A stretch of 64,000 bases of DNA from Erodium maritimum (Eukaryota > Streptophyta > Magnoliopsida > Geraniales > Geraniaceae): positions 20,339,432 through 20,403,431 of the forward strand of contig OY997592.1 in NCBI GenBank assembly GCA_963921825.1, in the 5' to 3' direction. A program made the translations under genes and the position numbers. Below are positions 1 to 64,000 of this stretch, piece after piece. Under the pieces are notes generated by a model. That model made no database searches, was not told the DNA's origin, and saw nothing but the letters and a program-made list of their open reading frames with translations. Position 1 is the stretch's first letter. The number at the start of each line of letters is the position of its first letter.

Positions 1-1239
1 TTCTCTTTCTAACATAACATTCATGTGGATATCATATCGTTACAACCCGGTTCAAGCGTCCCCGAATTACGTTGTAATCACTTGACATCCCCCTATCACG
101 TTCGACTACAGTGGTGCCCCTGAGTCAGACCGTGATAGTACAAACACTTCAGTTTTGCAAAAATGTGGGCATGACCCGTTTGAAAATTCTACTAACCATC
201 CGCTTACGCGGGACAATCACTCACTTCTTGCCCAAAGCATTCAGCACAAACATAGCACATAGAAAATCATCGCAGGTATACATCTCGGGTTTCGGTAATT
301 GCACGATTACCATCCGACCAAGTCAACACTTCACACTTAACCAATCGATCAACGACCGAACAAGGCAGCAACCCACTAAACGATCACTCAACCAAGACAA
401 GCAAGTCATAATACAGCTCGAGCATCACTCGCTAAGTCAACCTCGATCTCAATCGATCGGCATAACAGTTCAACCAAGGCACACATCACAACACACTACA
501 GGGCATTACACAAACAAGGCACTTCACTACCCGAGACTCTCGTCGTCTCGGATCTACGTGCAGGACATTTCCGACTTGCGTAATCAAACAGTAGAAACCT
601 ACGACTTAACTCTACCCACTTAATTGACGTACGGTCCGAAGTTTTGAAAAACCAAGCTCTGATACCAAATTGTCACGCCCCAAATCCGGTTTTGACCGGA
701 CTCGAGACGTGAACTAAAAATAATAATAAAACAATAATAAAAGCAAGTTTAAACAAAACCAAACTCCGAAATTAGTTCCAAGTCGACAAAACTAGTACCA
801 CGAGTCAAACGTTCGAAATCCAAGATAAAGATAAAACGAGGTTTAGTACAAAAAGAGAAAGTACGTCTCTACTAAGTAAGAAATCCCCGGACTCTCTGTG
901 AGCTCCTAAGCTCCGAGACTTTCTCTAGACCAACTCACGATCGACACCTGTAAACAGTAAGTAAAAGGGGTGAGCTTTCGTTCAATAGGAAAAAGTAGTA
1001 AAAGGGAATGGACTTCCGCTCCGTTGCTACAATTACTCGATCAATAAATATACTAGTAAACTACAACACAACAAGACCAACATTAAAGTAACATTACCGA
1101 CAATAGATCCAAGATACAGAAACATACAAACAACAGAACATTCGTCTACGATTCCAACTACAAACGTCACCCAAACCGACATCATACGGACATAAGAAAG
1201 GTCTACCATGATATTCCGATCATCACACACGGCTCAACA

Positions 1240-1640
1240 TATCGTACTGGAACAACATCAGTCTGGATATCTTCCCGGACACAGTATCGGGGTGAAACGA
1301 TACATCATACCGGAATACTCCATCGGTCTAGACGTCTTTCCGGACACACAGCATCGGGGTGAAACAAATACATCCTACCGGAATACACCATCGGTCTAGA
1401 TGTCTTCCCGGACACACAGCATCGGGGTGAAACGATACATCATACCGGAATACACATCGATCTAGATGCCTTCCCGAACAGACAGCATCGGGGTGGAACA
1501 ACAATACATCATACCGGAATACACCATCGGTCTAGATATCTTCCCCGACACACAGCATCGGGGTGGAACAACAATACATCATACCGGAATACACCATCGG
1601 TCTAGATGTCGTCCCGGACACACAGTATCAGGGTGAACCT
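1240..1640. repeat. Tandem array inside the LTR, about six units of 65-72 bp
   Basis: The motif cggtctagatgtcttcccgg returns with small changes at about 1258, 1323, 1391, 1457, 1528 and 1600. Each is followed by an acacagcatcggggtgaaac-like segment and cataccggaatac. The same units are present in the LTR fragment at 20451-21275 but not in the solo LTR at 49974-52989, which carries a different array. Confidence 0.85.
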
Positions 1641-2304
1641 CATAACATACCGGACCGGAATTCTCCGTCGGAATCAGACCACATGTACCACACCGAACAT
1701 AGCATACCGAACATGTCATATCATCATAGCTTACCGACATAACTTACCGAACATACCACATCGGTCTATCATTCACCCGATCATATCACAAGACAACAAT
1801 TCATATCACATTCTTATAGCATAATATAAGTCTTAAGTTAAACACGGAACATACTACTCATCAACATTACAGGACTACTAACTGCAAACAAACACAATCA
1901 GCACACAATCCTAAGGCCCGACATGGCCACATGTGATTCTACATCACGGCAATTCCCATAATTTAAAGCAGTTACTCTAGTTATTCACATCCTACATGTG
2001 AGTCTACAATTATTCCGGTTATTAATATCTTATATGCACTCTATTGACATTCCTTAATTAAAGCGGTATTTACTACTCTTCCCTACCTCAAATGTTATCC
2101 AAACGCAAGCCAAGCGAGAAGCCTAGTAGACTCCTCCTCCGTGCTCGGGAACGACGTCTAGGATCATAAATTAATACTAGAATTAATAAACAATCAAAGT
2201 TGTTTAAAGAGAAAATACCCAAATTACCCCTAGCAATTAAAACATGGGCCATAGGGCAAATTGGGCCAGAACAAGGCCCAATTCGGGCGGCCCACAGGCC
2301 CAGC

Positions 2305-2525
2305 ACTCGGCCCGGTCCGTGCTTCTCAGAGGGTCGGTCGAAGACCCGGACCGTGCCCCTCAGAGGGCCGGCACCAAGCCCGGACCGTGCCACTCAGAGG
2401 GCCAGTCAGGGACCCGGACCGTGCCCCTCAGAGGGCTGACACCAAGCCCGGACCGTGCCTCTCAGAGGGCCGGTCAGGGACCCTCTCCGTGCCGCGCAGA
2501 GGGCCGGCCAGTGGTCCTTTCCGTG
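2305..2525. repeat. GC-rich 33-bp tandem array inside the LTR
   Basis: Units built on cggaccgtgccCctcagagggc are spaced about 33 bp apart (around 2350, 2383, 2416, 2449 and 2482). Related GC-rich units occur at 31830-31990 and 51890-52090 in other copies of this LTR family, so the array is a family trait whose sequence drifts between copies. Confidence 0.8.
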
Positions 2526-3424
2526 CCATTCTGGGCAGACACCATCTTCTTCTTCCCTCAACTTCGTTTCCACAAATTTCTACATCAAAAACTCCATTTT
2601 TAACCTCATCAATCTCCAAAATCAGACTCAAAACCTCCATACTTCCATACCCAAGTGGGGTTTCATCAAAACAATCAAAACTCATAAGATTTCTAGCTAA
2701 AACTTCCACTTCTCTTCACTAAACAATCATCTAGCAACAAATAACCCGAAACCCATCTAGTTCATGCAATTTCTATAAATAAAAAAAACCCATAACCCCA
2801 ACTTAATTCAAAGTGGTTTTTAGAGGTTACTTACCTTAGGAATGAAGAGGGGATGAAGATGAAGTAGTTTTGGAGATGATTTGAAAAGGAAAACCACCAA
2901 ATGAGCTCCCTTTTCCACTTGCTTCTTCTCTAAGCTTTTGAGCACCAACTCTCCTCTCCCTCTTGTGTGATTTTCGGCCAACACTACAAATGGGCTGAAA
3001 TGTTGGCTCAAGTGAGGTCTTAAACCTAAGGTTGAATTGACCAAAAAGCCCCCTTGCCCCTTTGCTTATTTTGCTCAAAAGTTAGGGTTAAATAGGTCTT
3101 TCTCCACTCCTTTCTTCCCTTCCAAGCTAACATGGACAAGTGTCCATGTGGGGTCCACCTCTACCCCAAAATATCTCAGCCATTTAATTTAAATTCGATA
3201 AAGCTCCGGATTTGGCCACGTTGACCCGAAATTGACTTTTTCGTAAAATTAGTCATTTGAAAGGAAACGACCAAACTAAGCTAACCGTAACGAAGGCTAA
3301 GCTTTTTGGGTCCTGGAAAGGTCCTGAATGACTCCCGGAGTCATTGGTTGACTTTTCCGGCTGAAAGTCAACTTTCGCCAAAAATCACCGGTTCGACCGG
3401 GATTGACTGGGGGCGGTTCTTACA

Positions 3425-4760
3425 TATATAATGCGTAAAAGTTTCATATATTTATATGAAACATATAGTGTCATCATCTCGGACAAGTAAAACAAGTAAT
3501 ATCAAACCATAACTAACCACTTTCAAATTTTTATTCTGATAACTAATAAACCAAAATCAAATCTAATTTTCCATACATAAGTAATCAAGTCTCATCTCTT
3601 TCTTATTTCCAATCATTAAAGTTCAAGTATTCACATTAACATTTACCATGGTATTTTCTTGAATCAAAACAAAAAAATATCAAGATATAAAAATAATTTT
3701 AACAATAAATTAGCTTATATGTCATTAAAATATTTATAATATACCTCATCATCTTCATTATAACCAAACAGTAGGAACATATATAGGGTAGAAACGTAAA
3801 AATTAACAAATAAAATGAGTTTTTTTTTATTTAGTAACCTATCGGGCCGGGTCTGGATCGGGTAGTACCAAACCCAATCCTGACCCGAGCCCGGTTAAAA
3901 GCCCAATCAAACTAATTCGGTCCGGCCCGTTTGTACAATGGGCCGGGTCAGGTAGATCGGGTCCCCGACGGGTCTGGGTATGATTGTCATCCCTACGAAC
4001 ATAGGCTTCTGAATCATCCATAGTTCGAACAAAAAAAGACGATTGGAATGTAAAATTTGTGGGAAGTAAAATTTGACAGAAAAATGTATAAGATGAGAGA
4101 AATTGTTGGTAAATTGATGAAAGGTATTTTGTAGATAGCAAAAAGTTATTTTTTAAAATTGTTAAATAAATTAATTTTTATATAAAAAAATTCTTACCGT
4201 TAAGAGCCGTTGGGAGATCCAACGACTATTCTTCACGCCAACTACCACAAGGCAGCGTCATATTGGTCCGCACGTGATTCACGAGTCGTCCGGTTCTGAT
4301 TAACAATTGTGAACCGTGAACCGCAATTCGCGATTCCGGCTCACTAAATAGTAAATCGGAACCGAACAAGCCGCACTTCACAACATACAACTCCCAGTTC
4401 GCAATTCACTATTTATTGAATCGTGATTCACTACTTATCGGATCGTGAATTGGAACTGCACACGACGTGCGTGCTCTAAGAACACCCTAACACGCACGGG
4501 GGTGAATACAAAATTAAATTCCAAATATTTACTAGTTAACAAATATATCCACGGCTTTCGTATCCACTATATAATACATAAAACTTATACAGTAATTACA
4601 GCTGCAGCTTCTGATAAATTATGTTTCTTGCATATTTATTTCACATACAATGATTCCCCAAGCTCTCTCTCTATTTTTACCAGAAACAAAGTCAAGTGTA
4701 CCTTATTAGCCCACTTTTCCACATTCCAGCAGAGCTCATCTTGCCATACAGCCTAAATTT
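3425..4760. other. Intergenic stretch, AT-rich, with one hAT-like end
   Basis: No gene is seen. At 3840-3998 a pyrimidine/GGCC-rich block ending tgtcatccctac resembles the terminus of plant hAT miniature elements (reverse complement TAGGGATGACAAT). A matching left end was not convincing. Bases 4560-4760 probably include the 3' untranslated region of the D2HGDH gene, which lies on the minus strand. Confidence 0.35.
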
Positions 4761-4878
4761 CACCAGCAACCAAAAATAAAAAAAAAACTCTTCAGAAGCC
4801 AACTAATGAAAACATTCAGTATGAGGAAGATTCTTGGATCAAATTGCTTACTCGATAAAAGAGCACAAGTGGATAGGT

Positions 4879-13705
<8,827 letters not shown>

Positions 13706-13921
13706 TTCCAAAGCAGGTAGAGTAGAAAATGGAAAGCTGATCTGCAGAAAATCGTTTATTGGGCTACTTGAACATGGAATGACCTTAACACCCTCAACAG
13801 AACACCTAATGTTCCATTCCAGCCTGAAACGATGCGTTTTGATAGATTCTACTGGTACCATTTACATTTAAATTTTATCCGGAGTAAATTATGAGCGGCT
13901 AGCCTAACGTGATAAAAACAT

Positions 13922-15446
13922 AGGTAAACTTCACTTTACTACCCTAAAAATATTTGTGTTTCGTCTCACTACCCTAACCAAAATTTGTTGCACCTCACTA
14001 TCCTAACGAAACTTTTAATTGCACTTTCATGCTTGCCGTCAACTTGACATTCATTTTTGGATGAAAAATGATAAAAAGTCCAAAATACCCCTAACAAACA
14101 CTCAAATTTTCAAAAGCATGTCATTGGTTTTCAAACATTCTTTTTATTTATTTATTTTATATAAATCAGTTTTTTTTTAAAAACAGTTTATTCTTAAAAA
14201 ATCATATTATATTTTCTTGAATTAGTTTTTATTTTATAAATTAATATTTTATTTTAAAAAATCATATTTTATTTTATAAAAATCAGATTTTATTTTATAA
14301 AAAGTAGTTTTTATTTTATAAAAAAATCAGATTTTATTTTAAACAATCAATTTTTATTTAAAAAAAATCAATATTTTATTTTAAAAATCAGATTTTATTT
14401 TTTTAAGTCATATTTTAGTTTAAAAAATCATATTTTATTTTAAAAATCAGATTTTATTTAAAAAAATCAGATTTTATCTTATTTTATTTTTTCTTTATTC
14501 TTTTTTAACAATTTTCATAAATTCTCATCCCAAATTTTGTATTCGTCCAATCCATCCCTAAATTTGTGTTCATCCAATCCATACCCAAATTTTCTCAGTA
14601 ATCAAAATGCACACATCAACAACAACATCATAACTAATGGGTATCCAAAATGCACAAATCAATTTCAAATGGTTCATCATCCCTTTTACTGCTTCAAAAT
14701 AAATCAAAATAATTTGCTGTAAATTAAGTTCAGAGATGCAGTAACCCCAAGATGGAAGCAAAGAAGCGAATATGAAGACATGAAATCGAAGCAACATTTA
14801 CACAAAATTTGCAAAACCCAAAGCTTCAGCTCTCTTCCCCTCTTCGAAGACTCTTCGTCTTCCTCAACCTCTAGATCTTCATAGGTTGTATCTGGTCGAG
14901 CTTCATGTTCATCCACTTCGTCGTATTTGACCGAGCTTCATAGGCAGGATTTGAGGCCTTTGTAAGTGCGATGAGAGGTTTGGGGGTTCAGCCTACAAAT
15001 CAGGCATGTAAGGAGGTTGAAGGTTCTTGTGGGTGGAGCTTTGAAGGTCGTAGCTGTCGAACCAGATTGACGCTGTCCTGAGCTTTGAAGCAGGTGGTCG
15101 ATAGAGGAAGCCAGAGCTCTGCGGCGGGGCGAGTTGGTTGCAAGGAGTGATGTGTTTGTGAGGAAGAAGTAACAGGGAGTATATGGGTGGGGGCTGTTGA
15201 GAATGAAATGAAATGGGGGTGATGAAGTAATTTAGGGTGTATGAATGTTTAAGGGTATATTAGTCATTTTTAGAAAAAGAAAATGGGGTCATGTGCAATG
15301 CACATAACCTTTTTCCATCAAAAAACTAACGGTAGGTACTAACGTGCAACTAAAATGATAGTTAGGGTAGTGAGGTGCAACAAACTATGACTAAGGTAGT
15401 GAGACGAAACGCAAGTACTTTTAGGGTAGTGAAATGAAGTTTACCC
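13922..15446. mobile_element. Non-autonomous Mutator-like element, about 1.5 kb
   Basis: Inverted ends of about 85 bp: the left reads aggtaaacttcactttacta and the right is its near reverse complement (tgaagtttaccc). Nine-base flanks taaaaacat (13913-13921) and taaaaatat (15447-15455) agree at eight of nine bases, the length typical of Mutator-like elements. The left interior (14150-14500) is a degenerate AT-rich array of tttattttaaaaaatcag units. The right interior (14800-15240) is clearly richer in G and C and could be a captured host fragment. No transposase is visible. A related left half lies at 21285-21565. Confidence 0.75.
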
Positions 15447-15475
15447 TAAAAATATCAAATACTTATCTTAATTTA

Positions 15476-17328
15476 GAGCACTTGCAGTTGTTGTTGTAGG
15501 GGCGTTGCAACCGTATCGTTGCAGCGCCCGCAACGCATCTGTGACGTAGGAGCCGTTGTAGCACCGCTCGTTGCAGCGCGTCGTCGATGAATCCTGTAAT
15601 GATGGGACGAGGCGACGCGTGGCAGCACCAGATTTTCAAAGATTTCTAATTTTTTGTATATATATACATTATCATCCTTACACAAAATTCACACCTACCT
15701 TCTACGACTCTTCTCTTCTACGCATCTTCTGCTCTCAATCTTTTTAGTTCTTTTTTCAATGGATAGTTATCCAATAGGAACAGAATTGACTTAAATGACT
15801 CCTTAAGAAATGCCAAAAGCGGGGAAAAAGATGGGAGAACTAATGTCCAAACGACTTTTAGATCGAATTTCAACAAGGGTATATCAAAGGGCAGAAAATG
15901 GGGAGGCCGAGGGGTCACAGTCATCGGTGACACCAAAGCAGAGAATGACAGAGCGAAATCAAGACGAAGTACACAATAGTTGATAGCCGACTACTTCGCT
16001 CCTACTCCGGTGTATAGTGAGCAACAATTTCGACGTCGCTTCTGAATGTCGAGGAAATTATTCTTTTGAATCATGAATGCATTGAGTGAACAGTACACAT
16101 ATTTTCGTCAACGGACTGATGTTATAGTGAGGCCTGGATTCTCTCCACACCAGAAATGCATGGAAGCACTTTGTCAACTCTGTTATGGAAGTCCCATTGA
16201 TATTGTTGATGGGTACTTGCGAATGGCAGATAACACTGCTTTGGAGTGCGTCAGGAAGTTCTGTTTGGGCGTCATCAAGATTTTCAGACGAACATATCTA
16301 CGATGCCTAACTGAGGAAGATGTCCATTGTTTGCTGGAAACCAACGAAAATTGCTACTTTACGGGGATGATAGGGAGTCTCGACTGCATGCACTAGGACT
16401 GGAAGAATTGTCCGTAGGCATGGGCTGCACATTTCTCAAGCAGAGACTACGGGAACATCCCCACAATCATGCTATAAGTCGTTGTATCCAAAGACCTATG
16501 AATATGGTACGTTTTTTTCGGAACATTGGGCTCTAACAACGACATCAACATCTTGAATAGGTCAACATTTTTTTCTCAGACAATTAGAGGCTTCGCTCCA
16601 CCGGTTAAGTTTAAGGTCAACGAGGTAGAATACGCAACCCCTTATTACTTGACAGATGAAATTTATCCTCCTTATGCTGCATTGATAAAAACAATACCAG
16701 TTCCACAAACGACAAAGCAAATGTGTTTTTCTATAAACCATGAGGTGGCGAGGAAGGATATCAAACGATCATTTGGTGTTCTGTAGGCTCACTTTCATAT
16801 CGTCACTCGTCCGAACTGAATGTGGGATGGGAACTCACTCGCATTGATCATAACTACTTGTATGATCTTGCACAAAATAATTGTTGAGGATCGATGGAGG
16901 TCGTACCCCCTGATCTGCTTGTAGATACCGATGTTCCGTTCGCATTGACCCGCACAGGACCACCACAAAAAGAGAACATCACAAGTATCATGGGCCATAG
17001 AAAAATGCTCCAAGATAGAGAAGTTCATCACCGGTTCCATAATGACCTCATTGATCACATTTGGGCAAAATATGAAGATGTTGATCAGAAGTATAGTAAT
17101 ATAATGTATTTCATATTTGGTATAAATAAATTTAGTAGTTGAAAAGGGTTTGTTTTGTAAATATTAAAAAGTACAAAAACACACAAACAACTAGCTCAAG
17201 CAATTAGTTGGTGGTTACCACTATTAAGCTAGTAGTAGTAGATAATGGTTTAGAAGAGAGAGAAACTGAAAATGTGCTCCTACCACCCCTCCCTGCCACT
17301 AGCTAGTTGTTTACCATTGGAGATGCTC
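15476..17328 (+). mobile_element. PIF/Harbinger element A with transposase remnant
   Basis: Terminal inverted repeats GAGCACTTGCAGTTG (left) and GAGCATCTCCAATGG (right, reverse complement) are flanked by TTA at 15473-15475 and 17329-17331. TTA/TAA is the standard Harbinger target duplication. The interior codes only a decayed transposase; I see no ORF1 partner in it. Its right end lies 78 bp from the left end of element B. Confidence 0.85.
16040..17140 (+). pseudogene. Decayed PIF/Harbinger DDE transposase
   Basis: Conceptual fragments match plant Harbinger transposases (DDE_4 nuclease): FSPHQKCMEALCQLCYG, ALECVRKFCLGV, MIGSLDCMH (first acidic residue), GSNNDINILNRS (second), and VARKDIKRSFGVL near the end. 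The reading frame is open from 16073 to 16396, then breaks: a shift before CYFTGMIG and in-frame stops after GSLDCMH and after SFGVL. The product can no longer be made in full. Confidence 0.85.
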
Positions 17329-17406
17329 TTAACAACTTTTTACATCATCTTGTTTTCCGTCCTTTTACTGCCCGCTTATCTTAAGTGTCTAAATTGTCTT
17401 CAATTA

Positions 17407-19656
17407 TAGCATCTACAGTGACACGCACCGAGTATCGACCCGCGAATCGAACCGCATTTTTGCGGTTCGCGAGATGTGCCGTTGTGGCGCGTGTTTTTTT
17501 ACGGCCCGGGAACCGCAAAAGTGCAGTTTGGTCCACGGCCCGCGACTCGCGGCCTGGAAACACGGGCCGCAGGCCGTTCAATCGGCGTCGTCGGTTTCGC
17601 CTATCAGCGCGTGACACGTGGCCTTTTGAAGAAAATAAATTCCGACTGTTGGCAACGGTCGGAAATGAACGTTAATTTTTTTTATTCCTAAAACCCTTAA
17701 ATTAAAACCCTATAAATAACCCCCAACCCCAATCTCATTTCACACCAACACTTCTACATTTTCACTCTCCCACTCTATTTCACTCTCCCATTCTCCATAT
17801 CGAAAATTGTTCGGCTCGAAAACTCAACGTTCGCATTCATCGGATGACCAACAATGAAGGGTAGACGATTTCTGATTGTCACCCGATGACCTAGGCAGCT
17901 TCCGCGACTTGTTGACGCAACTGTTCGAGAACTCCGCTTTCTCCCAATATATGCCATCGGGTTCGAGCTCAGGTACTTTCAAACTCGATAATATAATTTT
18001 TTTAAATTTAGTTTTTCTATTTATATATGTACCCGATATAAATGCTATGTCTTAACACATGTCCAGGTCAATTCAACACAGATCAAATTCCATTCAACCC
18101 TGGTCCGGGTCAACTCCATCCTAGGCAAAACTACCCGTTCTTAAGTCCGTACAACTCATTCCCGTGTCCACCGTAAAGCTACCCGGGTCCACTACAAAGA
18201 TACCCCAGTCAAGCTATTCTGGTCCACCTCAACACAGCCAACCACCCAACTATTATAGGTATGCCGATTACCCACCTTGGCAACAACACGTGCCCGGCAA
18301 CAGCGGTACTCATATGTCGTCCCAATCATCCTCTACAAGTCCTTCCTAACTACGACTGGTTAGTGGAACAAAAGAGAGGAGAAGATGGTCCATCGAGGCG
18401 AAGAAGCACCTCATAAGGAAATGGCTCCAGACATCAAAATACCCGATTAGAGGCAACTCCCAACTAGGTAACACATTTTGGTGCACAGTGACGAACCGAT
18501 ACAATGAGGGAGGAGTTCACCCGCATTTCGAGTAGAGAGCGGTGAAGAACCATTGGAACACCCTTCAGGTGCGCGTGAAGAGGTTCCTCGGTTTGCTGAA
18601 GCTCTCAAAGCCCGAGTATCATAGCGGATGAAACCACGATGAACACATGAGGGAGGCAAAGAAGATGTGGTGCAATATACCGGAGAAGCAAAGAGTGAGG
18701 GGTGACCCAAAAAAATTCGAGCTCGATCATTGGGTTGAGTTTCTTGAGAACGAGGAAAAGTTCACCGTCGAGGAAGGAACCATCTCTATTGTACGCCAAC
18801 AACGGTTGGATAAGGCTGGGAATTACAACTTAACCCCACCCACTAGTATCGTGAAGATTACACGCCTCTCGATGGTGAGTCCTAACAAGAATGTCCACAT
18901 TCCGAACCGACGGAGGGAGGTTCTCAAGAAATACCCACTTCTCATACGACATAAGGAGGTTCTCAAGAAAGACCCCCTTCTCATACGGCCGAGGGAGGTT
19001 CTTCTCGAAGACCCCCTCTTGAAAGACTGTTGGGCAAGAAGTCTTGGAAGAGGAAGGGGCAGACCCTCATTGACCAAATGACTGCCTTGGTGGACATTGA
19101 ACGAGTAAAAGCCGAGGAGGCACGAATAAACCTAGAAAGAGGCCGTCAATATCATGACCTAAATCAGCAATGACAACAACTCTTCGTCCAATACGAGGCC
19201 TTGCAGGATAAGGACATTTCCAACTACAACGACAACCAGGTGACCTTACACGGTATGATGACGTCCCAATTGTGGGAACGACTGGAAGACCTTGAACAAG
19301 AATTGAAACGTCTTCTAGGTTGACCATAAGGCGGACATGGATTGTATGCTTCAACTTTTATTTTGTTGGGTTTGTATTATAAGGGGATGAATAAAGGTGT
19401 TTATTTTATTATTAATTATTTTTTCTAATTAAATTCAATTTTATATAGCGTTTAATGTTTTAATAAAACATTTAATTAAATTAGCAAAATATCAATTCAA
19501 CATACAGTCAACATCCACTCACAATACGGTTCCTTATCTGGTTTGTACCATTATAGAGTGCAATTTATTTTAAAGCCTGCAAAGCATAATTTTGCAAAGT
19601 CAACATACAGTTTTATCATCCGATTCTCACATGCGGTTTGACCATTGTACATGCTC
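17407..19656 (+). mobile_element. PIF/Harbinger element B carrying only an ORF1 remnant
   Basis: Left end tagcatctacagtg and right end (reverse complement) GAGCATGTACAATGG are each flanked by TTA, at 17404-17406 and 19657-19659. The right terminus is identical over 15 bases to the left terminus of element C at 23554, so B and C are close relatives. The leader at 17690-17790 has a TATA-like tataaata and a CT-rich start region. Only SANT/Myb-like ORF1 sequence is present. Confidence 0.75.
18060..19325 (+). pseudogene. Broken Harbinger ORF1 (SANT/Myb-like) gene
   Basis: A Q/P/Y-rich N-terminal part (18100-18350) leads to a trihelix/SANT-like core: GNSQLGNTFWCTVTNRYNE, AVKNHWNTLQVRVKRF, and then EKQRVRGDPKKFELDHWVEF. 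This is the layout of plant Harbinger ORF1 proteins, whose host relatives include NAM-associated proteins. In-frame stops lie inside the core (for example between HFE and RAVKNHW, and after YHSG), so it is broken. A short imperfect repeat, ggaggttctcaagaaa, occurs three times at 18915-19020. Confidence 0.7.
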
Positions 19657-19659
19657 TTA

Positions 19660-20450
19660 TTATCATCCAAATTTACACCCTCTTACCCTTTCAACCCTAA
19701 GTCTTTTCTACTCTTACTTCAAACCCATAATTCCATATTCTTTTTTAATTCAAATAATTTTTTTAAATAAAATCTGACTGAATTATTTTTAATTTTAAAT
19801 CTATAGGTTTTAATTTTAAAAATATATATAAATACATTTTTCTAAAAATAAATATATTTATTTTTATAGATTAATTTTTTTGTTTCTAATTTATTTTTTG
19901 ATTTTATAGAATAATTTTTTATTTTCTAATTTTCATTATTTCTTTAATCTCTTAGTGAATTTTTATGTGTTCATTTTTTTTTCCTTTTTTTCCATCTATG
20001 CTTCATTTTTGTCTTAATGTTCAAGGGAAACCGGAATCAGCCCTACCCTTAACCATACTTTTGAACCTTAACACAAGAAGTTGGGCCCACTTCCGTCATC
20101 TTCGTTGTCGCCACCACCACATCCTTCACCCTCTTCTTATTATTCCGCTTCCTCCTCCAACCCGTCCCCAGAAACAAATCCCTTGTCTTCCAAATGGCCT
20201 CTTTATCCTCGAAACATTTGGAGCTTCTCTTAGCATACTTTCGGAACTCATCACAAGAAATTGATTTAACCTTGCATGAGCTCTAAATCTGCTCCATATC
20301 TGGATGGAATTGTGAGCACGGGTAGTGGGGAAGGAGGAGCATGGGCGGGAATGGTGTGGATAAAGGTGGACAAAGAGGAGCGGACAATTGGGCTTCCAAC
20401 TCAAGCCAAACAACCTCAGATCTGCTTTCGTTCTAGAGAAGATGGGTTAG
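19660..20450. other. AT-rich then GC-rich unassigned stretch
   Basis: 19700-19990 is very AT-rich with runs of ttttaattttaaa. 20020-20450 is GC-richer and has short open frames without recognisable motifs. The change from AT-rich to coding-like composition resembles the interior of the Mutator-like element at 13922-15446, but I could not find paired termini. Confidence 0.3.
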
Positions 20451-21275
20451 TGTCACGCCCCAAATCCGATTTTAGCCGGACTCGAGACGTGAACTAAAAT
20501 AATAATAAAAAAATAATAAAAGTAAATTTAAATAACATAAATCTCTGAATGGTTCATAATAAAAAAATCTGATGCCACGAGTCAAACGCCCAAGATATAA
20601 TTTAGGAAAAACAAGGTTTGTGCAAAAAGAAAATACGTCTCTACTAAAGATAAATCCCCAGACTCTCGATGAGATCCCGAGCTCTGAGACGTCCTCTAAA
20701 CTGACTCACGATCGAAACCTGTAAAATAGTAAAAACAGAGGGGGTGAGCTTTCGCTCAGTAGGAAAAAAGTCGTAACGGGAATGGACTTCCGCTCCGCTG
20801 CCATAAGTATTCGATTAATAACACTTACTAATAAATGAAACACAAACAGACACCAACACGAACACAACATTACCGACAATGGAACCAATTTAAAGAAGCA
20901 TACAAACAACAAAACAATATACTGCTATAACCATTGCGAACATCACTCAAAGCGACATCACACGAACATAAGATGAGTAAACTATAATACTCTGATCCGA
21001 AAACGCAGCTCAACATATCATACCGGAACACGGCCTCGGTCTAGATATCTTCCCGGAATCCAACATCGGGGTGAAACAAATACATCATACCGGGATACAC
21101 CCTCGGTCTAGATGTCTTCCCGGACACACAGCATCGGGGTGAAACAAATACATCATACCGGAATACCCCTCGGTCTAGATGTCTTCCCGGACACACAACA
21201 TCGGGGTGAAGCAATATACATCATACCGGAATGCCCATCGGTCTGGATGTCTTCCCGGAAACGCACATCGGGGTA
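20451..21275 (-). mobile_element. Truncated LTR fragment of the long-LTR family (fossil)
   Basis: Opens TGTCACGCCCCAAATCC like the LTR end at 671 and carries the same cggtctagatgtcttcccgg repeat units. No primer-binding site lies beside 20451, so this edge meets ordinary flanking DNA. It is either a solo LTR or a 3' LTR. The match stops near 21275 where Mutator-like sequence begins. Confidence 0.8.
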
Positions 21276-21284
21276 AAGTAAAGG

Positions 21285-21565
21285 GAAAATTTCACTTTAA
21301 TACTCTGCCAAACATTTAATTTCACTTTGATACCCTGGCATAAATTTTTTGCACTTTCATACCTAAACCAAACATTTAATTTCACTTTAGTACCCAACCG
21401 TTAACTTTCTATTAGTTTGGATAGAAAAAGTTAAAAAGACCATAATACCCCTAACTATTACTCAAATTTTCAAACTCATGCCATTGGTTCAGAATTTGAA
21501 AATAAGTGAAATGACAATAATACCATCCATGTTAGGGTATTAAAATGAAAATTTCACTTTTTTTA
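21285..21565. mobile_element. Mutator-like fragment related to the 13.9-kb element
   Basis: gggaaaatttcactttaata at the left and its rough reverse complement near 21535-21563 form imperfect inverted ends. The body shares phrases with 13922-14140: aatacccctaac, actcaaattttcaaa and catgccattggtt. No clean nine-base target duplication was found, so the true right end is uncertain. Confidence 0.5.
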
Positions 21566-21871
21566 AAATAAAATCGTTTTTTTATTATAAATTCAGTTTT
21601 TATTTTCAAAAATTCAAATTTTAATTTAAAAAATACATAAAAATCATTTTTTAAATACATAAAAAAGCATGTGAGATTTTGGAACATACTATATCCTCTT
21701 CATGGTTGCTATGATAATTCGAAGGACTACTAAAGAAAAGCAGGACTAGACTTTTAAGCCAAGAGAAGCTCTCAATCAACCGTGTTTGTGGACATGGTAA
21801 GAGTGGAATGTTCTTACCTTGTTGTGGACAGGGTGATAGTGATTTCACAGACTTGCCCGGTTCGGTGGCTG

Positions 21872-21953
21872 ACAGAAGAAGAAGAAGAAGAAGAAGAAGA
21901 AGAAGAAGAAGAAGAAGAAGAAGAAGAAGAAGAAGAAGAAGAAGAAGAAGAGA
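21872..21953. repeat. (AGA)n microsatellite, about 27 repeats
   Basis: An uninterrupted run of gaa/aga trinucleotides. It creates long artificial poly-serine and poly-phenylalanine frames on the minus strand that should not be annotated. Confidence 0.98.
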
Positions 21954-21959
21954 TACAAT

Positions 21960-22670
21960 GAATATGTGAAATGTGAAGAACTATATAAGTATGAACCAAA
22001 TAAATAGACGTTAAGGGTGCTCACCAACCGGCAAGCCTCAGTATGAGGGACATGATACCAAACTCGGCACCAGTAGTAGCTGGGGCGGACGGATTTTGAG
22101 GGCCGGGTGGGTGGACGGTTCTTCTGGTATCACCATCAAGCTTTCTTCTTTAAGTTATATGTAGAGAACTTCAAAGAAATAAAGAGAAAGAAATGGAGAA
22201 GAAGAAGGAAGAAGTACGAGAAAATAAGGAAGAAGATGTTGAAGAAGGTTGAGAAAATGGGTGGATTCATTAATTTTCTACAACAATGAAAAGAAAAGGT
22301 ATAATGTATGTGTAAGTGTGTGGTCAAATCATATTAAGTGTTGGAAAGAGGGTTAAAAGAAACCCAAAGATATAGTCTAATATCTGATGGACAAAACACA
22401 ATAGATGGCTTGGCCTAAATAAATTTAGTGTCAAAAATTAAATTTCAAAGTAATGAAGAAAAAAATATAGTAAGTTGAGTTGAAAAGAGAGGCATGTGGT
22501 TGGGTTGAAAAGAGAGACATGTGGCTGAAACCGGATGAAACTGAAAAATTGATTAAATAGATGTAAAGCTATTGGCAAATCATCAATGAAATAAAATGAG
22601 CAAGTTGGGTTGACCATTGGAAAGAAAGCAAGTAATGATTACTTATGAATTTTTTTTTATAAACAAATAT
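21960..22670. other. Unassigned stretch between microsatellite and MITE
   Basis: 22000-22140 is GC-richer with ggcggacggattttgagggc and similar phrases. 22140-22240 is purine-rich (aagaag, agaaag). The rest is AT-rich. I recognise no gene or repeat family. Confidence 0.3.
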
Positions 22671-22679
22671 TTAAATGAA

Positions 22680-23158
22680 GGGTTAAATATCAAAACTTAC
22701 TCTTAAGTATTGGTCACGAACACTATACTACCCACGTTTTCAAAATGAACATTACACTACCCTTAAGTATTGGTCACGCAATTTTGTTAGTAAAAATGGA
22801 CGGAATTTTCCATTCCGTTAGTCATATGACCTCACGTGTCATATAATGGATGGTAAAATGACGTTTCCCCTTAATTATATGACCTCTACACATTTTATAA
22901 GGAACATTACCATTGTACCATCGTTATTGTTCCTTATAAAATGTATAGAGGTCTAACACTTAAGGGCAAAAAAACGTCATTTTACCATCCATTATATAAC
23001 ACTTGAGATCATATGACTAACGGAATGGAAAATTCCGTCCATTTTTACTAACAAAATCGCGTGACCAATACTTAAGGGTAGTGTAGTGTTCATTTTGAAA
23101 ACGTGGGTAGCGTAGTGTTCGTGACCAATACTTAAGAGTAAGTTTCAATATTTAACCC
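22680..23158. mobile_element. Palindromic MITE of Mutator type with 9-bp target duplication
   Basis: The element starts GGGTTAAATATC and ends ATATTTAACCC. Its arms of roughly 225 bp are near-perfect reverse complements meeting around 22915 (tttataaggaaca / tgttccttataaa). Direct repeats TTAAATGAA lie at 22671-22679 and 23159-23167. Nine-base duplications point to the Mutator superfamily. Transcribed, it would form a hairpin about 480 nt long. Confidence 0.9.
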
Positions 23159-23799
23159 TTAAATGAATTTAGAATTGTTTGATTAAAACTATGTTTCTGT
23201 ATATTAAAACTATGAGTTTTTTTATAAACAAATATTTAAATGATTACCTATTTTGATTAAAATTGCATGTGGTACATGGTTGAAAGAGACGAACGTTTTT
23301 TTGGGGGTTGTAGACGATTATCATGTCAACTGGTATAAGTAAGCTGGTTATTGGAAAAGAACGATGATGGGATCAATATATACAAATATTCCAATAAATC
23401 ACAAAGTGCAAGCCGTTTAATTTACGTATAATATGTTATATGTAATATAAGATTTATAAATTCATTCCTTTGGTTATCAATCTATATCCACGGTTCATTT
23501 TAGGATCATTTTTTAAGTCTAAATAATAGATGAAGGCTAATTGGGTTAAGTTAGAGCATGTACAATGGTTAGACAATGCGCAGTGTCAATGAGCAGTGTC
23601 AGGGAGTGCTTTTTGGCTTCCTGACACTGCTCCTCCAATGGTAGTGTCAGGAGCAGTGTCTACACAGTTTCAGTAAATTAAAAAAACACCCCACATTTAA
23701 ATACTACTTTTATTTCAAACCACAAACATATTACATAATATTTTAAACGCTAGTGCATATTTAGATTATTTAAAACATAATTATTAAAATAAGATTAAA

Positions 23800-24198
23800 C
23801 TAATTCCTAATGGTACTAATATGTAAATGCCACATCGCATCGTCTTTGAGCATCTCCCACACAGGACGTTTTGTCCACTGCCTGTGTCGGCCTTCATAAT
23901 CAGAAACGGCTGCGGCATATATTTCGTCTTCAGTTGCCCCTTTCCTAGGGTCGGCCAATTTTTCCCGGTAGATTTTATCAAACCACTTGCACTTCTTGCT
24001 CATCTTCTGGAAGTGGTCCTTGACTTGCTTCTCCGTCCGTTGTGGCCAGGTATCGTCCCCGGTGTCAACGTAAGAAACGTTTAGTACATGCCAATACTGG
24101 CACCCGTGCTGGTAATGGGTGAGCCAATTGACCACCAAATGCATTTCCTCCTCGGCGGACCAAAGAGGCCCGGTTGCCCAGTTAGATGGACCAGACAT
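23800..24198 (-). CDS. Short Harbinger ORF1-like SANT protein (132 aa)
   Basis: Role in the family: ORF1 proteins bind DNA and help the Harbinger transposase reach the nucleus and act; that function is inferred here. The open frame runs 132 residues from MSGPSNWATG. WSAEEEMHLVVNWL starts a SANT/trihelix-like helix, followed by RTEKQVKDHFQKMSKK and then WEMLKDDAMWHL, the order seen in ORF1 and NAM-associated proteins. It lacks the Q/P-rich N-terminal tail of its neighbour at 24788. A TATA-like tataaata (minus strand, about 24288-24295) lies about 90 bp upstream of the ATG. It sits downstream of, and in the same direction as, the longer ORF1 gene. No stop or frameshift is seen. Confidence 0.7.
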   Translation of the reverse strand: MSGPSNWATGPLWSAEEEMHLVVNWLTHYQHGCQYWHVLNVSYVDTGDDTWPQRTEKQVKDHFQKMSKKCKWFDKIYREKLADPRKGATEDEIYAAAVSDYEGRHRQWTKRPVWEMLKDDAMWHLHISTIRN

Positions 24199-24787
24199 AT
24201 CGACTTGAGAGAAAATGAGAGAGTTTGAGAGAATTTGTGAGAGAAAGAGTTTGAGAGGTGTGAGAAAGTGAGGGAGTGGTGATGGGTATTTATAGGAGAG
24301 GGAGGGGTCGGCGCGGCTACCACGACCCTAGGGTTACTATTTCAAATAGTAACCTTAGCACGCTCACCGAGGCTCCGAGAATCCGATAAACTTTGTTTTT
24401 TAATTTAAATAAAACACAAAGTACATTAAGAAAACAACTAGATTAAAACTTTTATTACATAGATTAAAAACTAAAAATAAATTGAAGCCTTGCCTAACCC
24501 AAGAACTCCAAATGCTTCCCGAGGCTTTGAAGGAGAGAGGCACGAGCCGCCTTTTCATCCGCGCCCATGTTGGTGGTGTCTTGGCGAAGAACTGTGTTCA
24601 AGGTGTCCATGACCTCCTTCTGCATCGTCCTTCGGATGTCTAACTGTGTCTATTTCCTTTGGACAAGAGAGTCGAGGAACTGCATTTGCTTGGGAGGTAG
24701 CCCAGACGCCGACTGGGAGGATTGGCCTTTTCCTCTAGCCTTGGCCTTGGCTCTTTTCTTCCCGATCGGACGCTCCTCAGTGGTAAA

Positions 24788-25585
24788 CTAGTTCAACTCG
24801 TGGTCGAAATCGTCTCCACAAGTGCGAGACTCGTCCATCCTTGTCCGCTTGCTTCCTTCACTTTCGGCGTCAAGGTTGAGGTCGAGGTCGGGGATGTCAC
24901 ATTCTGGAACCTTTTTGGTCGAAAACTTCGGTTGCCCCCTCACGATCTGCCACATATGCTTGAATTTGAACATGTGGCCTTCCTCATCAAGGAACGCCTG
25001 GTCAGCGCTTGCCAACACGTCAACCTCGTTCCTCCCGCTTGTCAGCATGTTCTCAAAGTTGGTGTACATCTCCTCGTACTTGCTGATGAAGCCTTTAACC
25101 TTATGCCAATGGTCCTTGCAAGCCATCCACGCCCGAGGTGGGTCCGTTGCCGGTCTGACTAACTCGTACTCGGCATGTACCTTTTGCCAGTACTGGTCAT
25201 TCTTCTGGTTCTTCCCGTTGATGGGGTCGAGCGAATTGTTCAGCCACGCACGTGCCAATCTGACCTCCTCCCCGTTGGTCCACTTCGGTCGCGGAGGTAC
25301 TCTCGGGCCCGATGAATATGCAGCCGCCTTCCCCTTCCTCTTCCTCGATTGCGTCGGAGCAGATTGACAAGGTTGAGTGGCCGGAACGAATTGGGAAGGT
25401 TGCACTTGCGACTCTTGCCATTGGGTGGGCGAGGTGTATGGAGGAAGCGGCGTTGAGTAACCCGATTGGAGGAGTTGGGAATACGACGAGTAGTTGTCCA
25501 TGAAGTCCTCTTCGGTGTGTTGAGAATCGGCGTCTTCGTCATTCAAGGACTCTGCAAGGGAATGGAGGGCTCGATTCTCGTCCAT
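24788..25585 (-). CDS. Harbinger ORF1-like Myb/SANT protein (265 aa)
   Basis: Likely the DNA-binding accessory protein of a Harbinger transposon (family knowledge), nuclear. From the ATG at 25585 the frame gives 265 residues: an acidic N-terminus (MDENRALHSLAESLNDEDAD), a Q/P/S/Y-rich linker, a basic patch QSRKRKGKAA that may be a nuclear signal, then PRPKWTNGEEVRLARAWLN opening the SANT-like core. It continues with WMACKDHWHKVKGFISKYEE and ends with an acidic tail (DIPDLDLNLDAESEG, then KRTRMDE). The open frame extends upstream to 25831, but the 25585 start fits the domain layout and lies about 110 bp below a tataaata on the minus strand near 25690. No disruption is visible, unlike the copy in element B. 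Confidence 0.75.
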   Translation of the reverse strand: MDENRALHSLAESLNDEDADSQHTEEDFMDNYSSYSQLLQSGYSTPLPPYTSPTQWQESQVQPSQFVPATQPCQSAPTQSRKRKGKAAAYSSGPRVPPRPKWTNGEEVRLARAWLNNSLDPINGKNQKNDQYWQKVHAEYELVRPATDPPRAWMACKDHWHKVKGFISKYEEMYTNFENMLTSGRNEVDVLASADQAFLDEEGHMFKFKHMWQIVRGQPKFSTKKVPECDIPDLDLNLDAESEGSKRTRMDESRTCGDDFDHELN

Positions 25586-25921
25586 TGCGAGTGTAGGAAA
25601 AAAAAATTGGAGAGAATTTGATGAGGAATGGAGGAATGAAAGCTTGAAACAAGTGAAGAGGGGGTAAAATTTGATTTGGGGTGAATCTGTATTTATACAT
25701 AAATTTAGGGTTTTTTCTGAGTCGACGTCGCCACGTGTCGGGTCGTGACTGGCCAACCGACTAGCTGTTGGCGTCTGGCACGACAAGACGACTCGTTGCT
25801 GGAACCAGCCACGACCCGCTGACATGACCACCTGACACGACGAGCCGTGCCAGCGCGTCGTGTCAACGCCGTGTCTACGGCTGACACGACCTACAACAAC
25901 GACCTGTTGGAGGTGCTCTTA

Positions 25922-26538
25922 GTGTAACTATGAGCTCAATTAACCCATTACAAGTATACATACACGTTTTGCTAATTTTGCAAACATCAACTACAAACTA
26001 TAATAATTCCAATCCAACTATCAATTTCACAAACTTATTTGTCTAACAAAATTTCTTTAATCATAATCGATCCATTTCAAAGCCTTATTAGTTTTGGCAT
26101 CACCATTTGAAATAATGGCTAATGATAACCTTGTTTACATAAAGTAAAATAAGGTTAACCATTTCTCTCTTTTCCGTCATATTTCTGATGATGGAAAATG
26201 GCAGTAACAGATTCATCCAAGATCAACTCGACTACATAGTTTCTTGAAAATGTAGGAAGAACCATTAAGCAAGCGATAATCCTGAACCCAAACACAATCA
26301 CCCTCAGGACTAATTACTTTCATAACCTTGTTAGCAAATATCTTATTTGCACAAACAGAGACATGCTAGAGCAATTCAAGAAAGTTTACACATGATCCTA
26401 AAGCCATATTAGGTTGTCCAATAGTTCAATTTTAAAAAGAAATGTGAGCATTCAGAATCATTGATTCAACTATTTAAACCCCATAACAGGAACTGGTAGT
26501 AAGCAAATCATGTTTTAAATATGATAAAAATAACTTAC
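25922..26538 (-). other. Unassigned stretch with a coding-like trace
   Basis: On the minus strand 26220-26380 reads FANKVMKVISPEGDCVWVQD and then YRLLNGSSYIFKKLCS, bounded by stops. I do not recognise a family. It lies downstream of the BUBR1-like remnant on the same strand but does not match the next part expected of that protein. Confidence 0.3.
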
Positions 26539-28612
26539 ATATTCCAATCACACTTTGAGGTAACAAAGATCGTCCTTGTAGCGTTCTGAATTCCAGAGAG
26601 TGCACACATTGTTCATAGATGACAACCAAACCCGAGGAGTCTCCACCCGGGGGAAATTACTCCTGAACCCATTGAATGTGCATTCGACATTGAAAAAAGT
26701 TGCTAAAAGTTACTTCAGAGTTATCACTCCACATTAAATAAAAATTAACCGAATTGTTGTGTACCAACACGAAGTTAATTTGGGACATGCTATTGAAGTT
26801 GACAGAGAACATTAGTGAACATAAAGGAACCATGTATTGGAAACACAAAGGAAATAAAGAAAACGAATTTACCAGCAAAACTCTTAAAAGCAATAGATAA
26901 CAAATTACAAAACTTTAGTATTCGGGTATCAAGTGTACAACAAAATAGCTAAACAGCTACAACACGATCTCGCATAAGTTGTATTGTATGTTAAAAAAAC
27001 TGGAAAGAAAAAGTATATTGACCGTCAGATAACTTTAATTGGCTACTATGATGATGAGAAAATCATATTTGTCTAATTTTAGCTAGAGTAGACCTACATC
27101 ACATCAAAACCTTGTTTGGTTTTTAATTAATTAGAAACCCCTATATACTCTGTACTCCTTGCCAAGATGCCGATTTTACTTTCTAGAAAGCAAAATGAGT
27201 AAATTATTTGCTACATCAATCTCTTCGCAACATTTCTTGGAATCACGTGAAGGCTAAATGAATTGTAATTCTCGATCAATATAAAGAAGATACAAAAAGT
27301 AAAAAGACTAAAAAACTCACTCAATCCATGGTTTAAGAGGATCATACCCTTCATACTCATCAACTGCCTCAATCATCTTCTTGAAACTCTCCAAAACAAT
27401 TTCAAAAAATGGAAAATATTTGGGGAAAAAAGATGAAAAAGAAAAACGAAATCGAGAAAAAGACCTTGCTTCTCCAACAATGACTTCCTGAGTTGGTTGT
27501 TCGTCTAGGGTAGGGGTGGGCATGGCCGGTTAACCAGCACCATAGGCCTTATCCCCCACCGGAATTGGGACTTCCGGTGATCGATTTTTCACCACCGAAG
27601 TCGGCACCGAAACAGGCGACACAAGTATTAGCCGGCTGGCATTATCAACCGACGATACCGGTTTTTAACCATAGAACCAAGTCCATTGGGCTTATTAGTG
27701 GGCCTTCAAATACAGGTCAAACTTTTAAAACAGAATATAGATGAATAAACAAAACAAAATTAAAAAATAAAAACATCTAGCAAAACATGACTTGGATCTC
27801 AGTTCTCCATCACCGATCCAAAATCTGAAATAAATAAACGAAAATTCGGAAATTTAAAATAAAGCAAAATATCAGATCTTACGAACTAAGTAAGAACTAA
27901 CATGCATAAGATGATAGGTGTTCCAAGTTCAAACCCTATGAAGAGATAAAACCCAGAGAGATGGAGGAGAGAAAAGAAAGGAAAGTAAATCAGGAAAAAA
28001 AAAATGAAAAACATAATATATCTAAATAATAAACAATACATGAAATAATAAAAGAAAACATAGATGGAGATGTAGAGGAGAGGGGCGGCTTGATTTGGGT
28101 TGTGAAGAACAAAGAACATTGGAAGTGAAGAAGACATGTTTGTGTATGTGTCGTGTGTGTGGTGTGGTGGGTGTGAAGTGAGAGAACTGTGAGGTAAATA
28201 CATATGTATAGGAGAGTGAAAGATTAGGGTTAACTGGTTAAGTTTGTTGGGGTTAGGCTTTATCAGAGATGGGCTTCTCCATGAACAGGCTATGTAATTA
28301 ATGAAAGATTGTGGGCTAAAATATTGGACTGGGGGTTTAAGGTGAAGGTCCGCCGGTCGGTTTTCTGGCCGATTTTTTAACAGAAAACCGGACACCACCG
28401 AATATCTCGCCGGTTCAGTGATTTTTTTACCGGCCCCAGCGCCGGAACCGCCGATTCCTGTGATTCCGGTGACGGTTCCGGCCAGTAGCGGGCGATTTCG
28501 GTGAAAACGGTTATTCTTGCCCACCCTTAGTCTAGGGCATCACTTAAGAAGCCAATTTTGCGAACTCGAAGGCCTCACGTCCTCTTTGAACAGCTCCTTA
28601 TCCTGTGTAATA
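26539..28612 (-). pseudogene. BUBR1/Mad3-like spindle-checkpoint gene remnant
   Basis: Fragments of the Mad3/BUB1 N-terminal region follow in order on the minus strand: ELFKEDVRP (28530-28612), MIEAVDEYEGYDPLKPWIE (about 27320-27380), IQWVQE (26660s), FPPGGDSSGLVVIYEQCV and RYKDDLCYLKV (26539-26660). In intact plants this region reads close to EYEGDDPL..WI.CIKWVQE.FPPGG and binds checkpoint partners at kinetochores. Here there is a small insertion before IQWVQE, a stop after it, a frameshift after EQCV, and a stop where LKVWLEY is expected. The kinase-like or KEN-box remainder is absent. Some exon edges keep splice signals (CAG before the 28612 exon, GTAAGT at 26538). A hAT element splits it. 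It is an old, dead duplicate. Confidence 0.75.
27511..28529. mobile_element. Non-autonomous hAT element inserted in the BUBR1-like remnant
   Basis: The ends TAGGGGTGGGCAT (left) and, by reverse complement, TAAGGGTGGGCAA (right) are typical hAT termini. The eight bases GTCTAGGG at 27503-27510 recur at 28530-28537, a perfect hAT-type duplication. Sub-terminal regions are rich in CCGG. The 1019-bp interior has a long open frame on the minus strand but no hAT transposase motif, so it is not called as a gene. Confidence 0.9.
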
Positions 28613-28619
28613 TTACCTA

Positions 28620-29584
28620 AAATAGAAAATAAACGAAAAATTCCTCCAGTTTAATCAAAGTGGCCACGAGTAAAATCACAAGGCTTATTTTATTTTCTTC
28701 TATTTTGGTGTTCTCATCAATCTATGCTAGAAAAAGCAAATCCAAAATCACCAGCAAAACATCAAACATCAAACAATTAACACAAAATGAAACAAGCAAT
28801 TTTCAAGGCTCTTTTCAAAGATAAAGCAGTAAGTTGTAGGGTCTGCTCAAGGATGCCACAAACATCAAACAATATCACAAAATGAAATAAGCATTTTTCA
28901 ACACAAATTCTCGATTATATATATGTTAAAAGCATGAAATTTTTTTACAATACAATTACTATTATCCATCAAAAATCTCAATCATGAACCACTACCTCTC
29001 ATTAACATCCTAAAACCCATAAAATCAAACAAAAACATAACAAATAAAATCGATTAAAGAAACACACCAGATTAAATTGGAAATCAATGAATCTGAAATG
29101 AACTTGGCACGCGATAGAAAATTCGCATTTTTCTACCATTTTATTGAATGTGTTTCCTTAAAATTGTGGTGATGCAAAAAGCAGCAAAAAATTTAATTGC
29201 GTCTATCAGTTTGTACTCATCAAGATGAGCATCACAACGAGCTTATACTGCAATTCTAATATAGGTGATGGTCTTAATATTGAAGCCCAAAATTCCGCTC
29301 GAGTGCTAATGACCCCATACTAATCACTACATCAGAAAAAACAAAAGAAACATGTCATCATTAATAAAACAAAGCAATGATCTTAAGGCAATGCATCCCA
29401 CAATTATATACAAATTTTGTTAGTGCACATAACTTATATCATGACTGCATAAAACTCCCCAACCTTAAATTCTCGCTCCTGAACCATTTCTTCTTCCCAC
29501 TTCATCACGAAAACAGAAAAATAGGATCAAATGCAAGTAACTCAATCATTGGTTCAGCTTTTCGTTTCTCTTTAATAGTTACTA
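28620..29584. other. AT-rich intergenic stretch, nothing recognised
   Basis: No coding pattern, repeat ends or RNA gene is seen. A short phrase is duplicated (acatcaaacaat...cacaaaatgaa) at about 28763-28793 and 28861-28888. Confidence 0.4.
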
Positions 29585-30300
29585 CTTTTTTTTATCAACG
29601 AAAAATACGATTTTATTTCAAGAGTGTGCTGCCAATGAAGGTGTAGAAGAGTTTACATGAGTTGTAATATTCTTAAAGAAAGATAAAGGGTCATTCTTCC
29701 AAAGGAAGAAAACCGATGGCTTGATCAAAGTATTCTCGGTCAGGAGAAGCGAGAAGCTTAGGTGCTTGGTTTTTTCGAAGATCAACGAGACCGGTTCAAT
29801 GACTCTTGTGAAGACCGCAGCATTACAAGAGAGCCAAAGGAACCAAAGGCCTATGAAGTATAACGAACCCATTGTTTCTTCAGGGGGCTTCGATGAATGA
29901 GGCCGGACCATTGTACGATCAAGTCTTGGGCAGCATTAGGTAAGAAAACCTGCACTTTCCACCAAGAAAGGATAAGCGCCCATAAATCTGAGGCTCTTGG
30001 ACAGCTCCAGAAAATGTGGAAGTAATCCTCAAAAATACAGGGGCAAAATTGACACATCGAGTCAGCTAGCGAGATAGAGATCCCCCGCTCTTCAAGGAAT
30101 AATTTAGAGGGAACTGCATCTAAAGCAATCAGCCAGCCAAGAAGAGCTATTTTCTAGGGGAGCTTAGCCTTCCAAAGAATCGGAGCCCAGATCGACTTTG
30201 GAGAGAAGGATCCCCGACAAATAGCTAGATAACAATCTTTTACCTTAAAAGAAGCTTGGTTATAACACCATGCTATTTCATCCGGCCTAGGCGACGGTTT
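29585..30300 (-). mobile_element. 5'-truncated L1-type LINE tail with zf-RVT domain
   Basis: On the minus strand CQFCPC, then FHIFWSCP followed by LW, forms the zinc-binding zf-RVT region found at the end of plant LINE reverse transcriptases. It is preceded by a WLIALDAVPSKLFLEERGI-like stretch. The 3' end at about 29589 shows TTGATAAAAAAAA on the minus strand, a usual LINE tail. Stops interrupt the reading frame. No target duplication was found. Confidence 0.8.
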
Positions 30301-30660
30301 CAGTAGATTTAATAAAAAAAATATAGTAAGTTTGTTTATATACACGTATACTTCACTATCTCAGCCTTACATATTTTTTTGCTACATCTTATAACTAATC
30401 CTTAATTACATAAATGGTTCTATATAAACATGTAAAATGTTTTTCTCATATATATGAAACTTGATCCGATATATGACTAATTTGGATTTCTATTACTTGT
30501 AGTATTATGATCTAGGTTTTAAAAATGTGTAGTTCATATATATTCTTAGTAATTAATGAACACTAATAATATATATTAGCGTAATGGTCACGTAGGAACA
30601 TTAAGGAACATTAAAACTAGAAGTTGAAATGGTGAATTTTTTTTAGAGCTTAACAATAAG

Positions 30661-30668
30661 AAATAGAG

Positions 30669-30702
<34 letters not shown>

Positions 30703-30712
30703 AAGAGAGGAG
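30661..30712. repeat. (GA)n microsatellite
   Basis: A run of about 25 ga dinucleotides with two short interruptions. Confidence 0.95.
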
Positions 30713-30931
30713 TGTGCCACATAGACGCCATGTTGGTGTTTGTCTTACCATTATAGTCTTTAGGATTTGATAGTATTTGAGCTTTTTGTTACAACCTTGT
30801 TGTATTGAGGAATAGAGAGTGATTCAAGAACAGATTATGAATGAGATTTGGTATTGTTATCCTTGAGAAACGATTTACAAGTTCTAAGAAATTAAGAACA
30901 TAAATTATACAAATATAATTATTAAGAAAAC

Positions 30932-32655
30932 TGTAAGAACCGCCCCCGGTCGATCCCGGTCGAACCGGTGATTTTTTGGCGAAGTTTGACTTTCGGCCGG
31001 AAAAGTCAATCGGTGACTCCGGGAGTCATTCGAGACCTTTCTGGTACCCAAAAAGCTTAACCGTCGTTACGGTTAGCTTAGTTGGGTCGTTTCCATTCGA
31101 TTGATTGTTTGTGCGAAAAAGTCAAACTCGGGTCAAACTTAGGCCATTTATCGACTAAACCCTAGTTAAATTAAAGGTGCTGGATTTTATTAAGGGAAAG
31201 GTGGCCCCCACTAGGACACTTATCCATAGTGGCTTGGAGGAGAAGAAATGAGTCTCTAAAGACCCATTTACCCTCTTATTTTGCCAATTTGGAATGAAAG
31301 GAGCAAGGGGCAAAATGGGTAACTCAACTATAGGTTAAAGGGACCTTTTGGAAGAGCATTTAAGCTCATTTCTTGTGCTGGCCGAAAATTGCAAGGGAGA
31401 GAGAGAGAGCTTGGGAGCCTCATTGCTTGGAGAAGAAGACATTGAAGAAAGGAGACAACTTCAAGGGATTTTCTTCACCAAAACTTGCCAAAACACCTTC
31501 TTCTTCATCCCCTCTTCATCCTCAAGGTAAGTAACCTCTTAAATTCCACTTTCAATTAATTTAAAGTTATGGGTTTCCTTGGTTTTTGCTTGAACTAGAT
31601 AGGTTTTGATTCCAATTTGATTAGATGATTGTTTAGTGAAGTAGTGGTGGAGGTTTTGGTTAGAATTGAGTTGTTTGTTGTTGTTTGGAGGAAACCCATT
31701 ATGGGTATTGAAGTTTGAGGGTTTTGGTGACTGATTTTGAGGTTTAATGATGGTAAAATTGGAGTTTTTGAGGTAGTTTTTTTCGTAGAAACGAAGTTGG
31801 GGAAGAAGGTGCTTGAGCCTGCCCAGTTTTGGCACGGAGAGGGCTTGGTTCCGGCCCTCTGAGCGGCACGGAAAGGGCTCGGTGCCGTCCCTCTGAGCGG
31901 CACGGTCCGAGCCTGGTGCCGGGCCTATGAGGGGCACTGTGCGGATCTGATTCCGGGCCTCTGAGGGGCACGGTCCGGGCCGGTTTCCAGAATTGTGGGC
32001 TGCCCGAATTGGGGCTAGTTCGGGCCCAACTTACCTTTTGGCCCAAGTATTTGTAATTAGGGTTAATTTAGGTAGTTCACTTTAAAACCGTATTTGTTCG
32101 TTTATTAATTATAGTATTAATTTATGTTCTTAGACCTTATTCTCGAGCTCGGAGGAAGAGACTTCTAGGTGCTCGGTTGGTTAAGCGTTTGGAGAACTTG
32201 AGGTAGGGAAGAGTAGTAAATTTCCGCTTTTAATTAAGAAATGATAATAGTATGCATATAGGATAATAATAACCGGAAGAGTCTTAGTTGGCATATAGGA
32301 TGTGATTCACTAGATTAATCGCTTTCAATTATGGGAATTGTCGTGCTGTAGAATGGCCATATCGAGCCTTAGGATTGGTTGTGTTTGTGTGTGATTATGA
32401 TTAATAGTCCTCAAATGTCGATGCATGTTCCGTTTTTTGGTTAAAATGAGAAGCATATTAATTAGATGAATTATGATGATTGTGATATAAATGTTGCTTT
32501 GTGACATGATTGGTTGAGTGATTTTGTTGAATGTAATATGATTGTACCTTGTGATATGATCGGGTGAATGATAGACCTATGGGACGTGTTAGGTAAGTCG
32601 TGCCGGTAAGCTTGGTTGATAACATGATTTCGGTGTATTGTGTTTTGTTTGCTAT
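30932..32655 (+). mobile_element. Partial LTR of the long-LTR family, plus orientation (fossil)
   Basis: Opens TGTAAGAACCGCCCCCGG exactly at the edge of the broken gypsy LTR. It carries the family's GC-rich units (31830-31990) and the atagtattaatttatg and tattctcgagctcgg phrases seen in the copy at 671-3424. It stops near 32655 without the GGGGCGTGACA end. Confidence 0.75.
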
Positions 32656-33674
32656 TGTGTAAGTCGGGGGCACCCAAGACCACCCGAACACGAAAAACCC
32701 GAACCCCGGCCAAGTGGGCCCCACACGGCCACACTTGGGCTGTGAGTGGCCGTACCGGACCGCTACTGTCGTGGCCGGTCACGGCCACCGTGGCCCTTCC
32801 TCCAGCCACGACTGGGCACGCCACACGGTGGTCGGAGCTCCGACGAACCTCCGGTCGCCGGAAAAATATCCTATTTTCCCTTAAAAACGTTCCTAACAAG
32901 CTCTAGCCTCCCATCCACCCATATTTCATCCATTTCTACCAAAACCCACAAAATCAAACTTGTCAAATGGAGAAAAGAAAGAGTGTCTACCGTACCAAAT
33001 GTTGAGAGGATCACGAATATGCAAAAATCAAGACGATCCTTTGGTTGGATCATCGGGAAATCGTCTCCCTTATTTTCCTCCTCCTCTTCTCCTTCTTATT
33101 CCCTTGTCTCTCTCTCTCTCTCTCTAGGTGTGACCGGCCCCAAACACACCCCCACCCCCTTTGTAGATCCAAATTAAAGTTAAAAGACCAACATGTCCTT
33201 TCCGTCTTTTGTCTTTTAGCTTTTAGTCAAGAGTAATGAGGTCATCTCTCACTCACTTCCATAAAAATGGTGACATGTGCCAAGGTGGGTCCCACTACTC
33301 ACCAAATATCTTTGTAGATATTTTTCAGTCATATTTGCCAAAATCGGACGTCTTGGCCTCGTTCGGTCCGTTTTTCAAGATTGTTATGAAATCTCGCGTT
33401 TTACAAGGAAGTGACCCAACTAAGACCGCTGCGACGACGGAAAAGATTTTTGGGTCCAACTCGGGCCTCGAACAGACCAGACGTCGCTCGGTTGACGTTT
33501 TCGGCAAAAAGTCAACTTTTCCCGAATTGGTCACAAAGTTGCCCTGAGTCACCCAAAACTCATTTTGGTCGATATCGGGGTCAATTTTAGGTCTATTTAG
33601 GTGGATGCCCAAAATTTAAAATATTTCCCGTTTTTCGCCGACTTGATCGGCGTTGACAAGGAGCGGTCATTACA
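32656..33674 (-). mobile_element. LTR of a related family, head to head with the previous one (fossil)
   Basis: On the minus strand it opens TGTAATGACCGCTCCTTG at 33674, a layout like the TGTAAGAACCGCCCC family but clearly a separate one. It includes a CT run (33109-33126) and GC-rich sequence at 32690-32860. Its inner boundary with the plus-strand LTR is approximate. Confidence 0.6.
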
Positions 33675-36600
33675 ATTATTCTTTTATCAACATTTAATTT
33701 CATTCTTGCAAGTGCCTGATCCAAATTCTCCTTGAGAAGTTTGGAAAGCTCCTCCCTTGATTTTATAAATCCCTCTACAGCTTCCACTAAAGATTGTATT
33801 TGGCCAAAATGAAGAATTGAAGGTGGAAATCCATAAAGTGCTTCAAAAGGAGACATATGTAGAGAAGCATGAAAACTTGTGTTGTACAAGAATTCAAAAA
33901 AAGTCAACCATTTACTCCATTTTTTGGGAAGTTGATGTGTCATAGCCCTCAAGTATTTTTCGAAGTATTGATTTACCCTTTCAGATTTTCCATCAGATTA
34001 AGGACGGTAAGAAGTGGACATATTCAGATGGACCTCCAACTTTCTGAACAATTCCTTCCAAAAATTACTTAGAAACAGCTTGTCTCCATCAGAAACAATT
34101 GTAAACAGGTAATCCGTGCAACTTGAAAATATGATTAAAGAATACTTGAGCCACTTGAGTTGTAGAGAAGGGTGGCTTGAAGGAATGAAGTGAGCATACT
34201 TTTTATATCTATCTACCTCCACCAATTTAGCGTTTTTGGAGTCTAATTGTAGCATGCCTTCCAAAAAGTCCTTTGCAATGTCAGAGCAAGGCTTAGAAGG
34301 AATTGGTAAAGGCTGAAAAAGACCAGCATAGGGGGTGTGTTCAGATTTGCATTTCTGACACACATCACACTCCCTCACAAAGGTGTATATATCTGTTTTC
34401 ATTTGAGGACAGAAGAAGAATTGTTTGATTCTTCTAGTGGTAACAGTAATACCTGAGTGGCCTCCAATATGGGATTCATGGAGGCAGGCTATGACTTTGG
34501 CTCTAATACCTGCATCATTTCCAACATATATGTTCCCTTTATACATGATAATCTCTTGCTGAATTGCACAATTAGGCATAGAATCAGGAACAATAGACAT
34601 TTACAGTAATATTTTATGAGCTTCCAAATCATTGTAATAACTAGAGAGGACCTCATTCATCCAAGATGGGACAAGACTTGACAGTTCATTTAATTGAGCT
34701 CAGTTAATCTAGAAAAGGAATATGCTGCTACATTGTCCTTCCCCTTTTTGAACTCTATCTTATAATCCAGCCCCATCAATTTAGCCAACCACTTGTGTTG
34801 AAAAGAAGTGGTTAGTTTCCATTCAAGCAAGAATTTCAATCTTTGATGATCATTCATTAGAATGACACTGCTTGAAGAGACATAATGCCTCCATTTCTGG
34901 ATGCAAGTTATCACAACTAATAACTCTCTTTCATAAGTAGACATTGCTAGAGTTTTAGAAACTAAGGCTTTACTTAAAAAGACAATAGACCTGTTTCCCT
35001 GCATGAGAATACCTCATATACCCTTGTCACAAGCATTATCTACAATGATAAAAGGGAGGTAAAAATAAGGAAGTTGTAGTATAGGTGCAGTTGACATAGC
35101 CTATTTTAGGTGTTCAAAACTCAACTATGCTTCAAGGGGCAGTGGAAGCTATTCTTTTGGAGGAGGTTAGTAAGGGGTCTGGAAATGGTGTCATAATTCT
35201 TCACAAATCTTCTATAATAACATGTGAGGCCTAGAAACCCGCTCAAGGAATTGATAGTTGTAGGAACAGGCCAGTTCTGTATTGCTTGTACCTTACTAGG
35301 ATCAGTAGATACCCCTTCAGCAGAAATGTTATGGCCTAAATATTCAATTTGATGACTTCCGAATTCACATTTGAATAACTTAGCAGCAAACTTTTGGTCT
35401 TGTAACCTGTGCAATACTAGCTGGACATGAAACAAATGATCCTCCCAAGATTTGTTGTAGATAAGTATATCATCAAAAAATACCAATACAAATTTCCTCA
35501 TAAAATCATTCAATACCTGATTCATAAGGGATTGAAATGTAGCGGGGGCATTAGTCAAGCCAAAAGGCACAACCTTAAACTCATAGTGACCCTCATGAGT
35601 TCTAAAGGCAGTTTTGGCCTCCTCACCTGATGATATCCTGACATGAGGTCTATTTTGGAAAAGAACTTACATCTTTTCAACTTATCCAATAATTCTTCAA
35701 TAATAGGGATATGAAAATTTTCTTTTATAGTTTTATCATCTAACTTCCTAAAATCCGCACACATTCTCCATGATTCATCCTTCTTCTTAATCAGAAGCAT
35801 TGGAAATGAGTAAGGACTGATGTTGTGTTGGATGACCCCAAAATTCAACTTATATTGTACCAAGGACTCTAAGACATTCTTTTTCTCAAATTAATGTTTG
35901 TAAGGCCTTATGGATGGTGGTTTGCTACCAGGTAAGAGAAGGATGTTGTGATCACAAAATCTCCTTGGAGGAAGAGTAGTTGGTGCCTCAAAAACTGCAG
36001 GAAAGAGTAACAAAATGCCTTGCATATCTGGATGTATTTAAGGAATGGGGTTATGAGCATTAGCAAGAAGAACAAATTGTCCCAGGAATAAAGGCTCGCC
36101 AGCCTGGACTTCATGCCTCAAAATGTTAAAACAAGACAAACTGTAACTATCAAAAGGAATGTCTTCTTGCAAACTAATTTTCTGAGCATCAATAGTAATA
36201 ATTATAGATCCAGCAGCATAGTCGAATTCAATAGGACTGACTGTTTGGAGCCAATCCACTCGCAAAACCATGTTGAAGTCTCCCAAATGCATAACCATAA
36301 ATTCCCAATAAAGTGACATAGAATGTGTACTCCAAGAAACTATAGTAAGAGTACTATGAGATTGGTGTTGGCCATTTCCCATTTTAACTATTATAAGAGG
36401 ACCAAGCACCAATATTAATCCCAATTTTGTTGTAGTAGACTGATCCATAAATGATCTTGTTGCTCAAGTATCAACCAGAATATAGATTGGAGTAGATAGG
36501 TTCCTCCCATGAATTCTAATGGATTTTTCCTTGTTGATGTGTGTCATCTGCCCAAAATATTCATGACTCAAGATGCATAATTTAGTGCTGATAAACTCCT

Positions 36601-38537
36601 CCATTGAAACCTCTTCAATCACAAAAGTAATTGCATGAATCTCCTGTGCCTCAGTTGTTATCTGATACAACTTATGCCGATTGGGGTGGATATGATCCTT
36701 GGTGTATCTGGCAGGGCAAGTGTAGCATAGGACTTTTCTTGACCTGTCATCCAACCCTTGAAGATATATCTTTGTAAATGGAGTGGTGGAGGTATTGTCC
36801 CTTTGAGTATGAGTTTGGAGCTGTTGTGGTGCATGTTGAGGCCTTGGTCTATAAGAGTTATTGGGAGAAACTAAAGGACTTGGTTGTGATATTTTAAGTT
36901 TGATTCTATGATATTCCCTCCTAGCCAAATGCATAGTCTGTGAGAAGGTTTGAGTATCATTCATATGCACCTCTACTTCCAGTTTTGGATCCAAACCAGC
37001 AATGTAGTTGGATACAAAATAAGCCTTAGTGGAATGAGGAGCTCTACTGAGTACCAAAAACCTCAGTTCCTCAAACTTATCATCATAGCTGGATAAAGAC
37101 CTTTCCTGCCTAGTTTTTTAAAATTCACCCTCAATATCATAATGCCCAATTGCATCATATTTTCTTGAGAGATCCTGACAGAACCCTTCACATTGAATCA
37201 AGCCTCTCCCTAATGCATACTCAGTAAACCAATATAAAAGTGAGCCTGTCAAGTATAGAGAAGCCACTCTAACCTTGTGATCCTCAAGAATAGCACAATA
37301 TTGAAGATAGACATTGCATTTTCCAATCCAATTTCTAACCCCTTTGCCATAAAAAAAGGGAACGACAAATTGTGGGGTTTTGAATGTGAGTTAAGGAGTC
37401 TGGATCTGTGGGTGGTAGAGTTGTGGTGTTTGTGGTATATGTTGTGGGTATGTGTTTGGTGGGTATGGTTGTGTTGGGTATGGGATGTAATGTGTAAGAT
37501 ATGGTAGACCTCACATGTGTTGGAGACGTCCAAGGTTTGGGTTGGGGAAATTTTTGGGGACATATTGTGAGGATGTTGTGTGTATGGATGATGAGGCATG
37601 GTATAAGCTTAAGGTAAGCTCGTAGCTAAGCTTTGGGGAATTATGGTGGGAATGGTGGTCATGGGTATGGTGGTGATATGTGGATGAAATGGAGTTTTAG
37701 GTGAGAGATTCCTTACAACCCGATGTTGTGTTTGAGAAACCCAGGAAGAAGGATCTGGGAGTGGGTTTGTTCTTAGGTCTGATGGTAACTATAGATCTGG
37801 TGGGTGGTTTTGGTGTGGGGAATAAGTCAAGCACTGTGGTGTAATGGGAATCGATGGGTTTGGATAACCTAACCTTGAAAGATGAGAGCTCGAAGCCTCC
37901 AAAAATTGGGTTGGGATTTCTTTCTCTTGCATCAACAATGCCATGCCTCGTCTGATGTACTCCATGTTATCGAGACGAACACGCATGGTCTCATTATCCA
38001 TTTGTCCTCGACGATGTGGTGATTTCAGCTCTGAAAGCTCAGCACGTAGTTCTGTAGCACTTATTTCCTTCTCTATCTCTCTTTCTAGGTTGATTTATGA
38101 CATGATGGGTCACAGAATCACAAGCTCTGATACCCCTTATTACAACCATGCTGTATTGAGGAATAAAAAGTGATTCAAAACCAGGAAATGAACGAGATTT
38201 GGTATTGCTTTCCTTGAGGAAAGATTTACAAGTTCTAAGAAATGAACATAAATGATATAAATCTAATTCCTGAGAAAAAAATAGCAATCAAATCATAGAC
38301 AAAGGACAGAGGCCAGCCCACACAGTACATAAAGGAAACGTCTTCCTCTGAATCCGTTGATGAGCTCGGGACCACTAGATGACGTGCTTTCTATGCGACG
38401 CGGAGCAAGCGAAGGAAGAAGAAGAAGAAAGCACGTGACAGGCACACGGGATCAATAATCAAAACGCATGGTATCAACTTATTCAAACAGACTAAAATAG
38501 TAAGGGTCCGTTGCCTTGACTCGCAAGGAGCGTGACA

Positions 38538-39417
38538 ATTCCTAATACCAAAATTTAGCTAGTAGAGTTGGTCTCATATTAGTCATATACATGTTAGACA
38601 CAATGAAGTACTTAGGGGGATTTAGGGTGTGAAATGGCATACCCTGACCCGGGAAAGTTATAGAAAATTGTAGAGCTTTCAAATATGTTCGATTTGATAT
38701 TTTACGGGCCTAAATCGGAATTCGTATGAAGAAGATATGATCATTTAAAGATTTGATGCGTGTTAAACCCCATTTTACTTCAAATGCTCTTTCTAACAAT
38801 CTTATTCGCCATTTTTTGTATATTGTATTTTAAAAATTAGATGTAAGACATAAGAGTTAAGTAATATACATATATAAGTATTTTTAGTCATAGACAAATA
38901 ATGTAACTTTGATTCATTTTTAAAAGAAATGATGTCTAATATCTTTCCTATATTGTAGTAAATTTAAATCTAGGGTTCGATTATAGTCACATGAGTTATT
39001 AGGTATGTAAATATTTTTTTCAACCTAGCATTTACTATATTTTAATAAGAGATGTCGCCTCTTCTATCAAGAATTTATGGATCCGCTATTGATGAGAGAT
39101 TGGAATTGCGTTTGAACTAAATATATATTTATGCTTATATTATAATCTGAAATATTAATATATTTGATTATGTGAGGACAAATCTAATAGAATTCCTCTT
39201 ATCCTAAAAACTGTGTGAACCAATCCTAGACATACACTCCTAAGATCCAACATTCATCATAATACCACATCATCACCCCAATCCCACCCAAAATTCACGC
39301 CACTTTCATCTTTTCTCACACAAGCAAGAGTATAATTGTAATAGCATGGTGCCATGTGGACAAGTGTCCATTTTTTTCCTTCACTAATTCACTAATTTAA
39401 TGTCCATTTTTTTCTTC
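38538..39417. other. Unassigned AT-rich stretch
   Basis: No gene is seen. 38640-38800 (gaaaattgtagag, cgatttgatatttta, aatcgga.ttcgtatgaa) resembles 42700-42800, so both probably come from one unrecognised repeat family. Confidence 0.4.
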
Positions 39418-40134
39418 ACCAATTCACTAATTTAATCATTCCCGTTTCGTTTTAACTCCGATTAGCTTCAAAGTTGCACCAATATTTTTCTTTTTCCAAG
39501 GGATTTAAATTAAGATCGGTCATAAATATATTTTGAAGCACAAAAATAAAAAGTTATATCGGGGTGATAAAATAATGTTCAGTGTTGATAAATCTTCACT
39601 AATAAATGTTTTATATTGGGGTATCTAACTAGTGCTAAATGTTGATTAAAAAAACATGTACTGAGGTGATAAAAAACAATTAATGAGGTGATAAAAAAAA
39701 TGTGTACAAATTTGATAATAAGTGTGATAAACTAGAGTTCAGCGTTGATAAAAAATCATGTGATGGGGTGATAAAACACATGAAATTTAGTGATAAACAT
39801 AGTGTTTAGTGTTGATAAAACTAGTGCTTATTGTTCATAAAAAAACATGTGATGAGGTGATAAAAGTCATGTTCGGTTTTGGAAAATGAGGTAATAAAAC
39901 TAGTGTTAAGTGTTGATAAAACCAGAGTAAAGTGTTGATAAAACCAGTGTAAAGTGTTGATAAAAATTACCCAGATATAATTTCTTTTTAAATCATCCCC
40001 TAAATTTTTTTTTCTTTAAAACATATTCACCACTGATCTTGATAGAAAGCCCTTGAAAAAACAAAGATATTGACGCAAGTTTGAAGCCAATCAAGATTCT
40101 AACGAAGCGGGAAAAATTAAATTTGTGAATTGGT
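39418..40134. mobile_element. Fold-back element, copy 2, with a 22-bp tandem core
   Basis: Arms of about 130 bp are inverted repeats: the left begins accaattcactaatttaat and the right ends aaatttgtgaattggt. The arms share cccg.ttcgtttt.aactccgat and gcaccaatattctt-like phrases with the element at 55523-56832. The core (39560-39965) is a degenerate array whose clearest units are agtgttgataaaaccagtgt plus aa, 22 bp. No flanking duplication was identified and outer ends may extend further. Confidence 0.7.
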
Positions 40135-40253
40135 AAAAAATAATAATATGATAGTTTTACTAAAAAGCCCCTACAACTTACCAAAAAAGTGATGTTTTTT
40201 CAGTCAACAACTCAGTTGCATCTCATCCATCCATTTATGAAATGGATGGCTTA

Positions 40254-42251
40254 GAGCATCCACAGTTGTTGGCGGGAAGAAAACGTTGGCGAGGAGCTGG
40301 CTGGGAGGTGCCTGGGAGCTAGCGGGGAGGTCGCTGGCAGGGATGGCTGGCTGTGAGCTCATCGCTGGCACTCCTCGCCGGCACCAACGACTAGTTTGTC
40401 CTAAAAATCTAAATGACCTATAGAATAATCTTGACCCACTACATTCTTTTTTGAAAATAACACAAAACATAAAAACAATTTATCTCTAAAACATTATAAA
40501 CCCACCCTAATTCAACTAAAAATCACAAGCTTTCTAGTCTCACTAGTCATCCTTCTCACAAATCATCGTCCTGACCCGCATTCTTGTTCGTCCGTCGACA
40601 TGGCCAACCTACCCAACGATGTTGATTTGAATTTCATTTTGCATGAGGTACTCGAAGACTGCTTGTCCACCGAGGGGGTTTTTTAGATGAAGCTTTGGTC
40701 GATTCTCCACCACGTAAGCGAAAATACATTGCACGTGACCATTTAGCCGCAAACAAACGGTTAATGAAGGATTACTTCAACACGAACCCTGTGTACACGG
40801 AGGTGCATTTCCGTTGTCGGTTCAGAATGCCAAAGGATGTGTTCCCGTATCTTACATGCATTGGAGCAGCACGATGATTACTTCAAGTCAAGGTTAGATG
40901 CATTGGGTCAAGTTTCATTTTCTCCTTATCAGAAATGTACTACGACCATTAGGCAGTTATGTTACGGAATTGTAGCTAATGGCTTGGACGAGTACTTGAA
41001 GATAAGGAAAACAACGTCATTGGAATGTTTGAGAAAATTTTGCAGTGGAATCAATAAAGTATTTGGTCCTACGTACCGGCGTAAGCCTACACGGGCTGAT
41101 ATGGACCACATTTTGGCGGTTAATAAAGCGTGAGGGTTCCCGGGCATGCTTTGAAGTCTTGACTGGATGCACTGGGAGTGGAAGAATTGCCCAATGGCAC
41201 ATCGAGGAGCACATTCCCGGAGGGACCACGATAATCGACCGACCGTTGTCCTCGAGGCGGTTGCTACTCGTGACTTATGGATTTGGCACTCGTTCTTTGG
41301 CATGGCGGGATCGAACAATGATTTGACGGTGCTCAACCATTCCAAACTGTTCGCGGGCGTTATCAACGGTTGGCAACCACCAGTTTAATATACGATAAAT
41401 GGTAACCACTACACACTCCCGTATTATCTTGCTGATGGCATATACCCTTCATGGCCAATCTTCGTGAAAACAATTCCATTACCTCAACTCCCGAAACAGA
41501 AGAAGTTTGCTGAAGTCCAAGAAGCGTGCAGGAAGGATGTGGAACGAGCATTCGGTGTACTCCAAGCTCAGTTTCACATTATCAAGCGACCGAGCCGCTT
41601 GTGGATACCCCAATACATCGGCTTGGTAATGAATGCATGCATTATATTGCACAATATGATAGTTGAGGCTGAACGTCATACCTACGAAGGCTACCTTGAA
41701 CAAACAGATGAAGGTGGGACAAGTCAACCACATATTGCACGAGGAGGCTTTGTCCCGACCAGATCATACTTGGAAACACTACGAGGATGCAAAATGAACA
41801 CATACATTACCAGCTGAAGGACGATCTCGTCGAACACATTTGGAATAAATTTAGAGATGCCTAGCTTCTATTATCTTTCATTATGTTTTAATTTTAGTTC
41901 TAGTTCTTCTTCAACTCATTTCTGGTATTCTTATCTGTGATGTTTATGTTTATTTTAGTGTATCTTTTTTAATTTATGGACTTGTTTTTTTTTTACGCTT
42001 TTTTTAATTTAAGTACTTGTTTTTTTACATATAATATAATTAGATGGTTTATACATATTTTTTAAAAATATAACTTGAAAAAAATATATTAAAATAATTC
42101 TTTTTCTTATCGTCGGCGGCTCCCCGCCGGCACAAAAATCGCCACTGCAACTTGCGCAGGCGGTGAGCTGGCTGGGAAAGAAAAAACACATTTTTAATCC
42201 TCATCGCCAACGCCTCCCCGCTAGCAGCCGGCGAAATGGTTCTGGATGCTC
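40254..42251 (+). mobile_element. PIF/Harbinger element D
   Basis: Left end GAGCATCCACAGTTG and right end (reverse complement) GAGCATCCAGAACC are flanked by TTA at 40251-40253 and 42252-42254. GC-rich sub-terminal strips (40270-40390 and 42110-42240) surround a single transposase gene. No ORF1 is seen. Confidence 0.9.
40600..41864 (+). pseudogene. Decayed PIF/Harbinger transposase
   Basis: From ATG at 40600 (MANLPNDVDLNF) the sequence follows plant Harbinger transposases nearly to the end (HIWNKFRDA, stop 41862-41864). Recognisable blocks: FRCRFRMPKDVF, QVSFSPYQKCTTTIRQLCYG, SLECLRKFCSGI, MHWEWKNCP, EAVATRDLWIWHSFFG, GSNNDLTVLNHS and KDVERAFGVLQAQF. Frameshifts lie near 40685 and 40850. Stops lie just before GFPGML, within the SLDCMH-like motif (which reads SLDWMH) and after GWQPPV. 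It is less decayed than the copy in element A. Confidence 0.9.
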
Positions 42252-42254
42252 TTA

Positions 42255-42980
42255 GATTGGTACACACAGTTTTTACGTTAAGAGGTGGTTTCTATTTGAT
42301 TTCTTCCCTTAGAAAGATAAACTTGTCTTTTTCAAGCTAGTTTTTTAAAAAAAAATTACATTGTCTTTCGAAAGTCTATTTTTAATGTTTAAACTATCTT
42401 TCAATACTTCTTTTTTTGAACATTTTTTTCTTCTAAACTTATGTTATTATTCATTATAATATTTGAAGTTGTAAAATGTAAATATTGAACTTAATCAAGT
42501 TTTTGTACCAAATTTTTTTTTTTTGTAAATTCTACAAACGCATACGTCCAACGAATGACGTAACCTCAAATGTTTGTTCCATAACTCTTGTATGACTGGT
42601 TGTACGTTTTGCCAAAAATGCTATGCTCATGGCAGATCGGACAACGTACTGACCATTTGACTTACATAACATGTATGAGTTCATAAAATGTTTTTTCTTG
42701 GGTGAATTCGAGCTTGAAAATCGTAGACATCTGAGTTTCATTCGATTTGATATCTTACGAATTAAAATCGGAGTTCGTATGAAAAAAATTATTTTATTTA
42801 GAAGACGATCAACCTTTAAGACTCCATAGGATGAAAAATTTCTGACCTCTGTTTGGAGGTTGAATGTATTCACTATACGGGGATGCCATCCAACATACAT
42901 GATAGTTCATATTTTACACTAGTATAAATTTATATAAAATACAAACACTTGTTACGAGTTAAATTGAAATAGAATAGTAC
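42255..42980. other. Unassigned AT-rich stretch downstream of HSP70
   Basis: No gene is seen. 42700-42800 shares gatttgatatcttacg and aatcggagttcgtatgaa with 38690-38740. Confidence 0.4.
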
Positions 42981-42984
42981 AAAT

Positions 42985-42990
42985 TTTATT
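42985..42990 (-). promoter_or_regulatory. Possible polyadenylation signal of HSP70
   Basis: AATAAA on the minus strand, 96 bp past the HSP70 stop codon. Confidence 0.5.
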
Positions 42991-43085
42991 CAAGCTAGTA
43001 AGCTTGTTCAAACTCCCATTATCACCAATTACTTAACGATCATTAAGGAAACAAAAAGAAATCTAAAAAGAGCCAACTAGAAACC

Positions 43086-45011
43086 TCAATCAACCTCTTC
43101 AATCTTAGGACCAGCTGCCGAGCCAGCGCCTGGCATGCCATCAGCGCCTCCAGCACCTTGGTACATCTTAGCAATGATGGGGTTGCACAATGCCTCCAAG
43201 TCCTTAAGCTTGTCCTGCAACTCATCCACCTCCGCCAATTGGTTCCTGTCCAGCCACTCAATCGCCTCGTCAATGGCCTTCTCGATCTTGTGCTTCTCCG
43301 CCGGACTCAACTTCCCACCGACCTTGTCATCCTTGATCGTGTTCCTCATGTTGTAAGCATAGTTCTCGAGAGCGTTCTTAGCCTCCACCTTCTTCTTCAC
43401 CTCCTCATCCTCTGACTTGTACTTCTCCGCCTCCTGGACCATCCTCTCTATATCTTCCTTGCTCAGCCTCCCCTTGTCGTTGGTGATGGTGATCTGGTTC
43501 TTCACTCCGGCAGTCTTGTCCTCGGCCGACACGTTCAAGATCCCATTCGCATCAATGTCGAAGCACACGTTGATCTGAGGAACTCCTCTGGGAGCTGGCG
43601 GAATGCCCTTGAGCTCGAATGTCCCGAGAAGATTGTTGTCCTTGGTTCTGGCCCTCTCTCCTTCATAGACCTGGATCAGCACTCCGGGCTGGTTATCTGC
43701 GTAGGTGGAGAACACCTGCTCTTTCTTCGCCGGAATGGTGGTGTTCCTGGGAATCAGGACCGTCATGACGCCACCAGCAGTCTCGATGCCGAGGCTCAGA
43801 GGCGTGACGTCGAGAAGCAGCAAGTCCTGAACCTTCTCGTTCCCTTCACCCGTCAGGATTGCTGCCTGAACAGCGGCCCCGTAAGCCACGGCCTCGTCAG
43901 GGTTTATGCTCTTGCACAGCTCCTTTCCGTTGAAGAAATCCTGCAAAAGCTGCTGAACTTTGGGGATTCTAGTCGAACCTCCGACGAGGACGACATCGTG
44001 GACCTGACTCTTGTCGATCTTCGAGTCCCGGAGACATTTCTCCACAGGTTCCATACACTTCCTGAACAGATCCATGTTCAGCTCTTCGAATCTCGCCCTC
44101 GTGATGGTGGAATAGAAATCGATACCTTCGTAGAGCGAATCGATTTCGATGGTGGTCTGGGTCGTGGAAGAGAGCGTCCTCTTTGCCCTCTCGCAAGCGG
44201 TCCTCAGCCTCCTCATAGCTCTGGCGTTGCCGCTAATGTCCTTCTTGTGCTTCCTCTTGAATTCTGAAACGAAGTGATTCACGAGTCTGTTGTCGAAATC
44301 CTCACCGCCGAGGTGTGTGTCTCCGGCGGTGGCCTTCACTTCGAAGATCCCTTCCTCAATCGTCAGCAACGACACATCGAAAGTCCCTCCGCCGAGATCG
44401 AAGATCAGGACATTTTTCTCTCCGGATCTCGACCCCTTCTTATCCAATCCGTAAGCGATTGCGGCGGCTGTTGGCTCGTTGATGATTCTCATCACATTGA
44501 GTCCGGAAATGGCTCCGGCGTCCTTGGTAGCCTGCCGCTGCGAGTCGTTGAAGTACGCCGGTACAGTGATCACCGCGTTCTTAACGGCGTGACCTAGAAA
44601 AGCCTCGGAGATCTCCTTCATCTTGATTAAGACCATTGAAGAGATCTCCTCGGGCGCGAATTGCTTCTCCTCGCCCTTGTAGGAGACGACGATCATGGGC
44701 TTCTCGCCGGGGCCGGAGACGACCTTGAAGGGCCAGTGCCTCATGTCGGCCTGAACCGCGGGGTCGGAGAAGCGGCGGCCGATGAGGCGCTTGGCGTCGA
44801 AAACGGTGTTGTGGGGGTTCATGGCGACCTGATTCTTAGCAGCATCGCCGATGAGACGCTCGGTGTCGGTGAAGGCGACGTAGGAGGGGGTGGTCCTGTT
44901 GCCCTGGTCATTGGCGATGATCTCAACGCGGTCGTTTTGCCACACCCCAACGCAGCTGTAGGTGGTGCCGAGGTCGATTCCAACGGCCTTGCCTTCGTTC
45001 TTTGGTGCCAT
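43086..45011 (-). CDS. HSP70: Cytosolic heat shock protein 70, intronless
   Basis: ATP-driven chaperone of cytosol and nucleus that folds new or stress-damaged proteins with J-proteins and exchange factors. The single open frame gives 641 residues, a normal length. The three family signatures are present: IDLGTTYS near residue 12, [12 protein letters not shown] near 204, and [17 protein letters not shown] near 340. The substrate-binding half follows, with a [12 protein letters not shown] linker and the C-terminal EEVD that binds TPR co-chaperones. EEVD together with the lack of a signal peptide argues for the cytosolic class. Many plant HSC70 genes carry an intron in the N-terminal region; this one has none, as in some heat-induced members. 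Codon use is GC-rich compared with its surroundings. A TATA box lies 140 bp upstream. Confidence 0.98.
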
Positions 45012-45150
45012 CGGATTGAGATGAAACAGAGCTTCGCCGAAAATGAAAATGGAAGAAAAGGAGATTGAGCAGGAAAGTAAGCTGGTTTGTGTGCGCAGCG
45101 AATTTGAATTTGTTCTGTATCGAGTTGGAGATGGAAACGGAGGGATGCCA

Positions 45151-45156
45151 TTTATA
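45151..45156 (-). promoter_or_regulatory. HSP70 TATA box
   Basis: CCCTTTATAAATGG on the minus strand, 140 bp above the ATG at 45011, implying a leader of about 110 nt. A degenerate heat-shock-like motif, ACTTCTGGAG, lies farther upstream near 45260-45270, but it is not a clean nTTCnnGAAn. Confidence 0.7.
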
Positions 45157-45299
45157 AAGGGTGTGGTTTGGTGGAGAAGGTGGTGGAAGGGACTTGGAGG
45201 AGAAGAATGGAGAGGGGTCGAGAGCGGGATCGGAGAAGAAGAGAGAAGAGCTCACCAGAGACTTCTGGAGTGGAGAAGTGGATAGATTTCAGAGCTCAT

Positions 45300-46885
45300 A
45301 TTCATCTGGATTGGGCCTCTCTTTTAAGGTTCATCAACTTATCGGGCTTTGGAGGATCACTTTCTTTATGGTATTTGATGGGCTGGACTTAGGGCACTGC
45401 AATCCAACAAAAAACCTATACAAAATTATTACGGGAGGTAATGCATCTTTACCAGCCATACATTTCAAAAGGTTCAGTAAACGTCTATATAAGTGATTGC
45501 TATAATTTATATTAATAATTGATCTGTATTTTTTTTGGATATTAATCGGTTAATACAGGGGAGCTTATCGTTGTCTCGTGGATATATGCACATTGCCGAA
45601 TCACATAAAATTGATGTTCTCTGTTTATTTTCCGCGTTTTATTGATAGTTTGGTATTTATCTGCATATTAGGCATTTGAAATTATCAACTAGATCTTGGG
45701 GTTAGTTTTTGGATAATCAGGTATATCGGTGTTCGTTGTGGGTTGAATCACGCCAATTTTTTTTCACGAATCCAATTTATTTTTCAAAGTGAATTTTGTT
45801 TATCATTTATTTGGTACAAGGTTTTTCGTGGGGAAGCATAAGATCTGGCTAGGAGTGGGGGAAAACAAACAACGACGTCATCCCCAGTTCCCTAGCTCTC
45901 CCCAACCGTCTCCTTCCAACCGCTAGCCCTTGCCATGAGCCTTCGATCCCCAAAGTTGTGACTTGTATATACAAAGTCAAGCTTTATTCGACCCAGAGTC
46001 CAAATCATGATCATCCTTCCTTGGATTTTGGGTTTCTTGATTTGCTCACCAATGTTTTCGGTAAAGATAACGTATTTTTGATCGAGTTGAAAATAACGTG
46101 GGTTGTCATTTTCATTGTACAAACAATATTACCCATTCACACATTCTTTGTCAGACATACTATTGTAGTGACATACAAATATATTTGTTTTCAAAAAAAA
46201 ATATTTGTGGTTAGAACGAATATATTTGTTATGTCTGAGCTTAAAAAGTAGACCTTTTAAGGACGAATATATTCATGATTAGACTAAATATATTTCTAGA
46301 TTTTTCATATTTGACCTTATATATGAACCACATCGAGATATGCCTTTTTCAATTCTACATTTGTACTTCAACTTCTTTTGATTTAAAAAATTTACGATCA
46401 AATTTTTGTTCCGACGAGTACACTTCCGATTTGCTAATAAGGAGGATTCAGACACCTTCTTCTCCTCAGACCCTAATACCTAGTATGCATGGTCCCCTAC
46501 GATATATTCTTCATCTTTTTCGTCTTCTCCATCCATCCCTCAGCAATAGTTTCCTCCTATTGTTTCTGAAGAAGTAACACCTCTTAATGACAATCGACCT
46601 TAGACTTCATCATTATACTATTCTTCTGGGATTAATGAAGAAGAACAAGTGACCATTCCTTTTCGATCCAATAATGAAGAGGGTTATGGTGAGGACACCA
46701 AAAATGATGGTTTATATGACATGTAATAATTTCATTCTTTTCGGCAATACCGTAATATTTCAAATATGTATTAGTCTTTCTATTTCTGTTTAATATACAA
46801 AATTAATGTTTCATATGAATTATTTAATATAATAGATATTAATGTTTAGTACTAATTGTTGTTCTATCTAATTTTAATAGAAATA
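45300..46885. other. Intergenic stretch upstream of HSP70, no gene recognised
   Basis: AT-rich with short open frames lacking motifs or codon bias. 46050-46320 repeats aatatatttg several times. Confidence 0.4.
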
Positions 46886-46897
46886 AATTAATATTTT

Positions 46898-48236
46898 CAT
46901 CGACCTAAAAATCGTTCTCGAAAGGGCTTCTCTCCTCGTCTTTAATTCTCTGTGTTGCCAACAACCCTAGACCACGCTACACAGGCCAGCCTCTGCCGGC
47001 ACCACCTGCCACCCACGGTCGTATCTCCTTACTGCCCTGCTCGTCCTGCAACAACAAGAACCATGCTCTGGAACGATCAATTTTGGCAAAGACTAAAATC
47101 CACCTTCCACAGCCAATCCCAAGCAACTCCCCCCGTCCTCCATCAGCCGCCGCCAGTAAGTTCTCCCCTTCCTGCACCACGTTTTCTGCATGGCTTCAAT
47201 CCCTATTATTTTCATCGAGAAGAAGGAGACGAACCACTTCAGGTAAGCCTAGATTTATCCGTGGGAGGCTCGGTTCAGATCATCCATAGAGAATCCAACC
47301 ATGGGATAATTTTTTACAGTGAGAATATTGTTATTAATCAGGCCAAAGATGCGATTGTCGTTGCATGTACTGAATACTCTCTAACTGGAGAAGCTACCAC
47401 TGGTGATACTGATGTAGAAAGGATGCGACCAATGGTGTTACCACTACAAAATGGCCATCAATGGTGGTGCTGGAGGAATAATGATGATAGCTACAGGGAC
47501 CATAGGAACATCACTCAAGCATGAGTCGCATCTGAGTCTCCTCACCTCTTCTCCCATGGAGAAAGCGGCTACTTTTCCGATCAAGACGAGTATATTGGAA
47601 GAGGTGACCATAATTTTCCCCATCTAACACTCAAAGCAACTGAGGAGTATCAGCAACCCGGAATAGCCTGAGATCAGTTGAATTGGGTTGCTATTGGTGC
47701 CTTTCACAGAGGATCTATAACGGAAACTAATCCATCACTGGTAATGGGAGATCGGAATAGACTCCTCAGGGATTGGGACCCCTGCATGATGGCCAACATA
47801 CAAGCGTTCCCAGGGAAAAACGAGGTGAGGTCTGCATAACAGACTCACCAAGGCAAATGACTGACCCGATGTGCAACAGAGTATGTGCGGGGACGGTCCT
47901 GCTATGTTCCGTGCAAACCCGAACCCCTGACCCCCCTTCCATTTCCCAAAGTTCTCCCTGATTACTTGTGCATCCCACACGCTAGTTAATTAGACGGCCG
48001 TTAGGTTGAGTCAAGAAATATAGTTAGACCCCCTAATATCGTCCTAAATGAGTCTGTTTCCTTTTTACTTTCCCTGGCATAACCGAGCATTCGTTACAGG
48101 ATTGAGTATCCCACACCTACAGGTTAGGTCATTGACTCACCTTTTTGCTTTTACGTCCGTTGTATTGTTCTTATTAGTACTTGTCTGAGTAACTGGTTTC
48201 TCGTATCAATAGAAGTTCCACATTATGATAAAAAAA
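46898..48236 (+). mobile_element. LINE-type retroposon, 1.34 kb, with 12-bp target duplication
   Basis: aattaatatttt at 46886-46897 recurs at 48237-48248. The plus-strand 3' end reads cattatgataaaaaaaa, a LINE-like tail. The head is C-rich. An open frame of 190 residues (46952-47524) includes MLWNDQFWQRLKSTFHSQSQ but has no reverse transcriptase or endonuclease motif. It is best read as a non-autonomous or internally deleted LINE derivative. Confidence 0.75.
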
Positions 48237-49029
48237 AATTAATATTTTATCTCAATGTCCTCCACTGTAGCCCTTCATAAACTCGACACCTTACATCTCA
48301 ATCTCGAAAACACGCAACCCGAAAACTCAACATTACAAATGTGACACCACCACTAGGTATACTCTTATATTGTATTGTCGAGCCAAGCTTATAGATTTAT
48401 ATGATACTAAACATTTTTTTTTATCGGCAAAGAAAATATATAAATGAAACTCTTCATAGGGTGAAAAGGAGTACATGACCAAAGATCTAGCTATAGATCA
48501 GAAAAACCCAAATATGGACGCATTCATCTATAAGGGCGCAACCACAAGACGGAGCACTATCGATAAAGCACAACCTCAAGACAGGGGACAACCACATCTG
48601 GATCATACACGGATCGAAGAAATACAAAGAAAAAGTATTCCTATGATAGAAACCTCAGCAACCCAACATGGGTGCAACCAATAAAATACAAGGTCTAATA
48701 ACCATATTTTACAACTTGAAGAACATGAAATAAGCTGAAAGAGAGGTTTAATACCCTAATTTTCCAACCATGAAGCTCAGAACGATAAAAGATAAGGTCT
48801 TGATACCTATATTTTTCAACCATGATGAGCTAAGAAAATGACGACCCAAGTTGCAGCTGGCAAAAAAAACTGGGTCGCCGACATCATCCAAGGTCAACTC
48901 AATTGTGGACGGTGGAGCTCGAACTCAGTCTTCCAAACCCAATTCCGGCCTAAACAGAGAAAAAGCCCAAAGGGGGAGGACCGGTGTTTCTACCGTGAAC
49001 GAGCACAAACTTCCAAGTAGGAAATAGAA

Positions 49030-49730
49030 AAACATCACTTCCGGGGATCCGAGGTTGGATTCGAGCTGAGCGTTCTGAAACCGTGACCGATAACCCCTCA
49101 CCGGCCAACACCAATCAAGGACCCTGAGGGGAAGGCTTGTAGTTATACCAAACACGAACCAACCCGAACCCTGATAGATCCGACACCAAAGCCAATCAAA
49201 GAAGCGCAACACCACGATAGAGCTTCCGACTAATACACTCCAACAAACAGGCAATAGGAAGTCAACATATCCGGGGATCCGAGGCTCGACTCGAGTTTAG
49301 CGTTCCAAAACCGATACTGATAACCACTCGTTGGACAACACCAAGCGAGGACCCAAAGGGGAAGGCCTATAGTTATACCGAGCACGAGTGAGCCTGGTCC
49401 CGAACAAATTTGACACTAAAGCATGTAGAGAAGAAGAACGCCACCATCGAGCTTCCAACCATCCGCGACGACGAGGGACGAGACCAGAAACACAACGAAT
49501 CAAAGATCCAAACGATCAAGAAACGCTTCCCACGAAGAATCTGAAACAAGCCTCTTGAGAACCGTCACAAACGATTCTGAAAAAAGAATAGCAACCCTGC
49601 TTCCACCACCACAGCACCGGTCAAAGACTGACCCTCCACGAACTAAAGATTCGAGACAGAAACTCGAGCTGAGCATTCCGATACCAAAACCGGTAACCCC
49701 TCGTCGGCCAACACCAAACCAAACCAGAAC
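49030..49730. repeat. Two and a half diverged ~220-bp repeats inside the retroposon
   Basis: The phrase ccggggatccgagg occurs at 49039 and 49270, each followed by tcgag.t.agcgttc, gataaccactcg-like and tagttatacc segments. A third partial copy (ctcgagctgagcattccgat) starts at about 49660. Confidence 0.75.
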
Positions 49731-49973
49731 AAACCTGGCCTCCCCCGAGTAGCCTTCCTCGAGCATTGAAACTGGGGAACCCGAGCATCCCGCCGCGAGC
49801 ACGAGACCCCACCGAGCTCGAATTCCGGCGAAGATCTGGTCGGAAAGACTAGATCTAAGAGGAGGTGGTCGAGACTATCCCCCCCTCACCGTCGAGCTTG
49901 GTTGTCCCATACTATGGCGACGATGACAACACCAACATGTCGGACCGAGACAAACTCCGGGAAGCAAGGTTTT

Positions 49974-52900
49974 TGTCACGCCCCAAATCCGGCATCGACC
50001 GGACTCGAGATGTGACTTAAAGACAATACAAAATGTAACAAACAAAAGTGTCTCAAATCCAATATAACTCTCCAAGTTTAGTTTCAATCAAAATATCTCA
50101 AGTAAAAGTTCCATAATAAATCCTTTACACATAAGGTTCGTAACAAAATAAGACCATAACCGTCTCTAAAGATAAAGCACCCGGACCCACAGAAGCTCCC
50201 GAGCCTCGAGTCCACTACTCATCAAGCAAGCCTGTAAAAACAGTAAATAAACAAATAGGGGTAAGCTTACGCTCAGTAGGGAAAATAAATAACAAGGGCA
50301 ACCTTTAAATTTAACAATTGGAAATTCACAATTTCGTTCGAGTCTCAATAATACGAAGAACCAAGAAGATATTGAAGTACGAAGATGAACGGGTATTTAA
50401 CGCCTTTAAGAACATAGTGAATAATTATAGAAAGTAAGGGAAACAATACACTTTTTAACGATCAATAGAAGATAGAACATTTAGGTGCCACCGTGGCACA
50501 TGAAGTCACCACACTCCGATCCACAATATTCCTTGTGTCATGTCGGATTTTCCCTCGGCCCAGAGGAGACGCATGACATCACAAAGACGTATAACGTCGA
50601 GAATACCGGAAACATCCATATGAGGATGCATTCGTCGGGACCCTCGAAACGTCTCCAAAAGACCATAAATCATCGGGAACCAAGGCAATGCTCCCGTAGG
50701 ACGCATATACTCGGGTGAATCAACAAGTAACCATTCCCCGCAGGGTAAACCATCCAATTGCCCCGCAGGGTCCAATAACCAATGCCCCGCAGGGTCCAAT
50801 AATCAATACCCCGTAGGGTCCAATAATCAATGTCCCGCAGGGTCCAATAATCAATGCCCCGCAGGGTCCAATCCACCGGCTATGATACTACCCCACACCG
50901 GTATTCCCTTCGGTGTAGGTACCATACCGGATCACAAGTCATCGGCTTAGGTACTACCTCACACCAGTATTCCCCTTGGTGCAGGTACCTTACAGGCACT
51001 ACCCCACACCACAGCGTGGGTGCCATACCGATATAGAATCCAACGTAAAGACTCGTAAGAGAATAACATACTAAACAATCATGGAGAAACCATAGCTTAG
51101 CAAATCACAATTCCATCAAACACACCACAAGAAGCCATATAACTTTACACTTACCGATATACTTACCAACCGCACTCCATCGGTCTATCACTCACCCGAT
51201 CATGTACCATTTAGCACAATCAATTACACTCAATGTTCATACAATCATTCACCCAAGCATTCGATCAACTAATCATTCAAGCATACAAAGTTCAACATTC
51301 AAATCATCTAGTTGTATTGGACTCTTAACTTATCCAAACTAGGCACCCAAAGAATGTGAGGCAAACACAAACAATCCTAGGGCTCATCTCGGCCTTTCTA
51401 CCGGTAAAGCAATTCCCATGTATTGAAAGCGAGTTAAGCTAGTTATTCACGTCCTACGCATGCATACTAGACACATCCGGTTATTAGTAATTGAAAGACG
51501 ATTATTCTAGTTATTCGCATCCTATATGCAATCTAGGACCTTTCCGATTTTATTAACCTATTAGGCATACTAAGTATTGAAATGCACGAGGAGTTAGTAC
51601 TTTCCCTACCTTACGGTCTTCCTCTAACAATTCTCTTAGTTGCCGAAGTCCGAGCTAGCCTCCTCTCCGTCTTCACTAGGGTCCAAGTCTTCTTCTCCTA
51701 TCGAGCTCGGGTACACGGTCTTGGATCACAAACAAAACTAAAATTAACAACTAGAAAAAGACGGATTTCACACTAAACTACTTCAAAACGCTCTCAAAGA
51801 AACTCTCGGGTCAAAGGAACGACTTTGGGTCCAAACTATGCCCAATTAGGTCAAACCCTAGCTTCTGGAAATCTGGCTCGGAACCTAGCCCGTGCCGTAT
51901 CACAGACCGGCCTGGAATCCCAGCCGGAACGCATCACAGACCGGCCGGTATCAAACACGGACCGCGCGACGCACCGGCCCGGAATCAAACACAGACCGTG
52001 CGAGGTGCCGTGCCGGATTCCGGCCCGTTCCGCGCCGCGTACCGTGCCGGTAGCAGCCCATTCTGTGCTGCGTGACGTGCCGGTACGTGGCCCTCTTCGG
52101 GTCCCGTTCCTTACCGAACCAGACCAGCTTTCTCCCTTCTTCCCCAACACGAATTCTGCAAAGACCCCAACAAAATCTCCATTTCCAGCTCCAACAAGCT
52201 TCAAAACAGTCACCCAAAACCTCCACACTTCAACACCCTCAATGGGTTCCATCAAAACTTCAATACTCACAACAAAACCAACCTACACTTCACTAATTCT
52301 CCTCCAACAACAACAACCAACAAACCATGTAGCTAGTTCTTCAAGTTCCAACCAAAACCCACCAAAAACCAAAATAGGAAGTAGATGAAATGAGAAGATA
52401 AGGGTATCCAAACCTTGAGGATGATGAGATGATGAAGCTGTGAAGCTTTTGGTGAAGAAAATATGAAGATTGAGCCCAAAGTTCATCCCTTTCCTTTCTT
52501 TCTTCTTGCTCAAGCTATGGAGCTCTCTCTTCTCTCTCCCTCTAGCCAACTTCGACTGCAACAGTAGTGTAGGAGTTGAAATGTCTCCAACAATTGCTTT
52601 AAAAGACTTAGGAATCCAATTTACCAAAAGGCCCTCTAAAGTTCTATCCAATTAAAGACATTTGGGAGGGGTAAAAGGTCATTTGAACCCATTTTCTTTT
52701 CATCCAAGACTAATGCCAAGTGGCATCGTGGGAGCCACCTTTTCTTAATAAATTTCCAGCAGTCCAAAATTATATCGAATTTAGCCGATAAAAAGGTCGA
52801 GTTTGACCGAAAGTTGACCTATCCAATATTACAGTCAAACGAAAGGTAATGACCCAACTAAGCTAACGGAGATGGTGGCTAAGCTTTTTGGGCCCGGAAA

Positions 52901-52989
52901 TGTCCCGAATGACTTCCGGAGTCATCATTTTGACTTTTCCGGCCGAAATCCACCAGTTCGACCGGGATCGGCCGGGGGCGGTTCTTACA
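49974..52989 (-). mobile_element. Solo LTR, 3.0 kb, with 5-bp target duplication (fossil)
   Basis: TGTCACGCCCCAAATCCGG at 49974 and GGGGCGGTTCTTACA ending at 52989 are the family termini. gtttt at 49969-49973 recurs at 52990-52994. No internal region is present, so it is a solo LTR left by recombination. It carries its own arrays: ccccgcagggtccaataatc units (about 24 bp, 50735-50870) and ctaccccacaccggtattcc units (50885-51010). Confidence 0.92.
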
Positions 52990-53783
52990 GTTTTGTTCCA
53001 AAACTGACGAAACCTCTGGCAACCACCCGAACAACAACACACACCAAACCCGATGACCCATCAACTGGAGGCAAGAATACGGCGGCGCCACCCCCCTGGT
53101 CTGTCGAAACAGGTCAAGAAGAAGCTGAAAACACGAAAAACCAAGGGGGGAGAAGGGGGAAAGGAGCAGAGGATGACTTCATCGGCGACGTCCATAGCCG
53201 GAAACTGAGGCGTTGCCGGCGAGAAGCGAAGCAGGAACTTGGAAGTACTGTAAAGACTGCGGAGAAGTGGAGAGAGAGTAAGTTTTTTTTCACTCCTTGA
53301 CCTGATTTATATGATACTATACCTTGCACATGTTACAAACACAACTCTGGAACACAAATTGCCATCTCTAGTCTTAGTTCCATTGAATTTCTAGATGTTC
53401 CCAAAAAGTCCAAGAAGAAGACAGAAAACTTGGAAATGCAAAAAAGTTTGGGTCCTCTATAACCATTGACAACTTACATACACCAATTGATGGCATCTTA
53501 TATATACATGAACCAGAAAGATGCAAAATGTTGAGTGACGAAGATAAAAACATGAGTTGGGACGAAAACAGAACCGAGCACTGATGATAGTTGCAGTGAA
53601 GGGAAGAAAGCAGACATGTCTCACCTCCTGCTGTGCTTTAAGAGATCAAATAGCCATTCCCATGAACATGCATTTCAAATAGAATGCTGTTCATCAGGGC
53701 CGCAGGGGAAGTCCTTAACTCACTAGCATAAGCTTAGTGTGCCCTTCTAGTGAGGATTGTAGTGCAATAGATCTGTTCCTTGC

Positions 53784-56700
53784 TTATTTCTTACCTGCAA
53801 TTCGAAAATATAATTCTAATGGGTATCAGTAAGGTCGTTAGAATATAACTGCATCCTCAACTTCACTTCTTTAACATAATTATCACATGGAATATGACAG
53901 TAGACACACGTAGGAATGGGATCACAGCCGGTGTTTCAATTCCTTGGTTAGGTATGTAGGACACTAAAATGTTCGAGCGTGATAAACAATTATGTGACCG
54001 AAAATTGTAGTGATGCCATTGGAAGTTTTCAAATCAGTTAAAACTGGCACTTGTTATCAGTAGATTAGCCAATCAGTCTTGTCCCCCACTCAATTATCAG
54101 CAACTAAACCATCATGCGGAGTTAAAATTGAGGACACTGCTGGAGCAAGAACAAACATACGACAAAAGTACCTCTTTGGAACCAAGACTTCCAAACAGCA
54201 TGGCGGATTTGACGCTCATGTCTTCTTAAGAGTTCATCCACTCTATGTGGCTGAGATAATAGCGGTCCTGAGAATTCCACTTTGTCTACTTGATCCTTGT
54301 AACCCTGTTTGTTTGATGTAGTAGGTTCAACAAGTTAGTTAATAAAAGAATACAGGAAATATACCTCATATACAATCACATTTTCATACAAAATAACTTG
54401 AGACATGATTTCTTTATTTTTAAATCCAACTTCCAAGATTTCAGAAATATTCATGCGAAATTCAAGGCTCCTGAGACTAATATTGTAACCATAGCATTGC
54501 AAACTATGGCTGTTATCATTGCTCCATCTCATTACTTTATCACCATAAGAACTACAAGCTGGAGTTGCAACCTCTTCCCACCAACAACATTCCCAAAGTT
54601 AAATTTGTAGCAACACATTATTCAGCCAATAAAAACACTTGTCCAAAGTAATTTCTCTTGTTTTTGTATGATTTAATCCTGACATTCGCTTATCAAAAAA
54701 AAAATCCTGACATTTAAGTTTTTCAATTACCAGAAACGATATCTCAAGTAAAAACTGGTAACTATTCAATGTCTCAGGAGAACAAAATCCCGGCCATAAC
54801 CCAACGAAGTTTACAATTCAAATCGTCTGATAAATACTGAATAGTAACGAGCTCCATCTGTAAAAAGTTGTAGCAATATGACCAGAGCTTCATTTTATTT
54901 TCAACAAAGGTTGAACTCAAAACAAAATTTAATTGGTTTTAATATGTAGACAAACTTACCAAGCCACTTCTCTTAGCTGCCAATTCCTCTCTCTGATATA
55001 AGGCCAGAGATAGTTCCAGTGAGTGGTATCCATTGGAAGCATCATAAGAGGCATAGCCTCTAGAATTGGTGCGGCCTCCGGACGTGACAACCTCATTCTC
55101 ACGGCTTTTTGAGTCCAAATTGGTATTTGAATCAGGTACTGCTGAAGGTTCTAATGCATAAAAAATGTGACCTTTTGAAATAGATCTGGTGTAGGATCTT
55201 GAGGATGCATCATCTTTCCGCCTTCTTGCCCATGCAAATCCACTTGATGTTGAAACTTGCAATGGACCGGAAAAGGGAACATCTCCAAGTGATGCATTCT
55301 TTAAATGGGAAGGATCTTGCAGTTTATCAATTGATACCTTGAGTGCCTCCCCACCTAACATATCAATGCCACCTTCCTTCACCATATGCACATCAACATT
55401 AATTTTATGCCCACTTTCAGTTTGAGCTGCCAAATTCTACAGGAGAGGGAGTGATTGATCAATGAGAATAGAGTTGTCTCTACTTGTAAAGCTCTAAAAC
55501 TAAGTGTATATATATATATATAGGGAGGCTTTCAGGTGCGAACCCCTCTTAAAATGCGAACATGCGAACTCAACAACAACATGACACGTGTCGCGCTTAG
55601 AAATGCTCATCTTTTTTTTTTCCCACCAAGTTTATTAATTAAATTTTTCCCGCTTCGTTTCAACTCCGATTTAACTTTTTTTTTTTGCACCAATATTCTT
55701 ATTTTTTCAAGAGCTTTCTAACAAGTAGTGGATTGCATATATTTTGATGTGTTCTTGAATACGTGTGTGGATGTGTGAATATGAGTGCGAAAAAGTGTGA
55801 TGTGTTTTGCAAATTTAGTGTATATGGTTTGCGGATTTAGTGTATATGGTTTGCGGATTTAGTGTATATGGTTTGCGAATTTAGTGTGTTTTGCAAATTT
55901 AGTGTATATGGTTTGCGGATTTAGTGTATATGGTTTGCGGATTTAATGTATATGGTTTGCGAATTTAGTGTATATGGTTTGCGAATTTATTTAGTGATGT
56001 TCAAGGCATGGAAGTTCTTTGCTGGTATGTTGGGAGCATTTTTCAAACAAATCAAATGCACTGAACATCAAGAAGATGAAGATATTACAAATCAGCATAA
56101 TATAGTATATATATTTATATATGGTATTAGACAATTAATATGATGAATTAATATGATGATTTAAGTAACTGACTTGGTGTTACAGGGGTTGCCAACTACA
56201 AGCACTTTTGACATTTGGAGATGCAACAGCATTGAGAGCACTGAATCAATAAAGATACAATTTTGAGCAACACACATATAACATATATACACTATAAATA
56301 ACACTAAATTCACAAACCATATACACTAAATACGCAAACCATATACACTAAATTCGCAAACCATATACACTAAATCCGCAAACCATATACACTAAATCCG
56401 CAAACCATATACACTAAATCCGCAAATCATATACACTAAATTTGCAAAACACACTAAATTCGCAAACATATACACTAAATTCGCAAACCATATACACTAA
56501 ATCCGCAAACCATATACACTAAATCCGCAAAACATATACACTAAATCCGCAAAACACATCACACTTTTTCGCACTCATATTCACACATCCACACACTTAT
56601 TCAAAAACACATCAAAATATATGCAATCCACTACTTGTTAGAAAGCTCTTGAAAAAATAAGAATATTGGCGCAAGAAAAAATGAAATCGGAGTTGAAACG

Positions 56701-59700
56701 AAACGGAAAAAATCGAATTAATAAACTTGATTATAAAAAAAGGGGGGCATTTTCTGAGCGCGACACATGGCGCAATCTGGTTGAGTTCGCATGTTCGCAC
56801 CGTAACTCATGGTTCGCACCTGATTGCTCTCCTATATATATATATATATATATACTTATATTAGCATCTGGACACAATCACACACACACATACCTCGGAT
56901 GGTGCCAATTTACTAGTTCCATAAGCCTTCCGCTGAGGCTTTCTAATTTCAGATCCCCGAATTTTTCCACCATTGTTTTTCCTTGATTAACAGTCCCAAC
57001 ACAGTTACAATGTTAGACAGAGAATATAATACAAGCTTATCAACAAAGTTGGCAGTGTTTGTGCTACATGAAATCTCATAAGCTCATTCATTTTGTTAGC
57101 AATATTTTTCCAACACATCCTTAAAAAGCATGGAAACTACAAGAAATCCAGTTACACTTTCTTCAAATTTGAGAGTCAATCAAAAAAGGAAAGGATAGGC
57201 ACTGAAACGCTTCATAAAATAGAAATAGCAGAAGATAATATATGCCACATTAATCAGGTTAATGCTGATAACTGGCCTTTGTTACCTGATTGTTACTCTA
57301 TATATATAGATATATATATTGAAGACTAAAAACAAAATAATTCATGCTAAGGGTGTCAATGTTACTTCTAGGATTTGAAAATAATAATCACTCCAAACAC
57401 ATTTCAAATGAGAATCCTCACCTCCTTGCCTCCTCACGATGTTTGGCATCAATCTCTTTGTTAGGTGGATATCTAGGCAAGCTTGAAGGGTCACATGCAT
57501 ATGGCATCATTTTGAAATACTGAAAATTCAAGGATATACAGTCAGCAATGCCAGAGATACAGCAAATGCTTATAAATATCATCCTAGCATATGTATATGC
57601 AGCGTTTATGTGGCTTAGTAGGAGAGAGAGAATAAAGCAGAAGAAAGATCAATATCGACCTATCGAAATTCCCTACGTAGAATGAAAGACCATATTCAAT
57701 TTGAACTGATATATGCCCATAAATACAGAGAACCAAAGATGAATATGACTATCATTGTTGTTTGTTGTAAGTCATAATTACCTCGGATGCAAGAGCAGAG
57801 GAAGCAGTCCCACGCTTGTACGGCTCCACACATAGAAGATTTTCTATCAGGCTCACCGCAGTTGTTGGCAAGTCTTTAAAGGTCTCCTGAAGACAACTAG
57901 CATAAGGCTGTTGTGGCTTGAATAGAGTTGCATGAGGCAGTTTTGTTTCTTTCCAGTACTCATCTGCTGGGGATCCACAAAGCTTGAAAATTTTATGTAA
58001 TTGTTCAACCTGTATGGAGACCAAAATAATTTGTTTTAGTTACAACACAGAACAAGAATTGTAATGGAACAAGCAGTAGTACTACCCCCAAAAGCATATT
58101 TCGGATTAAGAAGGAAATGGAAACTTTTGACAAACCATCTTGTTCCTAAAGTACTTACCAACTACCATAAAAGGATGCATTGTGATGTGCACTACTTAAA
58201 TGTGCAATAGAGAATAAAACAGTATTTCTGTAACACTATTCTATATGTAACTTATGCAGTCCTTTCAATAGGAATGAAAATAAAGAATAGTTAATATATC
58301 CTACTTATCAATATTTACTCTGGGTTGACAAAAAACTATGAATGGAAGCCGCACATTAACATCCCTTCTTTAGAACTCAAAAGAGATAGTCCTTTATCTT
58401 CTCTTACTTTGAGCGAAGAAAATTCAGAGGAGGGTTGAAACTGGTAATTCCAAGATCCCCCTTCAACTTTATCTTTGTGCTGTGTTTCCATGCTCTAAGA
58501 CTATTAATTATTCAATACTATAGTAACTGTGATAAAGTACCCTTGTTAACTTCTATCAATATACTCCACTGGTTAGATGAATCAAATCATAGAAGGAGAA
58601 ACACTATAGGTATGAATGTATAAAACTGAGGTTGAATGAAGTATATACCTCCGTTCTCCCTTGAAGAATGGGTTTGCCAAGGAGTAATTCTGCAAATACA
58701 CAGCCAACACTCCATAGATCAACAGACGCCCCATAAACTGTTGAACCAAGCAGAAGTTCAGGAGGACGGTACCACAAAGTCACCACACGACTAGTTAGGG
58801 GTTGCCTGCATCCAGAGCTACACAAATTGGCTAATCCAAAATCAGCCACCTTCAAAACTCCTTCATTATTTACCAATAGATTGGATCCTTTAATGTCCCG
58901 ATGCATTATCCCTCGCGAGTGACAATGCTCAAGTCCAGATAATAGCTGCTTCATATAGCATTTAATCTACATAATAAAACCAATCTTAACCTTCACTGTA
59001 TCTGTAAAAATAAAAGAAACAAAAACTAATCACCTCTAGAAAGCTAGTCCAGAAGAGAAGTAAGAACTAACCTGTGCCTCACTAAATGTGACCTGAGGAC
59101 AAGACAAGAGTCCAGTAATATCGTGCTCCATGTACTCAAACACAAGGTATATGCTACACGACAATCTAGAAGTAATTATCCCATCCAGTTTCATAATATT
59201 CGGATGATCAAGCCTGCGGAGAATCATTATTTCCCGTGCCATGAACCTGACGCTTTCAGGTTCAAAATTGTCAAAACGGACTTTCTTCAAAGCAACTATC
59301 CTTCCCGTGTCAATTTCTTTTGCACGGAATACACTGCTGTAAGTTCCTTGCCCAATCTATTAAACCAGTTGAAACTATATTAAGAACAACATGAATGTAA
59401 CAATTGTACATTCTAAAATAAAAGTAGCCTTTGAAATCATACAAGAATTAAGAATTAGTTAAGCTAGTGCTCATTTTCCCAATCCATACATAATTCATTT
59501 CCTCAAAAGGTAAGTGCGCTTATTTTGAAACGCCCGTTTTAGGACACTATAACACTCATGTAAGGAATCCACCATAAGTAGAGGATTGTTATCACCTTCT
59601 CGATCTAGCATTTGAGTTAAAAGGTAAAACATCCTTTCCACAGCAAAGAGTAAAGAGACCTCAATTTGAGAGGGGTGAGATGAATATACTTGTTTTTAGC

Positions 59701-60171
59701 ATCTTAAATACCAGGAAAATGTAAGCTTAAAGCACAACCTAGCAACAAAAGTAGCTCATATCTATGTCATAGATAACAAACAATTCCTCAAAGTCACAGC
59801 ATTAGCTTCAAAATTCAAAAAAAGTGAAGCACCTTGTCCAATTTCTGGAAAGCATCGGAGCGAAGAGGCACCCATCCCTGAATGGCCTCACCGGCGACAG
59901 CGCTGAGCCAGGCTGGCCAGCCAGCCGCCACCTGCTCCCTCTCAACATACTTATTCAAACCTCCAAACCTAAAACTGAGCGAGTCGCTGTTCGAACTCGC
60001 CCTCCTGGACTCGCCCAGCTCGCTGGCAGTGTGAGCGAGCTCACTCCTGTATTTCATCTGAAACACGTCCAGCGACCTCCCCTTGTTCGGCGGCTCATTT
60101 TCTCGAAGCGCGGCGGAGTTGTCGGCGGCGGGCGTGACGGACACCGCCTGCTTGGAGCTGACGCAACCCAT
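53784..60171 (-). CDS. CDK-like Ser/Thr kinase with N-terminal MGC motif (9 exons)
   Basis: Belongs to the plant CDK-like group represented by At1g54610 and At1g33770; substrates are not known from sequence. Coding exons: 59833-60171, 59072-59356, 58649-58966, 57782-58009, 57422-57519, 56894-56981, 54960-55436, 54172-54304, 53784-53794. All have GT-AG edges and sum to 1977 nt: 658 residues. MGCVSSK suggests myristoylation and possibly palmitoylation, hence membrane association. The kinase domain starts at about 114: GQGTYSSVF loop, VALKK lysine (137), PESVRF in the PSTAIRE position, HRDIKGSN (Asp 232), DFG (250), then ASVDLWSVGCVFAELLLGKP. A Ser/Arg-rich tail ends WFQRGKK. The last coding exon has only 11 bases. 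Intron 6 holds a large fold-back element. Confidence 0.95.
55523..56832. mobile_element. Fold-back element, copy 1, in kinase intron 6
   Basis: Ends GGGAGGCTTTCAGGTGCGAA (left) and, by reverse complement, GGAGAGCAATCAGGTGCGAA (right) sit in TA-rich sequence, so TA may be the target duplication. Arms of about 300 bp are inverted repeats. Each arm then runs into an array of 22-bp units, tttagtgtatatggtttgcg plus ga: about nine on the left (55802-55990) and about eleven on the right (56305-56560, complementary sense). The centre is near 56150-56260. A transcript through the intron would fold into a very long hairpin. Confidence 0.85.
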
Positions 60172-60794
60172 ATCAGAGGCGAAGCATAGAACTCAGATCG
60201 GGTGAAATAGAAATGGAATGTAGTGTGATTGTTATCTGAATTATGCGGTGATCGCGGGAGATGGAGCAAAATCGACGCGGAGAGCGAACAAGTAATTGAT
60301 TTTATTCTCCTCTGTGTTGTGTGCTGTGCTCTGTCTTTGGCTATTTGTGTATTTTGTTTGCAAACAAGGTCGGTATCATTCTTCTACTCACTGTGGACTG
60401 GTGTGCATGAGACATTGAGACGATAGAGAGAGGTGGAGGACCAAACAAACTGTATTTAATTACAACTGGACCACTTTCTGCACATTTTTGGGTCCTTCGT
60501 TTTTCTTAAATACATTTATTTATTTCGGATGAGAGAATATAACCTTTCAAACATGTGAAATCGAATTTTCCCACGAAAATCTAGCCTTTCTATGAATGTA
60601 CAAGTCCACCTAAAGGTTATATCGTGTCAATGGATTGGGGACGTTGTTGTACGGAAAAAAAAGGGAGAGTTTGGGAGGATTTATCTGGTACTATATATTG
60701 GACGTCAGCATGTATATTGTCGTTGATGCCTCGTTTTAGGAACGGTATATCCGTATATGTGATGAATTGATGCCGAGAAGAGGAATGAAGATGT

Positions 60795-62150
60795 TTTTTT
60801 TTTACCGAATGGTGCGAGATTTTATTAGATTTTAGTAATAAGCATTAAGAAGGATTTTTTATCACTAAAGAATTGACATAGAACGAGTCATTCTGATTGG
60901 ACAGTGAGCTGCCTTGTTCGCAGTCCTTTTTATAAATTGAGGAAAAATTCTCTCGTTTTGGGTCAACATGAGACGAATGTCCCTAATAACAGTATTTATC
61001 GAGGATGTTGGGCGTCTCCTGTTTGGATCATTTTAAGCAGAACCTGAGAATAGGAGCGTATGATAATAAGGGTCGTTCCCAAAGATGTCATGTTACGAAG
61101 TGCTGTAGCAATGGCATAAGCTTCAATCATAATTGGCGATCCGCAACCCGGGATGACCTCATTGGCCGTGAGACCGACCCTTCCATCCCCCGCACGGCTG
61201 ATCAAGCCCCATGCCGATTGGTCCGAGTCTTGAAAAATTGCGTCATCTACATTGATAACCCAAGTTCCTACCGGGGGGAATGAATCAAGATGGTCATCAT
61301 GGGCGAGCTTGTGTCGGGATCACAACTTTCAAGTTTGCTTCCTTCCAGGCTAGAAGGTGGGAACAAGGATCTGCTAATACTCCTATAGATGCTGGGGTGG
61401 TTCCATTCCAGGTCCAGGCGTTCTTGGCTTTCCATATTTCCCAGTGGACACTAAAGATCTCTATCACTCCATTATTGGTTGGCCCCGTGGTGATACCTAC
61501 CCACCACTCTTCAAACGTTTTAATAGTCAGGGTAGGGGGCATATCCCCCAATTGCTCATAGCATGTTTTTGCAAAGCCACGGGAAAGGAACAAATGAGCG
61601 ACCACGTTAAGGGTGTCGGCCACATATAGCACAAGTGGATGAGATCGGGACATACCCCCGAGTCAGGTTACCCGCAACTTGGAGGGTGTTTGTGAGGCCT
61701 CTCCATAGGAAAACCCGGAGTCTAGGCGGTACAGGGATATCCAAAATAGATGTTCATGTTATTATCACCATATTGGGATGCAATTGATGACGATCCTGGG
61801 AAAGGATATAGTACCATGCCTTGGTAGTATATCGTTCTTCTCTATCAGAAGCCCAATACCATTCATCCTTAGTCATATTCTCTGATAATAGAACTTGGAG
61901 AATATTGGCCCTATCAGTCTCATCGAATAATCGATGGAGCAAATTGACGTCTCAGTGGTGGGTTTCTAGGACCATAAGACCCGCAACTGGGGCCCCGGCT
62001 AGTGTAACATTTGTTGAAGCAATGGTCGTCGTCGGCCCTACTAGCCAAGGAGTGTTTTTAATCAGTGTATCCCGACCATTCCCAATGGCGATACGAAGTC
62101 CATTACGCAGAAGCTCCTGAGTAGATATGATACTGGTCCAAATGAAACTC
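60795..62150 (-). mobile_element. 5'-truncated LINE tail with RNase H-like domain
   Basis: On the minus strand, blocks in order match the end of plant L1-type LINE ORF2: a GLRIAIGNG-like start and TLIKNTPWL (62000s), then LLHRLFDETDRANILQVLLS and DEWYWASDREERYTTKAWYY (61754-61942), a zf-RVT/linker region with HWEIWKAKNAWTW (61297-61653), and an RNase H-like block with EAYAIATALRNM (60996-61205). The poly-A side is the t-run near 60795. Frames are interrupted, so it is dead. The 5' edge is approximate. Confidence 0.75.
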
Positions 62151-62990
62151 GGTTGATAAAGATGTTTGTAGATATATCTCTACTGATATTTATATTTAAA
62201 TATTACTTTTAAACTAAAAACGTTCATCTTTTTAGCGAAATAAAAATTTCATATATTTAATTGTCGGTAGTAAGAGTAAAGGACAATGCATTGGGTAAAG
62301 GTTGTCCCGGTCTCATAAAGACAAGTGTAGAACGAGACTCTCTGACAAGTGAGCAGTTCTCTTCGACCCCTCTCTTGATTATGGATCTAACGAGTGGGTC
62401 TTTTTTCTTTTTTCTGATTTCGTCTTTGCAGGGTCAATGACTAGTGAGCAGAGAAATAGAGATTTTTTAGGAAGAGAACCCTGATTCACGTATATCCTCC
62501 AAATACAACTGATGCAGTTCCAGTACGGTCGCTTTGCCCCCGAGACGTAGCGTTCAGGCACTATCGTGAGCAGGACTTCCAGTTTCGTTTTCCAACCCCC
62601 ACCTTTCCTTCATGCGTATGTGGCGCTTTAATATCGTCTATAATGGTTATAATATTAAAAAACTGCAAACAACTATGGTCTATGTATGTTCTTCTCTAGT
62701 GGTCAGCAAATGATTTTTCTAGCATACATTCCTGTAATTGAATTCTGATTTTAATAAAATTGCACCTTTCAGTAAAAAAAAGATGGTTAAGAAGAATCAA
62801 TTTGAAGTGTTATCGGTTTTTATTTTATTTATAAAAAAAATCAACATTTGTGTGTTTCTTCGTTAACTTATGTTTTGTTATTTTAGTTGAGGAATACACG
62901 AAGATAAGATTAAATTAGAGATAATTTTATATCTTTATAACTCTATTAACGTTAGTCTTTGGCTTAAACCAACTTTTGTGGAAAAAAAAT
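62151..62990. other. Unassigned stretch, possibly partly organelle-like
   Basis: 62260-62640 differs in composition from the AT-rich DNA around it (gagcagttctcttcgacccc, ccccgagacgtagcg). It has the feel of plant mitochondrial non-coding DNA, but I recognise no mitochondrial gene in it. The rest is AT-rich with nothing seen. Confidence 0.25.
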
Positions 62991-62999
62991 CTTTAGCTT

Positions 63000-63770
63000 T
63001 GCGAGAGAAAACAACCTTCCAACCTTAGTTGTCGTCGTCGTTGATGGAGGCTCCCTCCCTATGGTTCTATCTTTATCTCTTCTTTTTATCTCCCGTTCCT
63101 ATAGACTCTCCTCATTATGCCTCTTGAACTAGGGCTGATAGAATCGAATTTGGACAGATGCTTTGGGTTACGTCGTTGAGGGTTGATCCAACGACGGTTA
63201 TGATCCGTGCCAAGCCCTCGACAGTTCCAGGCCAATAGAGTCGGCGTTGCAACAAAAGATCAGGAACCCTAAAAACAGAAAGTAAATAGCAGTACCTGCC
63301 GGCGGCTCTGGTGGCTGAAGGATTCCAATGGTCGGAGTCTACCTCGGCTTCCTGAAGAAGAGAAGACCCGGCACCAACGACGACGGAGTATAGCAGCCAA
63401 AGAGCACCGAGAGTCGACGGGTCCTGCGAGATCGGTGAAAATAGGACCTGTGTGAGATTGATATGGCGGAGACGGCAGATTCCGGTAAGAAGCCAATGGA
63501 TTCCTGCGACAGATGTTGGCGGTGAAAGGGATCAATGGAGACGATGCGTGGCCCCACCGAAGGAGATCAGAGATGATCTCTGAAGCAGGAAACAGCAGCA
63601 GCTGGGCGTGGAGTGGGACGACGAGAGTAGGGCGGCGATGGCACCAGAGGCAGAGAGGGTGACGATGGTCGCCGGTGGCGGAGGGCAAGACGGCGGTAAA
63701 CCCTAGAAAGGATGAGTCGGTACCTCAAAAGAGGTGTGTGGAGAGAAAAAAAATGTGACAAATATTTCTT
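63000..63770 (-). other. GC-rich block with leader-like composition and a possible splice donor
   Basis: On the minus strand the sequence from about 63770 is C/T-rich and then reaches CCGCCGGCAG|GTACTGC at about 63297, which would serve as a 5' splice site. Open frames are short and carry no motifs. It may be the first exon of an unrecognised gene or the GC-rich head of a LINE-type retroposon; no downstream exon was found. Confidence 0.3.
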
Positions 63771-64000
63771 TGTTTGAGGTAGAGATCTTAAACAATTTAT
63801 TCTATATTTAAGAGCAATTGAATAAAATCTTTCCCCTCCGTTTGAAAATAAAAGAATAACCGGTTTGTATTTGCTTTAATTTAATGAACGACAATTTGAG
63901 GTATAAGCAAATATATTGTGATAGAGATCCATTTCAACAAATTAAAGGTCATCCATTTCAACAAATTAAAGGTCAAGATCAGGTTATAAAAAATGTGACA

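Follow-up and report, generated by a model that had tools for sequence, protein, structure and literature searches.

The window, a stretch of 64,000 nucleotides from Erodium maritimum, contains two elements with similar arms and different tandem interiors of the same unit length, which raises the question of how a repeat period can be kept while the repeated sequence is not. A preliminary description of this DNA proposed a transposon family that keeps its ends and repeatedly gains or rebuilds a tandem interior of fixed length. Its observation is confirmed by our analysis, and its interpretation is partly supported.

Two elements with 22-bp tandem interiors

The first element, E1 (55523..56832, plus strand), is a MULE foldback element of class A, complete but non-autonomous, within a (TA)n microsatellite, with (TA)n tracts on both sides. 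Its terminal inverted repeats begin with GGGAGGCTTTCAGGTGCGAACC on the left (55523..55576, plus strand) and GGAGAGCAATCAGGTGCGAACC on the right (56779..56832, minus strand), their inner limits being approximate. Further inward lies an arm module common to several families, at 55616..55731 (plus strand, 89.2 bits) and, inverted, at 56628..56739 (minus strand, 91.5 bits), scored with an nhmmer model derived from these very arms. The left array of 22-bp units, TTTAGTGTATATGGTTTGCGAA, occupies 55794..55989 (plus strand; TRF, 9.0 copies), and its mirror occupies 56301..56565 (minus strand; TRF, 12.2 copies). The two arms of E1 align with 86% identity over 481 columns. In the unit listing, the same irregular 18-bp unit is present in both arrays, so that these are not independent of each other, although they differ in unit number. 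Self-identity at lag 22 was far above that of first-order Markov resamples (z = 18.4; mean largest z over lags, 1.8-1.9), and the predicted fold is a single long hairpin (MFE -718 kcal/mol, a value without a shuffle control).

The centre of E1 (55990..56300, plus strand) is non-repetitive, and other class A copies have a different one. A search of the genome with E1 gave 2,079 candidates; most matches among the 40 scored were near full length. Flipping of the centre alone was rejected because left-type and right-type arms swap too in the copies checked, which indicates that reversal involves whole elements. As a separate observation, the centre has an exon-intron-like look, and a Pack-MULE origin is a candidate idea.

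On one side of E1 we observed protein kinase gene segments (57418..59356, minus strand; Pfam PF00069 plus open stretches), with Pkinase domains (PF00069, by Pfam) at 58604-58966(-) and 59036-59356(-). Coding-looking minus-strand open stretches flank E1 at 57418-57648 and 54939-55436; a Pfam scan of these two gave zero matches. The placement of E1 in a putative kinase intron, as first described, holds as a reading of the sequence.

The second element, E2, belongs to class B. It had been placed at 39418-40134, but its actual extent is longer, from about 39174 to about 42308 (plus strand, both ends approximate), and includes a later insertion at 40254..42251 of about 2.0 kb, with TTA on both flanks and ends GAGCATCCA/TGGATGCTC, which we take to be PIF/Harbinger-like. 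The left arm module lies at 39408..39519 (plus strand, nhmmer 94.6 bits) and the inverted right one at 40033..40143 (minus strand, 94.2 bits). Between them, a degenerate 22-bp array with a unit close to TGATAAAACCAGTGTAAAGTGT spans 39560..39970 (plus strand, limits approximate), with 22-bp stretches detected by TRF at 39649-39703, 39791-39843 and 39894-39965; its lag-22 z was 7.2 against the same type of resamples. For the kinase copy, E1, the array had been described as present in both arms in opposite sense, which is true; that of E2 runs one way by reading. A target-site duplication was looked for in the flanks of E2, and none was seen.

In a search of the 64-kb window, E1 and E2 matched over about 104 bp at 77% identity (E 1e-12), in agreement with the roughly 100 bp of common arm sequence first noted, and all four left/right arm pairings between them matched (E 1e-12 to 2e-8). 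The sharing of arms was thus borne out, but not their identification with the element ends: the common inverted module, of about 110 bp, sits within the elements, whose true ends are further out.

Families that share the arm module and the period

Genome-wide, the arm pattern is matched exactly at 1,047 places (reversed control, 0), and the arm-bearing elements comprise five unit classes, A to E, with a period of 21-23 bp. An arm-only search had been expected to recover many copies with varied units of one period, and this is largely what it did. The arm-bearing loci are a non-random set, most having been fetched through a match to E1, E2 or the E1 arm; 11 were chosen for differing spacers among the first 100 arm matches listed, and ten duplicate loci (L001, L009, L017-L024) were removed before the core-unit and arm-tree counts. 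Classes F and H have arrays of 21-23 bp units without the arm module, those of F being GC-rich. The class B TIR gave 468 exact matches (control, 0). A tandem core is not universal: at locus L076 and in other arm copies the arm is present and the array absent, and family G, with a TIR style like the others, has no array (22 was the top lag in 0 of 18). Copies without a tandem core had been named in advance as counting against the proposal, so these cases go part of the way towards refuting it. The tie of array to inversion was overstated: by reading, arrays are mirrored in A, E and F, partly in C and not in B. Copies of class E match themselves on both strands across about 470 bp.

The terminal inverted repeats have G-starting ends, as in MULEs. 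Class B target duplications, within the 8-11 bp range of MULEs, were read in 4 of 12 loci, the remaining loci being unclear or having lost them; they measure 10 bp in L010 (TCTGTAGGTA), L013 (CCTATCTACA) and L016 (ACGAGTTGAT), and 9 bp in L065 (TATAAAAAT). For class A the duplication is indeterminable inside (TA)n. Classes A, C1 and F show (TA)n flanks and neighbouring elements joined end to end, and A and C1 display the insertion into (TA)n and clustering in one microsatellite that characterize microsatellite targeting; the TA flanks of F, G and H are partly a product of selection, since loci were found by cutting at (TA)n. Most class B copies read lie outside microsatellites. E1 has what characterizes foldback elements, long inverted arms that contain tandem subrepeats, whereas the class B array is unmirrored.

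An autonomous partner was sought in L029, L065 and L077, which contain insertions with no recognised transposase (judged by open frames, with a domain scan of the long L029 frame). The centre of L029 was rejected as such a partner, since its ORF looks retroposed, encodes an RRM domain and comes with a direct repeat of its own; L065 and L077 were rejected, by open frames only, as elements with other insertions. Counted apart from these TIRs, the MULE domain PF10551 had 1,627 candidates in the genome, of which 150 were scored. For DUF1985, which we take to be a domain linked to VANC, whose proteins bind their target arrays and remove methylation, 150 of 841 candidates were scored, and every one listed passes the cut-off.

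Period and unit sequence compared

Spacing was counted between two exact motifs, in places taken whether or not they lay within arm-bearing elements. It was 22 in 93 of the first 100 class B places listed (of 6,222), 22 in 98 of the first 100 for class C (of 865), 22-23 in 96 of the first 100 for class D (of 584), and 21 in 29 of 31 for class E, where 17 of the 31 places fall inside the 40 E copies listed. In whole C1 elements, 22 was the strongest lag in 0 of 4 (strongest lags 18, 18, 24 and 16), which departs from a conserved period. A fixed 22 bp, about two helical turns, had been suggested; near-constancy at 21-23 stands, but the exact value does not, and strict two-turn helical phasing was rejected because periods of 21, 22 and 23 bp all occur. 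Tandem-filled transposon hairpins are ordinary in kind; the near-constant length of about 22 bp across families is unusual.

A period of 21-23 bp also occurs away from the arms: of the 74 arrays in the fetched sequence that fall outside the 900 bp inward of an arm, 26 have it. By reading, 18 of these 26 carry units of F or A/D/H-like type, the rest being AT-rich (5) or of other types (3). Periods other than 21-23 were found in 48 of 74 arrays outside the arm zone versus 15 of 158 inside, an inside set made up mostly of class A, which was selected for.

The cores had been called unrelated. This is correct between the groups A/D/H, B, C, E and F, for which no unit homology was detected in any of the 18 between-group pairs (p 0.07-1.0), but not within the first, as the A, D and H units are mutually related (p 0.002 each, the minimum possible with 400 shuffles). 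An earlier unit-to-unit test among A, B and C was not significant (p 0.12-0.91), and a profile comparison of A, B, C and D supported A-D alone (4 of 300 permutations); it was too permissive for spacing, and its spacing counts were set aside. In a midpoint-rooted FastTree phylogeny of 49 of the 161 arms (hits shorter than 95 bp left out), arms cluster by unit class in topology, with the single exception of L038, which has a class A arm and motifs of both A and D. Because unit class tracks the arm tree, descent with synchronous turnover of units is simpler than the repeated gain or rebuilding first proposed. Since homology between the groups went undetected, a shared ancestry of their arrays is something that we infer rather than read from the units. 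The idea that each unit arose by amplification of part of the TIR of its own family was rejected, as the resemblance was no better than that of shuffles (p 0.2-0.5), which leaves amplified transposase sites without sequence support.

Inheritance, selection and likeness to known systems

We favor, with a probability of about 0.6 for the whole, the explanation that E1 and E2 represent two families within a single large non-autonomous Mutator-like group whose array is inherited, the units being replaced in concert and the period kept, as in the VANDAL arrays bound by VANC. Transposition would be cut-and-paste and would probably depend on a transposase provided in trans, some families favoring (TA)n microsatellites. 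Each family retains an inverted terminal region, formed by the outer TIR plus, in A-E, the arm module, and most retain an interior of tandem units of 21-23 bp. Most likely, the array was already in the ancestor and then inherited, so that one ancestral array may stand behind those of B, C, E and F. Within a family, units would change jointly by slippage, unequal exchange and conversion between arms; given this joint change, and period shifts mainly by whole-unit steps, the unit sequence would drift fast while the period persists. The most likely use of the array would be as a lattice of putative binding sites for an element protein particular to the family; the candidate roles are secondary sites for the transposase and anti-silencing sites like those of VANC.

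An alternative that we consider unlikely is that the 21-23 bp spacing is itself selected, because a DNA-binding protein, such as a transposase multimer or a VANC-like factor, would need sites about two turns apart, so that arrays of another pitch would be lost, whatever their sequence or origin. Five mutually unalignable unit groups all hold this spacing, and DUF1985, with its link to VANC, is abundant in the genome. In PMC3573991, the tandem repeats within the ends of transposons are suggested to serve the transposase as secondary sites of binding. However, with periods of 21-23 and a rotation of about 34 degrees per 22-bp unit (at 10.5 bp/turn), no constant helix face is presented; the resemblance of units to their own TIRs is not significant, and the published VANC motifs are not enriched. 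Confined to the MULE group, with a selected pitch read by a putative family-specific protein lattice, of transposase or of an anti-silencing factor, and a unit sequence free to change wholly, the proposal is a tentative possibility.

It is doubtful that the families acquired or rebuilt a fixed-length interior independently of one another, out of new sequence: the unalignable units of A/D/H, B, C, E and F, and the GC-rich, armless F, would suit such an origin, but the concordance of unit class with the arm phylogeny, and the drift of A, D and H at a constant period, argue against it. We give very little credence to a period tied to small-RNA length, in which 21-22 bp hairpin arrays would give rise to the same 21-22 nt siRNA many times over; the predicted hairpin of E1 and the both-strand matches of E copies agree with this, but the one-way arrays of class B would not self-pair. 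Coincidence, or a generic minisatellite length in this genome, for which the 26 outside arrays might speak, is highly improbable in view of the F or A/D/H-like units in 18 of them and the excess of other periods outside the arm zone.

If unit sequence changed beyond recognition at a held pitch of 21-23 bp, an inherited period would be separable from a selected spacing, and such families would offer a natural series in which to look for a protein that reads the arrays, should one exist.

FB elements have tandem repeats within long TIRs. So do Galileo, a member of the P superfamily in which they expand and contract (PMC3573991), and Tetris (PMC4079207), but the units of Galileo F and Tetris measure about 210-220 bp in the available portions of both sources. 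SIRC cassettes of Arabidopsis also hold short direct repeats, with the inner structure of MITEs as their proposed origin; as described in the accessible text, these are repeats of 10-29 bp with diverse spacers between them, and not contiguous arrays (PMC10342631). Tm1 Mutator/Foldback elements of a root-knot nematode resemble ours in their composite inverted repeats, inside which short tandem repeats vary in number, and have mostly 9-bp TSDs, but the motif is of about 14 bp and the host is an animal (PMC3169594, available part).

In plants, MuTAnT of Medicago truncatula comprises non-autonomous MULEs that have foldback TIRs and reside in (TA)n, some of them intronic or near genes, with a variable terminal G run and 9-nt TSDs outside perfect microsatellites; they are mostly of 200-300 bp, and conserved 22-bp interior arrays are unmentioned in the accessible text (PMC4486113). 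The gSaTar/rSaTar and Micron elements of guayule and rice are likewise microsatellite-targeted non-autonomous MULEs joined end to end, with 10-bp TSDs when outside microsatellites, but "tandem repeat" occurs 0 times in the available main text, which gives no common interior period (PMC5907723).

Fast-diverging tandem arrays are already known in MULEs, as anti-silencing targets in one case. The VANDAL/VANC elements of Arabidopsis are coding, neither "period" nor "spacing" occurs in the available texts (PMC5735166, PMC10398659), and the VANDAL motifs YAGTATTAY and AGTTGTCC/AGTTGTAC are not enriched here, as 78 cores (64,769 bp) gave 2 and 1 matches to the VANC21 and VANC6 motifs taken from the accessible part of PMC5735166, against shuffled means of 8.2 and 3.4. 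The likeness lies in noncoding MULE tandem arrays with rapid synchronous divergence (PMC5735166, PMC10398659): our elements have family-specific, synchronously diverging units in noncoding MULE DNA, and the VANC target arrays, as far as the available text describes them, "vary considerably between related TEs" while their units evolve together (PMC5735166).

Two elements with a common arm module

The preliminary description had placed a foldback element at 55523-56832 within a kinase gene, and had proposed that it shares arm sequence with an element at 39418-40134 and that both cores have the same 22-bp period; all of this was borne out. The first element (E1, class A) has exact limits at 55523-56832, with (TA)n tracts on both sides, and lies within a protein kinase gene, in a gap that looks like an intron, on contig C5 (74.8 Mb, in a genome of 763 Mb in 40 contigs). 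Its arms agree with each other at 86% over 481 aligned columns. The second (E2, class B) extends from about 39174 to 42308 and is interrupted by a TTA-flanked insertion of about 2.0 kb at 40254-42251 (ends GAGCATCCA/TGGATGCTC, TTA duplications), which from its appearance we take to be PIF/Harbinger-like. All four left/right combinations of E1 and E2 arms match, the best at 77% over 104 bp, and the periodicity of the two cores at lag 22 was far above that of Markov resamples (z 18.4 for E1 and 7.2 for E2).

The alignment of class B copies with their flanks revealed that the arm module is internal and not the element end. Thus, of the proposed family with conserved ends, the conservation of the arms across families stood, but the real class B ends lie outside them. 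The element starts with GAGGAGAAATC(T/A)AATAGAAACC..., and target-site duplications were found in L010, L013, L016 and L065 (TCTGTAGGTA, CCTATCTACA, ACGAGTTGAT and TATAAAAAT, respectively); none was callable in the other 8 of the 12 class B loci read. Target-site duplications of 9-10 bp and terminal inverted repeats (TIRs) starting with G are the mark of Mutator-like elements (MULEs), to which we therefore assign these elements.

Several further features were observed. The centre of E1 (55990-56300) resembles a captured gene fragment of exon-intron-exon structure (GTGTTACAG|GGGTTGCC), and the centres of other class A copies are unlike it. Adjoining the kinase gene, at 60996-61319 on the minus strand, an RVT_3 (RNase H type) reverse transcriptase-like match (E 1.3e-4) reads, from its sequence, as a retroelement fragment. 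Two arrays 20 kb apart, at 1252-1654 and 21017-21274, have a common 67-70 bp unit (CATCGGTCTAGATGTCTTCCCGGACACACAGCATCGGGGTGAAAC...), and at 2310-2527 and 31831-31973 there are GC-rich 34/68-bp arrays, on opposite strands, whose units seem similar. Among the fetched loci, a class A element is nested within a class B element (L032, 3079-5436), and another class A element (L029, 1626-4080) contains what is probably a retroposed insertion, with an open stretch of 602 codons that includes an RRM domain (Pfam 1.6e-12), an A-rich end and the direct repeat AAAATAGAAC.AAACATAAT.

Abundance and interior period

As expected of an arm-only genome search, many copies were recovered: the arm pattern gave 529 + 518 exact matches and the class B TIR 249 + 219, with none for either reversed-pattern control. 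The copy numbers from the whole-element searches are lower bounds, since only 40 of 2,079 candidates for E1 and 40 of 5,576 for E2 were scored. An HMM of the four arms of E1 and E2 found 169 matches in 64 loci and the window (84 on one strand, 85 on the other), forming 67 inward-facing pairs once duplicate loci were dropped.

The 161 arm matches of at least 95 bp were assigned by unit words up to 450 bp inward to classes A (106), B (34), C (14) and D (3), with four in none. Recurring 7-mers most often lay 22 apart in class A (65%), class B (38%) and class D (42%); class C had 45 as its commonest distance, followed by 22 and 44, which would fit a double unit of 22 + 23. One of the four unassigned arms, next to L002, represents a further class, E. 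It has a 21-bp unit, and nearly all of its 40 scored copies (of 1,168 candidates) match both strands over about 470 bp. Among the matches listed genome-wide, motif spacing was 22 in 93/100 places for B, 98/100 for C and 62/100 for D, with 23 in 5/100 for B and 34/100 for D; for E it was 21 in 29 of 31 places genome-wide, 17 of the 31 lying inside the 40 listed copies. Lag 22 was strongest in nine of 11 further arm loci picked for differing arm spacers, the exceptions being interrupted (L069) or without an array (L076), and came first in 10 of 12 cores examined, lag 16 leading in two cores of C-type (C1) elements. Periodicity in C1 is weak, as the top lags of whole elements were 18, 18, 24 and 16. 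The constant-period pattern is real, and the expectation of many copies with varied units and a 22-bp period was mostly borne out, although the period is 21-23 bp rather than exactly 22, and L076 and whole C1 elements depart from it.

The pattern extends beyond the arm. Splitting the fetched sequence wherever a (TA)n tract occurred, and retaining segments with inverted ends, yielded 66 elements. Among these, 22 was the top lag in 17/17 class A copies, 4/4 of family H and 11 of 18 of family F, which has a GC-rich unit near GCGCACAGTGCTAATAGTTTGG and no arm (otherwise 19 in four, 23 in two and 25 in one). Family G (18 copies of about 260 bp in the fetched loci, TA-bounded, e.g., L003 2806-3067) has the same TIR style and no 22-bp array. 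Because 22 is never its top lag, unlike in A, F and H, the array is common in the group yet not obligatory. A period of 21-23 bp was present in 143/158 arrays within 900 bp of an arm and in 26/74 farther away, the latter mostly with F or A/D/H-like units, by reading.

Relatedness and turnover of the units

The cores had been called unrelated. This holds between the groups A/D/H, B, C, E and F, where none of 18 comparisons was significant (p 0.07-1.0), but not for A, D and H, whose units are related (p 0.002 each, 400 shuffles). When 49 of the 161 arms (14 from each of the classes A, B and C, three from D and four unassigned) were placed in a midpoint-rooted FastTree, whose branch support was not inspected, they grouped by unit class; L076, with no array, fell beside the D arms and L006_1063, whose array is cut short, within C. 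The A-armed element L038 has both A-like and D-like words. Since arms group by unit class and A, D and H are related, descent with unit turnover fits better than exchange of interiors, although a common origin for the five groups is our inference.

In the kinase copy, E1, the same odd 18-bp unit occurs in both arms, with 9.0 and 12.2 units (TRF), and one gap in the arm alignment spans 21 columns, roughly the length of a unit. Copying of the mirrored array was followed by changes of about whole units. Such steps would leave the period little altered, with sequence free to sweep through the array.

Possible use of the arrays and comparison with known systems

We suggest with modest confidence that the likeliest use of the arrays is as a family-specific binding lattice, be it for a transposase or for a VANC-like anti-silencing protein. 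Alternatively, the arrays could possibly give a small-RNA register in the palindromic classes, which would be unnatural for class B. A test for units copying the element's own TIR motif was negative. Strict helical phasing is not supported, given that 21, 22 and 23 all occur.

Regarding the binding lattice, published VANC motifs were not enriched in the cores. The domain DUF1985, which we take to be the VANC domain, is abundant, with at least 150 matches in the genome (150 scored of 841 candidates). Among the matches listed, at least eight for MULE (PF10551) and DUF1985 are within 10 kb of one another (C8:57487168/57495453, C4:6364027/6370671, C6:37022493/37029899 and others), possibly representing VANDAL-like coding elements. 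In the literature covered, which included few subscription papers, we found no published account of MULE families that differ in their units but have one constant interior period.

Class A and C1 copies sit in (TA)n and are frequently connected via the microsatellite to other elements. In the parts of the sources consulted, this placement and end joining resemble those of the SaTar elements of guayule and rice, which insert in microsatellites and are connected through them (PMC5907723), and the comparable behaviour of the microsatellite-located MuTAnT elements of Medicago (PMC4486113). Likewise, as far as the portions consulted describe them, the VANC target arrays of Arabidopsis VANDAL differ between related elements and evolve synchronously (PMC5735166, PMC10398659), a behaviour similar to the unit turnover proposed for the arrays of the present elements.
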